This document shows positions 1-64,000 of a DNA stretch of 64,000 bases, piece after piece (within the stretch, counting starts at the first letter, position 1; every line of letters begins with the position of its first letter). This stretch comes from Acinetobacter sp. MB5 (GTDB lineage: Bacteria > Pseudomonadota > Gammaproteobacteria > Pseudomonadales > Moraxellaceae), in NCBI RefSeq assembly GCF_003261585.1, contig NZ_POVU01000002.1, positions 310,001 to 374,000 of the forward strand. The letters are read 5' to 3'. The position numbers and the translations under genes were made by a program. The notes beneath the pieces are model-generated. The model made no database searches. It had not been told where the DNA came from and saw nothing but the letters and a program-made list of their open reading frames with translations.

Positions 1-436
<436 letters not shown>

Positions 437-454
437 GTTTAAAAATGATTGCTT

Positions 455-484
455 AAAAAAGCGAAGCCTCGGCTTCGCTTTTTT
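455..484 (+). terminator. Rho-independent terminator of purB
   Basis: The stem GCGAAGCC/GGCTTCGC has a two-base TC loop at its centre and is flanked by A6 and T6, so it can work in both directions. On the + strand it ends purB. Confidence 0.9.
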
Positions 485-513
485 CCCTTTAATAATCGAT
501 AAAAATTAAGAAT

Positions 514-1155
514 ATGCTCGAACAACAATATACCCTCAAACATCTGATTGTCTTTGTAATCCTGACTATCGTATTGATCTTAGCAAGCATTCAGCCCTTA
601 GAATATACTGCTTATCTATTACATCAAGCAGGTACTATCATCATGCTGCTTGTTTTAGGTTATTGTTTTAAAAAATTTGCGCTGAACTTTCTGAGCTTTA
701 GTTTCTATATCGGCTTCCTCATCATTCATATTCTGGGTGCGCATTATCTGTATTCTTATGTGCCTTACAACGACTGGATTAAAAGCCTATTCGGTTTTGA
801 CTTGAATGCATCCATGCACTGGTCACGCAATATGTATGATCGTCTGGTTCATTTCAGTTATGGTTTTTTACTATTTCCCTTTTTTCAACGCATCTTCCAA
901 GTTTATTTTCCACAAGCCTCAAGAAAACAGCTCAACTTTTTAGTCATTCAATGGGTCATGGCATCAAGCATGCTATATGAACTGATCGAATGGTATATTG
1001 CTCTCACCTTATCTCCTGAAGCAGCAGAAAGCTACAATGGACAACAAGGTGATGTCTGGGATGCTCACAAGGATATGCTTCTTGCAAGCATTGGTTGTTT
1101 CGTCTTTGCTGTCATTGACCTAATTCAAAACAAATTAAGTCAACATAAACCATAG
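514..1155 (+). CDS. DUF2238 (YjdF-type) inner membrane protein
   Basis: A 213-residue integral membrane protein with about six hydrophobic segments (roughly residues 9-27, 38-55, 58-78, 109-127, 140-160, 190-207). The motifs RLVHFSYGFLLFP, YELIEWY and QGDVWDAHKDM are characteristic of the DUF2238/YjdF family. The family has no established biochemical role, and the conserved His, Asp and Glu residues near membrane faces suggest metal or proton binding (inference). The gene stands alone behind the purB terminator and converges on a cytochrome b561-type gene, overlapping it by 21 bases at the 3' ends. The ribosome-binding site is weak. Confidence 0.8.
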   Translation: MLEQQYTLKHLIVFVILTIVLILASIQPLEYTAYLLHQAGTIIMLLVLGYCFKKFALNFLSFSFYIGFLIIHILGAHYLYSYVPYNDWIKSLFGFDLNASMHWSRNMYDRLVHFSYGFLLFPFFQRIFQVYFPQASRKQLNFLVIQWVMASSMLYELIEWYIALTLSPEAAESYNGQQGDVWDAHKDMLLASIGCFVFAVIDLIQNKLSQHKP

Positions 1156-1749
1156 ACCGAAGCCAACCATAATACTGATGATAATTGCAAGGCTGAACAA
1201 AACCTTGGCTTGTATCCCCTCGCTGACCCAAAACATGCGTAGAAAAATCATCTGGCGAATCGCCAGACTGTTTAAAATAATCGCGACGATATGGGCAATC
1301 ACTACACCCAAAAAGATATTGGCAAATAAGTCATGGATTTGCCGAATACTATCTTCACCTGTATTTTCTGTGATGTAACCTAAAACAACAGTGATCGGCA
1401 ATACCAAAATGATCAAAAAAATACTCAAATGCAATAAAGCTGAACTCCAATACTGAAGTGATTTCTGCGATCCTAACGCCTGCTGTCTTCCCAACTTAAG
1501 GAAGTTAAAACTCATTTGCTGACGCTTGATCCAACCAAAAGGTCGACTGACTTCAATTTTAGTTGCAAGAAACTGCCATAAAATTCGAAAACCCAATGAA
1601 ATCGCGAGTAGATAGCCAAATAACATGTGAAGCTGATGTAAATCGAAGTTATCACCAGTAAAGTAAGCCCCTGTAAAACTCACCAAAATGATTAAATGAA
1701 GTAAGCGAATTACACTATCAATATAGCTGACCGATATTATTTTACCCAT
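1135..1749 (-). CDS. cytochrome b561/b-type membrane cytochrome
   Basis: A 204-residue protein with four main hydrophobic helices and paired histidines (RLLHLIILVSF, HQLHMLFGY, LLHLSIF and AHIVAIIL), the arrangement of di-haem b561 and Ni/Fe-hydrogenase-type cytochrome b subunits. It probably moves electrons across or within the inner membrane from quinol, but the redox partner cannot be inferred. The ATG at 1749 is preferred because GGAA lies 8 bases upstream. A TTG four codons earlier is the alternative. Its 3' end overlaps the convergent DUF2238 gene. The family call is firm and the substrate unknown. Confidence 0.75.
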   Translation of the reverse strand: MGKIISVSYIDSVIRLLHLIILVSFTGAYFTGDNFDLHQLHMLFGYLLAISLGFRILWQFLATKIEVSRPFGWIKRQQMSFNFLKLGRQQALGSQKSLQYWSSALLHLSIFLIILVLPITVVLGYITENTGEDSIRQIHDLFANIFLGVVIAHIVAIILNSLAIRQMIFLRMFWVSEGIQAKVLFSLAIIISIMVGFGLWFMLT

Positions 1750-1942
1750 AGATGATTCCAAACCTTATACTCGCGCTATATTGCCCAGAGCAACTTAAGC
1801 CTTTATTAGAATTTTACCGATCCTATATGACCAATTGTTGCATTTATAGGATATTTAGTTGTATTTAACACAATTTATCATATTTTATAAAACGCTTAAA
1901 ATATCTCTTAGACAACATGAAATGTCATGTGGAGATCAAATT

Positions 1943-2635
1943 ATGCAAAGTTATTTACATCGTAGCGAAGAACGTGGACATGTCAAAGAAGGCTGGTTAG
2001 ACACCTATCACAGCTTCTCTTTTGGTAGCTGGTACAACCCAAAGTATATGGGCATCAGTGTATTGCGCGTTATTAATGACGATACGATTGCTGCTCATAA
2101 AGGCTTTGGTACACATCCACACGATAACATGGAAATTTTGACCTGTGTGCTCAAAGGAACCATTAGTCATAAAGACACAATGGGAAATCAAACCCAGATT
2201 TCTGCGGGCGAATGGCAACTGATGAGTGCAGGCACAGGCATCCAGCACAGTGAAATCAATCAAGGTGATGAAGCTGTACATATGCTACAGATCTGGATTC
2301 ATCCGAATATTCGTAATGCAGAACCCAATTATCAACAGATACAATGTGATCCGAAGCAACAGCCAAACCAGTGGCACTTAATTGTCGGAACACAAGATGC
2401 ACCAATGACCATTCGACAAGATGCTGAAGTCAAATCAGCATATTTGACCCAAGGCCAGCATCTTGAAGTTGCAGCGACTCGACAGCTCAATTATGTTCAT
2501 GTCATTTCAGGTCAAATCATGATTGGTGATCAGTTGGTGAATGCTGGAGATGCTCTGTTATTTGCTGAAGATGCACAAATTAAGGCATTACAAGATAGCC
2601 AAATGATCTGGTTTGATTTACCTGACCAAGCCTAA
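1943..2635 (+). CDS. pirin family bicupin protein (YhhW-like)
   Basis: A 230-residue bicupin. The N-terminal cupin carries the metal-ligand set HPH...H.E in FGTHPHDNMEILT and GIQHSEIN, as in E. coli YhhW and pirins. YhhW-type pirins bind a transition metal and several show quercetin 2,3-dioxygenase activity in vitro. The physiological role is uncertain. The ATG at 1943 has GGAGA 7 bases upstream, which decides the start over ATGs at 1922 and earlier. The protein begins MQSYLHRSEERGHV, a typical family N-terminus. A bidirectional terminator shared with htpX follows. Confidence 0.88.
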   Translation: MQSYLHRSEERGHVKEGWLDTYHSFSFGSWYNPKYMGISVLRVINDDTIAAHKGFGTHPHDNMEILTCVLKGTISHKDTMGNQTQISAGEWQLMSAGTGIQHSEINQGDEAVHMLQIWIHPNIRNAEPNYQQIQCDPKQQPNQWHLIVGTQDAPMTIRQDAEVKSAYLTQGQHLEVAATRQLNYVHVISGQIMIGDQLVNAGDALLFAEDAQIKALQDSQMIWFDLPDQA

Positions 2636-2640
2636 GACAT

Positions 2641-2667
2641 AAAAAAGCCTCCAATTGGAGGCTTTTT
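2641..2667. terminator. bidirectional terminator between pirin gene and htpX
   Basis: Perfect stem AAAAAGCCTCC/GGAGGCTTTTT with loop AATT. It lies between the convergent stops of the pirin gene (+) and htpX (-) and has T-tracts on both strands. Confidence 0.92.
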
Positions 2668-2668
2668 C

Positions 2669-3574
2669 TTATGAACAGTTAAGCTGCTGTAAGGCTGCTA
2701 CACGCTGTTCAATGCTTGGATGTGTTTGGAATAAAGCCGCAAAACTGAAACCTTGTTCCTTACCTTCCGTAATTGCGAGTGCTTTCATTTCTTTTGGCAT
2801 TTGATCTGGCATTTCACTTTCAGCTTGCAAACGCAACAATGCTGAAATCATGGCTTGCTTACCTGCCAAACGTGCACCTGCTTCATCTGCTCGATACTCA
2901 CGATAACGTGAAAACCACATCACGATGGCTGATGCCAAAATACCAAATACAATATCTAAGACCATGGTAATGACAAAATAACCCATACCAGGCGCTTCAT
3001 CATTTTGACGGCCAAATACGTTACGGTCAATGAAGTCACCAACCACACGCGCAAAGAACATCACAAAGGTATTCACAACGCCCTGTATCAAAGATAAGGT
3101 CACCATATCACCATTAGCAACGTGACCAATCTCATGAGCAAGTACCGCACGCAATTCATCTTTGTTCATACGCTCAAGTAAGCCTGTAGAGACAGCAACC
3201 AGTGCATCATTTTTGTTCCAGCCTGTCGCAAAGGCATTCGACTGGTAAGATGGGAACACCCCCACCTCTGGCATACGAATTCCTGAACGCTGTGCAAGGT
3301 CTGCAACAGTTTGCAATAACCAAACTTCTGCTTGGTTACGAGGAGCATTTGGATCGATTAATTCAGTACCTGTAGTTTTCTTAGCCATCCACTTCGACAT
3401 GAAAAGTGAAATCAAAGAACCAACCATACCAAATACAAAACAGATTACGAGTAGGTTGCCTAAGTTGAGCCCACCTGCACCGTGGTAACTTCCGACACCT
3501 AATACTGACAAAATAAGACCAGCGACAACCAGTACCGCGAGGTTGGTAAGCAAAAACAAACCAATCCGCATCAT
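2669..3574 (-). CDS. htpX: HtpX membrane zinc metalloprotease (M48B)
   Basis: A 301-residue protein with two N-terminal membrane helices (about 4-26 and 37-59), the zinc motif HEIGH at about residues 147-151, further hydrophobic segments at about 155-180 and 195-220, and the third zinc-ligand region in [10 protein letters not shown]. HtpX is an inner-membrane protease with a cytoplasmic active site that degrades misfolded membrane proteins and works alongside FtsH. AGAGGA lies 7 bases before tandem ATGs at 3574 and 3571. A sigma-32-like promoter and a leader hairpin precede it, fitting heat-shock control. The lytic transglycosylase gene lies upstream on the same strand. Confidence 0.95.
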
Positions 3575-3603
3575 CGAGAAAATCCTCTTATAATAAAAAA
3601 AAG

Positions 3604-3630
3604 CATGATTTATCTATGCGATAAATCATG
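3604..3630 (-). promoter_or_regulatory. leader hairpin with U-tract upstream of htpX
   Basis: A perfect 11-bp stem, CATGATTTATC/GATAAATCATG, with a 5-base loop is followed on the - strand by C and nine Ts. It could terminate transcripts arriving from the upstream transglycosylase gene. It also sits at the expected start of the sigma-32 transcript, so it could be a 5' stem-loop or attenuator. The T-tract is clear but the stem is A+T-rich, so terminator strength is uncertain. Confidence 0.6.
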
Positions 3631-3635
3631 GAATT

Positions 3636-3665
3636 AATATGAGACCTAGTTTTAAAAATTTCAAG
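3636..3665 (-). promoter_or_regulatory. sigma-32-like heat-shock promoter of htpX
   Basis: On the - strand there is a perfect CTTGAAA (-35, 3665-3659), a 15-base spacer, then CTCATATT (-10, 3643-3636). The E. coli sigma-32 consensus is CTTGAAA, 11-16 bases, CCCCATNT. The -35 match is exact and the -10 partial. htpX is a known heat-shock gene, which supports the call. Confidence 0.65.
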
Positions 3666-3715
3666 AATAAATCAGTGAAAATAGATTAAAGTCTGTTTCC
3701 AAAACAGCCCTAAAC

Positions 3716-4534
3716 CTAATTTCTGACTGCAATATCCGTAAATGTACCATCTGACAACTGAATAATTTTTCGAGTGTTCATTTTACGGGTTGGAAAAATC
3801 TGACTACTATTATTTGTAGTGTTCTTTATAGATGCTGAAGCTATTGCAGAATCAGTATCGTTATTATCTTTTATTGTATCCAGACGAATACCACCTGCAT
3901 AAAGATTATTGTATCGACTCATTACCCGATGTACATAATCCTGAGTTTCACGAAATGGTGGAATCCCGCCATATTTATCAACATTACCTTCACCCGCATT
4001 GTAAGCTGCCAATGCAAGATTAGTATTGCCACTATAGCGCTTTAATAAAACACTTAAATATCGTGCGCCACCAAAAATATTTTGCTGCGGATCATAAGGA
4101 TTACTGACATTAAAACGTTTAGCCGTAGCAGGCATCAATTGCATGAGTCCCTGTGCACCAACAGGTGAACGTGCATTTGAGTTGAATCCCGACTCTGTAT
4201 GCATGACAGCCTTAATTAGCCCCTCTGAAACACCATGCACCTGAGCAGCTTGATGAATCAACTGATTAAATGCATCTTTATTTTTACTGTAGCTTGGCAA
4301 CACCGAGGCCTCAGACCCACCCCAGTTATGATAACTATGAATATTACTGTCAGCATAAAAAGTCACATTGATTTTTTTCAAATGTTTGCCTCTTTGCTGG
4401 CGGTTGGTCAGTAGCGGTGTACCATCCTGATCCTCATAAGTATAAATTCGGCCAGCATATGCCAAAGAAGGCACCCACAGGACACTTCCAGAGCAATACA
4501 AAGAGATAAGTACGATTTTATGTAATATTTTCAT
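3716..4534 (-). CDS. secreted lytic transglycosylase with DUF4124 and SLT domains
   Basis: A 272-residue protein with a signal peptide (MKILHKIVLISLYCSG...AYA), a short DUF4124-like segment (RIYTYEDQDGTPLLTNRQ), then an SLT/GH23 domain. Family landmarks are HTESGFN with the catalytic Glu, SPVGAQGLMQLMP, and LAAYNAGEGNVDKYGGIPPF. It should cleave the MurNAc-GlcNAc bond of peptidoglycan in the periplasm, giving 1,6-anhydroMurNAc ends. An upstream TTG at 4618 would add 28 residues, but the ATG at 4534 starts a proper signal peptide and is preferred despite a weak ribosome site. htpX lies downstream on the same strand. Confidence 0.85.
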   Translation of the reverse strand: MKILHKIVLISLYCSGSVLWVPSLAYAGRIYTYEDQDGTPLLTNRQQRGKHLKKINVTFYADSNIHSYHNWGGSEASVLPSYSKNKDAFNQLIHQAAQVHGVSEGLIKAVMHTESGFNSNARSPVGAQGLMQLMPATAKRFNVSNPYDPQQNIFGGARYLSVLLKRYSGNTNLALAAYNAGEGNVDKYGGIPPFRETQDYVHRVMSRYNNLYAGGIRLDTIKDNNDTDSAIASASIKNTTNNSSQIFPTRKMNTRKIIQLSDGTFTDIAVRN

Positions 4535-5020
4535 TGTTGTGTTTACCAGTAAGTGTTCTGTGCAAACAAGTGTATTTGATTGTAACAGGAAAAGTATGAA
4601 TGCCGAGCTTTTTAACAAGCTTGACTTAAAAAATCAAGTCAAATTGTTTCGAGAATAATCAAAAAAAAATTAATTTTTTTTTGAACTATTGTCTCTTGAC
4701 ATACATAAACCATTGAATAACATTAATTTTTAATAGAGATCAAAAAATGATCAATTTGTTTCTAAGCCTTAATCAACGGACACTTCCCCCTGTCAAGGGT
4801 GTATTTATCCACAATTTTATCCACAGCTTTTGTGGAAAACTAACAATAGGTAGAAAATTCACCAATTCCAGAATCAGATGACGTATTTTTACACTTTTTA
4901 ATGATTTTGGTCGTTGATCACAATCTGAAAAAATATGTGAATAAATTTGTATGCACAGATGCGAAGTACCCTCGAATCAGCTAAAATTGCGCGATATTTT
5001 TTCCAAGAGTTTGTCGGTCT
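4535..5020. other. 486-base A+T-rich spacer with a DnaA-box cluster
   Basis: No gene is seen. The spacer holds two perfect DnaA boxes TTATCCACA at 4805-4813 and 4817-4825, a reverse-strand TTTTCCACA at 4831-4839 and a reverse-strand TTATTCACA at 4936-4944, all fitting TTWTNCACA. It also has three GATC sites, the inverted repeat TTGACTT/AAGTCAA at 4621-4642, and a long A/T palindrome around 4659-4683. It separates divergent genes. The boxes may regulate ttcA, titrate DnaA, or form an accessory initiation region. dnaA, dnaN and rpmH are not nearby. Confidence 0.6.
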
Positions 5021-5926
5021 ATGTACTCTCCAGTTGAATCCAGTCAAGGATTTAATTTCAAGCCAGAACTTCCAACCAGTTCCGCTTATTATCGCCTATT
5101 GAAAAAACTTCGTCGTCAGGTTGGTCATGCTATTCGTGACTTTAAAATGATTGAGGAAGGCGATAAGGTGATGGTTTGCATTTCTGGCGGAAAGGACAGC
5201 TACACCCTGCTGGACATTCTGTTGCAATTCAAACGTATTGCACCGATCAATTTTGATGTTGTAGCCGTTAACCTTGACCAAAAACAACCTGGTTTTCCTG
5301 AAGATGTTTTGCCACGTTATTTAGAAGAAAATAACATTCCATACTATATTTTGGAAAAAGACACGTATAGCATCACTAAAAAATTAACGCCTGAAGGTAA
5401 AACCTATTGCGCAGTCTGTTCACGTTTACGCCGTGGCTCACTGTATGGCTTTGCACAGGAAATTGGCGCAACTAAAGTGGCTTTAGGCCACCATCGTGAT
5501 GATATCATTGCAACATTCTTCTTGAACTTATTTCATGGTGGCAGCTTAAAAGCAATGCCACCAAAACTGCTTTCTTCTGACAAGAAGAACATTTTGATTC
5601 GTCCTTTGGCTTATGTTGAAGAGAAAGACATCATCAAATATGCTGAAATGCGTAAGTTCCCAATCATTCCATGTAACTTGTGTGGTTCTCAGGAAAACTT
5701 ACAACGTGCAATGTTGAACGAAATGCTACGTGAATGGGATAAACAGTATCCAAAACGATTACACAGCATTTTTGGTGCACTTCAAAATGTGTCTCCTTCA
5801 CAATTGGCTGACCGCGACCTATTTGACTTTGAAGCACTCGACTCAGAGCGTGAGTTTGATTTAAAAGATCCAGAAGAAATGAAAAAGCGTCTAGATGTGG
5901 TCAATTTGAGTTTTGCAGCTGAATAA
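5021..5926 (+). CDS. ttcA: tRNA 2-thiocytidine(32) synthetase TtcA
   Basis: A 301-residue PP-loop ATPase. The P-loop signature SGGKDS is at residues 55-60, CxxC (CAVC) at 130-133, and a third conserved cysteine in CNLCGSQ at 221. These three cysteines bind the [4Fe-4S] cluster in TtcA. The enzyme activates C32 of certain tRNAs with ATP and inserts sulfur, in the cytoplasm. The GHHRDD motif is also present. The length is normal for the family. The gene is monocistronic, preceded by the DnaA-box spacer and followed by a terminator. The start ATG has only a weak AAGAG upstream. Confidence 0.95.
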
Positions 5927-5945
5927 AATCCTTTGAAGTACACTC

Positions 5946-5979
5946 AGGCACAACTATGCAAATAGCTGTGCCTTTTTTA
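5946..5979 (+). terminator. terminator of ttcA
   Basis: AGGCACAACTAT pairs with ATAGCTGTGCCT (one mismatch), followed by T6. Confidence 0.8.
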
Positions 5980-6125
5980 TACTTTATTATAATTTCTGTG
6001 TGTTTTACCCCATGAGTTTATAAAAAAAGCATTATTTTCGACAGGATCATGTTATAACAAGGCAGAACGGACGATGTGCAAAAAATGCATACACATCTAG
6101 GAATAAACAAATTAGAGGAATCATT

Positions 6126-6509
6126 ATGCCTGCTTTTCTATCGGAAGATTGGTTTTCTACAGTGGAACAACTGACTGCTCAGGCAGGAGACTTGAATTTA
6201 CCGCCAGCCCTAAAAAATCTCGCGATCAATTTTGTCGTTAACCATAACAGTGGAAATACTGAACTTTCTCTTGATGGTGGGAAAATTCAAAAAGGTCTTG
6301 CAGACAATGCAAAAACAACGTTGAATTTGGATGAAGATACTTTACGTAAAGTATTCCTCGAATTTGATATGACAGCCGCAATGCAAGGCTTTATGACAGG
6401 TAAAATAAAAGTTCAGGGTGACATGTCTCAGCTTATGGCACTACAGACTGCGCGCCCAAGCCAAGAACAAAAAACACTGTATAAAGAAATTCTACAGCAC
6501 ACTGCATAA
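6126..6509 (+). CDS. SCP2 sterol-binding domain protein
   Basis: A 127-residue single-domain protein. The layout fits the SCP2 sterol-transfer fold: a beta-rich N-terminal half (LAINFVVNHN, TELSLDGG), then TLNLDEDTLRKVFLEFDMTA and AAMQGFMTGKIKVQGDMSQLMAL, the family's typical lipid-binding C-terminal region. Bacterial SCP2 proteins are small lipid or acyl-chain carriers, and no substrate can be assigned here. A clear GAGG ribosome site lies 8 bases before the ATG. The gene stands alone, with a terminator on each side. Confidence 0.82.
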   Translation: MPAFLSEDWFSTVEQLTAQAGDLNLPPALKNLAINFVVNHNSGNTELSLDGGKIQKGLADNAKTTLNLDEDTLRKVFLEFDMTAAMQGFMTGKIKVQGDMSQLMALQTARPSQEQKTLYKEILQHTA

Positions 6510-6529
6510 TTTATAGATTCGTGGCTGTA

Positions 6530-6563
6530 AAAAAAGGAAGTTATCTGAATAACTTCCTTTTTT
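6530..6563. terminator. bidirectional terminator
   Basis: Perfect stem AAAAAGGAAGTTAT/ATAACTTCCTTTTT with a 4-base loop and T-tracts on both strands, between the convergent SCP2 gene and the mltF-like gene. Confidence 0.92.
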
Positions 6564-6575
6564 ATTCTAAGATTA

Positions 6576-7691
6576 TTAAATGTCGATCATCTGTTGACTT
6601 TGAATATGTTCTAAATAAGCGCGAATACGGGTGACATATTGTAAAGCTTGGCGATAGCGAGAATTACTTGCTTGATGCTGCTGTAAATAAGCATACATAT
6701 TTAACCAATTATTTGGATCTTCACCCTGCTTGGTTAATTGTTTCTGAATTTGCCTTACTGCACCAGGCCCCATGTTATATGCAACTAAGGCATACCAGTG
6801 ACGATCTGGGTTCGGAATATATTCATACTTGCTCAACAGTAATTCATAGTATTTTGCACCACCTTGGATACTTTGCTCTGGGTCTGTACGATTTTCAATT
6901 CCCATTGCTTTAGCAGTACCACTTGTGAGCATCATTAAGCCACGAACACCTGTCGGTGATACTGAATCAGGTTTCAAATAAGATTCCTGATAACCCATTG
7001 CAGCCAACATATGCCAGTTCAAATTATACTGCTCTGCTGCTCGCTCAAAGCTCGCACGATAAATTGGCATGCGCTGTTGAAGATCGTGTTCAATGGTATC
7101 CCAAGACTCTTCTTCAACCACATTGTGATTATAAAAAGAAGCCAAATGCTGGATTGCACCATTTGTTTTAGACTGGCAGATAAATCCACTCGCCGTTTGG
7201 GTTAAACGATCTTCAGCATCCTTAAAAACTAAATTCAGATCAGCATCCAACCCATTTTTTTGCAGGACATTGAAGTCACCACAACTCGCAGAAAAAGACA
7301 TTAAATCCTTTTTCTCAATACTCGACATATCTGCATTGGTTAACGCAAGATTTGCCTTACCTTTAGCAACCCACTTCAAAGCAGTGGCATTACTATCAAC
7401 GATTTGAAAATTTAATTGCACATTTAAACTTTGTGCATAATTGCGCATGAGATCGTAACCGAAACCATGCAAATACTGCCCATCATTAAAAACAGTTGTT
7501 GGGCTTTTAACTGCCACAACAGTAAGTGTATTGCTGTTAACGACTTGAGCGTATTGATTGCTTGCTTTACTGGCATTAATTGCATGTAAAGGTAGCATAG
7601 CAAGCCCAAACGCAAGGGCTTTTGTTGGCAAGGAGATTTTGAGATTGTTTAGGCGTAAACGCCTCCTATCTGCCAATGTTTGATTGTACAT
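6576..7691 (-). CDS. MltF-like lytic transglycosylase (SBP-like plus SLT domains)
   Basis: A 371-residue protein with a long n-region and hydrophobic segment (about residues 24-40) acting as signal or anchor. A solute-binding-protein-like domain follows (about 55-200, LTVVAVKSPTTVF and HGFGYDLMRNYAQ), then a C-terminal SLT domain (about 215-370) with MGYQESYLKPDSVSPTGVRG and LVAYNMGPGAVRQIQ. This is the MltF architecture: a regulatory periplasmic-binding module joined to a membrane-associated lytic transglycosylase. It is shorter than E. coli MltF, which is about 500 residues, so the binding domain looks trimmed. GGAGT lies 5 bases before the ATG. It probably trims peptidoglycan at the outer membrane. 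Confidence 0.82.
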   Translation of the reverse strand: MYNQTLADRRRLRLNNLKISLPTKALAFGLAMLPLHAINASKASNQYAQVVNSNTLTVVAVKSPTTVFNDGQYLHGFGYDLMRNYAQSLNVQLNFQIVDSNATALKWVAKGKANLALTNADMSSIEKKDLMSFSASCGDFNVLQKNGLDADLNLVFKDAEDRLTQTASGFICQSKTNGAIQHLASFYNHNVVEEESWDTIEHDLQQRMPIYRASFERAAEQYNLNWHMLAAMGYQESYLKPDSVSPTGVRGLMMLTSGTAKAMGIENRTDPEQSIQGGAKYYELLLSKYEYIPNPDRHWYALVAYNMGPGAVRQIQKQLTKQGEDPNNWLNMYAYLQQHQASNSRYRQALQYVTRIRAYLEHIQSQQMIDI

Positions 7692-8061
7692 GGTGACTCC
7701 GCGACAGAGAATTAACTACCCAATGAAATCAAGCAAGCTCAGACTTCAATTAGTTGATCAACGTATGTTTAGGGGGCAGTCATGGCGTCATAAAAATGAC
7801 ATAAGTAGACAAATGAAACTAAGTCATAATAAAAATCGATGACTCAGATGAAAAAATAAGCAAAAACCAATAAGAGTTGCGCATAATATAGGCATAAAAA
7901 TTAAAAGTCAAACTTTTATAAATCTCACCAGCTAAAACAATGGTTCTCTCCACTCACAAAAACTGCTTATTGTTATACTGAATACTGGTAGAGAAACCAT
8001 GAATAAAATGCAGAAATATGTAATCTATTAAATATAAATTATAATTTTATATAAACATAAG
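7692..8061. other. 370-base spacer between mltF-like gene and greB
   Basis: No gene or RNA is recognised. The only structure seen is an imperfect inverted repeat, ATGGTTCTCT near 7940 with AGAGAAACCAT near 7991, about 40 bases apart. The spacer should hold the promoter of the mltF-like gene. Confidence 0.4.
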
Positions 8062-8538
8062 CTATTGTTTAAAATAGGATATTCCTATCACATACCAGTT
8101 TTTTTTGCCACTTGGAGTTTGCACGTGCACTTCGTCATCTACAGACTTTCCCAAACAGGCTTTAGCAATTGGAGCATGTAAAGAAATATAATCTTTGTTG
8201 CCGTAAATTTCTTCATCACCTACGATGCGAAATTTAACCATTTCCTGTTCATCATTTTCCAATTCCACCCATGCACCAAAATAAATCTTACCTTGCTGCT
8301 GTGGGTGATATTCAACTTTTTGTGCGACCTCAAACAGCTTACTCAAATAGCGAATACGGCGATCAATTTCACGTAATTTTCGTTTATTGTAGTGGTAATC
8401 TGCGTTCTCAGACCGATCACCTAAACTTGCTGCCCAAGACACGATTTTGGTAATTTCTGGTCGTTCATGACGGACTAAATGATTCAGCTCATCCTGTAAA
8501 CGCTGATAGCCTTCTGCTGTTAATAATTTACGATCCAT
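8062..8538 (-). CDS. greB: transcription elongation factor GreB
   Basis: A 158-residue protein with the GreA/GreB plan: an N-terminal antiparallel coiled coil (about 1-75) with the acidic tip segment SLGDRSENADYHYNKRKLREIDRRIRYL, and a C-terminal FKBP-like domain (about 80-158). The basic stretch and YHYNKRKLREIDRRIR pattern favour GreB over GreA. It enters the RNA polymerase secondary channel and stimulates cleavage of backtracked RNA. The ATG at 8538 is preferred over a TTG at 8550, because GGAATATC lies just upstream. It is transcribed alone. Confidence 0.92.
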   Translation of the reverse strand: MDRKLLTAEGYQRLQDELNHLVRHERPEITKIVSWAASLGDRSENADYHYNKRKLREIDRRIRYLSKLFEVAQKVEYHPQQQGKIYFGAWVELENDEQEMVKFRIVGDEEIYGNKDYISLHAPIAKACLGKSVDDEVHVQTPSGKKNWYVIGISYFKQ

Positions 8539-8770
8539 AAGATATTCCAAAGGTCTAAGTTTCTTATCAAACAGCGATTTTACATATCAAAGTAATATAA
8601 ATTTATACTGTCTAATGTTCTATTGTAATAACATCAACTAGAAAATTTAAGATTAACTCAACATGATTTTCAAAGTGATCTCAAAGACCCAAAACCAACT
8701 CAATAATTCACTTAAAACCCAAATAATTGAATTATTTTTAATCACTTAATTGTTTTTATTCAAAAATTGG

Positions 8771-8797
8771 TTGTCAAAATTAGATTTCCCCTATAAA
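8771..8797 (+). promoter_or_regulatory. probable promoter of tRNA-Ser
   Basis: TTGTCA at 8771-8776 and TATAAA at 8792-8797, 15 bases apart, end 12 bases before the tRNA. The spacing is short, so the -35 assignment is tentative. A 9-bp A+T inverted repeat (8702-8710 with 8728-8736) lies just upstream. Confidence 0.5.
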
Positions 8798-8809
8798 ATG
8801 GCGCACATT

Positions 8810-8899
8810 GGAAGCGTGGCAGAGCGGTTTAATGCACCGGTCTTGAAAACCGACGAGGGTGTGAGTCCTCCGTGAGTTCGAATCTCACCGCTTCCGCCA
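8810..8899 (+). tRNA. tRNA-Ser (anticodon UGA)
   Basis: Acceptor arm GGAAGCG/CGCTTCC closes a 90-base cloverleaf with encoded CCA. The anticodon loop CTTGAAA gives UGA, reading UCA and UCG. The long variable arm (ACGAGGGTGTGAGTCCTCCGT) is typical of class II serine tRNAs, and the T-arm has GTTCGAATC. A strong terminator follows. Confidence 0.97.
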
Positions 8900-8905
8900 A
8901 ATATT

Positions 8906-8943
8906 AAAAAGCCCATGCAACATCAATTGCATGGGCTTTTTTT
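8906..8943 (+). terminator. terminator of tRNA-Ser
   Basis: The stem AAAAAGCCCATGCAA/TTGCATGGGCTTTTT, with a short loop and T7, starts seven bases after the tRNA CCA. Confidence 0.92.
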
Positions 8944-9012
8944 ATACAAAAAAATTATCGAATATAAACTCCATATTTATAAATAAATATTTTAGATCCT
9001 TAGATTTCAGAC

Positions 9013-9049
9013 AAAAAAAAGCCATACTCTGTCAGTAAGGAGTATGGCC
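9013..9049 (-). terminator. lone - strand terminator, possible small RNA end
   Basis: GCCATACTC/GAGTATGGC forms a 9-bp stem followed on the - strand by T8. groEL already has its own terminator at 9212-9243, so this second - strand terminator, 165 bases on, has no annotated gene in front of it. A further hairpin (AGCAGTATGCT...AGCATAGGAATTCTGCT on the - strand, about 9063-9095) lies between them, which would suit a small RNA. No convincing promoter was found. Confidence 0.5.
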
Positions 9050-9211
9050 AAAATAGGAAACTACAGCAGAATTCCTATGCTTATTAGCATACTGCTCTAA
9101 ACTTAAAAAAAACTTAATTCAACCGACTGTTATCCCCTACTTCTATTCTATTTCACCTAATTTCAATATGACTCATACGTAAAACTAATCGTTAAAATAG
9201 ATAAGGCGCAT

Positions 9212-9243
9212 AAAAAAATCCCCGCAGATGCGAGGATTTTTTT
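9212..9243. terminator. terminator of groESL
   Basis: The imperfect stem AAAAAAATCC..GC/GC..GGATTTTTTT lies 17 bases past the groEL stop, with T-tracts on both strands. Confidence 0.85.
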
Positions 9244-9259
9244 ATAAGCAGTTGATGAA

Positions 9260-10897
<1,638 letters not shown>

Positions 10898-10951
10898 TTA
10901 CTCCGAATCTTTTGTGTTTTACTTGATCTGATCTAAATGTAAAGTTGAAAA

Positions 10952-11242
10952 TTAGCCTTCAAAAACAGCTAAAATGTCAGACTCTTTCATAATAAGTAAC
11001 TCTTCGCCGTTTACTTTTACAGTTGTACCTGCATAAGTACCGAATAATACTTTATCGCCTACTTTTACATCTAATGCACGAACGCCATTATCAGTAATTT
11101 GACCGTTACCTACAGCAATTACTTCGCCTTGAGCTGGTTTTTCTGCAGCTGAACCTGGTAGCAAGATACCGCCTGCAGTTTTTGTTTCTTCTTCAACACG
11201 ACGAATAACTACACGATCATGTAATGGACGAATGTTGCTCAT
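10952..11242 (-). CDS. groS: co-chaperonin GroES (Hsp10)
   Basis: A 96-residue protein, [19 protein letters not shown], with the mobile loop [16 protein letters not shown] and the Hsp10 beta-barrel ending in [15 protein letters not shown]. It caps the GroEL ring. The ATG at 11242 is chosen because GGAG, which overlaps an in-frame ATG at 11254, serves as its ribosome site. It is the first gene of groESL, with a sigma-32-like promoter about 100 bases upstream and a hairpin in the leader. Confidence 0.97.
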
Positions 11243-11282
11243 ATAAAACTCCATCAGACTAAGTCTTTTGTTTCAATTAAAA

Positions 11283-11312
11283 ATGACGCTTTTCGTAATT
11301 CCTTTGCGTCAT
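11283..11312 (-). promoter_or_regulatory. hairpin in the groES leader
   Basis: ATGACGC pairs with GCGTCAT around a 16-base loop. On the - strand the stem is followed by TTTTTAATTG, giving an attenuator-like layout between the heat-shock promoter and the groES ribosome site. Function is inferred only. Confidence 0.45.
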
Positions 11313-11340
11313 CATCAATAACTGTTTGTGATGTCATTTT

Positions 11341-11367
11341 TTTGGGGATAGAAAACTAAGCTTCAAG
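11341..11367 (-). promoter_or_regulatory. sigma-32-like promoter of groESL
   Basis: The - strand reads CTTGAAG (11367-11361), 13 bases, then CCCCAAA (11347-11341). This matches six of seven bases of the sigma-32 -35 and the CCCC core of the -10, as expected for groESL. Confidence 0.82.
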
Positions 11368-11430
11368 GGGAAATTTTAATTTTTTTTTGTTTTTTGCAGT
11401 TTTTTTAGACTAAAACGCAAGAATTGAAGA

Positions 11431-12198
11431 TTATGGATTCCCTTTAAGCACAAATTGAGATTTTTTTACATCAAATACATAACTTTGAAACTCGCCTTGC
11501 AAGGTCACTACATTAAAACTATTCGGTTCTTTTTTACGTAATCGATGTGAAGTTGCCGTACCTGCGTGAACTTCATAAACAGGGTGATTTACGTTCAACT
11601 GATAAATTTGATTCAAATCATATATTGCAGTTTGATGCAAATGTCCATGCAAGACAGCACATGCTCCCTGCTTCCCCCAAATTTCCAATGCCATACGCCC
11701 AAGTACAGGACAATCCTTAACTACATGACTATCTCGAAGGGATGTATAAAATGGCTGATGCGCTACAACAATTTTATATTTATTCGATGGTGCTGCTTGC
11801 AACTTAAGAGCAACTTGTTGAATTTGTTCTAAAGAAATATGCCCCTTGGTATGAAAGCGTCGTCGAATGCTATTTACTCCTATCAAATAAAAGTGCTCTG
11901 TTTCCAAGATACTTTCTAACGCCCCAAAAAATAATTGATAGCGCATAAACGGATTAAATACCCGATTGAGCACATGATATAAAGGAATGTCATGATTTCC
12001 AGGCACAACCAAATAAGGAGGCCCCAAGCTTTCCAGAAAAGATTTACAGCTTAAAAACTGAAAAAAACGAGCACGCTGGGTCAAATCACCACTAATTGCA
12101 ATCGCTTCGACAGGATGATCACGACAAAACTTTTGAATAGCGGCAAGACATTCGGGCTTCTCCGTACCAAAGTGTAAATCAGATAGATGCAGTAACAT
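11431..12198 (-). CDS. calcineurin-like metallophosphoesterase
   Basis: A 255-residue protein with the full metallophosphoesterase signature in order: LSDLHFG (D-x-H), SGDLTQ (G-D), VPGNHD (G-N-H-D), VVAHQPF and HGHLHQ. These bind two metal ions in a cytoplasmic phosphodiesterase or phosphatase, with no substrate assigned. The start is placed at ATG 12198 (MLLHLSDLHFG), so it overlaps the end of the upstream lipid-kinase gene by 20 bases. Other starts at 12225 and 12276 would overlap more. The overlap suggests translational coupling and perhaps a shared pathway in phospholipid turnover (inference). Confidence 0.82.
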   Translation of the reverse strand: MLLHLSDLHFGTEKPECLAAIQKFCRDHPVEAIAISGDLTQRARFFQFLSCKSFLESLGPPYLVVPGNHDIPLYHVLNRVFNPFMRYQLFFGALESILETEHFYLIGVNSIRRRFHTKGHISLEQIQQVALKLQAAPSNKYKIVVAHQPFYTSLRDSHVVKDCPVLGRMALEIWGKQGACAVLHGHLHQTAIYDLNQIYQLNVNHPVYEVHAGTATSHRLRKKEPNSFNVVTLQGEFQSYVFDVKKSQFVLKGNP

Positions 12199-13114
12199 TA
12201 GCAGGCACCATAACAGCAAGCGCATCTCGTTCAACTGAGAAGTGTAATGGCGACTGTTCCTCAACCAACTCCCCATCTATCGCAATATGCAGTTTTTTTC
12301 TTTTTTTTGCATGCACTGTCACATGGTCAGCAGCAAAACTATAAACATCAGAGGCTTTTTCAATATCGCCTTTTAATAATTGAAATAACAACTTCATTAA
12401 AGTCATTTTGTCACTCTTTGCAACAATCACACCTGCGATTTTCCCCAATCGTACTGTATGTGCGATCTTTAAATTCATCTCTTGCAGTTGCAAGTGATTA
12501 TTACCAAAAAAGACCAATGGCGTTTTGACTGGATATTTTTCACCATCAACCATCACCTCAAGCTTTAGCTCTCGATGACGACGCAACAATACATCCAGTG
12601 CAGATGTATAAGCATGTAAAGGAAAACGTCCAAATAGTCGGTTATAGCGCTCTCGTTTTTCTATAAATAAGGGGTACAAACCTAAGCTGGCATTATTTAA
12701 ATAAATACGCTGATTCAATTTTGCCACATGCACCTTTTTAACTTCTCCCGTTGCAATTACATGGCATGCATCCATTAAATCCAGAGGAATATTTAATACT
12801 CTAGCTACATAATTAAAAGTACCAAAAGGCAAAATACCTAAAGTAATTCCAGTATTTAACAAATAAGATGCCACTGCATTTACAGTACCATCACCACCTG
12901 CAACCACCACAACACCAGCATTATTTGCCATAGAGTGTCGAATAACGATCTGCCTCATTAAAGTATCAATAGAATTTTGTTGGTTAAACTCAAATAATTG
13001 AATTTCAAAACCATATTTTATAAAAAATGTCATTATTTCATCGTACACTTTTGATCTTTGTGCTGAATGAAAGCCTGATTTTTGATTGTAGATAATTGAT
13101 AGTGGTTTCAGCAT
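12179..13114 (-). CDS. diacylglycerol-kinase family lipid kinase
   Basis: A protein of about 311 residues with the DAGK catalytic signature GGDGTVNAVASYLL and LGILPFGTFNYVARVLNIP, preceded by IIYNQKSG. This is the YegS/BmrU-type family that phosphorylates diacylglycerol or related lipids with ATP. The ATG at 13114 gives the usual short N-terminus (MLKPLSIIYNQKSG) but has no ribosome site. A TTG at 13135 has AGAGG six bases upstream and would add seven residues, so it may be the real start. It is the first gene of a two-gene unit with the metallophosphoesterase, overlapping it at the 3' end. Confidence 0.85.
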   Translation of the reverse strand: MLKPLSIIYNQKSGFHSAQRSKVYDEIMTFFIKYGFEIQLFEFNQQNSIDTLMRQIVIRHSMANNAGVVVVAGGDGTVNAVASYLLNTGITLGILPFGTFNYVARVLNIPLDLMDACHVIATGEVKKVHVAKLNQRIYLNNASLGLYPLFIEKRERYNRLFGRFPLHAYTSALDVLLRRHRELKLEVMVDGEKYPVKTPLVFFGNNHLQLQEMNLKIAHTVRLGKIAGVIVAKSDKMTLMKLLFQLLKGDIEKASDVYSFAADHVTVHAKKRKKLHIAIDGELVEEQSPLHFSVERDALAVMVPANVTASI

Positions 13115-13519
13115 GGTTAAATTACAATCACACAAATCCTACCTCTTCATTGTGTGGATTTTATTTGAGAGAAATAGTATGTTTGTGTAAATAAACTACA
13201 TAAACTTTTTCAAGTTCTCATAATTTCCATCCTTTTTGAATATTAATTAAATAATTAATTTATAAAAATATTTTAAAAATAAATGATTTTATTTTCATAA
13301 TTTATTTTATGAATATCAGTGAAACCAAATAATAATTATATGATTTTAAATATTTTTTTATAAAAACACCCCTACCAACCCCCAAAGATCAGTTTTTAAG
13401 CATCTTAAAATTTGGTAACTTTTGTGATTTAATACGCAAACTTTTTAACACACTCGTGATCAAGGGTTGATCATAAAATTAATGTGTGTTTTGTTTTTTT
13501 GTACCTCAAAGGCATCAAC
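13115..13519. other. 405-base A+T-rich divergent spacer with nested palindrome before pckG
   Basis: The block at about 13240-13370 is almost pure A/T and holds no gene. Closer to pckG there is a nested inverted repeat: AACACAC (13447-13453) pairing with GTGTGTT (13484-13490), enclosing TGATCAA (13457-13463) and TTGATCA (13467-13473). It ends 29 bases before the pckG ATG, so it could be an operator or leader stem. The promoters of both divergent units must lie in this spacer. Confidence 0.5.
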
Positions 13520-15370
13520 ATGACCCAAGTGAATGCACCAGAATTCGTTCGTCACCCTAAGCTTATTGCATGGGTAGAAGAAATTGCTAAATTAACTAAA
13601 CCAGCAAAAATCGAATGGTGTGACGGTAGCGAAGAAGAGTATCAACGTCTTATCGACTTGATGATTGCTAACGGCACCATGCAAAAGCTAAATGAAGAAA
13701 AACATCCTGGTTCTTATTTGGCGAATTCTGATCCTTCTGACGTTGCTCGTGTTGAAGATCGTACGTTTATCTGTTCAGCGCAAAAAGAAGATGCTGGCGC
13801 AACTAACAACTGGGAAAACCCAGCAGTTATGCGCGAAAAATTAAATGGTTTGTTCGACGGTGCAATGCAAGGACGCACCATGTATGTGGTTCCTTTTTCA
13901 ATGGGTCCACTAGGAAGCCACATCGCCCACATCGGTATCGAACTGACTGACTCACCTTACGTTGCTGTTAGCATGCGCAAAATGGCTCGTATGGGTAAAG
14001 CTGTTTATGATGTTCTAGGTACAGATGGCGAATTTGTTCCTTGTGTTCACACTGTTGGTGCACCACTTGCTGAAGGTCAAAAAGACGTTGTTTGGCCTTG
14101 TAACAAAGAAAAATATATCGTTCATTACCCAGAAACTCGCGAAATCTGGTCTTTCGGTTCTGGTTATGGCGGCAACGCATTGTTGGGTAAAAAATGCCTA
14201 GCATTACGTATTGCTTCTGTTATGGGTCGCGAACAAGGCTGGTTAGCTGAGCACATGTTAATTTTGGGTATCACGAACCCAGAAGGCGAAAAACACTACG
14301 TTGCAGCAGCATTCCCTTCTGCTTGTGGTAAAACAAACTTTGCAATGTTGATTCCACCAGCAGGTTACGAAGGCTGGAAAATTGAAACTGTAGGTGATGA
14401 CATCGCTTGGATCAAACCAGGTGAAGATGGTCGCTTGTACGCTATCAACCCTGAAGCTGGTTTCTTCGGTGTTGCTCCTGGTACAAATACCAAGACTAAC
14501 CCGAACTGTATGGCAACTTTAAATAAAGACGTTATTTATACCAACGTTGCTGTAACTGAAGACGGTCAAGTATGGTGGGAAGGTCTTTCTAAAGAGGTTC
14601 CAGAAAACCTTACTAACTGGAAAGGTCAGCCACACGTTGCTGGTGAAAAAGCAGCACATCCAAATGCTCGTTTCACTGTTGCTGCAGGTCAATGTCCTTC
14701 AATTGATGCTGACTGGGAAAATCCAGCAGGTGTACCAATCTCTGCATTCATCTTTGGTGGTCGCCGTGCTGACACCGTGCCTTTAATTTCTGAAGCATTC
14801 GACTGGGTTGATGGCGTTTATAAAGCAGCAACTATGGGTTCAGAAACAACTGCTGCTGCAGTTGGTCAACAAGGTGTTGTTCGCCGTGACCCATTTGCAA
14901 TGCTTCCATTTGCTGGTTACAACATGGCTGACTACTTCAGCCACTGGTTGGAACTTGGTGAACAAGTTGCTGCTAAAGCTCAGGCTTCAGGCAACAAATT
15001 ACCAAAAATCTTCAATGTTAACTGGTTCCGTCGTGACGAAAACGGCAACTTCGTATGGCCTGGCTTCGGTCAAAACATGCGTGTGCTTGAGTGGATCATC
15101 AACCGTTGTGAAAATCGCGCAAATGCCGTGGAAACTCCAATTGGTTTCGTTCCAACTTACGATGACTTGAACTGGACTGGTACTGATTTCTCTAAAGCTG
15201 ACTTTGAAAAAGTAACTTCTCAAAGCAAGGCTCAATGGATTAAAGAAATCGAAAGCCACACTGAGTTATTCAACAAACTTGGTGAGCGCCTACCAAAAGC
15301 ATTAAAATCTCGTCAAGCTGAACTTTTAGATGCGGTTAAAGCTACTGAATCTGAACATGTAAATGCTTAA
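13520..15370 (+). CDS. pckG: phosphoenolpyruvate carboxykinase (GTP)
   Basis: A 616-residue protein of the GTP-dependent PEPCK family. It has the P-loop/kinase-1a motif [13 protein letters not shown], the metal region [24 protein letters not shown], and the guanine-binding region [20 protein letters not shown]. It converts oxaloacetate and GTP to PEP and CO2, the first committed step of gluconeogenesis from C4 acids, which suits an organism growing on acids rather than sugars. AAAGG lies 7 bases before ATG 13520, which decides against the ATG at 13484. The gene is monocistronic with its own terminator. Confidence 0.97.
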
Positions 15371-15380
15371 TTGAGTACAT

Positions 15381-15412
15381 AAAAAAAGACCACTTAATGT
15401 GGTCTTTTTTTA
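15381..15412 (+). terminator. terminator of pckG
   Basis: AAAAAAAGACCAC/GTGGTCTTTTTTT stem with loop TTAAT, 11 bases past the pckG stop. Confidence 0.92.
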
Positions 15413-15419
15413 TTTCTAG

Positions 15420-15773
15420 TTTTCTACACTTTACTTTAACCATAACAAAACTCTGAAACATATACCCCCTTTTACAGTAACCCTTTTAGTCATTTCTACA
15501 ACAACATATACCGAGACAACAGCAACCCCAAACCCCAATACTTTGCTGAGTGGTAAAAGCGCACTCTGCATCATTACCAACACCCCCTCTAGCGATGACT
15601 TACCTTATGCACTTGTCAAAGATATAAAGCACTATGGCTGTGTTACAGACCTATACCCACGCTTACATAAAAACATCATGCCAATGCTGTAATCCATTAT
15701 CGAACAAGCCAGCGTTTTAGCTTCTAGCCTTGGTGTTTGTACAACCTGTATTTCAGGGATAATGATTCACTAA
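15420..15773 (+). pseudogene. decayed reading frame, unrecognised product
   Basis: One frame is open from 15420 to 15689 with no plausible ATG start, meets an in-frame TAA at 15690-15692, then continues open to a TAA at 15771-15773. The translation looks protein-like, for example ALCIITNTPSSDDLPYALV, then CVTDLYPRLHKNIMPML, then after the stop SIIEQASVLASSLGVCTTCI. Lack of a start and the internal stop suggest the remnant of a lost gene. The family is not recognised. Chance openness is possible, so confidence is low. It fills most of the 490-base gap between pckG and the carrier gene. Confidence 0.35.
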
Positions 15774-15850
15774 AATTCTCCCTCTACCAACGGTTGCCAC
15801 TTAGCAAGTGGACAGTAAATCTAACTCCATATCTTATTTTCTACTCAAAT

Positions 15851-15887
15851 AAAAAAGCCAGCCTGATTTGTTTCGACTGGCTTTTTA
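15851..15887. terminator. terminator of the KgtP-like carrier gene
   Basis: AAAAAGCCAG/CTGGCTTTTT around a 15-base loop, with T-tracts on both strands, just past the - strand stop at 15904. Confidence 0.82.
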
Positions 15888-15903
15888 AAATTACACTTAT
15901 GAA

Positions 15904-17199
15904 TTAATGGTCATGGTGCAAATATTCAGGCTCTTTTGGCAATTTCATACTACAAAAGAAACAAATGATTAACATCACAATCACATAAATAAAGAACGTA
16001 TATTCATGCCCTGAGTGTTTAAATTGCAATGCAACTGCTGGTGCAGAACCACCAAATATCGCGTTTGCCACCGCATAAGAGAAACCCACGCCTAGTGCAC
16101 GTACATGAGGTGGAAACATCTCGGCCTTAATCAATCCACTAATGGATGTATAAAAGCTGAGTATCATCATTAGAAATATCAGCATCAACGTCAGAATAAC
16201 AGGTGACGTACTAAATGCTGGCATAGCAATCACCATTACAGGGTAAATAAAAATCGCTAACAGTGAACTAAACAATAACATTGAGTTACGACGTCCAATG
16301 CGATCAGAAATCGCACCAAAGACAGGTTGCGCCACCATATAAACAAACAATGCAACCGTCATCATATAACCGACTGTTTTTGCAGCCAATCCTAAGCTAC
16401 TAAAGTAGGTTTTAGAATAAACCGTTAAAACATAAAATGTTAAAGAACCTGCAGATGTATAACCCACGACCAGCAAAAATGACTGCCAGTGATCTCTGAA
16501 CATTGCTTTAAGTGTTCCAGATTCTTCACGATGACTATCTTCTGCAGAAAGTGTTTCTTCTAAACGACTACGAGCCACTAGCGATAGAAGTGCAGTAATA
16601 CCACCAACCACAAACGGAATACGCCAACCGCCAGCTTGTAATTGCTGCTCACTCATAAAGAATAACAAAATGACACCCAGTACACTTGCTAAAAGCTGTC
16701 CACCAGACAATGTGACATATTGAAAGGAAGCATAAAAACCACGATGACCTTTTAATGCAATTTCACTCATATACGTAGCGACAGCGCCATACTCCCCTCC
16801 CACAGATAAGCCTTGCAACAAACGTACTACAAGCAACAAAAATGGTGCAAAAATCCCGACCTGCTCATAAGTTGGCAACATCGCAAATAAGAATGAACTC
16901 AAAGCCATTAAAAAAATCGAAGTTACCATGGAACGTTTTCGACCATGCTTATCTGCAATTCGTCCGAACAGCCAACTACCGATTGGGCGCATAAAGAAAC
17001 TGGCAGCGAATACACCCCAAACATAAATCTGTTTTGTTCCAGATGCCATGCTTGGAGAGGTTAATGCTTGCTGAAAATACACAGCAAAAAACGCATAGAT
17101 ATAAAAGTCAAACCATTCAACCAAATTCCCTGAGGCTGCTCCAACAATACCAAAAATTCGTTTACGCTTTTCCTCTGGCGTATACGCATGTTCATTCAT
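15904..17199 (-). CDS. MFS metabolite:H+ symporter, KgtP/ProP-like
   Basis: A 431-residue major facilitator protein with twelve hydrophobic segments. Signatures of the MHS family are present: GNLVEWFDFYIYAFFA at the start, GRIADKHGRKRSM in loop 2-3, LLQGLSVGGEYGAVATYMSE in helix 4-5, and SDRIGRRNSM in loop 8-9. The family includes alpha-ketoglutarate permease KgtP, citrate carriers and proline/betaine carriers. A dicarboxylate substrate is likely but not provable. ATG 17199 has AGGGAG about 9 bases upstream, so it is preferred over a GTG at 17208. The neighbouring pckG handles C4 acids, a loose functional fit. Confidence 0.85.
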   Translation of the reverse strand: MNEHAYTPEEKRKRIFGIVGAASGNLVEWFDFYIYAFFAVYFQQALTSPSMASGTKQIYVWGVFAASFFMRPIGSWLFGRIADKHGRKRSMVTSIFLMALSSFLFAMLPTYEQVGIFAPFLLLVVRLLQGLSVGGEYGAVATYMSEIALKGHRGFYASFQYVTLSGGQLLASVLGVILLFFMSEQQLQAGGWRIPFVVGGITALLSLVARSRLEETLSAEDSHREESGTLKAMFRDHWQSFLLVVGYTSAGSLTFYVLTVYSKTYFSSLGLAAKTVGYMMTVALFVYMVAQPVFGAISDRIGRRNSMLLFSSLLAIFIYPVMVIAMPAFSTSPVILTLMLIFLMMILSFYTSISGLIKAEMFPPHVRALGVGFSYAVANAIFGGSAPAVALQFKHSGHEYTFFIYVIVMLIICFFCSMKLPKEPEYLHHDH

Positions 17200-17397
17200 T
17201 ATAAACACTCCCTCTTTGTTTAAATTTTAATCAGTTTGTATTACTCGGTTTTACGATTCCAAAATCAAAATCCCTTTTGATTGATTTGTTAATGATTTAT
17301 TCTAAAACCTGTTATCTATCCTTTTTCTTCTCATTTAATATATTCAAAATACAAACACTTTATGTGAAAGATCCAATTTTATTTTGTATAAATATGT

Positions 17398-17438
17398 ATA
17401 AAAGCAAATATCTACCCTCCATCAATATTTGCTTTTAT
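17398..17438. repeat. 14-bp inverted repeat, terminator-like
   Basis: ATAAAAGCAAATAT pairs perfectly with ATATTTGCTTTTAT around a 13-base loop. It lies in the spacer between divergent genes, where no terminator is needed, and so hints at a small transcript or an operator. The rest of the 17200-17498 spacer shows nothing else convincing. Confidence 0.55.
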
Positions 17439-17498
17439 CTAATGAGTATTCACCTGAGCTATGGCATACTGTAGAGAAATGACAAAAGGTTTCATCTC

Positions 17499-17927
17499 AT
17501 GAAAATGACATTGACATTATTGGGTCTTAGCGCCTTTGCTCTTGGGCTATCAGCCTGCCAAAATATCCCCCAACGCTACAATGGTAACTCAGGTTATCAA
17601 GTGGAAAGTAGAACTGAAAATAGCGCAATTATTAGTTATACGCTAGCGATTCATGCAAATCAGGTGGCTAACCAAAATAAATTACAAAATACCTGCAAGG
17701 AAGTTTTAGGTGAACACCAAAACTATAACATTGAAATTCTAAGCACCGATGAAATCGCCAATCCAGCAACGTTACCAACAGCCAATGGCGTCCAAATTGG
17801 CAAAACACATACCACCTTTGGCCTAGGCACTACTAGCAACAGCAATGACAATGACTACGCGATGCGTAATGCCATGCAAACTCGCCCAAAAACACTCACC
17901 GTTGTGCGTTTTCGCTGCTCAAGCTAA
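17499..17927 (+). CDS. putative lipoprotein, function unknown
   Basis: A 142-residue protein with a lipoprotein signal: MKMTLTLLGLSAFALG followed by lipobox LSAC, with Cys at about residue 20. The mature part has no recognised domain. It contains a central segment with one cysteine (NTCKEVLGEHQNYNIEIL), a Gly/Ser/Asn-rich stretch, and ends FRCSS, so two cysteines could form a disulfide. AAAGG lies about 8 bases before the ATG. It is transcribed alone. It most likely sits on the outer membrane inner face, by inference from the lipobox. Confidence 0.7.
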   Translation: MKMTLTLLGLSAFALGLSACQNIPQRYNGNSGYQVESRTENSAIISYTLAIHANQVANQNKLQNTCKEVLGEHQNYNIEILSTDEIANPATLPTANGVQIGKTHTTFGLGTTSNSNDNDYAMRNAMQTRPKTLTVVRFRCSS

Positions 17928-17937
17928 TCTAATACCT

Positions 17938-17965
17938 ACAAGACGCTGTCAATTCAGCGTCTTGT
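17938..17965. repeat. 11-bp inverted repeat at convergent gene ends
   Basis: ACAAGACGCTG/CAGCGTCTTGT with a 6-base loop lies between the lipoprotein stop and the last codons of the methyltransferase gene, which it overlaps. It lacks a proper T-tract, so terminator activity is doubtful. Confidence 0.55.
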
Positions 17966-18620
17966 AAAAACTGACATTACGAAACTCTTTTGCTTCATCT
18001 AAATCAGGCCAAGTTGTCGCACTTCGCTCATCAATTTTTTGGTATTGTGGATGACTAAAATTTTTTACCCGACTATCTGCCACCCATACTTCTGGTGCGA
18101 ATTTTAAGAACTCATCTAAGAAATAACGATTGCACTGGTCATACAGCACATCTGCAGCCAATAATACATCGACCGATTCAGCACGATAAAGATCATCCAA
18201 ATATTCAAGTTCAACTTGATTCAATGCTGCATTTTCACGACAAGCCGCTAGACTAACAGCGTCAATATCACAGCAGATCACGCGTTTAGCTCCTGCCAAT
18301 TTTGCAGCAATTGCGACAACTCCAGAGCCAGCACCAAAATCCAATACAACCTTGTCTTTGACATGCTCAGGTTCTGTAAGTAACCACTGTGCCATGGCCA
18401 GACCCGAAGCCCAACAGAAGATCCAATACGGTGTGTCATTCCAGATACGTTGAATGATTTCATCATCCAAACGTTCAGTCGGAAATACAGGTGGTATTAA
18501 CCACAATGAAATCGGCGTGTTGGGTAACTGCTGTGATTGTAAGTCACAATGAGGGATGACTTGATGTAAGGCTTGAAGTAAATGTTCAGGGGCTTTGGGA
18601 AATTGAAAGGTGCAGCTCAT
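17949..18620 (-). CDS. class I SAM-dependent methyltransferase (ETFB-lysine/nicotinamide N-methylase-like)
   Basis: A 223-residue protein. SAM-binding motif I is VLDFGAGSGVVAIAA (about 92-106), followed by the acidic motif CCDIDAVSL and the post-motif LLAADVLYDQ. FWASGLAMAQWLL just before motif I is typical of the protein-lysine methyltransferase family that includes ETFB-KMT and proteins annotated as nicotinamide N-methylase. The target is probably a protein lysine, but no substrate can be named. The gene converges on the lipoprotein gene and lies alone on its strand. Confidence 0.75.
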   Translation of the reverse strand: MSCTFQFPKAPEHLLQALHQVIPHCDLQSQQLPNTPISLWLIPPVFPTERLDDEIIQRIWNDTPYWIFCWASGLAMAQWLLTEPEHVKDKVVLDFGAGSGVVAIAAKLAGAKRVICCDIDAVSLAACRENAALNQVELEYLDDLYRAESVDVLLAADVLYDQCNRYFLDEFLKFAPEVWVADSRVKNFSHPQYQKIDERSATTWPDLDEAKEFRNVSFYKTLN

Positions 18621-18706
18621 CAGATTTCTTTTTTAATTGATTTTATAACAAGCATAACAGAGACATTCCATTATGATTTGAATTCTTAGATTAACCTTCG
18701 GTTCGA

Positions 18707-18732
18707 CCTACTTTTCTTTTGGGAAAAGTAGG
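18707..18732. repeat. 10-bp hairpin, candidate interspersed repeat
   Basis: CCTACTTTTC/GAAAAGTAGG with a 6-base loop, no T-tract, within the 258-base gap between the methyltransferase gene and folD. It resembles a REP-type dispersed hairpin, but only one copy lies in this window. Confidence 0.45.
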
Positions 18733-18879
18733 CAAAACCATTGTCATCCGCAAAACTCGACAGATACTATCTAAAATCGAAAGTATCGCAGAAACATTAA
18801 ATTTTTAATGTAATCATGCCTCAAACAATTGCAGATGACGGTTACGCGCATTAAATAACCGCCTAACTTCATAACTACA

Positions 18880-19728
18880 TTAACCTAAAGCTTTCTCAGC
18901 AGCTTCAACTGTTTGACGAATCAAAGTTGTAATCGTCATTGGGCCAACACCACCTGGAACAGGCGTGTAAGCAGAAGCAATGTCTTCAATACCTTGTAAT
19001 TGGATATCACCAACACCACCGCCATCACGTGGATGGAAGCCAGCATCTACGACAACCGCGCCTTGCTTGATCCAGTCTTTTTGAATCAATTCAGCTTTAC
19101 CTACAGCACCCACCACGATGTCTGCTTGTTTAACCAAGTCAGCCAAGTTTTGAGTACGTGAATGACAAATCGTGACTGTTGCATTGGCTTGAAGTAACAT
19201 CATCGCCATTGGTTTACCCAAAATTGCAGAACGACCAACAACAACTGCGTGTTTACCCGCGATTTCAATGTTGTTCTCTTGCAAGATAGTCATAATACCC
19301 GCTGGTGTTGCTGAACCATAAGCAGCTTCACCCATCGCCATACGACCAAAACCAAGACAAGTGACACCATCAACGTCTTTTGCAAGGCTAATTGCATCGA
19401 AACATGCACGTTCATCAATTTGCGCAGGCACTGGGTGCTGCAACAAAATACCGTGAACATCAGGATTTGCATTTAATTTTTCAATTTCAGCCAACAACTG
19501 TTCAGTTGTGGTTTCTTGTGGCAATTCAATTTTCAATGAATCCATGCCCACACGACGGCATGCATTGCCTTTCATACGCACATAAGTTGCCGATGCACCA
19601 TCATCCCCAACTAAAATTGTTGCCAAAATCGGAGTACGACCCGATTTTTGTTTCAACACTTCAACACGAGCAAGTAAATCTGCTTCAATTTGCTTTGCTA
19701 ACGCTTTTCCATCTAATACCAATGCCAC
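18880..19728 (-). CDS. folD: bifunctional methylenetetrahydrofolate dehydrogenase/cyclohydrolase
   Basis: A 282-residue protein. Landmarks are [16 protein letters not shown] with the catalytic Lys region, [42 protein letters not shown] (NADP site) and [12 protein letters not shown]. FolD oxidises 5,10-methylene-THF to 10-formyl-THF in two steps in the cytosol, feeding purine and formyl-Met synthesis. The start is the GTG at 19728 ([10 protein letters not shown]), with GGAG seven bases upstream, and not the frame's earlier ATG at 19758. It is monocistronic and divergent from the tRNA-Cys/Leu unit. Confidence 0.95.
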
Positions 19729-19836
19729 AATACGTCTCCACAGGCTGATATCAATCAATTTCGCAAATAATACATGATTATTTGCCCAATTTTATTTTAG
19801 ATGTTGATTTTATGTGCATATCCACTGAATTACCTA

Positions 19837-19864
19837 TTGTTTTTTTTTCAAAGGTTGCTAATAT
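19837..19864 (+). promoter_or_regulatory. promoter of tRNA-Cys/tRNA-Leu
   Basis: TTGTTT (19837-19842), 16 bases, TAATAT (19859-19864), ending 17 bases before tRNA-Cys. Confidence 0.6.
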
Positions 19865-19881
19865 GTGCATCACCAAGACAA

Positions 19882-19955
19882 GGCGGGGTGGCAGAGTGGT
19901 CATGCAGCGGACTGCAACTCCGTGGACGCCGGTTCGATTCCGACCTCCGCCTCCA
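19882..19955 (+). tRNA. tRNA-Cys (anticodon GCA)
   Basis: A 74-base cloverleaf with acceptor GGCGGGG/CTCCGCC, discriminator U and encoded CCA. The anticodon loop CTGCAAC gives GCA, and the T-arm has GGTTCGATTCC. It is separated from tRNA-Leu by 11 bases, so both are probably processed from one transcript. Confidence 0.97.
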
Positions 19956-19966
19956 ATCTTGGTAAA

Positions 19967-20052
19967 GCCCGGGTGGTGAAATAGGTAGACACAGGGGATT
20001 TAAAATCCCCCGCCCACAAAGCGTGCCGGTTCGAGTCCGGCCCCGGGCACCA
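19967..20052 (+). tRNA. tRNA-Leu (anticodon UAA)
   Basis: An 86-base class II cloverleaf with acceptor GCCCGGG/CCCGGGC, discriminator A and encoded CCA. The anticodon stem GGGGATT/AATCCCC surrounds TAA, and the variable arm is long. Its 3' end is part of a 13-bp palindrome. Confidence 0.97.
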
Positions 20053-20076
20053 TTTTAAGACTGTTAAAATGGTGCC
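20046..20076. repeat. 13-bp palindrome on the tRNA-Leu 3' end
   Basis: GGCACCATTTTAA (20046-20058), loop GACTG, TTAAAATGGTGCC (20064-20076). The left arm includes the last seven bases of tRNA-Leu with its CCA. It would pair in the precursor RNA and may guide or delay 3' processing. No T-tract follows. Confidence 0.7.
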
Positions 20077-20083
20077 AATAAAG

Positions 20084-20107
20084 AATCCAGCGAAAGCTGG
20101 TTTTTTT
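20084..20107 (+). terminator. terminator of the tRNA-Cys/Leu unit
   Basis: Stem CCAGC/GCTGG with a GAAA tetraloop and T7. Confidence 0.88.
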
Positions 20108-20156
20108 ATGCCTAAAATTTGAATACCTATATTTAGATGTGTATTAAAAAAGCGAC

Positions 20157-20636
20157 TTAAAGTCGCTCTACAAATAAAATTCCATTCAGATGATCTATTT
20201 CATGTTGCACAATTCGAGCAGGAAAACCTTCGTAATATTGTTCAACCCTTTCACCTTGTAAAGTGTCATAACGAACTTTGACTGCATAAGCACGTTCTAC
20301 CTGTCCTCGTTGCTCAGGTACACTCAAACAACCCTCTTCACCCAAACATGTTTCAGCCGAATACTCAACAATCTCAGGATTAATCATAGTTACAGCAGGC
20401 ATTTCTGGTGCATCTGGATAACGTAGATTTGGACGAGAAGCCACAATAATCACTCGTTTCGAGATATACACCTGTGGCGCAGCAATTCCAACACCATTAC
20501 GCTCCAGCATAGTCACTTGCATTGCGAGAGCTAGCTGCTCAAGCCATGCCGAATTAAACTCATTTTGTGTTACAGATGCCGCTTTGAGTGTGAGTATTTC
20601 CTCACCACGTTGGGCAACAGGTAAAACTACAGACAC
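20157..20636 (-). CDS. def: peptide deformylase
   Basis: A 159-residue protein with all three deformylase motifs in order: GVGIAAPQ (about 49-56), EEGCLSVP with the metal-ligand Cys (about 97-104), and QHEIDHL with two metal-ligand His (about 143-149). It removes the formyl group from nascent N-formyl-Met peptides using Fe2+ or another metal. The start is GTG at 20636, with GAGG eight bases upstream. It is not next to fmt here, so this may be a second deformylase copy. A housekeeping def-fmt locus would have to be sought elsewhere. Confidence 0.93.
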   Translation of the reverse strand: MSVVLPVAQRGEEILTLKAASVTQNEFNSAWLEQLALAMQVTMLERNGVGIAAPQVYISKRVIIVASRPNLRYPDAPEMPAVTMINPEIVEYSAETCLGEEGCLSVPEQRGQVERAYAVKVRYDTLQGERVEQYYEGFPARIVQHEIDHLNGILFVERL

Positions 20637-20714
20637 CTTTTCTTCCTCAAAATTTATTTTAATTTAGCATCATTCAGCTTAACATAAGTAAAAATCAATA
20701 CAGCACATCCATAT

Positions 20715-20918
20715 ATGAATGCAACGCAACTTTTTCTTGGGGTGATTTTTAGCTCAATTGGCTTAGGTTATTTTATTTATGGCAAAAAGCAGCAGCGTAC
20801 TGTCCCTCTAGTCTGTGGCATCGGCTTAATGGTGTATTCTTATTTTTTTGATAGCAACCTCGCCATTGTTGGTATCGGTTGCATTCTCAGCATCATTCCC
20901 TATTTTTTGAGAGCTTAA
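20715..20918 (+). CDS. small membrane protein, function unknown
   Basis: A 67-residue protein made of two or three hydrophobic segments (about 5-22, 29-46 and 49-65), with a positively charged GKKQQR loop after the first. No family is recognised with certainty. Codon use looks ordinary, an ATG is present, and the frame spans almost the whole gap between def and the PhzF gene. Its stop overlaps the convergent PhzF-family stop by four bases. It is probably an inner-membrane protein. Confidence 0.6.
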   Translation: MNATQLFLGVIFSSIGLGYFIYGKKQQRTVPLVCGIGLMVYSYFFDSNLAIVGIGCILSIIPYFLRA

Positions 20919-21739
20919 AGAAAGAGATCGCCAATCATATAAAGTTTGGCATAACCTGAGATCTCAATCCGCTCATCATCCAAAATTCGACAGAACAATT
21001 CCCCACCACGTGGTGATGCCTGATAAGCCAGCAATTCTGTCTTACCCAGCTTTTCTGCCCAAAGCGGGACAATTGCAGTATGAATTGATCCAGTAACAGG
21101 GTCTTCATTAATGCCAATATCTGGTGCAAAATAACGAGAAATACAGTCATACGGATATTCTTCACCACCGCTTGCCGTGACTGCAACATCTAAACTTGGT
21201 GCTTCCATCACCGCGCGCATTTCCCCAAAGGCTTTCAGCTTTAAAAAATCCACATGCACATCCATCACATCCTGTGCGGAACCGAGTTCAATTACATAAG
21301 CCTGAGCATTGCTATATACCGCCTGAATCGGTTTATTCAATGCTTCATTGAAGATTTCTGGATATTCTTCTAACTGCTCAAGCCGACGAATAGGGAAATT
21401 CATCACAATTTTTCCATCTTCCGCCCGAGAAATATAAAAGGTTCCCAGTTGCTTCACTTCAAATTCAATTTTTGTCGCTTGTGTAAAATACTGAAATAAA
21501 ACAAAAGCACCTGCCAGAGTGGCATGTCCACAAAATGCAACTTCAGCGGTTGGTGTAAACCAACGAATTAAATAATGAGTATCATCCAGTCGTTTGATAA
21601 ATGCAGTTTCAGAGAGATTATTTTCGAGGGCAATATTTTGCATCAGTTCATCTGCGAGCCATTCATCGAGAACGATCACTGCCGCAGGATTACCTTGAAA
21701 CAGGTATTGGCTAAAAGCATCTACTTGATAAATTTTCAT
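20915..21739 (-). CDS. PhzF family isomerase/epimerase-like protein
   Basis: A 274-residue protein with the two-domain PhzF fold. It shows QVDAFSQYLFQGNPAAVIVL at the N-terminus, NLSETAF with the catalytic Glu, FCGHATLAGAF, and EDPVTGSIHTAI near the C-terminus. Relatives isomerise phenazine precursors, but most, as here, lie outside phenazine clusters and have unknown substrates. ATG 21739 (MKIYQVDAF) is chosen for its AGAGAA upstream and family-like start over the ATG at 21778. It is divergent from a flavin reductase gene and transcribed alone. Confidence 0.87.
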   Translation of the reverse strand: MKIYQVDAFSQYLFQGNPAAVIVLDEWLADELMQNIALENNLSETAFIKRLDDTHYLIRWFTPTAEVAFCGHATLAGAFVLFQYFTQATKIEFEVKQLGTFYISRAEDGKIVMNFPIRRLEQLEEYPEIFNEALNKPIQAVYSNAQAYVIELGSAQDVMDVHVDFLKLKAFGEMRAVMEAPSLDVAVTASGGEEYPYDCISRYFAPDIGINEDPVTGSIHTAIVPLWAEKLGKTELLAYQASPRGGELFCRILDDERIEISGYAKLYMIGDLFL

Positions 21740-21845
21740 TATTTTACATTCTCTAGTTAAAATTGAACTGTTAATCACTTACAGAATATTTTATTTTGAT
21801 AAATTCCATCTCAGTTTTAACCTAATCCCACAGATTTGTCACTTT

Positions 21846-22448
21846 ATGAATCACAACATCAATTCTCATTTTAAAAATGTTCCTTTAGAAAAGGCGTATC
21901 GCCTGCTAACACACGGTGCAACGGTTTTAGTTTCCTCACAGCATCAACAGCAAGCTGATGTTATGGCAGCAGCATGGGCTTGCGCACTGGAGTTTAAACC
22001 TGCCAAAGTCACCGTAGTTCTCGATAAAAGTACCATGACACGCAAAATCATTGAGCAATCTGGTTATTTTGTTTTACAGGTTCCGACCTACAAACAAATT
22101 GACATGGTCTATCAGCTTGGTACAACCAGCTTGCATGACACGCCCAACAAACTAGAATTAAGTGGTGTAGAGTTATTTTACTTGGATGACTCTACACAAC
22201 CCCTCGTTGATGGCTGCTCTGCATGGTTAATTTGCAAACTTATTCCTGAACCACACAATCAACAAGCGCATGATTTATTTATTGGAGAAGTCATAAGTGC
22301 GTGGGCAGATGACCATATTTTCCGTGATGGACACTGGCACTTTGAAGATGCCAATCCAGAATGGCGTAGCCTGCACCATGTCGCAGGTGGTAATTTCTAT
22401 CTGATTGGGGAACCTGTCAACGTGGCTGATCGGCTCAATTCACCTTAA
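21846..22448 (+). CDS. flavin reductase-like (FMN-binding split barrel) protein
   Basis: A 200-residue protein of the flavin reductase-like domain family. It has GATVLVSSQHQQQADVMAAAW near the N-terminus, KVTVVLDKSTMTRKIIEQSGYFVLQVP in the middle, and LHHVAGGNFYLIGE at the end. Members bind FMN and either supply reduced flavin to a monooxygenase or reduce small molecules. No partner oxygenase is adjacent, so the role stays open. The gene is monocistronic, with a hairpin (22458-22476) after the stop that lacks a T-tract on this strand. Confidence 0.78.
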   Translation: MNHNINSHFKNVPLEKAYRLLTHGATVLVSSQHQQQADVMAAAWACALEFKPAKVTVVLDKSTMTRKIIEQSGYFVLQVPTYKQIDMVYQLGTTSLHDTPNKLELSGVELFYLDDSTQPLVDGCSAWLICKLIPEPHNQQAHDLFIGEVISAWADDHIFRDGHWHFEDANPEWRSLHHVAGGNFYLIGEPVNVADRLNSP

Positions 22449-22457
22449 AATGAGAAA

Positions 22458-22476
22458 ACCTCGCAAAATGCGAGGT
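22458..22476. terminator. weak hairpin after the flavin reductase gene
   Basis: ACCTCGC/GCGAGGT with loop AAAAT. The T-tract lies only on the - strand, so termination of the + strand gene is uncertain. Confidence 0.45.
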
Positions 22477-22671
22477 GACTTCAAGTACAAACCAATAAAA
22501 CATTGGGTGATCAATCTGAATTGCATTCGTATAAATGCAGAATGAAGCTCTAAGCGCCTAACTTTAAATCACTCTAGGTCAGACAATTTAGCCAATTTAA
22601 AAAATAATTGCCGTGAAGCAATACTTTCAGACCTTCTTATCGCATAATAGGCGCATCAAATTAATTCCTTT

Positions 22672-22721
22672 TTGAGATTTATAAAAGAAACTGCATGATT
22701 TCTTACCCTAATAAATCTCAA
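22672..22721 (+). promoter_or_regulatory. long stem structure in the rluE leader
   Basis: TTGAGATTTAT (22672-22682) pairs with ATAAATCTCAA (22711-22721). Inside, AAGAAA pairs with TTTCTT. This 50-base element ends 38 bases before the rluE ATG and may be an RNA leader structure or a protein-binding palindrome. The remaining part of the 311-base gap shows no gene. Confidence 0.5.
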
Positions 22722-22759
22722 TGTTTCCTGTTGTTATCTGAAAGAAGAAGTCATTTTTT

Positions 22760-23548
22760 ATGAAAATTGTCATTCTCAATAAACCTTATGACGTCCTCTC
22801 CCAGTTTCGTAAAGACGAAGCTCACATGACCATGTCTGACTTTGTCGATGATCCAACTTTACGTTTAGCGGGTCGTCTCGATATGGACTCTGAAGGATTG
22901 GTATTTTTAACCGATCACGGTGGTCTAAATCAGTTTATTACCAACCCTGCAAATAAAAAATACAAAACCTATTTAGTTCAAGTCGATGGTGATGTAACCG
23001 AAGAAGCGTTAGAGCAGCTTCGTAAAGGTATTGAACTCAATGATGGTATGACACTTCCTGCAAAAGCAGCGAAAGTCTCTGAACCTGACTGGTTATGGGA
23101 ACGTACTCCACCTGTACGTTACCGAGCTAACATTCCAACCTCTTGGGTTGAAATTTCAATTTGTGAAGGTCGTAACCGTCAAGTACGCCGCATGACCTCT
23201 GCTGTTGGCTTCCCAACTTTACGTTTGATTCGCACCAAAATTGGTTCAATCGACTTGGTTCAATTGGGTTTACTTCCCGGTGAAACCAAAGAGATTGAAC
23301 CTCTACTTTACCCAGACTTTAAAGATGTTCCAGCGGAAGAGCCTTACCGTTCACGCTCTTATGTGAAAAAACCTGGTGGCACAGGTGGTAAGCCAATGGT
23401 TCGCAAGAACAAAGATGGTTCTCCAAAGAAATCAGGTACAAAGCGTATTTGGCAAATGGATGAGAGTGAAAAACCACGTCGTAAGACCAATGGAACAACC
23501 CGTCCAAATACCAAAGCGCCACGCGGTCGTAACCGTAATGGACGTTAA
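22760..23548 (+). CDS. rluE: 23S rRNA pseudouridine synthase RluE-like (RsuA family)
   Basis: A 262-residue protein of the RsuA/RluB/E/F family. The catalytic motif is GRLDMDSEGL with its Asp, followed by NPANKKYKTYLV and CEGRNRQVRRMTSAVGFPTLRLIR. It lacks an N-terminal S4 domain, as RluE does. RluE modifies U2457 of 23S rRNA. About 80 C-terminal residues form a basic, low-complexity tail rich in Lys, Arg, Gly and Pro (KKPGGTGGKP, NTKAPRGRNRNGR), probably RNA-binding. The site specificity is inferred from family resemblance. Confidence 0.85.
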   Translation: MKIVILNKPYDVLSQFRKDEAHMTMSDFVDDPTLRLAGRLDMDSEGLVFLTDHGGLNQFITNPANKKYKTYLVQVDGDVTEEALEQLRKGIELNDGMTLPAKAAKVSEPDWLWERTPPVRYRANIPTSWVEISICEGRNRQVRRMTSAVGFPTLRLIRTKIGSIDLVQLGLLPGETKEIEPLLYPDFKDVPAEEPYRSRSYVKKPGGTGGKPMVRKNKDGSPKKSGTKRIWQMDESEKPRRKTNGTTRPNTKAPRGRNRNGR

Positions 23549-23564
23549 GATTTGATGTAAAAAT

Positions 23565-23588
23565 AAAGCTCACGAAAGTGGGCTTTTT
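23565..23588 (+). terminator. terminator of rluE
   Basis: AAAGCTCAC/GTGGGCTTT with a GAAA loop and T5, touching the stop codon of the convergent gene that begins at 24339. Confidence 0.78.
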
Positions 23589-24339
23589 AATTCACAATGG
23601 TATAAAAACTTTTCACATAAAATAATTCTTTTTCATTCTCAACTTTTCTATGAATTTCAATCAAATATTTTTCTTCTCTCATTTTTCTTCCATACAAATT
23701 CTCATAGCTCAAATAAAATTCTAAATTATAGACGTTCTTACTTCTTAAAATATTCATAATTCTGGCTTCAAATCCTAATTGAAATTTTTTGGATTCTTCC
23801 ACCCCAATTTTCACAAGATTATAAGATCGATTATTTTGGTCTGCTCTAATAATAGTGATATTTAAAGCAGGACCACTTCCTGTATTTCTTACATAAAACT
23901 CCAACCTACTCCCATTACTTAACTTTTCTTTAAAGTCTCCTCTTTCTACTTCTAGTGTTTCTACCGTTGTTAATAACTTAAATTGATCTAAATCAATGAT
24001 AGGAGTTATCGCTCTATGCATAACTTCATACTGTTCTTCCTGTATCTTGGAAAGTATCGCCTGTTGCTTCACACTCTCTTTCATTTCTTCAATTTGTAAT
24101 TCCAATGCTTTCTCTTGTTGTTCTAAAGCTTTAGTATTTTGATCTAACTGCTTACCTTGCTGGACATAACCTAAAATCAACCAAAAGAATGCGATTGGTG
24201 CAAATATTCCTGCAAGAAAATCGCCCAATTCATTTAATGATGTAGGTAAAGTATAGCCGTTGCTTCGGCTAAATAGATAAATTCCCAATAGCCAAATAAA
24301 GGAAACTAAAACTCCGAAGATCAAACTTTTCTTATTCAT
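23587..24339 (-). CDS. two-TM/coiled-coil protein, function unknown
   Basis: A 250-residue protein. Two hydrophobic helices (about 6-24 and 39-62) are followed by a coiled coil rich in Gln, Glu and Lys (about 63-105, with KALEQQEKALELQIEEMKESV), then a C-terminal domain of about 130 residues with beta-strand character (LEFYVRNTGSGPALNITII). No known family is recognised. The gene is clearly more A+T-rich than its neighbours, suggesting transfer. ATG 24339 is used because the earlier ATG at 24405 lies inside the icd terminator. It sits exactly between the rluE and icd terminators, an isolated insert-like gene. Confidence 0.65.
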   Translation of the reverse strand: MNKKSLIFGVLVSFIWLLGIYLFSRSNGYTLPTSLNELGDFLAGIFAPIAFFWLILGYVQQGKQLDQNTKALEQQEKALELQIEEMKESVKQQAILSKIQEEQYEVMHRAITPIIDLDQFKLLTTVETLEVERGDFKEKLSNGSRLEFYVRNTGSGPALNITIIRADQNNRSYNLVKIGVEESKKFQLGFEARIMNILRSKNVYNLEFYLSYENLYGRKMREEKYLIEIHRKVENEKELFYVKSFYTIVN

Positions 24340-24370
24340 ATTCTTAGCCAGTTCAAATATCTTGAAATAC

Positions 24371-24402
24371 AAAAAAAGCCGATGCATTGGCATCGGCTTT
24401 TT
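24371..24402. terminator. terminator of icd
   Basis: AAAAAGCCGATGC/GCATCGGCTTTTT with loop ATTG and T-tracts on both strands, 36 bases after the icd stop. Confidence 0.92.
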
Positions 24403-24437
24403 CACATTATCGACTGATCAGCCGATTTTGCTAAACC

Positions 24438-26669
24438 TTAAACAGTTTCAAGCGCAGCATTTAAAGTTGCACTTGGACGCATAACAGCATTTACTTTCGC
24501 TGGATCAATCGCGTAGTAACCACCGATGTCCGCAGCCTGACCTTGAACTGCTGCAAGCTCTGCAACGATTTTATCTTCGTTTTCATCAAGCGCTTTAGCA
24601 AGAGGAGCAAACTTCGCTTTTAACTCAGCATCTTCATCCTGAGCAGCCAAAGCTTCAGCCCAGTATTTAGCTAAGTAGTAGTGGCTACCACGGTTGTCAA
24701 TTTCACCAGTACGGCGTGATGGAGACTTGCCGTTGTCAAGCAATAAGCCTGTTGCTTGGTCTAGCGTTTTCGCAAGAAGTTTCGCCTTAGCGTTGTCTTC
24801 TTTAATGCCAAGCTCTTCCAAAGAAACCGCAAGTGCCAAGAACTCACCTAGAGAATCCCAACGTAAGTGGTTTTCTTCTACAAGCTGTTGTACATGTTTA
24901 GGCGCAGAACCACCAGCACCAGTTTCGTACATACCACCACCCGCCATTAACGGCACGATAGAAAGCATTTTCGCAGAAGTACCAAGTTCCATAATTGGGA
25001 ACAAGTCAGTGAGGTAGTCACGTAAGATGTTACCCGTTACAGAAATTGTGTCTAAACCACGAGCAACGCGCTCAAGCGTATAACGCATTGCACGTACTTG
25101 AGACATGATTTGAATATCAAGACCAGTCGTGTCATGATCTTTCAAGTATTTTTCTACTTTCTTGATCAATTCATTTTCATGTGGACGGTATGGGTCAAGC
25201 CAGAAGATCGCAGGCATACCTGAGTTACGTGCACGTGTTACTGCAAGTTTCACCCAGTCACGGATTGGAGCATCTTTCACCTGACACATACGCCAGATAT
25301 CGCCTTCCTCAACTTCTTGAGACATCAACACTTCACCTGTTTCAAGGTCAGTGATGTTTGCAGTACCCGCTTCTGAAATTTCAAAAGTTTTGTCGTGTGA
25401 ACCGTATTCTTCAGCTTTTTGTGCCATTAAACCAACGTTTGGCACAGTACCCATAGTACGTGGATCGAAGTTACCATTCCACTTACAGAAATTAATCATT
25501 TCTTGGTAAATACGTGCGAATGTTGACTCAGGCATCACTGCTTTACAGTCATAAGGTTTTCCATCAGCACCCCACATTTTACCGCCACCACGAATCATTG
25601 CAGGCATAGAAGCATCTACAATAATATCGTTTGGAGAATGGAAGTTGGTAATACCTTTAGCTGAATCAACCATCGCAAGTGCAGGACGGTGTTCTTGACA
25701 TGCATGTAAGTCACGGATGATTTCGTCACGTTGAGATTCTGGCAAAGTTTCGATTTTTTGATACAAGCCAGCCATACCGTTATTTACGTTAATGCCTAGC
25801 TCATCGAATAACTTGCCGTGTTTCTCAAATGCATCTTTGTAATAGATCTTAACGCAGTGACCAAATACGATTGGGTGTGAAACCTTCATCATGGTTGCTT
25901 TTACGTGCAATGAGAACAAGATGCCAGCTTCACGACAATCTTCTAGTTGTTTCTCATAGAAATCGCAAAGTGCTTTTTTACTCATAAACATTGAGTCAAT
26001 GATTTCACCATCTAAAAGCGCAACTTTTGGCTTAAGAACAATGGCTTCACCGCTCTTTGTGATCAATTCCATTTTCACGTTACGTGCACGGTCAAGTGTC
26101 ATTGATTTTTCGCCATGGTAGAAGTCGCCTTCTTCCATGTGCGAAACATGAGTTTGTGACCACTGTTTCCACTCGCTCATTGAATGCGGGTGTTTTTTAG
26201 CGTAATTCTTTACTGCTGCAGGTGCACGACGGTCAGAGTTACCTTCACGTAAAACTGGGTTTACAGCTGAACCTAGGCATTTGCCATAACGTGCTTTGAT
26301 CTCTTTTTCTTCTTCAGTTGCAGGATTTTCAGGATAATCAGGAATTGGAAAACCTTTAGACTGAAGTTCCTTGATGCACGACGTTAACTGTGCAACAGAA
26401 GCACTGATATTTGGTAGTTTAATGATGTTTGTATCTGGATCTTGCGTAAGACGACCTAACTCAGCAAGGTTGTTAGGCACTTTCTGCTCATCGCTTAGGT
26501 AGTCTGCAAATTCTGCAAGCACGCGAGCTGCAACAGAGATATCAGTTTTAGTGATCCCGATGCCAGCAGGCTTAGTAAAGGTTTCAATGATCGGCAGTAA
26601 CGAATAAGTCGCCAACAATGGCGCCTCGTCAGTCAGTGTGTAAATGATGTTTGACTTTCCACCAGCCAT
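24438..26669 (-). CDS. icd: NADP-dependent isocitrate dehydrogenase, monomeric type
   Basis: A 743-residue protein, the typical size of the monomeric IDH family, with no relation in length to dimeric IDH of about 415 residues. Features include the N-terminal [21 protein letters not shown], substrate-site [40 protein letters not shown], and [14 protein letters not shown]. It oxidises isocitrate to 2-oxoglutarate in the TCA cycle and is a major NADPH source. AGGGG precedes the ATG. A TTGACT-17-GATACT promoter and a 12-bp palindrome lie in the leader. It is monocistronic. Confidence 0.97.
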
Positions 26670-26700
26670 ATATAGCCCCTTGTGTTAAATTGATTTTTTC

Positions 26701-26729
26701 TAGAATTGGACTTTTTTAGTCCAATTCTA
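26701..26729 (-). promoter_or_regulatory. 12-bp palindrome in the icd leader
   Basis: TAGAATTGGACT/AGTCCAATTCTA with a 5-T loop on the + strand. It lies between the predicted icd promoter and the ribosome site, about 30 bases before the ATG. No T-tract follows on the - strand, so it is more likely an operator or RNA-stability stem than a terminator. Confidence 0.65.
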
Positions 26730-26760
26730 CGCACTGAATAGCTTAAATAAAAACCTTGAG

Positions 26761-26789
26761 AGTATCGGCCTTCATTGCATTTCAGTCAA
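26761..26789 (-). promoter_or_regulatory. predicted sigma-70 promoter of icd
   Basis: The - strand reads TTGACT (26789-26784), a 17-base spacer, GATACT (26766-26761). Five of six and four of six consensus bases match, with ideal spacing. Confidence 0.6.
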
Positions 26790-27263
26790 CGATATATCTC
26801 GTGATAGCGACATTTCGTAGAAAAATACCACATTTTCTTCTTCTTCAACAGTGTCATCTCTTTGCAACATTGCTCAAAAAATCAACTTGATAAGCCCGAT
26901 AACTATCAGATTTTTCACATATCTCCTTTTATTATTGAACAATTTTTAGCATCTTTTACTGATAAAATGATTCGCACTAGTGCACAATTTCTAGCCTTAA
27001 AATGACAAAATACGGCTCAACATTTCTAAAATTAATATAGGTAAAACCCCCAAAATACCCTATCTGATTAATCATAATATGACAAAAAAAGCGTATTCCC
27101 CTCTTCTAAACACATTTATTAGACTTCAAACCTTGAAGATCTACTCAACTCAAACCGCGATACTTTTATGAAACCTACTTGAATACAGCACACAACAATG
27201 CTTATTATGATTCATATTTTTTTAAAATTTAATAATTTTGTATCAAAAAAGGAAGTTATCGTA

Positions 27264-27665
27264 ATGCAAATCAAAAAGGGACACGACTTATTTAATCACG
27301 ATCAAGTCATGCAAGAGCTTGGTGCACGTTTGGTCGATTACAAAAGCTGTTATGCGAAAGTAGAACTACTCGTTGAAAAGCGACATACACAAGGTCATGG
27401 TACTTGTCATGGTGGAATAATTTTTACTCTGGCCGATGGTGCTTTTGCCGTTGCCTGCAATACAGGAGAGTATCCTGCTGTTGGACAGCACTGCAACATT
27501 AGCTATATAAAACCTGGGCAAATTGGTGATGTACTCACTGCGACAGCCGAATTACGCTCGCAAGCTGGGCGCTCAGAATTCTACGACATTCAGATTGTAA
27601 ACCAAAAACAAGAAACCATTGCTGAATTTAGAGGTGTCTCACGTATGCTCATTCCTGCAAAGTAA
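27264..27665 (+). CDS. paaI: hydroxyphenylacetyl-CoA-type thioesterase PaaI
   Basis: A 133-residue hotdog-fold thioesterase. The signature GHGTCHGGIIFTLADGAFAVACNT matches the HGG...LADxAFA motif of PaaI, with the catalytic Asp in LAD, and CNISYIKPGQIGDVLTATAELR matches the second half. PaaI hydrolyses acyl-CoA intermediates of phenylacetate breakdown, relieving CoA trapping. The rest of the paa cluster is not here, so it may serve as a general acyl-CoA thioesterase. GGAAG lies 7 bases before ATG 27264, which rules out the longer frame from 27198. Confidence 0.85.
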   Translation: MQIKKGHDLFNHDQVMQELGARLVDYKSCYAKVELLVEKRHTQGHGTCHGGIIFTLADGAFAVACNTGEYPAVGQHCNISYIKPGQIGDVLTATAELRSQAGRSEFYDIQIVNQKQETIAEFRGVSRMLIPAK

Positions 27666-27798
27666 TGATCAGGTATCGTACGTTTCCATCCTAAAGCAAA
27701 ATACTATTCTTGCTTCAGGATGCAGTGGTTACATATTGGAATGTTGATTTTTTCTTAATCGTTTAGACTAATTCCTTTTAAGCTTTAGGATCAATCAG

Positions 27799-28200
27799 AT
27801 GGTTAAGTTTTTAATCCCTCTCGTTGGGCTTGGTTTCTCCTCTTTATGCCTTGCAGAAAACCCTATACGAGTTCAGGTTCTAAATACCAATAATGGTCAA
27901 CCTGCAGCACATTTACATGTCACCTTAGAAGCACAACAGAATAATCAGTGGGTTCAGATCGGTGAAGGTGACACGAATGATCAAGGTCAACTTGACACGC
28001 TCTATCCAAAAGATAAAGCCAATCTAGACAAAGGTTATTATCGGGCCACGTTTAAAACAGGTGACTGGTTTAGAAGCAAAAATCAACGCTCGTTTTATGC
28101 AGAAGTCCCTGTGGTTTTTGTGATTGATGGCTCAATGGATCACTATAATATTCCGCTTCAGATCAGTCCGTATGGATATTCGACCTATCGTGGAAGTTAG
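27799..28200 (+). CDS. uraH: 5-hydroxyisourate hydrolase, periplasmic (transthyretin-like)
   Basis: A 133-residue protein with a signal peptide (MVKFLIPLVGLGFSSLCLA) and then a transthyretin-like domain. Landmarks are IRVQVLNTNNGQPAAHLHVTLE with the active-site His, and the C-terminal tetrapeptide YRGS, diagnostic of 5-hydroxyisourate hydrolases. The enzyme converts 5-hydroxyisourate to OHCU after urate oxidation. The signal peptide places it in the periplasm, as in several gammaproteobacterial HiuH proteins. Neither a uricase nor an OHCU decarboxylase gene is adjacent. AGGA lies 9 bases before the ATG, and a terminator follows. Confidence 0.9.
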   Translation: MVKFLIPLVGLGFSSLCLAENPIRVQVLNTNNGQPAAHLHVTLEAQQNNQWVQIGEGDTNDQGQLDTLYPKDKANLDKGYYRATFKTGDWFRSKNQRSFYAEVPVVFVIDGSMDHYNIPLQISPYGYSTYRGS

Positions 28201-28209
28201 GCTATCAAA

Positions 28210-28242
28210 TAAAAAAACCGATGATCAAACATCGGTTTTTTT
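28210..28242. terminator. bidirectional terminator
   Basis: AAAAAAACCGATG/CATCGGTTTTTTT with loop ATCAAA, between the convergent uraH and M61 protease genes. Confidence 0.92.
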
Positions 28243-28261
28243 AAAGAAAAGAAAAGCGAAA

Positions 28262-29965
28262 TTAAGCTTTTAACCAATTCTCAGCTTTGGTCTGATCTGC
28301 AACTTTTAATTCAACTGTGGTTAAACCAGTTTCAGCGGCTTGAACCGTAAACTGAAGCAATTCATCACGACGGAAAGCATGCACAACAAATTCACCTTGT
28401 TGTTTTGCATATTTAGCCAACAACTTTTCAGAAGCCTTTAAGCCATCAATCGCCACGATAACATCATTGGCAGATAGCCCTGCTTTTGCACCTGCTCCTT
28501 CACGTCGAGCTTGTTGAATCAGCATTCCTTCGGGTTTTTCAGCAAGCTTCAAACCGAATGGCTGAGTCTTGTCATTTTTAAGCTGATATTCAATACCGAA
28601 TTCAGGGAAGAGTTGATCAAGTGGCAATTCATCAGTGGTATAAATCAGATGATTAATTTGCTCTAACCAAGAATGACCTGTTAATTCTTCACACAACTCA
28701 AAAATGGTGCGCTCAGTCACCTGAATACCTTTTTGTGCATTTTCATAGAGTTTACGTACAAGAACATCGAGACTTGAGCCACGTAAACGCAAACCTAAAT
28801 CCAGACATAAAGCCACTAAACAGCCTTTATTGTAGTAGCTCGTTCCTGCGTTATTGCTGTTTTCATCTGGACGGTAGAATTTAATCCATGTGTCAAAACT
28901 TGACTCGGCAACCGACTGAACCTCACGGCCTGGATTTTGCAAATAGCGGTCAATCTGCGCCTTGAGTAATTTCAAATACGATGCTTGTGAAATCACACCG
29001 CTACGCAGCAAAATCAGATCATCGTAATATGACGTGAAACCTTCAAAAATCCACAGCAAAGACGTATAGCTTTCTTTGTGCAAATCATAATTAACAAAGT
29101 TTTCAGGACGAATATATTTCACCAACCATGAGTGGAAATATTCATGGCTGCAAAGCCCCAAGAAACGCTGATAATCCTCTGAAGGTTCTTCAGGCTCATT
29201 GGCTTTTGGCAAGTCATCACGCGGCGTGATTAAACTGGTGCTGTTTGGATGCTCTAGACCACCATAACTATTGCCTGTTGCCATGGTCATAAACACATAG
29301 TTTTTAAATGGCGCTGATCCAAAAATCTGAATTTCAGTTTGGCAAATTTTCTGGATATCGGCTTGTAGACGCTCAACATTGGTCGCATGTTTACCTGAAA
29401 TCACAAACTCATGTTGAATACCTTCAGCGTCAAAGCTAAAACGAGTTTGATCAGCCAGTTCAAATGGACTATCAATGAGCTGCATATAATTGTCAGCTTT
29501 TAAGGTATAGCGCCCTTTCACCAAGCTTTTTGAGACCAAACCTGTCGCCACAGTAAAATGCTTAAACTCATCGGGCAAGAACACTTCCAATTCACATTCA
29601 GCTTCTTCCTGATCTTTAAGACCTAAGCACACGCACGCTGGGTTGACATAGAAACGAGTCTGATCGACATAACTACCACGTACCGATAAATCATAGGCAT
29701 AGACATCGTACTCAACTGTAATCAACTCATGATCAGTGTTAAATAGACGCCATTTATTCTTTTCAAATTTACTGATTTTCAGTTGGCGTCCTGCCTCGTC
29801 ATAGGCTTTAACCGACTCAATGTGTTTTGCAAATTCACGAATCAGGTAACTGCCCGGAATCCATGTCGGCAACCACAATTCTTGTGTTGGATTGGCGACA
29901 AAACGTAAGGTCACATGAATGAGATGCTGTTGGTAATCGTCAAACTCTATTTGATAGTGCAACAT
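28262..29965 (-). CDS. M61 family metallopeptidase with PDZ domain
   Basis: A 567-residue protein of the glycyl-aminopeptidase M61 family. The N-terminal beta-sandwich (LHYQIEFDDYQQHLIHV..., about 1-165) is followed by the zinc motif HEYFHSW (about 273-279) with the downstream Glu in FEGFTSYYDD. A C-terminal PDZ domain (about 465-545) contains GAKAGLSANDVIVAIDGL. There is no signal peptide, so it is probably cytoplasmic. M61 enzymes remove N-terminal Gly or Ala residues in vitro, but their cellular substrates are unclear. It is transcribed alone, divergent from the carboxypeptidase gene. Confidence 0.9.
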   Translation of the reverse strand: MLHYQIEFDDYQQHLIHVTLRFVANPTQELWLPTWIPGSYLIREFAKHIESVKAYDEAGRQLKISKFEKNKWRLFNTDHELITVEYDVYAYDLSVRGSYVDQTRFYVNPACVCLGLKDQEEAECELEVFLPDEFKHFTVATGLVSKSLVKGRYTLKADNYMQLIDSPFELADQTRFSFDAEGIQHEFVISGKHATNVERLQADIQKICQTEIQIFGSAPFKNYVFMTMATGNSYGGLEHPNSTSLITPRDDLPKANEPEEPSEDYQRFLGLCSHEYFHSWLVKYIRPENFVNYDLHKESYTSLLWIFEGFTSYYDDLILLRSGVISQASYLKLLKAQIDRYLQNPGREVQSVAESSFDTWIKFYRPDENSNNAGTSYYNKGCLVALCLDLGLRLRGSSLDVLVRKLYENAQKGIQVTERTIFELCEELTGHSWLEQINHLIYTTDELPLDQLFPEFGIEYQLKNDKTQPFGLKLAEKPEGMLIQQARREGAGAKAGLSANDVIVAIDGLKASEKLLAKYAKQQGEFVVHAFRRDELLQFTVQAAETGLTTVELKVADQTKAENWLKA

Positions 29966-30138
29966 AAGTCGGAATTCTAATCTTAATCAGTTTATGCAGG
30001 GCTTTAGCTTAGCATTTTTTTACTCTAATATGCGCTACTGCTGTTATTCCGTACAGAAGATGACTGAAATCAAGTTAGCTTTAATATTTGTCATGGAAGA
30101 TAGCGACTCTTTCTTTTGATCTCCTCAGGATTTGTCCG

Positions 30139-31428
30139 TTGAAACGTTTTATTTCTTGGTTTGCAGGGCTTGGCATGTTATGCACAAGTTTCGCCCATGC
30201 AACCATTTTGAATATTGACCCAGAATCTGTACCTGCTGCGGCGTGGACAATTTATGATCCACAATCTGGGCAAACTATTGCTGAATACAATAGCCATGCA
30301 CAACGTGCCCCTGCCTCTTTAACCAAAATGATGGTGGCGTACATTACGCTTCAAGAAATCAAGGCGGGCAAACTGAAGAAGACAGATGTCATTACAGCCA
30401 ATGACGTAGTACACGTGGTTCAGCCTGATGAATCACAAATGTTCCTACGTCCTGGGCAGAAAATTACCATTGATCAATTGCTCACAGGTCTGGTGGTTAT
30501 GTCTGCCAATGACGCAGCGGTTACCTTAGCTCAGCGTATTGGTGGAGACTTGCCGCACTTCGTTGCACGTATGAACCAAGAAGCTAAAGCGCTAGGCATG
30601 ACCGATACCCATTTCACCAATCCCGCTGGGATTACCATGGATGGGCATTATTCTTCTGCTGCGGATATGGCAAAACTGGGCAATGCGTTAATCCAACAAT
30701 TCCCTGATTATTTGGGTTATTCAAAACAAACCAGCTATTCATGGAATGGTCATCCACACCATGCAACCAATATTTTGCTGAAACAAGATCCAACCGTTGA
30801 TGGCTTAAAAACAGGTTTTACTCGTGCTGCTGGCTTTAACTTGGCATTAACAGCGAAACGTCCAACCATGAATCCAAACTTGCCACAACGTCGTTTGATT
30901 GTCGTGGTGTTGGGAACAACTAGCCCGATTATGCGTGCGGAAGTTGCGCACCGTTTAATGAATTTGGCGTATAACTACACACGCGATGAAGTCATTGTTA
31001 AGGCACAACAGCCAATTGCACTTTTACCTGTCATGGATGGGAAAATCAAAAGCTATCAAGTCGTGCCTCAAACCACTCAGTTCATGACCACTTCGCTGTA
31101 TAACCAGCCTGTGGCGATTGACATGCGTAGTTTCAACAATGACTCTGGACACTTGGTGTATAACGGACAAAGCCTTGAGCCAGTCAACAGTACACAAACA
31201 CACATTCAAGTGAATCTGAATCAAAAGCAATTGACTGCACCTTTAAATCAAAGCATGCAATTGGCAACACTGAAAGTGTATCAAAACGGTCAATGGATCG
31301 AAGACATTCCTGTCCAGTCACAAGTTCAACTTGAATATGCCAATATTTTGCAACGTTTCTGGCACTGGCTCTGCTCTCTGCTACCTTTCCTAGGTGCCAA
31401 AGCGATTCCTGCAAAAATTCTGTTATAA
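30139..31428 (+). CDS. dacC: D-alanyl-D-alanine carboxypeptidase, PBP5/6 type
   Basis: A 429-residue protein with signal peptide (MKRFISWFAGLGMLCTSFAHA) and the penicillin-binding motifs SLTK (60-63), SAN (122-124) and KTG (224-226). A PBP5-type C-terminal beta domain follows, then an amphipathic tail (LQRFWHWLCSLLPFLGAKAI) that anchors it to the outer face of the inner membrane. It trims the terminal D-Ala of muropeptides. The start is the TTG at 30139, with AGGA eight bases upstream and an immediate signal peptide. No ATG exists in a suitable place. Confidence 0.9.
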   Translation: MKRFISWFAGLGMLCTSFAHATILNIDPESVPAAAWTIYDPQSGQTIAEYNSHAQRAPASLTKMMVAYITLQEIKAGKLKKTDVITANDVVHVVQPDESQMFLRPGQKITIDQLLTGLVVMSANDAAVTLAQRIGGDLPHFVARMNQEAKALGMTDTHFTNPAGITMDGHYSSAADMAKLGNALIQQFPDYLGYSKQTSYSWNGHPHHATNILLKQDPTVDGLKTGFTRAAGFNLALTAKRPTMNPNLPQRRLIVVVLGTTSPIMRAEVAHRLMNLAYNYTRDEVIVKAQQPIALLPVMDGKIKSYQVVPQTTQFMTTSLYNQPVAIDMRSFNNDSGHLVYNGQSLEPVNSTQTHIQVNLNQKQLTAPLNQSMQLATLKVYQNGQWIEDIPVQSQVQLEYANILQRFWHWLCSLLPFLGAKAIPAKILL

Positions 31429-31444
31429 GATTGAAAGAAAAAAA

Positions 31445-31470
31445 GGGGTTGATTTTTTTGCATCAACCCC
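31445..31470 (+). terminator. hairpin after dacC
   Basis: GGGGTTGAT/ATCAACCCC with an 8-base loop. The T-tract is stronger on the - strand than on the + strand, but position favours ending dacC. Confidence 0.65.
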
Positions 31471-31579
31471 AATCTTCTTTAAAATAATGAACCTCATCTA
31501 AAAATCCTGAATTTGCATTCCCCAAATTCAGTTTTTCATTTTATGATGTGACTTTAAAACTCTGTATGGATTTACAAAC

Positions 31580-32062
31580 ATGACTGCTATTGCAAATAAC
31601 CACGTGGTTTCATTCCACTACACACTAACAAATGCTGAGGGTGAAACACTTGACCAATCTCAAGGCGAACCACTTGCATATTTGCACGGCGCAGGCAACA
31701 TCATTCCTGGTTTAGAAAAAGCTCTTGAAGGCAAAACTGTTGGCGATAAATTGACTGTTAACGTTCCTGCTGCTGAAGGTTATGGCGAATACAACCCAGA
31801 CCTCGTTCAAGAAGTTCCTGCTCAAATGTTCCAAGGCGTTGAGAAAATCGAAGCTGGCATGCAGTTCCAAGCTCAAACTGATGACGGCGTGCAAATCGTA
31901 ACTGTTAAGTCTGTTGAAGGCGACACAGTGATCGTTGATGCAAACTTCCCACTTGCTGGTCAAGATTTGACTTTCCAAGTTGAAATCGTTGAAGTTCGTG
32001 ATGCGACTCAAGAAGAACTTGATCACGGTCACGTTCATGGCGTAGGTGGTCACCACCACTAA
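31580..32062 (+). CDS. slyD: FKBP-type peptidyl-prolyl isomerase SlyD
   Basis: A 160-residue protein. The FKBP domain is split by an inserted chaperone flap: VVSFHYTLTNAEGETLDQS and GAGNIIPGLEKALEGK, the flap at about 70-120 (YNPDLVQEVPAQMF), then FKBP strands ending FQVEIVEVRDAT. The tail carries several histidines (HGHVHGVGGHHH) that may bind nickel, though it is much shorter and poorer in Cys than E. coli SlyD. In E. coli SlyD aids folding and nickel delivery to hydrogenase. Here a urease cluster lies 30 kb away. Monocistronic, with a strong terminator. Confidence 0.92.
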   Translation: MTAIANNHVVSFHYTLTNAEGETLDQSQGEPLAYLHGAGNIIPGLEKALEGKTVGDKLTVNVPAAEGYGEYNPDLVQEVPAQMFQGVEKIEAGMQFQAQTDDGVQIVTVKSVEGDTVIVDANFPLAGQDLTFQVEIVEVRDATQEELDHGHVHGVGGHHH

Positions 32063-32084
32063 GATTTTGCCTCTTGCAAATCTG

Positions 32085-32117
32085 AAAAAGCAAAGCCTCG
32101 TGCTTTGCTTTTTTTAT
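32085..32117 (+). terminator. terminator of slyD
   Basis: AAAAAGCAAAGC/GCTTTGCTTTTT with a 5-base loop and T7. Confidence 0.92.
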
Positions 32118-32159
32118 GCTATTTTTAGGCGATCGAGTTCTTAAAACTGATTTGAATTT

Positions 32160-33590
32160 ATGCCTACCCTGATCTGGTTTCGTCAAGACTTACGCATTTC
32201 TGATCACGCTGCACTATGGCACGCCAGCCAAAACGGGGCTTGCCTTGCCCTTGTCATATTATCTCCACAGCAATGGCAACAACATGATGATGCTCCGATT
32301 AAACTGGACTTTTATCTGCGTCAGTTAAGCGAGTTACAGCAACAATTACAACACTACAATATTCCACTAATGGTTCAGGTTGTACCACTTTGGCAAGAGA
32401 TCGCACCTGTTTTGCTTGCACTGTGTCAGCGCTTTCAGATTCAGCAGGTGCATGCCAATGTTGAACTGGGTCTTCATGAATTACAGCGTGATAAACACTG
32501 CCAAGATGTCTTGGCTCAAGCCAAGATTCAACTAGAGCTGTACCAAGACCGTACACTATTTCCTATCGGTAGCATTCGCAATCAGTCAGGGCAACCCTAT
32601 CAGGTGTTTACTCCTTTTAAGAAAAACTGTTATGAACGCCTGAATCTGCAACTGCCTGCCTGCTATCCTGAGATTGCTATTCAAACTCCTATGCAGTTTG
32701 AATTCACACCACAAGAACAGCAAATTCCCGAACTACATGAACTGGGCTATGACGCTATTCCAACCGAACAACAACAGCTTTGGCCGATTGGTGAGTCGCA
32801 TGCACAGCAACAACTGGATGATTTTTTAGAAGATGCCTTAGCCGACTACAAACAGCAACGTGACTTTCCTGCCCAAGCAGGCACAAGCCAATTGTCTGCC
32901 TATTTAAATATCGGCATTCTGTCGATTCGCCAGTGTGTACAAGCGCTGTTTCGCCTACAGCAAGGACAGTTTTTATTGACCGATGAAGGTCAACAGACTT
33001 GGCTGGATGAACTGCTGTGGCGTGAGTTTTATCAGCATATTTTGTTTGACTATCCCCAAGTGTCTAAACACTTACCTTTTCAGCCGAAAACCCAGCAACT
33101 TGCATGGCGAGATGATCCCGAAGGTTTAGCGGCATGGCAACAAGGTCAAACAGGCATTCCAATTGTCGATGCAGGGATGCGTCAACTGCTTGCAACGGGC
33201 TGGATGCACAATCGGGTACGCATGATTTGCGCGATGTTTCTCACCAAAAATTTACTGATCGACTGGCGTAAAGGTGAACAGTGGTTTATGCAACATCTCA
33301 TTGATGGTGATTTGGCAGCAAATAACGGTGGCTGGCAATGGAGTGCATCAACTGGAACAGATGCCGCGCCCTATTTTCGGATATTCAACCCGATTAGCCA
33401 GTCTGAAAAATTTGACCCGAATGGCGACTATATACGGCGTTGGGTGCCTGAACTGAAATCTTTAGATAATAAAACTATTCACGAGCCTTATGCCAAAGGC
33501 TACAAAGCTGGCTTAGACTATCCGAAAGCAATTGTTGATCTGAAAAGCAGTCGGGTTCGTGCGATTGAAGCCTTTAAAGCTTTGGATTAA
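32160..33590 (+). CDS. phrB: deoxyribodipyrimidine photolyase (class I)
   Basis: A 476-residue protein of the cryptochrome/photolyase family. The N-terminal antenna domain starts PTLIWFRQDLRISDHAAL (about 1-130). The FAD domain contains TSQLSAYLNIGILS, WLDELLWREFY and the signature GGWQWSASTGTDAAPYFRIFNP region, with RMICAMFLTKNLLIDWR just before. It repairs cyclobutane pyrimidine dimers using blue light. The FAD-domain tryptophans of the electron chain appear intact. The gene converges on the HD-domain gene with only six bases between the stops and no visible terminator. Confidence 0.95.
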   Translation: MPTLIWFRQDLRISDHAALWHASQNGACLALVILSPQQWQQHDDAPIKLDFYLRQLSELQQQLQHYNIPLMVQVVPLWQEIAPVLLALCQRFQIQQVHANVELGLHELQRDKHCQDVLAQAKIQLELYQDRTLFPIGSIRNQSGQPYQVFTPFKKNCYERLNLQLPACYPEIAIQTPMQFEFTPQEQQIPELHELGYDAIPTEQQQLWPIGESHAQQQLDDFLEDALADYKQQRDFPAQAGTSQLSAYLNIGILSIRQCVQALFRLQQGQFLLTDEGQQTWLDELLWREFYQHILFDYPQVSKHLPFQPKTQQLAWRDDPEGLAAWQQGQTGIPIVDAGMRQLLATGWMHNRVRMICAMFLTKNLLIDWRKGEQWFMQHLIDGDLAANNGGWQWSASTGTDAAPYFRIFNPISQSEKFDPNGDYIRRWVPELKSLDNKTIHEPYAKGYKAGLDYPKAIVDLKSSRVRAIEAFKALD

Positions 33591-33596
33591 AGCAAT

Positions 33597-34229
33597 TTAA
33601 GCCAATGCCTGCTTTAAATTGGTTTTGGCTTGCTGCTCATAATGCTGCTGAAAATATCGGGTTTGATACAAAGGCTGTGCCAGATAAAACTGGCGCAGCA
33701 CTGTATGACGCTTTTCCTGATAAATCAGCTCATCCACCCACGCATATTCCTGTCGGATTTGCTGCTGATATTCAGTAAAGCGTTGTGGTGAACTACCCAA
33801 AATCGCCAGATCAATATCCAGTAAATAGGCTAAATCAGACTCAGAAGCGATGGCATGTTGCTGGGTTGCCAAAATCCAATTCGCGATCTTGTCGAGCTGG
33901 GCTTCAGGCAATGCGCCTGCCAGTTGTTGTCGCATCAACATCGCACTCTCTTGTTCATTGCTTGCTGAACGCGGTTGATAGACTACATCGTGAAAGAAAA
34001 TCGCCAGTTGCATGGCTAGAGCATCTTCAATCTGGTTTTGCACGATTTCAAATAACGCTAGGCATTCCACAATATGTTGTAACTGATGATAGGCTCGTTG
34101 AGGTTCCTGATAAGCATGCAGCAGTTTTTCCAAGCATCGCTCATGTTGCTCGACTGACCAGTGCTCAGGCAAAAACTGGGGTAAAAGTTTTTGCCACGCC
34201 TGACGAAACTGCTGCTGAAAGCTCGGCAT
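33597..34229 (-). CDS. predicted HD-domain metal-dependent phosphohydrolase (COG4339 type)
   Basis: A 210-residue protein. HD-type metal motif residues are seen in FFHDVVYQ (about 79-86), with an earlier His in YHQLQHIVECL and a later DIDLAILGSS. This is the pattern of the COG4339 family, which is predicted but not shown to act on nucleotides or similar phosphate esters. Its ATG shares one base with the TAA stop of yaaA (TAATG), so the two are translationally coupled. The protein is rich in Gln, and its C-terminus is hydrophilic. A role with YaaA in oxidative stress is only a guess from the coupling. Confidence 0.78.
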   Translation of the reverse strand: MPSFQQQFRQAWQKLLPQFLPEHWSVEQHERCLEKLLHAYQEPQRAYHQLQHIVECLALFEIVQNQIEDALAMQLAIFFHDVVYQPRSASNEQESAMLMRQQLAGALPEAQLDKIANWILATQQHAIASESDLAYLLDIDLAILGSSPQRFTEYQQQIRQEYAWVDELIYQEKRHTVLRQFYLAQPLYQTRYFQQHYEQQAKTNLKQALA

Positions 34230-35008
34230 TATGCAACCTGCTCCTCACGTTTAAATACCAGTTCTTTGGCATTGGAATTTTCAGCATCAAAATAATAGCC
34301 TTCGCTATTAAATGCTTTAAGGTCTTCAACCTGTTGAATCTGCTGCTCAATTACAAAACGTGCCATTAAACCACGGGCTTTTTTTGCATAGAAACTAATG
34401 ACTTTGTATTTGCCATTTTTTTGATCCAAAAACACAGGTTTAATAATTTGAGCATCCAAAGCAGATTCTTTCACGGCTTTATAATATTCGTCCGATGCAA
34501 GGTTCAATAAAATCTGACTATTGGCGTGTTGCAAGTCTTGCTGAATCAGATCGGTAATGCGTTTCCCCCAAAATTCATATAAGTTGCTACCACGAGGGTT
34601 TTGCAGCTTAGTCCCCATTTCCAGACGATACGGCATCATCAAATCCAGTGGACGAAGCAGCCCATATAAACCCGAAAGCATCCGCAAATGCTGCTGAGCA
34701 AAATCCAGTTGCGAGTCATTGAGTGCATAGGCATCTAAACCTGTGTAGACATCACCTTTAAATGCAAAAATGGCTTGGCGGGCATTGGCCAGATCAAACT
34801 CGGTTTGCCAGTCCTGAAAACGTGCCACATTGAGCTGTGCAATTTTTTCACTGACACTCATTAAGCTTGCCAATTGTGACGCTGACAACTCACGACAAAC
34901 CTCAATCAACTGTTCAGACTGATCCAAAAGACGCGGCTGAGTAAAGTTGCTGCTTGGCAATGCAGTTTCATAATCCAGTGTTTTGGCAGGTGAAATTAAA
35001 GCCAGCAT
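34229..35008 (-). CDS. yaaA: peroxide stress protein YaaA (UPF0246)
   Basis: A 259-residue protein, [14 protein letters not shown], matching the YaaA family in length and motifs ([66 protein letters not shown]). E. coli YaaA belongs to the OxyR regulon and lowers free iron under peroxide stress. It also binds DNA. ATG 35008 is used because GAGG lies just before it, overlapping upstream ATGs at 35014 and 35020. It is the first gene of a two-gene unit with the HD-domain protein. Confidence 0.93.
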
Positions 35009-35137
35009 AGACATCCTCATTTTTGCTATATTTTGCCCACTATATCAGTCCCCTATTTCTAACGCCAATCTGTGTTTCTGATCGCGTTTATCGGTACAAT
35101 CATGCTTCCTACTTTAAAATTAAGCTCTTCGAGTCCT

Positions 35138-35767
35138 ATGCCTGAAACGATTTTTTTACAAGGCCCTGCTGGGAAAATTGAGGTTTTTGTTGACCGCCCA
35201 CAGGCAGAGATCCGCAGTTTTGCCATTGTTTGTCATCCACACCCACTGCAAGGTGGCACGGCGCATCATAAAGTGCCGATGTTGCTGTCGAATATTTTGA
35301 CTGAGCGTGGCTGTATTGTTTACCGTCCAAGTTTCCGTGGTGCAGGACAAACTGAAGGCTTGCATGAAGAAGGATTTGGCGAAACCCATGATATTTTGGC
35401 AATCTTGCAACAGCTTCGTGAAATGCATCCGAACCTTGATTTTTATGCAGGTGGCTTTAGCTTTGGTGCGCATGTTTTAGCCAAATGTTATGCAACACTT
35501 GAGGTTGCAGAACGTCCAAAACAGTTGGTGCTTTGTGGTCTGCCAACTGCAATGGTACGTGGGCTGCGTGACTATCAAACCCCAGAAATTCAAGGCGATT
35601 TGCTGTTTGTACATGGTGAAGAAGATGACATTACCCTGCTGAGTGATATGGTGAAATGGGCAAAACCGCAAAAGCACCCGATCACGATTTTCCCAGGCGC
35701 AAATCACTTCTTTACAGGCTATTTAAAGCAACTACGCCAAGTGATTAGCCAGTATATTCGTTTATAA
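35138..35767 (+). CDS. alpha/beta hydrolase (COG2945 type)
   Basis: A 209-residue alpha/beta hydrolase. The nucleophile elbow is GGFSFGAHV, the oxyanion region is CHPHPLQGGTAHHKV, and the catalytic acid and His fit VHGEEDDIT and PGANHFFTG. No lid domain is present. Such small hydrolases have unknown ester or thioester substrates. The start is placed at ATG 35138 (MPETIFLQGPAGKIEV), the usual family start. ATG 35102 would add 12 Ser/Leu-rich residues and is possible. It is divergent from yaaA. A nested inverted repeat follows the stop. Confidence 0.82.
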   Translation: MPETIFLQGPAGKIEVFVDRPQAEIRSFAIVCHPHPLQGGTAHHKVPMLLSNILTERGCIVYRPSFRGAGQTEGLHEEGFGETHDILAILQQLREMHPNLDFYAGGFSFGAHVLAKCYATLEVAERPKQLVLCGLPTAMVRGLRDYQTPEIQGDLLFVHGEEDDITLLSDMVKWAKPQKHPITIFPGANHFFTGYLKQLRQVISQYIRL

Positions 35768-36071
35768 ACAATCGGCATCTCATGGCAGGAAAGTTGAGGT
35801 TTAGACCTGTATATCCTGCCATGTCAGCCCAAAATGCACCTAATCTCTTTAACCCAATTACTGTTGTTTTTGCATTCTAAATGCTCATACAAAAATCAAA
35901 TGTGGAACAGGTGAAATATCAGTTCTAAGTTCTTGTCTCATCCAAAAGTTTTATTTCAAAAAAGATGACTTCACTATACTTTGGATCCATTAAAAGAAAT
36001 TCATCTAGATTTACGCTCTAATTCATTCTAGATGGTGCATCATTAACTCACCCAAATAGGCATTTAAACCT
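35768..36071. other. 304-base spacer with two inverted repeats
   Basis: CATGGCAGGA (35781-35790) pairs with TCCTGCCATG (35814-35823), and inside it AGGT/ACCT closes a TTAG loop. A second repeat, CATCTAGA (36002-36009) with TCTAGATG (36027-36034), lies upstream of the RNase Z-like gene. No reading frame is supported. Neither repeat has a T-tract. Confidence 0.5.
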
Positions 36072-37070
36072 ATGCTGAACTTCACTTTTCTTGGTACTTC
36101 TTCAGGCGTTCCAACGCTCACACGCAATGTTGCAGGGCTTGCGATTGGTATTCAGAAAAGTAAGGAATGGATTTTAGTCGATGCTGGCGAAGGTACACAG
36201 CATCGCCTTCAACAAGCCAGATTTTCCCTACACAAGCTCAAAGCGATTTGTATTACCCATGTGCATGGTGATCATTGTTATGGTTTAGTCGGTTTACTCG
36301 CGAGTGCGGGAATGAATGCACGCACACAACCCTTAACGATTATTGCCCCTCAAGCCATTCAGACTTGGCTCGAAGTGACCATTCAACTCACCGATCTGTA
36401 TTTATCTTATCCCATTGAGTTTATTGATGTAGAAACACTGCTTGAGCGGCCGCATCAACTCAATGAAGTGCTGTCGATTCAAACGCACCGTTTGCACCAT
36501 CGTGTACCAAGCTATGCCTTTAGTGTGGTGGCTACACATGTTCAGAAAAAACTTGATACTGCTGCGCTACAAGCACTGGGTATTCCAAAAGGCAAAGTTT
36601 GGGGCGATTTACAAAGTGGTCAGGACATTGAATTTGAGGGGGAAAATTTTCCAAATCGACAGTTTTTTGAAATCACCTCTCAGCAAATTCATGCCGTGAT
36701 TGCGGGAGATAATGACCAGCCTGAACTGTTGAATGATGTTTGTGCCACAGCCAATCTGTTGATTCATGAAGCAACCTACACCCAAGCCATTTTAGACAAG
36801 GTGGGAACAACACCCATGCACAGTTCTGCAAAAATGCTGGCCGAATTTGCCGAGAAAGTTCATTTACCTCACCTGATCTTGACGCATATCAGCGCACGCT
36901 ATCACGATGCACAAGGTTCAAAAACATTAAAAGCTGAAGTTGAGCAATATTATTCAGGTCAGTTTTGGATCGCGCATGACTTTGACCGATACGAACTTGA
37001 TCTCGATGGAAACATGACAAAAACCGCCTATGCAGCACATGGATTTTGCCAAGTCACGACTCCACGCTAA
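36072..37070 (+). CDS. rnz: ribonuclease Z-like metallo-beta-lactamase fold protein
   Basis: A 332-residue protein with the RNase Z signature: FLGTSSGVPTLTRNVAG at the start, the metal motif HVHGDHCYG, PSYAFSV, GDNDQP with a metal Asp, LIHEATY, MHSSAKMLAEFA and LTHISARYHD. RNase Z cleaves 3' trailers of tRNA precursors that lack CCA. All tRNAs in this window encode CCA, so its need is not obvious. Other MBL phosphodiesterase activities (RNase BN-like) are equally possible. An AGGC lies 12 bases upstream of the ATG. rtcA, another RNA 3'-end enzyme, follows 364 bases on. Confidence 0.85.
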   Translation: MLNFTFLGTSSGVPTLTRNVAGLAIGIQKSKEWILVDAGEGTQHRLQQARFSLHKLKAICITHVHGDHCYGLVGLLASAGMNARTQPLTIIAPQAIQTWLEVTIQLTDLYLSYPIEFIDVETLLERPHQLNEVLSIQTHRLHHRVPSYAFSVVATHVQKKLDTAALQALGIPKGKVWGDLQSGQDIEFEGENFPNRQFFEITSQQIHAVIAGDNDQPELLNDVCATANLLIHEATYTQAILDKVGTTPMHSSAKMLAEFAEKVHLPHLILTHISARYHDAQGSKTLKAEVEQYYSGQFWIAHDFDRYELDLDGNMTKTAYAAHGFCQVTTPR

Positions 37071-37434
37071 GCAGCAGACCAATTACTGAGAGATGCTGAT
37101 TTTAAAATCTGGTCTCTTAAAATCGATATTCCCAAATAGAAATAACATCGTGATCTCTCAATCACCGAAGTCCAAAGTTCTGCAACATAAAACCAAAAAA
37201 CCTCAACGTGGATAATGCTTTAATATAATTTCACTGATGTAGATCATGATGAACTGTTCAATTTCTCAACCACGGATGAAGCCAAAAAAATAGATGACAG
37301 TGAATATTCTTCATCATAAAAATTCGATCTTGATGGTGTAGATCTATCATGGATTGGTTTCTACTTGAACTTATGGATTCATAGCGCCATGTATTAACAA
37401 TATATTCTTATTTAAAAATAAAAAGGAAAAAGCC
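37071..37434. other. 364-base spacer with a possible gene remnant
   Basis: One frame from 37224 reads YNFTDVDHDELFNFSTTDEA... to a TAA at 37317, then continues KFDLDGVDLSWIGFYLNLWI to a TAA at 37395-37397. This looks protein-like but is short, has no start and cannot be assigned. No RNA or terminator is seen after rnz. Confidence 0.3.
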
Positions 37435-38475
37435 GTGAACAAAGCTTTGGCACATTTGCCTAGTCCGATCCGCATTGACGGCTCGCAAGGTGAAGGTGGC
37501 GGACAAGTTTTACGTACTGCGCTTTCACTCTCAATGATTACAGGCAAACCGTTTGAGTTAGTCAACATTCGTGCTGGGCGCAAAAAGCCTGGTTTAATGC
37601 GTCAGCATGTGGTTTGCGTACAAGCCTCTCAACAAATGAGTCATGCCTACACCCAAGGCGCAGGCTTGCATAGTCAATATTTATATTTTGCGCCGCAGCA
37701 GACTCAGGCAAGACATTACGAATTTCATATTGGTTCAGCAGGCAGCAGCTTATTGGTCTTTCAAACCTTATTACCTGTACTTTTACAACAATCAACGCCA
37801 AGTCAATTGATTATTCATGGCGGCACGCACAATCCGATGGCACCGACTGCCGATTTTATTCAGCACAGTTTTATTCCAACGCTGGCCAAAATCGGGATTC
37901 AGATTGATTTTGAAATGGAAAAAGCGGGATTTTTCCCCATTGGCGCTGGAAAAATCAAGGCGACTGTTCATCCATGGCAGCAGCGACAAGAACTCGATTT
38001 GCGTTCACGTGGAGCACTGCAAGCCACACATGCCTATGCCGCAGTCCTAAATTTAGATGCTGATATCGCTGAGCGCGAACTGGCAACCCTCCAACAAAAA
38101 CTCGATTTGCAACAGGCTGAGCAATTGCAGCTACAAGGCATTAGCCAAGGCAATAGTGTATTTGTCTGTATTGAAAGTGAACAGCATTGCCAAGTGTTTA
38201 GTGCATTGGGCGAGTTACGTAAAAGTAGCGAACAAACAGCCTTGCAACTGGCTCAAGATGTTCGTCACTATTTGAATGGTCAAGCCGTTGCCGATGAATA
38301 TTTGGCAGATCAGTTGTTATTACCATTGGCATTGGGTCAAGGAGGACGCTTCACCACGCAGACTTTGAGTGAGCATACCCGAACCCAAGCGGAAATGATC
38401 AAACGTTTTATCGACTGTGAAATTGAGTTGATTGAACATGCGCATCAGTATGTTGAAATTATTGTGAGTGTTTAG
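37435..38475 (+). CDS. rtcA: RNA 3'-terminal phosphate cyclase
   Basis: A 346-residue protein with the RtcA signatures IDGSQGEGGGQVLRTALSLS and RAGRKKPGLMRQH near the N-terminus, GSAGSSLLVFQTLLPVL, and HGGTHNPMAPTADFI. The catalytic His region is LPLALGQGGRFTT, with SEHTRTQAEMI after it. The enzyme converts RNA 3'-phosphate to a 2',3'-cyclic phosphate through an adenylate. The start is GTG 37435, with AAGGA eight bases upstream. The usual partners rtcB and rtcR are absent from the neighbourhood. Confidence 0.94.
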   Translation: MNKALAHLPSPIRIDGSQGEGGGQVLRTALSLSMITGKPFELVNIRAGRKKPGLMRQHVVCVQASQQMSHAYTQGAGLHSQYLYFAPQQTQARHYEFHIGSAGSSLLVFQTLLPVLLQQSTPSQLIIHGGTHNPMAPTADFIQHSFIPTLAKIGIQIDFEMEKAGFFPIGAGKIKATVHPWQQRQELDLRSRGALQATHAYAAVLNLDADIAERELATLQQKLDLQQAEQLQLQGISQGNSVFVCIESEQHCQVFSALGELRKSSEQTALQLAQDVRHYLNGQAVADEYLADQLLLPLALGQGGRFTTQTLSEHTRTQAEMIKRFIDCEIELIEHAHQYVEIIVSV

Positions 38476-38566
38476 AGGCGCATAAAAATGGCAGAGATGA
38501 CTAAAATCAGTCTGTTTATAAGCTTGATGCTCAGACATTAACCTAAAAAATAGCTTCAAGTTTTAT

Positions 38567-38628
38567 CAGTCAGAAAATGGCGTTTGGCTGACTGAATATG
38601 TCCCTGCACAGGATTTATCTGTACAGGG
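38567..38628. repeat. two adjacent hairpins between rtcA and pepD
   Basis: CAGTCAG/CTGACTG (38567-38573 with 38588-38594), then CCCTGCACAG/CTGTACAGGG (38602-38611 with 38619-38628, one mismatch). They lie between convergent genes and have no T-tract. They may slow transcription or be a dispersed repeat. Confidence 0.45.
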
Positions 38629-38683
38629 TTGATGGGTAAAAATATTCTGATCAGCCTATATCTGTACCAATCAGGACTTTGTT

Positions 38684-40144
38684 TTAATCAACATTTGCCA
38701 ATGCAGTGATCAACAACTGCCAACATTTTTCAACAGTATCGACTTTCACTCGTTCGCCTGGTGCATGCGCCCCTTGAATATCAGGGCCAAAGGACACCAT
38801 CTGCAAGTCAGGATAATGCTCGGCAATAATCCCGCACTCTAAGCCTGCATGAATCACTTTAAGTTCAGGTTCAATCTGAAAAGTGTCTTGATAAGCCCGT
38901 TGCAAGCATTTTAAAGCAGCTGATTCAGGATTCGGTGTCCAACCTGAAACGAACGGCGCAAGACTTGAATGCAATCCGTAATACTCAAAATGCTGCTGAA
39001 TACGATGTGCATGTGATTCCAGTTCATCATTGACCATTGAACGCACCATGATCAGCACATTGGCTTGCTCATGGTTTAAGCGCACCACACCAATATTATT
39101 CGAGGTTTCCACCACATCAGGCAGTGCCTGACTCATGTGGGCCACACCATATGGACAGCTCGACAAAGCAGCGAGCCATGCCTGTTGCTGCTCAAGAGCA
39201 ATCACTTCGGTGACAGCTTCTTGTAATGGCTGAGCATGTAATTCAAGTGCATCATCTACACCTTGAAGTTGTACGCGCAAATTCAATTGTGTTTGTGCTA
39301 ACAAGGCATCTAACTGGGCAAATGCTGCTTGAGGTAAGGCAATTTTGGCAGTCGCTTCACGGGGTAAAGCATTTCGTGCTGTACCTCCTGAGAATTCAAT
39401 CAGATGGGCATGGAGTTCTGGCAAATGCTGTTGTAAAAACTGAGCCAAAATCACATTGGCATTGCCGCGCCCCAAGTGAATATCAACACCTGAATGTCCA
39501 CCTTTGAGTCCTGATACCTGTACTTCAACCGCAACCAGCTCGGTATCAGTGTGCACATACGTCAGCGCTTGCTCGACTTCAATATCCTGACTGCCTGCAC
39601 AGCCCAAATAAAGTTGTCCCCATTCTTCAGTATCGATATTGAACAGCCACTTGCCTTGCAGTACATTTTCTTCAAGAAAACGTGCGCCGCTCATGCCCGC
39701 TTCTTCATCAACAGTCAGCAAAACCTCAATCGGGCCATGCACAATATCGTCGGCATCCAGCACAGCCAAAGCCAGTGCAACACCAATCCCATTGTCTGCA
39801 CCGAGTGTGGTATTGGGTGTAATCAACCAGTCATTGTCCAAAATCGGCTGAATCGGATCACGACTAAAATCATGCAGCGTCCCCCGATTGGCTTGGGTAA
39901 CCATATCCAGATGCCCTTGCAAAATCACGCCCATTTTATGCTGCATGCCTGAGGTTGCGGGTTTACGGATAATTAAATTGCCAACCACATCGACATAAGT
40001 CTCTAAACCTTTTTGTTCCGCCCAGTCTTTTAGATATTGGCGAAGTTGTTGTTCTTGTTTGGACTGGCGTGGAATACGGCATAAAGTGGCAAAATGCTGC
40101 CAGACGTTTTGTGGAGAGAGTTGAGAAAAATCAACGGCATTCAT
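38684..40144 (-). CDS. pepD: aminoacyl-histidine dipeptidase (cytosolic nonspecific dipeptidase)
   Basis: A 486-residue M20 family enzyme. Metal ligands are in GHLDMV (His/Asp) and TTLGADNGIGVALALA. The catalytic acid pair is VDEEAGMSGA, and INTDTE-like FNIDTEEWGQLYLGCAG follows. GLKGGHSGVDIH belongs to the lid/dimer domain, and the C-terminal ligand is HAGLECGII...GPDIQGAHAPGE. PepD hydrolyses Xaa-His dipeptides such as carnosine, and many other dipeptides, in the cytosol. Length matches E. coli PepD (485). It lies 106 bases downstream of the 8-oxoguanine deaminase gene on the same strand. Confidence 0.94.
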   Translation of the reverse strand: MNAVDFSQLSPQNVWQHFATLCRIPRQSKQEQQLRQYLKDWAEQKGLETYVDVVGNLIIRKPATSGMQHKMGVILQGHLDMVTQANRGTLHDFSRDPIQPILDNDWLITPNTTLGADNGIGVALALAVLDADDIVHGPIEVLLTVDEEAGMSGARFLEENVLQGKWLFNIDTEEWGQLYLGCAGSQDIEVEQALTYVHTDTELVAVEVQVSGLKGGHSGVDIHLGRGNANVILAQFLQQHLPELHAHLIEFSGGTARNALPREATAKIALPQAAFAQLDALLAQTQLNLRVQLQGVDDALELHAQPLQEAVTEVIALEQQQAWLAALSSCPYGVAHMSQALPDVVETSNNIGVVRLNHEQANVLIMVRSMVNDELESHAHRIQQHFEYYGLHSSLAPFVSGWTPNPESAALKCLQRAYQDTFQIEPELKVIHAGLECGIIAEHYPDLQMVSFGPDIQGAHAPGERVKVDTVEKCWQLLITALANVD

Positions 40145-40250
40145 GCTCTGGTCTCATCAAGTCAATGGATTTATTTGTCTTCACTATACCGTAAAATCTC
40201 TAAATGGATGATGAGTCAGCCAATATTCCCATCATCCACCCTAAAAATGC

Positions 40251-41606
40251 TTAAGCGGCCAATAAACGCTTTGCGGCTGCATGATGTTCAGCGCGTAGTT
40301 TATCTAAATCTAGCCCCAAGACTTCGCGGTCTTTAACCACCCATTTTCCATTGACCATAACATGCTGGGCTTGGTCAGCACCGCACAACAATAGCGCTGA
40401 AATCGGGTCATGGCTGCCTGAGAAACGCAGTTCATCCAATCGGTAAAATGCTAAATCTGCCTGAAAATCAGGTGCAAGCTGTCCTAGATGTTGTTCACGC
40501 CCAAGTAACTGTGCTGAACCCTGTGTTGCCCAACCGAGTGCCAGTTCAGGGGTGATCTGCTCCGCACCATATTTGAGACGCTGCAAATATAACGCCTGTT
40601 TCGCTTCCAAAATTAAATTGGAGGCATCCCCAGACGCAGAGCCATCAACACCCAAGCCCACTTTTGCGCCTGAGGCCATTAAGTCAATCGTTGGACAAAT
40701 GCCTGATGCCAGACGCATATTCGAATGTGGACAATGACAAATCCCCACGCCATTTTTCCCCAGTCGCTGAATTTCTTCGGCATTAAAATGGATGCCGTGT
40801 GCCAACCATGTCCGCGAATTGAGCCAGCCTACGCTTTCTAAATAATCCACGGTACGCATACCAAACATTTTCAAGCAGAAAGCTTCTTCATCCAAGGTTT
40901 CCGCCAAATGCGTATGCAGACGAACATCTAGTTTTTCCGCCAAATCTGCACTGGCACGCATAATTTCAGGCGTCACCGAAAATGGCGAACACGGCGCAAG
41001 AGCAATATTGACCATCGCATCTGCACCACGCTGATGATACTGCTGCACCAATCGTTCGCTATCTTCTAAAATAGTCTGCATGTCCTGCACTGTATGCTGT
41101 GGAGGCAAACCGCCCTGCGCTTGCCCAAGGCTCATCGAACCGCGCGTGAGCATGACACGCATCCCGAGTTCTTCCGCCGCTTTGACCTGAATATCAATCG
41201 CATCGGTCAACTGACTCGGAAAGAGATAATGATGATCTGCTGCCAAAGTACAGCCTGACATGACCAGTTCTGCCAAAGCCACTTGAGTTGCCAAATGCAA
41301 TTGCTCTGGTGTCAATTTCGCCCAAACGGGATACAGATTGACCAGCCAAGGAAATAATGGCGCATTGACCACAGGTTTCCACGCACGGGTTAAGGTTTGA
41401 TAAAAATGATGATGACTGTTGATCAATCCCGGAATGATCACATCTTGATTCGCCAAATAGACTTGATCAATCGCTGTTTTTGGCTGCTGTCCCTGTGCCA
41501 CCAGTTCAATAATCTTTCCATTTTGAATGACTAAACCACCGCGGGCATCTTGTTCATTTGCGGTAAAAATTGCCAATGGATTCTTAATCCAAAGTGTAAT
41601 ACTCAT
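40251..41606 (-). CDS. 8-oxoguanine deaminase (amidohydrolase)
   Basis: A 451-residue amidohydrolase of the TRZ/ATZ-cytosine deaminase group. Metal ligands are INSHHHFYQTLTR, LHTHLAETLDEE and LGVDGSASGDASN. The sequence closely follows the experimentally characterised Pseudomonas aeruginosa 8-oxoguanine deaminase (PA0142), for example in LARTWLAHGIHF-like RTWLAHGIHFNAEEI, CHCPHSNMRLASGICPT, and RFSGSHDPISALLLCGADQA. It deaminates 8-oxoguanine and related purines to urate-type products in the cytosol. GAGGAG lies 6 bases before the ATG. It lies between pepD and the tyrA-aroA terminator. Confidence 0.9.
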   Translation of the reverse strand: MSITLWIKNPLAIFTANEQDARGGLVIQNGKIIELVAQGQQPKTAIDQVYLANQDVIIPGLINSHHHFYQTLTRAWKPVVNAPLFPWLVNLYPVWAKLTPEQLHLATQVALAELVMSGCTLAADHHYLFPSQLTDAIDIQVKAAEELGMRVMLTRGSMSLGQAQGGLPPQHTVQDMQTILEDSERLVQQYHQRGADAMVNIALAPCSPFSVTPEIMRASADLAEKLDVRLHTHLAETLDEEAFCLKMFGMRTVDYLESVGWLNSRTWLAHGIHFNAEEIQRLGKNGVGICHCPHSNMRLASGICPTIDLMASGAKVGLGVDGSASGDASNLILEAKQALYLQRLKYGAEQITPELALGWATQGSAQLLGREQHLGQLAPDFQADLAFYRLDELRFSGSHDPISALLLCGADQAQHVMVNGKWVVKDREVLGLDLDKLRAEHHAAAKRLLAA

Positions 41607-41676
41607 GCCTTTCTCCTCTGTGCCACAGGGAGAAGCAATTTATATGCCGCGTTGTTGTTTATTCAGTTTTTCTCAT

Positions 41677-41706
41677 AAAAAAAGCCAAGCATATGCTTGG
41701 CTTTTT
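41677..41706. terminator. terminator of the pheA/tyrA-aroA operon
   Basis: AAAAAAAGCCAAGCAT/ATGCTTGGCTTTTT forms a perfect long stem, with T-tracts on both strands, 17 bases after the tyrA-aroA stop. Confidence 0.92.
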
Positions 41707-41723
41707 ATTTCTAACAGATCGAA

Positions 41724-43982
41724 TTATTCAGACACTTCGATACTTAAACCTGCCTGATTTGCCAGTTCGGTAAAAGTCGGGAAGCTTGTTGCAACGGTTT
41801 CAGTACCCACAATGGTAATCGCTTGTGCAGCACGTAAGCCTGCAATACTAAAGCTCATCGCAATACGGTGGTCATGGTGTGATTCAATCTGAGCGCCTTT
41901 AAAGATTGGAGACCAGTCACCAGATTTGCCCTGACCTTGAATGATAATGCCATCTTCAGTTGGGGTACATTGAATGCCCATGGCTTGCAAGCCATCTGCC
42001 ATCACCTGAATACGGTCAGACTCTTTGACACGCAGTTCAGCCGCACCTGTCAGCACTGTTTCACCTTCGGCACATGCCGCAGCAATAAACAATGCAGGGA
42101 ATTCATCAATCGCCAACGGCACTTGATCTTCAGGAATATGAATGCCTTTTAATGTGCGTGTTGCACGAATACGAATATCCGCAATCGGTTCACCGCCTGC
42201 AATACGCTCATTCAACACTTTAAGGTCAGCACCCATTGCTTTGAGAATTTCAATCACGCCAGTACGGGTCGGGTTAATCCCGACCGCTTCCAAGGTCACA
42301 TCTGCATTTTCACAGATTGCTGCACCCACCATAAAGAATGCCGCAGAAGAAATATCAGAAGGCACTTGAATGTCAGTCCCCACTAACTTACCGCCACCTT
42401 GCAAGCGAATACGGTTACCTTCTGTTTTCACTTCATAACCAAAAGCACGCAACATACGTTCTGTATGATCACGTGTTGGTTCAGGTTCAGTCACCGAAGT
42501 TTCACCTTCTGCCCACAAACCTGCCAATAAAATCCCTGATTTCACCTGAGCAGATGCCATTGGCAAATCATACTGAATGCCTTTGAGCGCTTGAGCACCT
42601 GTAATGCTGACTGGTGGTGTGCCTTTTTCGCCTGTGGTCTGGATTTGAGCACCCATTAAACGAAGTGGTTTGGCAATACGTTCCATTGGACGCTTTGACA
42701 ATGAAGCATCGCCTGTCATGACAGTATCGAATTTTTGTGCAGACAACATGCCAGACAACAAACGCATACTGGTGCCTGAATTGCCCATATACAACGCACT
42801 TGCAGGTGCTTTCAAACCGTGCATGCCGACACCATGAATGGTCACTTCACCATTTTTAGGCCCTTCAATCGACACGCCCATGTCACGGAATGCCTGTAAA
42901 GTTGCCAAAGCATCTTCACCTTCCAAGAAACCAGTGACATGTGTTGTGCCTTCAGCAATTGCACCAAACATAATCGAACGATGTGACACCGATTTATCAC
43001 CTGGAACAGTAAATGTTCCTTCAAAACGATGCTGTTGAGGTTGAATGGTAAATTGTTGAGTCACCTTGTCTTTCTCCATTAAAGGTTTTTTGGCAAGCAT
43101 ATGGTTAAAATGTTGACGCGCAGCTTGAGCATGTCCGAGTAAGCCCATCAGCGCATGAGAATCTTCTTTTTCAATCAGCCCACGAATAATTGCGAGTTGC
43201 TGTTCAAAGCCATCAACCGCTTTTAAAATTGCAGTCTTGTTGGCAAAGAAAATGTCATGCCACATTTGCGGATCAGATGCAGCAATCCGTGAGAAATCAC
43301 GGAAGCCACCTGCGGCATAACGGAAAATATCCAGATTATCTTCGCGGTTTGCCAGTTGTTCCACCAGATTAAACGCCATCAGGTGCGGTAAATGACTGGT
43401 ATGCGCCAACACTTCATCGTGTTTTTGTACATCCATACAGATCACTTCGGCTTTTGCTGCCTGCCAAAGTGCCACCAGTTTTTCAACTGCCCAATCTGCA
43501 CTGGTTGGTAATGGTGTCAAAATCACTTTGTGATGCGCAAACAGATCGACTTTACCTGCATGTACACCCGTGTGTTCACTGCCTGCAATCGGATGTCCAG
43601 GGACAAAACCCACAGGTAAACTGTCACCAAAAACGCGCTGAGCCGCAGCGACAACATTGCCTTTGGTACTACCGACATCGGTTAAAATTGCATCGGCGTT
43701 TAAATACGGTTGAATCTGTCCCAAGACTTTTTCAGTCGCTTGTACAGGCAGCGCCAAGACCACCAAATCCGCATCTTTTACAGCATCAATTGCAGAAGTG
43801 TAACCCTCTTGAATCAGCCCCAATACTTTCGCATCTTGTAAAGTTTTGGCTGAACGCGTTGAGGCAACCACCTGAGTTGCCAAACTTTCTGCCTGAATCA
43901 CGCGTGCCAGACTTGAACCAATCAAGCCTAGCCCAATAAATGCCACTTTTTTAAACAAGGGCTGTGTTTCTGAAACTACCAC
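41724..43982 (-). CDS. tyrA-aroA: fused prephenate dehydrogenase and EPSP synthase
   Basis: A 752-residue fusion. Residues about 10-300 are TyrA: Rossmann motif VAFIGLGLIGSSLARVI, LTDVGSTKGNVV, HPIAGSEHTGV and HLPHLMAFNLV. Residues about 315-752 are AroA: VPGDKSVSHRSIMFGA, YMGNSGTSMRLLSG, RPMERIAKPL and DEFPALFIAAACAEGET. TyrA oxidises prephenate to 4-hydroxyphenylpyruvate. AroA makes EPSP from shikimate-3-phosphate and PEP and is the glyphosate target. This fusion is known in Acinetobacter. No ATG is available: GTG 43982 has AGAGG 8 bases upstream, and TTG 43985 is the alternative. It follows pheA in one operon. Confidence 0.95.
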   Translation of the reverse strand: MVVSETQPLFKKVAFIGLGLIGSSLARVIQAESLATQVVASTRSAKTLQDAKVLGLIQEGYTSAIDAVKDADLVVLALPVQATEKVLGQIQPYLNADAILTDVGSTKGNVVAAAQRVFGDSLPVGFVPGHPIAGSEHTGVHAGKVDLFAHHKVILTPLPTSADWAVEKLVALWQAAKAEVICMDVQKHDEVLAHTSHLPHLMAFNLVEQLANREDNLDIFRYAAGGFRDFSRIAASDPQMWHDIFFANKTAILKAVDGFEQQLAIIRGLIEKEDSHALMGLLGHAQAARQHFNHMLAKKPLMEKDKVTQQFTIQPQQHRFEGTFTVPGDKSVSHRSIMFGAIAEGTTHVTGFLEGEDALATLQAFRDMGVSIEGPKNGEVTIHGVGMHGLKAPASALYMGNSGTSMRLLSGMLSAQKFDTVMTGDASLSKRPMERIAKPLRLMGAQIQTTGEKGTPPVSITGAQALKGIQYDLPMASAQVKSGILLAGLWAEGETSVTEPEPTRDHTERMLRAFGYEVKTEGNRIRLQGGGKLVGTDIQVPSDISSAAFFMVGAAICENADVTLEAVGINPTRTGVIEILKAMGADLKVLNERIAGGEPIADIRIRATRTLKGIHIPEDQVPLAIDEFPALFIAAACAEGETVLTGAAELRVKESDRIQVMADGLQAMGIQCTPTEDGIIIQGQGKSGDWSPIFKGAQIESHHDHRIAMSFSIAGLRAAQAITIVGTETVATSFPTFTELANQAGLSIEVSE

Positions 43983-44026
43983 CAAATTCGCCTCTGTGTT
44001 AAATCCAATTTCTGCGTTTATTTTGT

Positions 44027-45133
44027 TTAAAGTACCGCAACTGGATAAGAACCCAATACACGTAATTCTTTAACAAACGGACGAATTTCTTCAATCGCAG
44101 CAGCAACATTCGGCTGGTCAATATGCCCTTCTAAATCAACAAAGAACACATACGCCCATTTTTCAGGAAGTGCTGGGCGGGTTTCAATACTGGTCAAGCT
44201 AATATTGTGTTTGGCAAATGGCTCTAAAATATCCAGCAATGCCCCTGCGCGGTCATGTGCAGAAATTAATAAAGATGTTTTATCATTGCCACTTGCAGGA
44301 ATTTTTTCACGACCAATTACCAAGAAACGTGTGGTATTTTCAGGATTGTCTTCAATATTGCTATGCAAGATTTCCAAACCATACATCGTAGCCGCAATAT
44401 CAGAAGCAATTGCTGCTGAATGCCATTCATTACGAATACGGCGTGCTGCTTCGGCATTAGAAGTCATTGCAACACGTTCAACACCAGGATAATGGATGTC
44501 GAGCCACTTACGGCACTGTGCCAAAGTTTGCTGATGTGCATAAATCTGTTTAATGCTGTCTTTACGGGTATTTTCAGACACTAAAAACTGGTGATGAATA
44601 CGTAATTCAACTTCACCAATCACATTTAAGCTTGATGTCTTAAAGCAATCTAAAGTATGGTTGACCACTCCTTCAGATGAGTTTTCGACAGGAACAACAC
44701 CATAGTGTGCACTACCTGCTTCAACTTCACGGAACACTTCATCAATGGTGGCAATCGGACGCACAATCGCATCCTGACCAAAATGTTTCAAAGCCGCCGC
44801 TTGTGTAAATGTGCCTTCAGGGCCTAAAAAGGCAATACTTTGCGGTGCTTCAAGTGCCAAGCATGCTGACATGATTTCGCGGAACAAACGAGCCATGGTT
44901 GCATCAGATAACGGGCCTTCATTACGTTCCATCACTTTACGTAGCACTTGTGCTTCACGTTCAGGGCGATAAAACACTGGATTCTCTTCAGTGGCAAATT
45001 TGGCTTTCGCCACAGCCTCAGCTAGACCTGCACGACGATTCAAAAGGTTTTGAATCTGTTGGTCTACGCTGTCGATATCCGAACGCAATTGTTCTAAATT
45101 CAGAGAAGTCGTTTTCTGATCGTCTTGGATCAT
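44027..45133 (-). CDS. pheA: bifunctional chorismate mutase/prephenate dehydratase
   Basis: A 368-residue protein in three parts: an AroQ chorismate mutase helix bundle (about 8-95, LEQLRSDIDSVDQQIQNLLNRRAGLAEAVAKAK), a prephenate dehydratase domain (about 100-280, IAFLGPEGTFTQAAALKHF, VPVENSSEG and NTTRFLVI), and a C-terminal ACT domain (SLLISAHDRAGALLDIL, SIETRP) for Phe feedback. It makes phenylpyruvate from chorismate. Starts at 45133, 45154 and 45187 are all ATG. 45133 gives the usual length. It is the first gene of the operon, 44 bases before tyrA-aroA. No leader peptide with Phe codons is visible upstream. Confidence 0.94.
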   Translation of the reverse strand: MIQDDQKTTSLNLEQLRSDIDSVDQQIQNLLNRRAGLAEAVAKAKFATEENPVFYRPEREAQVLRKVMERNEGPLSDATMARLFREIMSACLALEAPQSIAFLGPEGTFTQAAALKHFGQDAIVRPIATIDEVFREVEAGSAHYGVVPVENSSEGVVNHTLDCFKTSSLNVIGEVELRIHHQFLVSENTRKDSIKQIYAHQQTLAQCRKWLDIHYPGVERVAMTSNAEAARRIRNEWHSAAIASDIAATMYGLEILHSNIEDNPENTTRFLVIGREKIPASGNDKTSLLISAHDRAGALLDILEPFAKHNISLTSIETRPALPEKWAYVFFVDLEGHIDQPNVAAAIEEIRPFVKELRVLGSYPVAVL

Positions 45134-45437
45134 GTCATTTCGCCCCGTGCTCATGTTTTTTCTGCCTGCAAGTATAACCACATTCAACTAGAAAATGTCA
45201 TCACCTCCCAAGGTGCAAACCAAGTTTTTCGAGTGGTTTTCCCTATTTAGCAACTGAACTTCAACAAATCTAAGGCACTCTCAAACCTGATACCTGAACA
45301 AATACCTTACTTATTTATCACATTCATCCCGTTCACCATACACTGCACAAGATTGCAACTCCCCTCATCAACTGAACTTGGTTCTGGCACAGCTTGTGCT
45401 AGTATGTCGAATATCTTTTATTTTTTGCGGTTTCGTC

Positions 45438-46439
45438 ATGACCACTAAACGCAATATCTATCAAGACTTTGAACATCCATTTGCCCAATATATCCGCATT
45501 ATTGGTAAGGGCAAAACAGGTGCACGTTCCCTGACTTTTCAAGAAGCCTATGATGCGTTTAGCATGATCCTGAAAGGTGATGTCCTCGATGTGCAACTTG
45601 GTGCATTTTTGATGTTGCTCCGCGTGAAAGAAGAATCGGTCGAAGAACTGGCAGGTTTTGTCCAAGCCACCAAAGACCAGTTGCATTATCGCCCACTAGA
45701 AGTTGATCTAGACTGGTCATCTTATGCGGGTAAACGCAAACATTATCCGTGGTTCTTACTGGCAGCTTTGACTTTGGCTCAACAGGGCTATCGCGTGGTA
45801 ATGCATGGCGCTGCGGGTCATACCTTAAACCGTGTTTATACCGAACAGGTTTTAGAGTTTCTCAACTATCCAATTTGTCATACACAAGACGAAGTTGAGC
45901 AACAATTACAGCAACGCAATTTTGCCTATCTGCCACTGGCTGCCATTTCCCCTGTTCTAGATGAATTGATTGGTTTGCGTAATGTCATGGGACTACGTTC
46001 ACCAATCCATACACTCGCTCGCCTGATCAATCCATTTAATGCCAAAGCCACATTACAAGCGATTTTCCACCCTGCATATCGTGGCTCTCACCAACGCGCA
46101 GCCTTTACGCTTGGCTATAAGAATAGTGCAGTGATTAAAGGTGAAGGTGGCGAATTTGAACGCAATCCCGATGCTAAAACTTTAATTTGTGGAATTCGTG
46201 ATGGCGAAATGTATGAGCATGAACTCCCGAAACTCACACCAGAACGCAGCGCAACTGAAGAAGAACTGGATTTAGCTGTATTTAAAGCGGTTTGGGAAGG
46301 TCAGCAACAACATACCTATGGTGAAATCGCAGTGGTCGAAACCATGGGCATTGCTTTATATAGCATGGGTGTTGTGGACAACTATGAAACTGCAATGCAA
46401 AAAGCACAGATGTTATGGGATACACGCCATCAACAATAA
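45438..46439 (+). CDS. ybiB: TrpD2/YbiB family glycosyltransferase-like DNA-binding protein
   Basis: A 333-residue protein resembling anthranilate phosphoribosyltransferase: an N-terminal helical domain (YIRIIGKGKTGARSLTFQEAYDAF, then LQLGAFLMLLRVKEES-like DVQLGAFLMLLRVKEESVEEL) and a phosphoribosyltransferase-like core (VMHGAAGHTLNRVYTEQVLEFL, LRSPIHTLARLINPF, AVIKGEGGEFERNPDA). E. coli YbiB (TrpD2) binds nucleic acid, lacks transferase activity and is LexA-regulated. ATG 45438 is used, because the ATG at 45378 would add 20 hydrophobic residues not typical of the family. It is divergent from pheA and has a terminator. It is not the true trpD, which should sit in a trp operon. Confidence 0.85.
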   Translation: MTTKRNIYQDFEHPFAQYIRIIGKGKTGARSLTFQEAYDAFSMILKGDVLDVQLGAFLMLLRVKEESVEELAGFVQATKDQLHYRPLEVDLDWSSYAGKRKHYPWFLLAALTLAQQGYRVVMHGAAGHTLNRVYTEQVLEFLNYPICHTQDEVEQQLQQRNFAYLPLAAISPVLDELIGLRNVMGLRSPIHTLARLINPFNAKATLQAIFHPAYRGSHQRAAFTLGYKNSAVIKGEGGEFERNPDAKTLICGIRDGEMYEHELPKLTPERSATEEELDLAVFKAVWEGQQQHTYGEIAVVETMGIALYSMGVVDNYETAMQKAQMLWDTRHQQ

Positions 46440-46450
46440 ATAGCAGCAAT

Positions 46451-46476
46451 AAAAAATCCCCGTTTGGGGATTTTTT
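46451..46476. terminator. bidirectional terminator between ybiB and yeaC
   Basis: AAAAAATCCCC/GGGGATTTTTT with loop GTTT, between convergent genes. Confidence 0.9.
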
Positions 46477-46478
46477 AT

Positions 46479-46751
46479 TTAGACAAATCGAATCGGCTTG
46501 AATTCAGGTTCATTTTTGTGATGGTCATCATCACACTCTTCCCCTTCTTCTTTTGTACCGCGGTCGATATAGCCTGTGCGCTCTTCTTCAGGCAAATTTT
46601 TATATTCCCATGCAAGGACTGCCTGCATGCAAATTTCACGTTGCTCTTGAGTCAACGCTACACCATTAGGCCATTTACCAATTTCAACCGCGGTTTTTAG
46701 ACGTTCTACAATTTCAGGGTCTAAGACCGAGAGCATTTGTTCAATATTCAT
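46479..46751 (-). CDS. YeaC family protein (DUF1315)
   Basis: A 90-residue protein that starts MNIEQMLSVLDPEIVERLKTAVEIGKWPNGVALTQEQRE, the pattern of the YeaC/DUF1315 family (E. coli YeaC is 90 residues). The C-terminal third is highly acidic with a HH pair (KEEGEECDDDHHKNEPE). The family role is unknown. Its ATG overlaps the nadK TGA stop by four bases (ATGA), so it is translationally coupled to NAD kinase, which may hint at a link with NADP supply (inference). Confidence 0.82.
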   Translation of the reverse strand: MNIEQMLSVLDPEIVERLKTAVEIGKWPNGVALTQEQREICMQAVLAWEYKNLPEEERTGYIDRGTKEEGEECDDDHHKNEPEFKPIRFV

Positions 46752-47662
46752 GACTCTTCCTGCTGCTGCAATGCTTCAAAATCTTGATGCCATCCCAACT
46801 TGGTTCGACATGCCATATAGAAGTCATAACCAGGTGGATGTAATAAGCTTAATTTAAAGGGATGCTTGCGAATATACAAAACATCTCCGACATTCAGCGC
46901 AACACTATGCTGCGCATCGGCACTCACCATTGGTAAAATACGATTCTTACGTACCGTAATTTTAATTTCACTCTGATCACCAACAATGATCGGACGTGAA
47001 GATAAGGTATGTGGATGCATCGGCACAAGGACAATCGCATCCATGCTCGGATGAATAATCGGGCCACCACCAGATAGCGCATACGCGGTAGAGCCTGTTG
47101 GGGTTGCCACAATCAAACCATCACTATGTTGACGGTAAACAAACTGCCCATCAATCGACAGCTCAAAGTCCACCATATGTACTGACTTGCCCGAGTGCAG
47201 CACAATATCATTCAGTGCAATGGCACTATAGACAGTTTCGCCTGCGGTGCGTACTTCCATTTCAAGCAAGAAACGCTTATCAAGCTGGAAATTGCCTTTT
47301 AAGACCAGATCAAGCTTTTGCAAAACTTCAATCGGATTAATATCTGTTAAAAAACCTAAACGTCCACGGTTAACGCCAATCACAGGTGTATTGTACTTTA
47401 CCAACGCACGTGCAGCATGCAACAAAGAACCATCACCACCGACCACGACAACCAAATCCGCCACTTCACCCATCAGGTTACGGCTGACAATTTGACAATT
47501 TTGATAAGGGACTAGTTTCGCTGTTTCAACATCAAAAATTGGATGTAATCCCAATTTCAGCAAATGCTCATAAATAAGACAAAGTGTTTCTACAACAGCG
47601 GCCTTTTCTGGTCGTCCAATTAGCCCAATGTTGCGAAACGACTTGTGTGAGATTCCCACCAA
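46748..47662 (-). CDS. nadK: NAD kinase
   Basis: A protein of about 304 residues. Motifs are VVVVGGDGSLLHAAR (the conserved GGDG), VIGVNRGRLGFLTDI, ALNDIVLHSG, and VATPTGSTAYALSGGGPII with the catalytic region. It phosphorylates NAD to NADP using ATP. The frame is open far upstream, but a TTG at 47662 with CGGAG eight bases upstream gives MVGISHKSFRNIGLIG and normal family length. An ATG at 47812 would overlap the divergent mrcB start and add 50 untypical residues. It is the first gene of the nadK-yeaC unit. Confidence 0.9.
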   Translation of the reverse strand: MVGISHKSFRNIGLIGRPEKAAVVETLCLIYEHLLKLGLHPIFDVETAKLVPYQNCQIVSRNLMGEVADLVVVVGGDGSLLHAARALVKYNTPVIGVNRGRLGFLTDINPIEVLQKLDLVLKGNFQLDKRFLLEMEVRTAGETVYSAIALNDIVLHSGKSVHMVDFELSIDGQFVYRQHSDGLIVATPTGSTAYALSGGGPIIHPSMDAIVLVPMHPHTLSSRPIIVGDQSEIKITVRKNRILPMVSADAQHSVALNVGDVLYIRKHPFKLSLLHPPGYDFYMACRTKLGWHQDFEALQQQEES

Positions 47663-47825
47663 TTCAAGCGCTCCGTTCGGATTCGCAGCAATAATAGCAC
47701 GTTGTTTCAGTTTTGAAAAAACAATACGAAGTCTCTGATAAAACGCTAAATTATTGCTTAATTTTGTATTGTTTCGCGAATAATCATTGCAAAATATATA
47801 AAAGCTTCGCATGATTACAGGGTTT

Positions 47826-50231
47826 ATGTCGGATAGCTTATCACTTTTTATGAAGTCACAACGCGGTCTTGGTTTACTCCCTCTGATTTTTTGTATTGTT
47901 GTTATTGCAGCATTTTTAGCTTTTAGTGCGTATGTCATTCATCTTGATAGTGTTATCCGCAAGAAATTTGAAGGTCAACGCTGGGATATTCCTGCTAAAG
48001 TCTATGCACGCCCACTAGAAATATACAATCAAGCACCTGTCGCCGAACCTGATTTTGTTCAGGAACTCACCCTACTGGGTTATAAAAAAGCAGATGGTTA
48101 CACTCAGCCAGGTAGCTATGTTCTCAATGGCAACAGCGTGTATGTACATACTCGCGGCTTTGACTTTGGTGATAGTACTGAACCAGAACAAGTGCTTCAC
48201 ATCACCTTTGCTAATGACGAAATGCAAGATGTTCGCACAACCAAACCTTCTAGCACTGGAATGACCCGTTTAGAACCACTATTGATTGGTGGGATCTATC
48301 CACAGCACAATGAAGACCGTGTTCTGATTAAAATTAAAAATGTACCAAAACCACTGATTGAAGCATTAATTTCCACTGAAGACCGTGACTTCTATCATCA
48401 TCATGGTATTTCAATACGCGGTACTGCACGTGCCATCGTGAGTAACATTACGGGTGGTAAACGTCAGGGCGGTTCGACTTTAACGCAACAATTGGTGAAA
48501 AATTTCTATTTATCGCCAGAAAAAACCTTAAAACGCAAGGTAAATGAAGCGTTAATGGCTGTATTGCTTGAAATGCATTATAGCAAAGACGAAATTCTTG
48601 AAGCTTACCTCAATGAAGTTCACTTAGGACAAAATGGTAACTATTCGATCAATGGTTATGGTTTGGCATCACAGTTCTATTTTGGCCTGCCATTACGTGA
48701 ACTAAATATTGCTCAACAAGCTTATCTGGTTGGCTTGGTTCAAGGACCATCTTTGTATAATCCTTGGCACAACCCAGAAGGTGCGAAAAACCGTCGAGAT
48801 ACCGTACTGCACAATATGTTGGTCATGGGTTATTTGACTCAAGCCCAATATGAGCAAGAATCAGCTCGCCCGCTGGGTGTTGTGGCAAAACCAGCACTTG
48901 GCCCAACTCGATTCCCAGACTTTATGGATATCGTGCGTCGCCAATTGCGTAGCGAATATCAAGAATCTGATCTGACCAATCAAGGCTTACGTATTTTCAC
49001 AACGCTTGACCCTGTTGCGCAAACTAAAATCCAGAACGCCTTTAAAGACACTGTAGATAGTATCAGTAAACGTAATCCACGTGCATTGAGCGACTTACAA
49101 GGTGCGGTTTTGATTCAGCGTCCAGACAATGGTGAATTGATTGCCGCAGTCGGTTCAACACAAAACTTCACAGGTTTTAACCGTACTATTGATGCAAAAC
49201 GTCAAGTCGGATCATTGCTCAAACCTGTAATTTATTTAAGTGCAATTCACTCAGGTCGTTATAACTGGGCAAGTTTAATTCAAGACAGCCACATCAGCAT
49301 ACCAGCTCAAGGCTCGTCATGGACACCTAAAAATTATGAAGGTGGTGAGCATGGCATGGTGCCAATGGTTCAAGCATTACAGCACTCTTACAACCTCGCA
49401 GCAGTACGCTTAGGTCAAGAATTTGGCGTGGCAACTTTCACCAACCAGTTACGTAAATTTGGCGTAACGAGTGACATTCCTGCCTATCCATCAATTTTCC
49501 TCGGTGCGGTCAACTTGTCACCAATGGAAGTTTTAGGCATCTACAACAACTTTGCAACAGGCGGTTTTAAGTATCCAACAAAAGCCATTCGTTCTGTCGT
49601 CGATCAAAATGGTAAAACTCTAGATCGTTATGGTTTAGAAGTTCAGCAAACCATTGATCCTGCCGATGCTTATGTCTTGAACTACGGTTTACAGCAAGTC
49701 ATGAATGGCGGTACAGGTAGCGCGGCTTACCGTAGCTTACCTTCAAGCCTGAAACTTGCAGGTAAATCAGGGACAACCAACGATACCCGTGACTCATGGT
49801 TTGCTGGCTATTCAGGTAATTACTTGGCTGTTGTTTGGTTGGGTCTAGATAACAACAAGATCACTGGCTTAACAGGTTCTTCTGGTGCATTGCCTGTATG
49901 GGTCAATGTCATGAAGCAGTTGCGCCAGCAGCCCGTCAACATCAAGCAGCCAAAAAATGTTCAATGGCAATGGGTCGATGTGAAATCAGGTCAACTCACT
50001 GCGCAAAACTGCCCAGGTAATATGTATATTCCATTGTTGGCTAATCATTTACCTGCCCCAGGAGGTAGCTGCGGTGTTCCTGACAATCAAGCACCTACTG
50101 AACAACCTGCTGCATCTGCACCAGCAACCACCAGCCCCGACAACATCGAAAATCTAATTCGAGAAAGCAACAATTCAGACAACAGTGATTCACCTACTCG
50201 CGTCATTTCAAGTGGCAGTTACGAACAGTAA
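47826..50231 (+). CDS. mrcB: penicillin-binding protein 1b (bifunctional)
   Basis: An 801-residue class A PBP. One N-terminal membrane helix is at about 17-38. A UB2H-like region follows (about 60-130). The GT51 glycosyltransferase has STEDRDFYHHHGIS, KRQGGSTLTQQLVKN and EILEAYLNEVHLGQ. The transpeptidase has GSLLKPV (SxxK), HSYN (SxN) and AGKSGTTND (KSG). The C-terminal tail is rich in Pro, Ala and Ser. It polymerises and cross-links peptidoglycan in the periplasm. Starts at 47811, 47826 and 47850 are in frame. 47826 has CAGGG close upstream. The TPR lipoprotein gene lpoP follows 75 bases later. Confidence 0.94.
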   Translation: MSDSLSLFMKSQRGLGLLPLIFCIVVIAAFLAFSAYVIHLDSVIRKKFEGQRWDIPAKVYARPLEIYNQAPVAEPDFVQELTLLGYKKADGYTQPGSYVLNGNSVYVHTRGFDFGDSTEPEQVLHITFANDEMQDVRTTKPSSTGMTRLEPLLIGGIYPQHNEDRVLIKIKNVPKPLIEALISTEDRDFYHHHGISIRGTARAIVSNITGGKRQGGSTLTQQLVKNFYLSPEKTLKRKVNEALMAVLLEMHYSKDEILEAYLNEVHLGQNGNYSINGYGLASQFYFGLPLRELNIAQQAYLVGLVQGPSLYNPWHNPEGAKNRRDTVLHNMLVMGYLTQAQYEQESARPLGVVAKPALGPTRFPDFMDIVRRQLRSEYQESDLTNQGLRIFTTLDPVAQTKIQNAFKDTVDSISKRNPRALSDLQGAVLIQRPDNGELIAAVGSTQNFTGFNRTIDAKRQVGSLLKPVIYLSAIHSGRYNWASLIQDSHISIPAQGSSWTPKNYEGGEHGMVPMVQALQHSYNLAAVRLGQEFGVATFTNQLRKFGVTSDIPAYPSIFLGAVNLSPMEVLGIYNNFATGGFKYPTKAIRSVVDQNGKTLDRYGLEVQQTIDPADAYVLNYGLQQVMNGGTGSAAYRSLPSSLKLAGKSGTTNDTRDSWFAGYSGNYLAVVWLGLDNNKITGLTGSSGALPVWVNVMKQLRQQPVNIKQPKNVQWQWVDVKSGQLTAQNCPGNMYIPLLANHLPAPGGSCGVPDNQAPTEQPAASAPATTSPDNIENLIRESNNSDNSDSPTRVISSGSYEQ

Positions 50232-50306
50232 TTTCATCTTTGGGCAATAGTCTTTACTATTTGCCCAATTCTTTTTTTAAAGTATCTAGATGGAGAGCTC
50301 TCGCGA

Positions 50307-50849
50307 ATGCATTTCAAACTGATCAGTAGTTGTTTATTGAGTCTGAGTTTTGTTGGCTGTACTCAGTTAGCACATCAACCACAACCCAAAACACATCAAG
50401 CAACAACCCCGACAGAAAAAAAACCGCTTCACGATGCAAATGGTGTCACTGTTACACCTTACCATGTTCCTGAAATCAAACGTTCACCCGTTCCTGTTCC
50501 ACCACAACCTGTAGCAGCCCCAGACGGTTCAGAAAAACCTGTTTTCCGTCAGCTCATTCAACGCGCAAATCAAGCATTACAACGTAACAATCTGACCGAA
50601 GCACAACACCTTGCTTTACAGGCACAGCGCATTTCACCACAAGCTGCTCAAAGCTATGTTGTACTTGCACAAGTTGCCTATAAAAAACATGACTACAGTC
50701 ATGCGCAGTCTTTAATTCAACGTGGTTTAAGTCTGGCAGATGACAGTGCTACCCAAAAACAGTTATGGCACATCCGTTTGCAAATTGCACAAGCGCAACA
50801 TAACGCCAGTGCTATTCAGCAAGCCAAACAAGCACTGAGCCAGCTTTAA
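50307..50849 (+). CDS. lpoP: TPR lipoprotein, probable PBP1b activator LpoP
   Basis: A 180-residue lipoprotein: signal MHFKLISSCLLSLSF with lipobox FVGC (Cys at 18), a Pro-rich linker (about 20-75), and a tetratricopeptide repeat region (about 80-175, AQHLALQAQRISPQAAQSYVVLAQVAYKK in two repeats). In Pseudomonas aeruginosa and Acinetobacter baumannii, a TPR lipoprotein encoded next to mrcB (LpoP) activates PBP1b from the outer membrane. Position and architecture match, so the assignment is strong but rests on neighbourhood. GGAGA lies about 10 bases before the ATG. Its stop overlaps the convergent Nudix gene by four bases. Confidence 0.85.
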   Translation: MHFKLISSCLLSLSFVGCTQLAHQPQPKTHQATTPTEKKPLHDANGVTVTPYHVPEIKRSPVPVPPQPVAAPDGSEKPVFRQLIQRANQALQRNNLTEAQHLALQAQRISPQAAQSYVVLAQVAYKKHDYSHAQSLIQRGLSLADDSATQKQLWHIRLQIAQAQHNASAIQQAKQALSQL

Positions 50850-51742
50850 ACCTGAGAAATGCCCGCAATACCATAAGCTGCATGTTGTTGGGCTATCCCT
50901 AAATCTTCGTGCTTTAAACCACCCAAAGCAATAATTGGAAGGTCAACTTGCTGAGCAAGCTGCTGAAATTGACTCCAACCCAAACCTTGAACTTCTGGAT
51001 GTGTAGCTGTTGCCAGTACAGGACTCAACAATGCAGCGTCACATCCAATTTTCTGCGCGTGTTGCAGCCCTTGTAAATCATGACATGCTGCCAGATAACA
51101 CTGCCCAACACTTAGCTCTCCACGTTGTGTGGCAAATAGTTGTGGTTGTTTAAGATGAATCGCCACCAGTTGTGACTGTTGCTCTAGGCTTAGCTGTTCA
51201 GCCCATGTTTTGTTCAAAATCAGCTTGTTTAATTGTTCTTGAGTTAAAGCTTGCAAAACTGCTGCATCAGCTTGATGCTCGGGACGGTAGTACATAACTT
51301 GCCCTACATCCAAATCAGCCAGTTCATCTAATTGCGTGCGTATTTTAATACGTTGTGGCAACACCAAGCGTCGAACCAGTTGTCGGTTAGCTTTTGGAAA
51401 ATTCAAGTTGGCTAATTCGGTACGTGTATACCATTGCCATGGCTGTTGGATTTGTCTCAAATCTTCTTCAGGCACATAGCTAAAAAACACATGCAATCGA
51501 ACAATGACATCCTCATATTCATGTTGAATCAGCTCAAACGGGTGCCAATCAGCCAAATTAATCCCAACTTCCTCTAAAACTTCACGGCGACAGGCTTGTT
51601 CGGCAGTTTCACCCTGCTCAAGTTTTCCGCCAGGAAATTCTGCTTTATTTCCCTGATGTTGCTGAGCATCGCGCCATCCAACGAGAACGCGTGTTTTGGA
51701 AAATAATAGCCCAATTGCCACTTCAACTTGGGATTTTTGCAT
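50846..51742 (-). CDS. Nudix hydrolase (MutT-like) fused to a TenI/ThiE-like domain
   Basis: A 298-residue fusion. Residues 1-130 are MutT-like, with the Nudix box GGKLEQGETAEQACRREVLEEVGI. Residues about 165-298 resemble a thiamine-phosphate synthase/TenI barrel (AIHLKQPQLF, AACHDLQGLQHAQKIGCDAALLSPVLATATHP, IIALGGLKHEDL). Such MutT-ThiE fusions are known in pseudomonads. The Nudix part probably sanitises 8-oxo-dGTP, while the barrel's role is unknown. ATG 51742 is used with AGGAT just upstream. It is a single-gene unit convergent with lpoP. Confidence 0.87.
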   Translation of the reverse strand: MQKSQVEVAIGLLFSKTRVLVGWRDAQQHQGNKAEFPGGKLEQGETAEQACRREVLEEVGINLADWHPFELIQHEYEDVIVRLHVFFSYVPEEDLRQIQQPWQWYTRTELANLNFPKANRQLVRRLVLPQRIKIRTQLDELADLDVGQVMYYRPEHQADAAVLQALTQEQLNKLILNKTWAEQLSLEQQSQLVAIHLKQPQLFATQRGELSVGQCYLAACHDLQGLQHAQKIGCDAALLSPVLATATHPEVQGLGWSQFQQLAQQVDLPIIALGGLKHEDLGIAQQHAAYGIAGISQV

Positions 51743-51825
51743 CACTCATCCTTTTCAATTTTCAACATGGTTTTGTCTCATGCTGAGCATGTTACAAAGT
51801 TTTCTGATTCAGTACCAAATTTTCG

Positions 51826-51859
51826 TTGACAGTCTTATTCGATAATGATTATCATTTAA
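51826..51859 (+). promoter_or_regulatory. hemP promoter with overlapping Fur box
   Basis: TTGACA (51826-51831), 18 bases, TATCAT (51850-51855). A Fur-type site GATAATGATTATCATTTAA (51841-51859) overlaps the -10 and matches 15 of 19 bases of the E. coli Fur consensus. Iron-bound Fur should repress hemP. Confidence 0.82.
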
Positions 51860-51889
51860 ATCACTCACCGACACCACGGAATAAATACG

Positions 51890-52060
51890 ATGAACGCACC
51901 ATTTAGCTTATTTACTCGTAACACTGATACTGCCCAATCTCTGCCAATGCTTCATTCCAACAACCTATTTGCTCTCGGGCGTGAAATTCGCATTATGCAT
52001 GCAGGGGAAGAATACCGTTTACGTCTAACACGCAACAATCGACTGATTCTCACCAAATAA
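51890..52060 (+). CDS. hemP: hemin uptake protein HemP
   Basis: A 56-residue protein. Its C-terminal half carries the HemP pattern LFALGREIRIMHAGEEYRLRL followed by TRNNRLILTK. HemP proteins are small, Fur-regulated, and help haem uptake or act as regulators of haem-receptor genes in some betaproteobacteria. No receptor or haem transport gene is adjacent: hemP has its own promoter, Fur box and terminator, so it is monocistronic. The ATG follows ATACG without a strong ribosome site. Residues 1-22 are Ser/Thr/Asn-rich and look disordered. Confidence 0.85.
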   Translation: MNAPFSLFTRNTDTAQSLPMLHSNNLFALGREIRIMHAGEEYRLRLTRNNRLILTK

Positions 52061-52105
52061 TAAGAACTTAAAACAGTGTCATATAATAATAAACGTGGGA
52101 ATATG

Positions 52106-52135
52106 CAGCACATCTGAGCAATGTGCTGTTTTTTA
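52106..52135 (+). terminator. terminator of hemP
   Basis: CAGCACAT/ATGTGCTG stem with a 7-base loop and T6. Confidence 0.88.
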
Positions 52136-52221
52136 TTGAAGTTTTTCAAAAAAAATAACTTCGAGTTGATTTCACAACTTTCCAACCTTAAATTACTAAT
52201 TTTATGTGACTTTTTTAATAC

Positions 52222-54003
52222 TTAACTTAATGGAACGACACGTAAGACTTCTTCCAGCGAAGTGACACCTGCAACAACTTTTCGCGCACCTGCAATTCGG
52301 AGTGGCTCTACACCCTCTTTTTTCGACTGAAAACGTAGAGTATTTAAAGGGACATTGTCACTGATCATTTGCTTCATTTGTAAGCTGATCGGCATAAACT
52401 CATAAATCCCAACACGCCCTTTATAACCTGTATAACGGCAGGCTTCACAACCTACAGGAACATACATGGTTTTTGGAACATCGACTGTATAGTCCACGGT
52501 TAAATGCAACCACTGGGCTTCATTGATAGGTACTTCTTGTTTACATGCTGGACACAGCTTACGCACTAAACGCTGTGCCAATATACCGAGCAATGTGGCA
52601 GAAGATAAAAATGGCTGTACACCTAAATCATGCAAACGGGTCAGACTCGAAGGTGCATCATTGGTATGTAGTGTTGAAAGCACCAAGTGGCCTGTCAGCG
52701 CTGCCTGAATCGCCATATCAGCGGTGTCTTGGTCACGGATTTCCCCGACCATAATAATGTCAGGGTCTTGACGCATTAAAGCTCGAATACCATCAGCAAA
52801 GCCAAGTTCAATCCCGTGATTGACCTGCATTTGGTTAAAGCTACCCTCAATCATCTCAATCGGGTCCTCGATGGTACAGACATTTACATCATCTGTGGCC
52901 AGTTGTTTTAAAGTTGAATATAGCGTGGTGGTTTTCCCTGAACCTGTCGGCCCTGTAACCAAAATAATGCCATGACTATGCTGGGTCAGTTCATGCCAAT
53001 GATTCAATAAATTTTGATCAAAGCCGAGCTGTTCAAAGTTACGCACCAAGACTTCAGGGTCAAAAATACGCATGACCATTTTTTCACCAAAAGCAGTGGG
53101 CAAGGTCGCTAAACGCAACTCTGTTTCCAAACCTCGTGGCGTACGAGTTTTTAAACGTCCATCTTGGGGTTTGCGTTTTTCAGCAACATTCATTCGCCCT
53201 AAAATTTTAATACGAGCAATCACTGCACCCAAGGTATTGGCAGGCATTTTATAAATAGTGTGTAAAATCCCATCGATACGGAAACGCACCTTACTCTGTT
53301 CACGGCGTGGCTCAAGGTGAATATCACTCGCCCCTTGCTCAAAGGCAAACTGTAAAATCCAGTCCACCAATTTCACAATATGCTGATCATTGGCATCTGG
53401 GTTCTGATTGGTTTCGCCCAATTGCAACAGCGCTTCCACACCGCGATTATCTCGTTCATAACTCTGATTCTTCTGCGATGAGTTTACTGCACGACTGACT
53501 TGGTAATACTCTGTGACATAGCGCTGTAACTGCTCAGGACTTAAAAAAACCCGCTGGATTTTTTTGGGTTTAAGACCATTCTCCAGATACCCGATCCAAT
53601 CCGTTAAAAAAGGTTGATCTGTTCCGATCAAAACTTCGGTGTCATTCACTTCAACTGCCAAAATGTGATTTCGAATGGCAAATTCTTGTGACATGACCGC
53701 AGTGAGTGCCGCAACATCTGCTTTAAGCGGATCAATCACATAAAATGGTAAATTGGCTTTCTGGGCGAGCCACTGACACAAAAAATTCAGCGTCAGCTTT
53801 TTGTCAGGATCATTTGGAAGACTTAAATCAAATTGTGCAATCCACTGTAAAGGGTGCCATGCCAACTGTGTTTTGTTGCGATGTGTAGTCTGAACTAATG
53901 CCTGATCACGCTCAGTCATCATGTCATCCCAAAGCAACTGATCTAAACACCAAGTCAAATCAATAGAATAAGAAAATTGTTTAAACCGCTGATTTGACTG
54001 CAT
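52222..54003 (-). CDS. gspE: GspE/PilB-type secretion ATPase
   Basis: A 593-residue ATPase. The N-terminal GspE/PilB domain (about 75-170, NFLCQWLAQKANLPFYVID) is followed by the ATPase core: QGASDIHLEPR, Walker A GPTGSGKTTTLYS, Asp box TIEDPIE, Walker B QDPDIIMVGEIRD, and HLVLSTLHTNDAPSSLTRL. A zinc module CPAC...CEAC is near the end. It should power a type II secretion or type IV pilus machine at the inner membrane. No gspC-N or pil gene lies beside it. T2SS genes are scattered in Acinetobacter, so GspE is favoured, but PilB-like function cannot be excluded. Confidence 0.85.
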   Translation of the reverse strand: MQSNQRFKQFSYSIDLTWCLDQLLWDDMMTERDQALVQTTHRNKTQLAWHPLQWIAQFDLSLPNDPDKKLTLNFLCQWLAQKANLPFYVIDPLKADVAALTAVMSQEFAIRNHILAVEVNDTEVLIGTDQPFLTDWIGYLENGLKPKKIQRVFLSPEQLQRYVTEYYQVSRAVNSSQKNQSYERDNRGVEALLQLGETNQNPDANDQHIVKLVDWILQFAFEQGASDIHLEPRREQSKVRFRIDGILHTIYKMPANTLGAVIARIKILGRMNVAEKRKPQDGRLKTRTPRGLETELRLATLPTAFGEKMVMRIFDPEVLVRNFEQLGFDQNLLNHWHELTQHSHGIILVTGPTGSGKTTTLYSTLKQLATDDVNVCTIEDPIEMIEGSFNQMQVNHGIELGFADGIRALMRQDPDIIMVGEIRDQDTADMAIQAALTGHLVLSTLHTNDAPSSLTRLHDLGVQPFLSSATLLGILAQRLVRKLCPACKQEVPINEAQWLHLTVDYTVDVPKTMYVPVGCEACRYTGYKGRVGIYEFMPISLQMKQMISDNVPLNTLRFQSKKEGVEPLRIAGARKVVAGVTSLEEVLRVVPLS

Positions 54004-54110
54004 GAAAAAAACCCCTACATGATCATTATGATTTTATGCAGGCTATGTTAGCACTTTATGCTGTAAGCATTAATGATTTGAACTAAAACTATCTTTCTAT
54101 AAAGCATTGA

Positions 54111-54827
54111 TTAGTCGGTATATGGAATCAATTCAACGATGACAATCTCATTCACCCTCACCTGAAACCGAACATTCAAATCAGCAAAATGTAATCCATA
54201 AACACGTTCAGGATCATCTTGATAGGCAGGACGTGGGTCGAGTGCCAATACCTGTTCAATTTCCTGATATAGTTGAGATGAACCTAATCCATTTTCAGCA
54301 AGTTGAATACGCTGTGATAATGCTATTTCAGACCAAACCACCTGTTTGAGTACTGGTGCTTCGCGAGCATAACCACTTTGCGCATCAGGAATAGCATCGG
54401 AATAAGCAATATACGGTTTTATATCGACTATCGGTGTACCATCGAGCAGATCCGCACCCGACACATACACACGTAATTGATTATCAACCTGTTCAACACG
54501 TTTAAAACGGACAACGGATAAACCAATCGGTGCAGGTCGATACATACTGCGTGAAGCAAACACCCCGATTTTTTGGTTGCCACCTAATCTTGGTGGACGA
54601 ATTTGTGGTCGGAAACGTTCAAGCGGCTTATTTTGATGAAATTGCCACAACAGCCATAAATGACTAAATTCTTCGATGCCGACAAAGGCGAGTGGATCAT
54701 CATACGGAGCCTGCATCACAATATAAGATTCAACATCCACCAGATTCGGCTGACGTGGAATACCAAACTTTTCTTTGAATGGAGACTGCATGAAACCAAT
54801 AACGGGAACTTGGAGCGGAGCGATCAT
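54111..54827 (-). CDS. trmO: tRNA (t6A37) methyltransferase TrmO
   Basis: A 238-residue protein of the UPF0066/TsaA family. Signatures are GFMQSPFKEKFGIPRQP, FSHLWLLWQFHQN, RPPRLGGNQKIGVFASRSMYRP and PAPIGLSVVRF, and DGTPIVDIKPYIAYSDA. TrmO uses SAM to methylate N6 of t6A37 in tRNA-Thr(GGU), giving m6t6A. It has an unusual beta-barrel fold, not a Rossmann fold. ATG 54827 is preferred over a GTG one codon upstream. It lies on the - strand, divergent from fpr. Confidence 0.92.
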   Translation of the reverse strand: MIAPLQVPVIGFMQSPFKEKFGIPRQPNLVDVESYIVMQAPYDDPLAFVGIEEFSHLWLLWQFHQNKPLERFRPQIRPPRLGGNQKIGVFASRSMYRPAPIGLSVVRFKRVEQVDNQLRVYVSGADLLDGTPIVDIKPYIAYSDAIPDAQSGYAREAPVLKQVVWSEIALSQRIQLAENGLGSSQLYQEIEQVLALDPRPAYQDDPERVYGLHFADLNVRFQVRVNEIVIVELIPYTD

Positions 54828-54928
54828 CACTTTTTCTTATAAACACAATTAAATATATTCAGTTTATCGGCAATCATTTTAGATTAAAATACACCTCAGT
54901 TTTTATTATCCATATTGAGATTGCTTGA

Positions 54929-55708
54929 ATGGCTGCTTTTAACGCTGAACGTGTAACACATGTTCACCATTGGAATGACACTTTATTTAGTTTTAAAACA
55001 ACACGTGATCAAAGCCTGCGCTTTAAGAATGGTCAGTTTGTCATGATCGGTCTTGAAGTGAATGGCAAGCCGTTAATGCGTGCCTACTCAATTGCAAGTG
55101 CCAACTATGAAGAAGAACTTGAATTCTTCTCGATTAAAGTACAAAACGGTCCATTGACTTCGATTTTGCAAAAAATCCAAGTGGGCGATGAAATTTTAAT
55201 TTCTAAAAAGCCAACAGGAACTTTAGTCCTTGATGACTTACTCCCAGGTAAAAACTTGTACCTTCTTTCTTCAGGTACAGGCTTAGCACCATTCTTGTCT
55301 GTGATTCGTGATCCTGAAACTTATGAACGCTTTGAAAAAGTGATCGTGGTTCACGGTACACGTTTCATCAGCGAATTGGCTTACCAAGACTTGATCTTAG
55401 ATGAATTGCCAAACAACGAATTCTTCGAAGAATTGGGCATTAAAGACAAATTGGTCTACTACCCAACTGTAACTCGTGAAGAATTCCATACTCAAGGTCG
55501 TGTAACAACTGCAATTGAGTCTGGTCAATTGTTTGAAAAAACTGGTTTACCACGTTTCAACCCTGAAACTGACCGTGCAATGCTTTGTGGTAGCCCACAC
55601 TTCCTGAAAGACGTTGCCGCGCTTCTTGACCAACATGGTTTGAAAGAATCTCCACGTATGGGCGAAATGGGCGATTACGTGATTGAACGTGCTTTCGTAG
55701 AAAAATAA
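54929..55708 (+). CDS. fpr: ferredoxin-NADP+ reductase
   Basis: A 259-residue protein of the bacterial FPR class. FAD-binding is in KPLMRAYSIASANYEEEL (the RxYS motif), and the NADP domain includes LLSSGTGLAPFLSVIRD and MLCGSPHFLKD. The C-terminus VIERAFVEK is typical of subclass I FPRs. It passes electrons between NADPH and ferredoxin or flavodoxin in the cytosol, which supports Fe-S proteins and oxidative stress defence. It is monocistronic with its own terminator. The RnfB-like ferredoxin gene lies 150 bases downstream. Confidence 0.94.
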   Translation: MAAFNAERVTHVHHWNDTLFSFKTTRDQSLRFKNGQFVMIGLEVNGKPLMRAYSIASANYEEELEFFSIKVQNGPLTSILQKIQVGDEILISKKPTGTLVLDDLLPGKNLYLLSSGTGLAPFLSVIRDPETYERFEKVIVVHGTRFISELAYQDLILDELPNNEFFEELGIKDKLVYYPTVTREEFHTQGRVTTAIESGQLFEKTGLPRFNPETDRAMLCGSPHFLKDVAALLDQHGLKESPRMGEMGDYVIERAFVEK

Positions 55709-55722
55709 TTCCACGATGCTCT

Positions 55723-55753
55723 AAAAAACCGAAGTCCTGTGCTTCGGTTTTTT
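55723..55753 (+). terminator. terminator of fpr
   Basis: AAAAAACCGAAG/CTTCGGTTTTTT with a 7-base loop. Confidence 0.92.
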
Positions 55754-55857
55754 GTTTGAACGTATTGAAAAATCAGACATCGGCTGTAAAAAAGCTTGTC
55801 GATCTCGGCATTTTTCTGCACAATTCTTGCTTTCGTTTTTAGCATAGCCGTAGCCAA

Positions 55858-56655
55858 ATGAGTTTGCCGTTCCCTCTCATCCAGCAAATAGATGCATTAT
55901 TGCCACAAACCCAGTGCGGTTTATGTGGACATCGTGATGGATGTTTGCCTTATGCCAAAGCAATTAGTGAGGGTGAAGAAGCCAACAAATGCGTCCCAGG
56001 GGGGCAGCCTGTTGCCGATGCCATTGCACAGCTACTCAATCGCCCTTTGCTCAAAGCCGAAGAAAGTGTTTGGGATATTCAGGCAGATGGTCGACCTCAG
56101 CGCATGAAAGCGGTGATTCGTGAAGATGAATGTATTGGCTGCACCAAATGTATTAGTGCCTGCCCTGTCGATGCGATTATTGGTAGTGGTAAATTAATGC
56201 ACAGTATTCTAAGCGATCTGTGTACAGGTTGTGAATTGTGCATACCACCCTGTCCTGTCGACTGCATTGATTTAGTAGAAGATACGCAAGCTTTACCGAC
56301 AGCAACACAGCAAACCGAACAGCAAGATGATCTACGCTATCGTTATTATGCACATATCCACCGTGAAGAGCAGCGCCGCACCGAACGCAAAGGGCCGATT
56401 GTCCGCGCTGAAATTGATAGCGAGTTATTTGTCCAATTCTCAAGTTATTTAAATAGCGTACCCACCATTCAGCGTGTTGAAAAATCGTCTGAACAAGATT
56501 TGGTTGCCGATGCCAAGACGACCATTGAACTGGCTAAACTACGGACTCAAATTAAGAAACTTGAAAAACAGCTCAGCGTACGCGACAACCCAGCGAAACG
56601 TGCTCAACTTGAACAGCTCAATGCTGAGTTAAATGTACTGCAAGGTGAAGGCTAA
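55858..56655 (+). CDS. rnfB: RnfB/RsxB-like iron-sulfur protein
   Basis: A 265-residue protein lacking the N-terminal membrane helix of RnfB. An Fe4S4 domain is first ([19 protein letters not shown]), then two ferredoxin clusters [16 protein letters not shown] and [18 protein letters not shown] (about 92-140). The C-terminal 120 residues form a charged helical region ending in a coiled coil ([20 protein letters not shown]). No rnfACDGE genes are near, so it is an orphan RnfB-like electron carrier. Its TAA shares one base with the nth ATG, so the two are coupled. It might supply electrons or clusters to the Fe-S enzyme Nth (inference). Confidence 0.85.
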
Positions 56656-57341
56656 TGTCCAGTAAGAACATGACCAAAAAGCAGGTTCAAACTTTTTTTG
56701 AACGCTTACGTGAACAGCGTCCTGAACCAACGACCGAACTCAATTTTTCATCGCCTTTTGAATTGCTTATTGCGGTCATGCTCTCAGCTCAAGCCACCGA
56801 TGTCAGTGTTAACAAAGCCACTGATAAACTTTATCCTGTTGCCAATACGCCTGAACAGATTTTGGCGCTAGGCTTAGAAGGTTTAAAAAGCTATATCAAA
56901 ACCATTGGCTTATATAATTCAAAAGCTGAAAACGTGATCAAGACCTGTGAAATTTTAATCGGTCAACATCACAGCCAAGTTCCAGATAATCGAAAAGATT
57001 TGGAAGCACTTCCAGGGGTTGGACGTAAAACAGCCAACGTGGTGCTCAATACGGCTTTTGGACACCCAACTATGGCAGTGGACACGCATATTTTCCGTTT
57101 AGGTAATCGTACAGGTTTGGCTGTCGGTAAAAATGTACTTGAAGTTGAGCAACGCTTAATTAAAGTCATTCCAAAAGAATTTATGATTGATGCACACCAC
57201 TGGTTGATTTTGCATGGTCGTTACTGCTGTATCGCACGTAAACCCAAATGTGCTGAATGTGTGGTTTCCGATGTGTGCAACTGGGCCGACCGTTTTGAGT
57301 TTGGTGCGGTCAAACCTGTAAAGCCTAAAAAAGAAGATTGA
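56655..57341 (+). CDS. nth: endonuclease III
   Basis: A 228-residue HhH-GPD DNA glycosylase/AP lyase. The helix-hairpin-helix LPGVGRKTANVVLNTAFG has the catalytic Lys, and AVDTHIFRLGNRTG has the catalytic Asp. The C-terminal [4Fe-4S] loop is C-x6-C-x2-C-x5-C in CIARKPKCAECVVSDVC. It removes oxidised pyrimidines in base excision repair. The ATG overlaps the rnfB stop (TAATG). A short Lys-rich tail (VKPKKED) follows. Length is slightly above the E. coli enzyme (211). Confidence 0.95.
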   Translation: MSSKNMTKKQVQTFFERLREQRPEPTTELNFSSPFELLIAVMLSAQATDVSVNKATDKLYPVANTPEQILALGLEGLKSYIKTIGLYNSKAENVIKTCEILIGQHHSQVPDNRKDLEALPGVGRKTANVVLNTAFGHPTMAVDTHIFRLGNRTGLAVGKNVLEVEQRLIKVIPKEFMIDAHHWLILHGRYCCIARKPKCAECVVSDVCNWADRFEFGAVKPVKPKKED

Positions 57342-57374
57342 TTTTAATTCATCACACTAAGAATCAATTTTAAA

Positions 57375-57551
57375 TTAGCGTTTCTTTTTAGATGGCGTTG
57401 ATTTCTTAGTGGGTTGAGGAATTGGTTGGGGTTTAGATGCTTGTTTATGCTCTTTCACTACATCATTAAGCATTTTCTTGCTTTGTAAAAGTAAAAAGAT
57501 CAGCCCCACTAAGCTGATAATCACTAAGGCGATCAGTGCCAATTTCAACAT
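57375..57551 (-). CDS. 58-residue membrane-anchored basic peptide
   Basis: A short frame on the - strand. It starts MLKLALIALVIISLVGL followed by IFLLLQSKK, one hydrophobic helix (about 3-22), then a hydrophilic tail rich in Lys, Pro and Gln (ASKPQPIPQPTKKST) ending SKKKR. The composition strongly resembles a small single-span membrane protein with a basic cytoplasmic tail. No known family is recognised. It lies between nth (+, convergent) and adk (-, upstream), behind the adk terminator. The ribosome site is weak, and no promoter was located. Confidence 0.6.
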   Translation of the reverse strand: MLKLALIALVIISLVGLIFLLLQSKKMLNDVVKEHKQASKPQPIPQPTKKSTPSKKKR

Positions 57552-57570
57552 CGTCTGCTTTTCCCTATAT

Positions 57571-57605
57571 AAAAAAAGAGCCCTACAATAAATGAGGGCT
57601 CTTTA
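57571..57605 (-). terminator. terminator of adk
   Basis: AGAGCCCT/AGGGCTCT stem, followed on the - strand by a long T-tract, 15 bases after the adk stop. Confidence 0.88.
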
Positions 57606-57619
57606 TCTGTCAAAGTCGA

Positions 57620-58279
<660 letters not shown>

Positions 58280-58353
58280 CTAATAAATCCTCATCTAAAA
58301 TAAAAACAGTCTTAACCTGTCCAAAGATTTTAAATCTCTGAAACTGTTAAGTA

Positions 58354-59670
58354 TTATAAAAAAGCAACAAACAAATGTATTGTACCAGCAATAAAGCCAG
58401 TTACCCCCCCCAATACAATCAAAATCCACTCATCCTCTTTAAATGCGGGACGTAACAAATTCTGGAATTCACTTGGAGTTAGCTCGCGAATACGATCTCG
58501 AAACATTTGAAATATTTTACGTGCACGACTTGCATTAAATGCAGGATCGCTAACAGGTACCATCGTAATTTCAATTGAGCGGTCAATCAAGTCTGTTTTT
58601 AACTTCGCGTACTCTCTTGGCCCTAAAGATAATTGCAATGTGGTGCGTACCAAAGGCGTATCCATAATCTGATTGACATGCTGTTTAACAATGCGTCGCG
58701 TTTTTTCCTTATAATGACCATACATCATTTCGCTCATAATGGTCTTTAAAGTAATCAACTCTTCGGTCACAACTTTAGCGAACACATCGGAAACTTCTTC
58801 CTGACGTTTCATGAATGCACCCTGAATATTGTAAGTTCCAATCCGAGGAATCACGGGCACAATCCATGGAAACTGATGCTGTTTAGTCCGTCTAAAGAAT
58901 TGTGGATAACGAACGTAATGCGGATAGAGTGGATTAAACACCATCCAGATCGCAATCCAATTGGTGAGAAAACCCCAGATTGATGCCCAAAATGGGACTG
59001 TCCAGTGCCAAGGCACCAAGAACCAAACCACCATTTGGAATAAGCCAAAGAAACAACCAATCAAGGCACTAATATGCCAAATAAAATTAATTTCTTTTTG
59101 TCCAACCTTCAGGAACATGCGAACCATAAGCTTGGGGTCAGCTTCCATTTGGCTAACGACCATTTCACGCATATCGACCAGTGATTCGACATTGTAGGTC
59201 AGCTCAGTCACCAAATGTTCAAGAACGGCCGGCAACTGTTTATGTCCCTGATCATAGATACGACGACGAATGGAATACGGAATATTTTCCCAAAGCACAG
59301 GATTACGTTCGAGCATGATCTCGTCAATCAGGTTTTCAAGTTCATGATTGACTTGTTCACCAATAATCTTTGCCATTTCTTCAGGATCCATTGCCTGAAG
59401 AAACTCACTCAGTGATCCAATTTTTTTTAAGGTGTTATCTGTGATAATCCCTGAAATACGTCCTGCTTTACGTGGCACGATCCCCTGCCAACCCACAGGT
59501 ACATTTCCAACATGAAAACCCCAGAAATGAATCGGGTAAAAGACCATTTTGAGTGCCATCCACACATGCGCCCAAGTTACAAATGCAGTCACAGGAATAA
59601 TACTTATTACCGCCCAGTGGTCGGGGCGATGCATAAAAACTTGCCATAAATGACTAATAAATTCGAACAT
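58354..59670 (-). CDS. DUF445 family membrane protein
   Basis: A 438-residue protein with a hydrophobic segment near the N-terminus (about 22-44), two central helices (about 200-222 and 226-246), and a C-terminal helix (about 415-436). Between them lie DUF445 landmarks: GWQGIVPRKAGRISGI, PYSIRRRIYDQG, and WGFLTNWIAIWMVFNPLYP, which is close to the family's conserved TNWLAIxMLFxP pattern. Its role is unknown, and relatives may act in membrane organisation. The gene has 74 bases before adk on the same strand and could share its transcript. Confidence 0.8.
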   Translation of the reverse strand: MFEFISHLWQVFMHRPDHWAVISIIPVTAFVTWAHVWMALKMVFYPIHFWGFHVGNVPVGWQGIVPRKAGRISGIITDNTLKKIGSLSEFLQAMDPEEMAKIIGEQVNHELENLIDEIMLERNPVLWENIPYSIRRRIYDQGHKQLPAVLEHLVTELTYNVESLVDMREMVVSQMEADPKLMVRMFLKVGQKEINFIWHISALIGCFFGLFQMVVWFLVPWHWTVPFWASIWGFLTNWIAIWMVFNPLYPHYVRYPQFFRRTKQHQFPWIVPVIPRIGTYNIQGAFMKRQEEVSDVFAKVVTEELITLKTIMSEMMYGHYKEKTRRIVKQHVNQIMDTPLVRTTLQLSLGPREYAKLKTDLIDRSIEITMVPVSDPAFNASRARKIFQMFRDRIRELTPSEFQNLLRPAFKEDEWILIVLGGVTGFIAGTIHLFVAFL

Positions 59671-59988
59671 GAATGCTCTCGTGCGCTATGACTTCAGGGG
59701 TTCAATCAAGAAAATGGCTATTTTGAACGAATACAACTGCTTAAAGTATACCAAATTTGTAAGACTAGCATTTGACTGTTTCACAAGGATGATTTTCTAG
59801 TTTTTTTCTACGTTACAATCTAGCAGGTTTCTATGATGAACTATAACAACATTCACATAAAAACTGATGGCAAATCAGACAAACTACAAGTTTTACACAG
59901 AATGAAGAAAATACTTGCTACTTTCATGCCAATGTTGAGTTAAAATAATCCGCCTTTAATTCTCCTCTGGCTGATTGACGATACGAAT
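59671..59988. other. 318-base divergent spacer before mrdA
   Basis: No gene, RNA, repeat or strong palindrome is seen. It must hold the promoters of the DUF445 gene and mrdA. Confidence 0.4.
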
Positions 59989-62013
59989 ATGAAGCAGCAT
60001 TTTCCCTTAAAGAATGTTCAAGAAGAAAAACGCCTTTTTCGTAGTCGAATTTTCATCGCCATCGGTCTTGTCGTTTTATGTTTTATTACACTCATTTCAA
60101 GATATGTGTATTTGCAAATCTTTCACTATCAGGAATTTGAGACTGCTTCAGACAATAACCGTATTCGTTTACAGCCATTAGCGCCTGCTCGCGGTTACAT
60201 TTATGACCGCAACGGAATTTTACTGGCAGACAACTACCCTGTCTTTACTGCAACCATGAGTAAAGCCGACGTCGAAGATATCGATGGTACAGTTAAAAAA
60301 CTGATTCCTATTCTTGATTTGACCCAAGACGATATTGACCGCTTTACTAGCCGAATTAAAACTGCCAAGAAAACCGAACGCGTCGCCCTCAAGCTCAATC
60401 TGAATGAAACCGAGATTGCAAAATTCAGCGAAATGAAATATCTGTTTCCTGGAGTCAATATCGAAACGCAAATGACGCGCTATTATCCATATGGGGAATT
60501 GTTTGCCCATGTGATTGGTTATGTCGGACGAATCAATGACCGTGAATTAAAGAAAATCAATAAAGATGTCTATGCAGGAACTAACCTGATCGGGAAAATC
60601 GGGGTTGAAAAGTCTTATGAAGACTTATTGCATGGAACACCCGGCAATGAGTCTGTAGAAGCTGATGCACATGGTAATGTGCTACGTCATTTAGGTAAAA
60701 AAGACCCTGTTCGTGGTAATGATCTCTATCTTTCACTGGACTATGGCCTGCAAATGGTTGCATCTGAGCAACTCGCAGGTCGTCGTGGTGCTATTGTCGC
60801 CATGGATCCTCACACAGGTGAAATTCTAGCCTTGGTATCAAGTCCAAGCTTTAACCCGAACCTGTTCGTTTCAGGAATCAGCACCAAAGACTATGTCGCT
60901 TTACGTGATAACCTTGACCAACCGCTTTATAACCGCGCCTTACAAGGGGTTTACCCACCAGGATCTACCATTAAACCAGTCGAAGGTTTAGGGGGGATCA
61001 ACTATGGCGTGATTGATTGGTCAACGACCATTAATGACCCGGGTTATTTCCATTTACCAGGGGATTCACATAAATTCCGTGACTGGAAAAAAAATGGTCA
61101 TGGTATTGTCGATCTCAACAAAGCCATTCAAGAATCTTGCGATACCTTTTTCTATGTTCTGTCCAGCCAAATGGGGATTGAGCATATGAATGCATGGATG
61201 CGCCAGTTTGGCTTTGGTGAAAAAACAGGGATTGATTTGCCAAGCGAAAGTTCGGGGCTTTATCCAAGTCCTGAATGGAAAATGCGTACGCGTAAAACCA
61301 AATGGCTTAAAGGTGAAACCATTTCTGTCAGCATCGGACAAGGGGCATTTACCGCGACTCCGATTCAGTTAGCCATGGCCATCTCTATGGTTGCCAATCA
61401 CGGCTATCATCTTGTACCCCATGTAGTCAGTAGCTCTCGAGGTGCAAAACCATTTCCTGTACGCAATGCACCCGACGGCCGTGTTAAATTTAACGGAACC
61501 GACGAAGACTGGAACAAAATGCGTGATGCGATGGTCAATGTAATTAATCAGGGAACAGGGCGTCGTATTCGTACCAATGCCTACCAAATTGCAGGAAAAA
61601 CAGGTACAGCTCAGGTAAAAAGTATTGCACAAGGTAAAAAGTATAACGAAGCTTTACTCACTGAACGTCAGCTTGACCATGGCTTGTTTGTTGGCTTTGC
61701 CCCTGCTGAAAATCCTCAAATTGCAATTGCTGTAATTTTGGAAAATGGTCGCCATGGTGGTGCTGCAGCAGAGCTTGCACGTCCTGTCTTTGACTACTGG
61801 ATGCTTCAGCGTAAAACCAACCCAATTCGTCCATTGACGCATCAGATTACAGGCAGCTTGATGACTGCAGGAATTCAGCCAAGTCAGTTACCAAGTGGCC
61901 AAAGCATATTACAAGCCGATCCAAATGCTGTACCGAATAGCCAAAAAGCACAGCAAATGACCCAAAAGCAAAAAGCTGACACAGCAGCACAGCAAGCAGA
62001 AATCACGGAATAA
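59989..62013 (+). CDS. mrdA: penicillin-binding protein 2
   Basis: A 674-residue class B PBP. One membrane helix lies near the N-terminus (about 20-42), followed by the dimerisation domain (LAPARGYIYDRNGILLADNYPVF) and the transpeptidase. Its motifs are PGSTIKPVEG (SxxK), ESCDTFFY (SxD instead of SxN, as in PBP2) and AGKTGTAQV (KTG). It makes side-wall cross-links with RodA in the elongasome. rodA is not adjacent. The C-terminal tail is Gln-rich (about 635-674). The rsmD gene follows two bases after its stop, so they are probably cotranscribed. Confidence 0.95.
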   Translation: MKQHFPLKNVQEEKRLFRSRIFIAIGLVVLCFITLISRYVYLQIFHYQEFETASDNNRIRLQPLAPARGYIYDRNGILLADNYPVFTATMSKADVEDIDGTVKKLIPILDLTQDDIDRFTSRIKTAKKTERVALKLNLNETEIAKFSEMKYLFPGVNIETQMTRYYPYGELFAHVIGYVGRINDRELKKINKDVYAGTNLIGKIGVEKSYEDLLHGTPGNESVEADAHGNVLRHLGKKDPVRGNDLYLSLDYGLQMVASEQLAGRRGAIVAMDPHTGEILALVSSPSFNPNLFVSGISTKDYVALRDNLDQPLYNRALQGVYPPGSTIKPVEGLGGINYGVIDWSTTINDPGYFHLPGDSHKFRDWKKNGHGIVDLNKAIQESCDTFFYVLSSQMGIEHMNAWMRQFGFGEKTGIDLPSESSGLYPSPEWKMRTRKTKWLKGETISVSIGQGAFTATPIQLAMAISMVANHGYHLVPHVVSSSRGAKPFPVRNAPDGRVKFNGTDEDWNKMRDAMVNVINQGTGRRIRTNAYQIAGKTGTAQVKSIAQGKKYNEALLTERQLDHGLFVGFAPAENPQIAIAVILENGRHGGAAAELARPVFDYWMLQRKTNPIRPLTHQITGSLMTAGIQPSQLPSGQSILQADPNAVPNSQKAQQMTQKQKADTAAQQAEITE

Positions 62014-62015
62014 GC

Positions 62016-62564
62016 ATGAAAAATCAGTTGCGTATTATTGGTGGAGAATGGAAACGACGTCAGTTGAGCTTTGCTTCAATTGATGGCTTACGTCCAACAC
62101 CTGATCGTGTGCGTGAAACCCTGTTCAACTGGTTAATGTGGGATATTCAAAATGCTGTTGTCCTTGACCTTTGTACAGGTTCAGGTGCACTCGGATTTGA
62201 AGCGTTATCACGTGGCGCAGCACAACTGGTGATGATTGAACCTGATCGTAATCAAGCTAAATTCCTGAAAGACAATCTTCAATTGCTAAAAGCTGAAAAT
62301 TGTCAACTCTATACCAACACCGCCCAAAGTGTTTTACCCAAGCTCAATCAAGCGTTTGATCTGGTCTTTCTTGATCCACCTTATAGCTTGGATTTGTGGC
62401 AGGAATTGGCTGAACTTGCGGATGTCCATTTAAAAGATCAGGGCTTGATTTATGTGGAAGCTGACCGAGCACTTAATAGTTTAAAGCTCCCATCTTCATG
62501 GAAGCTCCTCAAGCAGACCAAAGCAGGTCAGGTTCAGGCGGGTTTATTTCAAAAACAGCTTTGA
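62016..62564 (+). CDS. rsmD: 16S rRNA (guanine966-N2)-methyltransferase
   Basis: A 182-residue SAM methyltransferase. It begins LRIIGGEWKRRQLSFASIDGLRPTPDRVRETLFNWL, diagnostic of RsmD, then motif I VVLDLCTGSGALGFEALSRGA, and the catalytic DPPY in LVFLDPPYSLDLW. It methylates N2 of G966 in 16S rRNA. The gene is only two bases downstream of mrdA, and its stop abuts that of a convergent lipoprotein gene. Confidence 0.95.
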   Translation: MKNQLRIIGGEWKRRQLSFASIDGLRPTPDRVRETLFNWLMWDIQNAVVLDLCTGSGALGFEALSRGAAQLVMIEPDRNQAKFLKDNLQLLKAENCQLYTNTAQSVLPKLNQAFDLVFLDPPYSLDLWQELAELADVHLKDQGLIYVEADRALNSLKLPSSWKLLKQTKAGQVQAGLFQKQL

Positions 62565-62816
62565 TCATAACTCACTGACTTCCTCCTGATCAGGAGGATC
62601 ATCATGGCGCAAGTCTTCTGCATAGGCAGTTTCACGACGAGTCTGTTGTGGCTCATGCTCACGTCCATCATCATCATGAAAACCATTTTCAATATGTAAT
62701 GGCTTTAGCGGTTTAGAAGACAAGATAATGTACTTAAGCTGCGTGGCATGAGCATGTGGCACCATACAGCCATTTAACGAAATGAGACACAGCAGGCTAA
62801 TCCAAAAATACTTCAT
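62565..62816 (-). CDS. small lipoprotein, function unknown
   Basis: An 83-residue protein with signal MKYFWISLLCLISLNGC and a lipobox at LNGC (Cys at 17). The mature part is short and polar, rich in His, Asp and Glu (ENGFHDDDGREHEPQQ), and ends DPPDQEEVSEL. The His/Asp-rich stretch could bind metal, and a nickel-related HupE/UreJ gene lies 214 bases upstream on the same strand, but a terminator separates them. No family is recognised. Confidence 0.65.
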   Translation of the reverse strand: MKYFWISLLCLISLNGCMVPHAHATQLKYIILSSKPLKPLHIENGFHDDDGREHEPQQTRRETAYAEDLRHDDPPDQEEVSEL

Positions 62817-63029
62817 GGCAAGCTTAATCAGTAGAATAGCATTGCGCTATTGTTGAGGAAGTTCGATGAAAACTCTTGCTGAGTGATGTAAATTGAAACG
62901 TGGTTTCACTGAAGTTTTGCAACCGATTAAAACATCATGTAAGCGCGTGTGAAAAACGATGAACTTCAGTAAAAAAAGTTAAAGCAACGGATTACTTTAA
63001 CTTTTCTTTAATGTCTAACAACAGCTAAA
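62817..63029. other. spacer with a long-range inverted repeat
   Basis: ACTGAAGTT (62908-62916) pairs with AACTTCAGT (62962-62970), 45 bases apart. No gene lies here. The terminator below follows directly. Confidence 0.4.
62971..63008. terminator. terminator of the urease-linked unit
   Basis: AAAAGTTAAAG/CTTTAACTTTT around a 10-base loop, with a 7-T run on the - strand. It lies 22 bases past the hupE/ureJ stop. Confidence 0.8.
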
Positions 63030-63605
63030 TTACGCCAAGCCTAACAGACCGACCAGTGCTACGACACCTGCTACGATTTTACGACCCTGCTCTGGAATAT
63101 AACGCTCAAGCAAAGCGCCCACACCCAAACCAATACCGTATAGCAACGCCATTGCAGTCACCATACCAAGCATCAACCCTGCCCAATGCCCATGTGAACT
63201 GAGTTCAACCCCATGCGCCATACCGTGGAAAATCGCCAAAGCGGCTGTTGCCACAGGCATCATGACATTGTGTTTACGCCACAATGCTACAGCCAGCATC
63301 ATTAACGATGCCACAATGCCATATTCTGCCACCGATGCACTAAATAGGTTTTGCGCACCAACCACAAAACCAATCAGTAAAGCAGCCACTAACGCAACCA
63401 CACCCGACATTTGCCATTGGCGTTTGGTTTTCCAAAGCAATACACCCAGACCTGCTGCCATAGACATGTGATCGAGTCCAGTAAATGGATGGACAAAACC
63501 ACTTAAAAAGCCCAATTGTGGAAATTCATGCCCAGGGTGTGCCATCGTAAGCACAGGTAATGCGCTCAGGATCAAAGCACTGCTCAATGTTTTTAAAATT
63601 TTCAT
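63030..63605 (-). CDS. ureJ: HupE/UreJ family nickel-related membrane protein
   Basis: A 191-residue protein with a signal-like start (MKILKTLSSALILSALPVLTMA) and then the family motif HPGHEFPQLGFLSGFVHPFTGLDHM, whose His-x-Pro-x...HPxxGxDHxL pattern is thought to bind Ni2+. Five or six membrane helices follow, with further His in FHGMAHGVELSSHGHW. It is the last gene of the urease cluster and probably brings nickel to the enzyme. AAGGAG lies 7 bases before the ATG, 11 bases after the ureG stop. Confidence 0.92.
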   Translation of the reverse strand: MKILKTLSSALILSALPVLTMAHPGHEFPQLGFLSGFVHPFTGLDHMSMAAGLGVLLWKTKRQWQMSGVVALVAALLIGFVVGAQNLFSASVAEYGIVASLMMLAVALWRKHNVMMPVATAALAIFHGMAHGVELSSHGHWAGLMLGMVTAMALLYGIGLGVGALLERYIPEQGRKIVAGVVALVGLLGLA

Positions 63606-63616
63606 GCCATGACTCC

Positions 63617-64000
63617 TTATGATTTAAATAAACCTTGTTTCTCAATGAAGCTAATGATCTCTGCCAAACCATCTTGGGTTTTCATATTTGAAAATAGGAA
63701 GGGCTTTTCACCACGCATACGCTTGGCATCCTGATCCATCACGTCCAAGTTAGCGCCAACCATCGGTGCCAAGTCGGTTTTATTAATAATCAACAAGTCT
63801 GACTTGGTAATACCTGGCCCACCTTTACGTGGAATTTTCTCACCACCCGCTACATCAATCACATATAAGGTCAAATCAGACAATTCAGGGCTAAAGGTTG
63901 CTGCCAAGTTATCACCACCACTTTCGATGATGATGAGCTCCAATCCATCAAACTTTTCACACAAGTCATCAATCGCTGCAAGGTTAATTGATGCATCTTC
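63617..64000 (-). CDS. ureG: urease accessory GTPase UreG, C-terminal part
   Basis: The frame runs off the window edge, so only the last 127 residues are seen. They match Ure[60 protein letters not shown], with the GTP-specificity motif NKTD. UreG uses GTP to drive nickel loading into urease with UreD, UreF and UreH. The remaining ure genes should lie upstream, beyond base 64000. ureJ follows in the same unit. Confidence 0.93.

Follow-up and report, generated by a model that had tools for sequence, protein, structure and literature searches.

What is the role of a cluster of DnaA boxes in a spacer that lies away from dnaA? The window, i.e., the whole stretch of 64,000 nucleotides from Acinetobacter sp. 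MB5 analysed here, contains a gene-free spacer of 486 bases (4535-5020) between two divergent genes. The left-hand neighbour is a lytic-transglycosylase-like gene with an SLT domain (PF01464; 3716..4534, − strand). On the right, 180 bp away from the core described below, lies a gene of the PP-loop family (PF01171; 5021..5926, + strand), which we, like the initial annotation, take to be ttcA. The initial annotation had placed four DnaA boxes of the form TTWTNCACA in this spacer and had suggested a DnaA-titrating or regulatory locus or an accessory origin. The four matches are present at 4805 (+), 4817 (+), 4831 (−), and 4936 (−), with positions and strands as claimed. We propose that the spacer element is most probably a DARS-type DnaA-reactivating site, with its biochemistry predicted. 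The site and its architecture are established by sequence, from which the mechanism (binding, nucleotide exchange, and cell-cycle timing) is inferred.

Three of the boxes form a compact core at 4805-4839 that reads TTATCCACA-3 bp-TTATCCACA-5 bp-TGTGGAAAA. Box III (4805..4813, + strand) is a perfect TTATCCACA in the window; most congeners retain just its ..ATCCACA part, and the CCACA end is found in 31 of 32 aligned Acinetobacter loci. Box II (4817..4825, + strand) follows 3 bp past box III and is an exact TTATCCACA in all 32. Box I (4831..4839) reads TTTTCCACA on the − strand and stands head-to-head with box II across a 5 bp gap; it has at most one mismatch to TTWTNCACA in 32/32 loci and is exact in 17. 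The box II-5 bp-box I pair is thus kept in 32/32 loci and box III in 31/32. The mean top-base fraction over these same-genus loci is 0.927 for the three-box core vs 0.682 for the 432 other spacer columns. A place for a fourth box lies 1 bp beyond box I (4841..4849, − strand), where 26/32 loci have an exact TTWTNCACA that the window's genome has lost. The fourth box of the initial annotation (4936..4944, − strand) is unconserved and lies outside the element: it occurs at the same place (within 10 bases) in one of the 32 loci, which is the window's genome itself, and six other loci have some TTWTNCACA match between core and ttcA, but at different places. The cluster of four is therefore to be read as a conserved core of three, and the check in relatives that had been recommended was passed by the core and failed by the fourth box.

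The number of boxes is less informative. The window holds 19 TTWTNCACA matches, where 13.6 would be expected, and shuffling reaches as many in 9 of 100 cases; as this is no clear excess over the shuffles, box counting alone was dropped as evidence. The whole genome (3.67 Mb, 63 contigs) contains 35 perfect TTATCCACA vs 13 of the reversed pattern. The above-chance signal is the conservation of the core, not the box number. An Rfam search returned nothing at E-values up to 1. A perfect A/T palindrome, TCAAAAAAAAATTAATTTTTTTTTGA, is also present in the spacer (4659-4684), and some congeners have an opposite-strand match to it.

The 32 aligned loci are L185, L188, and 30 loci from BLAST, among them that of the window's genome. 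A BLAST search with the spacer against 58 genomes matched 40: the window's genome itself, all but one of the 36 congeners (35), and 4 of the 21 genomes from other families, where the match is confined to the box core. Of the five congeners outside the alignment, three (G012, G020, and G026) match over the core, and the core was not seen by BLAST in two of the 37 genus genomes (G019, which matches only near ttcA, and G031, which gave no match at all). In named genomes, the 11 best TtcA loci are all from Acinetobacter and 90-95% identical, the next best being 77%. The core is present without mismatch to the search pattern in 10 of these 11; the eleventh (L296) has merely 185 bases ahead of its match. 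In all 10 named loci with the core, an IHF match lies between −103 and −105 (0-2 mismatches) and a Fis match at −72 (0-1 mismatches), counted from the CACA of box III.

These two sites extend the core to a larger module. We scanned with the IHF and Fis consensus sequences as printed in PMC4245941, and the sites given here are sequence matches. The IHF consensus TAANNNNTTGATW (TAAACCATTGAAT) matches at 4706..4718 (+ strand) with one mismatch in the window, at −104 from the box III CACA. A match with at most one mismatch is found at −103/−104 in 31/32 genus loci, 20 of them with 0 mismatches, and conservation is higher at the specified bases of the site (0.92) than at its N positions (0.59). The Fis consensus GNNYANNNNNTRNNC (GATCAAAAAATGATC) is located at 4738..4752, 72 bases ahead of the box III CACA, and 30/32 loci have a match with 0 mismatches, all 30 at −72. 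Other aligned bins reach at most 16/32 (IHF) and 18/32 (Fis). Applied to a known case, E. coli DARS2, the scan gave two IHF matches 3 bp apart, consistent with the sites IBS1 and IBS2 described there (PMC4245941). Closer to the core, a conserved CTGTCAA (4790..4796) lies 14-20 bases ahead of the box III CACA. TGTCAA is present in 32/32 Acinetobacter loci (TTGTCAA in 24/32) and also in a genus of the same family (g24), at a different locus. This short motif could be a −35 (TTGACA) of a leftward promoter.

The distances within the module hardly vary, whereas those from the core to the genes do, with 172-220 to ttcA (once 999) and 262-367 to the SLT gene. The single value of 999 bp is from G025 (L047), in which an IS-like transposase sequence in two frames lies between core and ttcA. 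In G032 (L185), neither ttcA nor the SLT gene accompanies the module, which has IHF at −103 (1 mismatch) and Fis at −72 (1 mismatch); this genome is 90% complete, and the contig with its module may be misbinned. Relatives carry the module elsewhere, e.g., beside genes read as recA or uvrB. Because G032, G025, and these relatives have the module in other settings, we do not consider it tied to ttcA or the SLT gene. As a candidate for a general partner, ttcA was rejected, as the core occurs in 4 of 69 non-Acinetobacter ttcA loci (fetched stretches).

Beyond the genus, the core pattern (≤ 2 mismatches) is found in 264/293 genomes and 109/118 genera of the order, which is Pseudomonadales by inference; a reversed control pattern gave 2 matches in all. 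The boxes were also searched without a set gap. TTATCCACA followed by TGTGGANAA within 0-24 bases occurs at 60 distinct sites in 43 of 95 genomes, with rows reading one palindrome on both strands merged. The gap is exactly 5 bp at 48/60 sites; the remaining 12 are spread over seven gaps, and one of them is the box III-I pair of the spacer itself. CACA is present at 3 bp at 32/32 sites (35 rows, of which 3 restated a site with another CACA).

The flanking sites recur as well. The 71 non-Acinetobacter core loci scanned are a small part of the order-wide pattern matches and include some close relatives; 72 had been entered, and L233 was dropped for more than 3 mismatches in the scanned part. In 46 loci, an IHF match (≤ 1 mismatch) falls within −106 to −101, and a Fis match (0 mismatches) falls within −72 to −69 in 38 and within −73 to −70 in 36. 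Both sites are present in 26 loci and at least one of them in 58. By comparison, 200 mononucleotide shuffles gave means of 0.4 (IHF, −106 to −101) and 0.2 (Fis, −73 to −70) with maxima of 3, and other position bins in the same 71 loci reach at most 7 (IHF) and 3 (Fis). Of the 26 loci with both, 24 show a Fis-IHF offset of 31-33. IHF-positive loci cover ten families, and as some come from close relatives, not all are independent. Near the expected place, an IHF match with at most 1 mismatch is absent from 25/71 loci and an exact Fis match from 33/71. Among loci checked apart from the 71, L249 has an exact Fis match and an IHF match with 2 mismatches, and L252 and L253 are without IHF or exact Fis. 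Three Methylophaga MAG records, reached via ttcA, have the core together with IHF (0-1 mismatches) and Fis (0-1 mismatches) at module distances.

These data lead us to suggest, with somewhat better than even confidence, a second DARS architecture, in which IHF (−103), Fis (−71), and the DnaA core form a rigid module of ~135 bp that occurs order-wide and in Methylophaga MAGs, at loci that differ by genus. DnaA recharging has been described chiefly in E. coli-like bacteria and probably has a wider distribution. If this is true, recharging would be a general control in these bacteria, and the layout of E. coli DARS2 would be the version of one lineage. Two arrangements with additional cores were observed during these searches. 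Downstream of ttcA, two Methylophaga MAG loci (L334 and L346) have a pair of DARS-like cores separated by ~400 bp, of which the first has IHF and Fis at module distances, and one genome of the order has four DARS-like cores in 0.75 kb (G054:C17:22440-23181).

Acinetobacter has a second compact core. In the window's genome, it is located at G000:C22:113747-113776 (L251), between Usp and O-methyltransferase genes whose 3′ ends face each other. Its box I is TGCGGATAA or TGAGGATAA, and synteny is kept in the 36 congeneric loci examined. L277 and L281 were dropped from 31 loci, and L372 and L378-L381 from 11 further stretches, each time for lack of flanking genes. As the search pattern already included boxes II and I, independent observations are limited to the third box and synteny. 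The third box, 3 bp from box II, has 1 mismatch to TTWTNCACA in 21 loci, 2 in 8, and 3 in 7. At module distances, IHF is found in 0/36 and Fis in 1/36 loci, and the second-core pattern had no match in 4/60 genomes. This core would be a DARS1-like partner of the spacer element. Two further observations concern other parts of these genomes. A third core-like box pair at G000:C1:29041-29070 (L246) has 2 mismatches to the pattern and no IHF or Fis match at module distances. The palindromic TTATCCACAAAAAATGTGGATAA is present on non-main contigs (G009 C2, C3, and C5, and G002:C10), which perhaps reflects plasmid replication origins.

On the chromosome, the first core lies at 22-33% of chromosome length from dnaA in 11/11 Acinetobacter genomes measured, and the second core at 32-44% in 10 genomes with confirmed synteny (positions for G003 and G009 were taken on their largest contig). 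Relative to oriC, the E. coli sites lie at 33% (DARS1) and 21% (DARS2). Order-wide, the 26 core sites measured in 15 genomes lie at 5-47% from dnaA, none of them within 5%, with genome sizes rounded. For this count, 7 of 22 genomes were left out: G073, G084, and G213 had no match at 1 mismatch, G085, G165, and G210 had core and dnaA on different contigs, and G321 consisted of ten contigs. A mid-arm position was rejected as a general mark of DARS, as it fits Acinetobacter but not the order, and because of the range of 5-47% it was not used as proof.

Several factors predicted to act in trans are encoded in the genome. DnaA shares 48% identity with its E. coli counterpart, and R227, D269, R281, R285, and L290, counted along the alignment, are kept. 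These residues are tied to DARS activity or ADP release (PMC5742627 and other literature). A gene for IHF-alpha is present, as is a Fis gene (58% identical over 73 residues) and one for a DnaA-domain protein of 247 aa, which is Hda-like by size.

From these components, a mechanism can be proposed. ADP-DnaA left after a round of initiation would bind boxes I and II head-to-head via its AAA+ domains, and box III, plus the fourth box where present, would stabilise the DnaA complex. Bending by IHF and contact with Fis, both from the box III side, would then strain the complex so that ADP leaves. The resulting apo-DnaA would take up ATP and be competent again for oriC. In E. coli DARS2, the dependence on IHF and Fis has been reported to link recharging to cell cycle and growth phase; the same dependence would likewise couple recharging to both in Acinetobacter.

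Other explanations for the element have to be weighed against a DARS-type site. In a promoter of the SLT gene or ttcA regulated by DnaA, IHF, and Fis, DnaA bound beside the −35 would switch the genes with the replication cycle. The position of the core in a divergent spacer fits such a promoter, as do TGTCAA, part of TTGACA on the − strand, which adjoins the core in 32/32 loci, and a 10-of-12 promoter match on the + strand at 4696-4723 that overlaps the IHF site. However, promoter-like sites are not in excess (2 vs 2.7 in shuffles), the module adjoins other genes in G032 and other genera, in G025 an IS-like element parts the module from ttcA, and the second core of Acinetobacter sits between converging gene ends. 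We thus regard a promoter as unlikely. Still less probable is a titration cluster, in which high-affinity boxes merely soak up DnaA and delay initiation. Two perfect boxes and a third within 35 bp would suit this purpose, but titration requires affinity and number, not a fixed geometry. Since mere titration needs no head-to-head 5-bp arrangement with IHF and Fis at fixed distances, DARS is favoured. Of the proposal of a DnaA-titrating or regulatory locus, the DnaA-binding regulatory site is retained and titration is disfavoured on account of the DARS geometry and the IHF/Fis distances.

We give very little weight to a site of the datA type, at which the hydrolysis of DnaA-bound ATP would be stimulated (DDAH). 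DnaA boxes with an IHF consensus site are common to both, but in the spacer no IHF site lies between DnaA boxes: IHF is outside the core, and no TTWTNCACA match is found beyond it. The best local alignment score to the core is also lower for the datA region (28) than for DARS1 (38) and DARS2 (34). An accessory chromosomal replication origin is the least credible of these readings, to the point of being almost negligible. Like the spacer, oriC carries DnaA boxes with IHF/Fis sites and A/T-rich palindromes. However, the window shows neither a dnaA neighbourhood nor a sign change of GC skew, which keeps a single sign throughout in 4-kb steps. The oriC of this genome, with five perfect boxes within 295 bases (C24:5915-6209), is on another contig, flanked by genes read as rnpA/yidC on one side and by dnaA, dnaN, and recF on the other. 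This confirms the initial annotation on the absence of the dnaA region and speaks against its accessory origin.

The DARS-type reading has consequences beyond this locus. The titles and abstracts searched contained nothing on DARS in Acinetobacter or Pseudomonas and nothing on how these bacteria regenerate ATP-DnaA; an earlier mention of a core in these genera is possible. To our knowledge, the layout with IHF and Fis on the box III side has not been described. A sequence rule that picks out candidate cores in 264/293 genomes of the order makes the question of ATP-DnaA regeneration directly testable, and the differing side and spacing of IHF and Fis are a natural experiment on how the two proteins drive nucleotide release.

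In E. coli, DARS1 and DARS2 have three boxes in common with equal spacing and a reversed box I, and a striking property of DARS sites is the head-to-head contact between the DnaA molecules bound to boxes I and II (PMC5742627). Gamma-proteobacteria related to E. coli have been reported to retain the DARS2 core along with its IHF/Fis sites (PMC4245941), and a DARS figure legend from 2021 names Shigella, Erwinia, Yersinia, Photorhabdus, Rahnella, Vibrio, and Shewanella (PMC8682772). MG1655 DARS1 reads box III-3 bp-TTATCCACA-5 bp-reversed box I with no mismatch to our search pattern. MG1655 DARS2 shows the same layout, its boxes III and I being weaker, and carries TTTTTCACA 1 bp past box I.

The spacer element has the sequence features of a DARS: three boxes with box I opposite, spacings of 3 and 5 bp, a location away from oriC, and a DnaA with the relevant residues. 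It resembles DARS1 (bioD-uvrB) in core geometry. DARS1 is compact, as is the second Acinetobacter core, and has no IHF match (≤ 1 mismatch) within ~320 bases, whereas the spacer element has IHF and Fis consensus sites. With DARS2 (upstream of mutH), it shares the III-3-II-5-I arrangement with reversed box I, a site away from oriC, IHF and Fis consensus matches near the core at a conserved distance, and, in 26/32 congeners though not in the window's genome, the further box 1 bp past box I. The neighbouring genes are different. The layout is a variant of that in E. coli DARS2, with IHF and Fis on the other side of the core and at a shorter distance. In Acinetobacter, IHF (−104) and Fis (−72) both flank box III, Fis being the nearer of the two to the core, whereas the IHF pair of E. 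coli is ~185 bp off beyond box I, and one exact Fis match lies between pair and core. At the module distances, the best IHF and Fis matches in E. coli DARS1 and DARS2 have 2 mismatches each. The intergenic datA likewise combines DnaA boxes with an IHF site, but it places IHF between the boxes (PMC5742627). Unlike the spacer element, datA has no comparable head-to-head pair, and its predicted effect on DnaA is the opposite.
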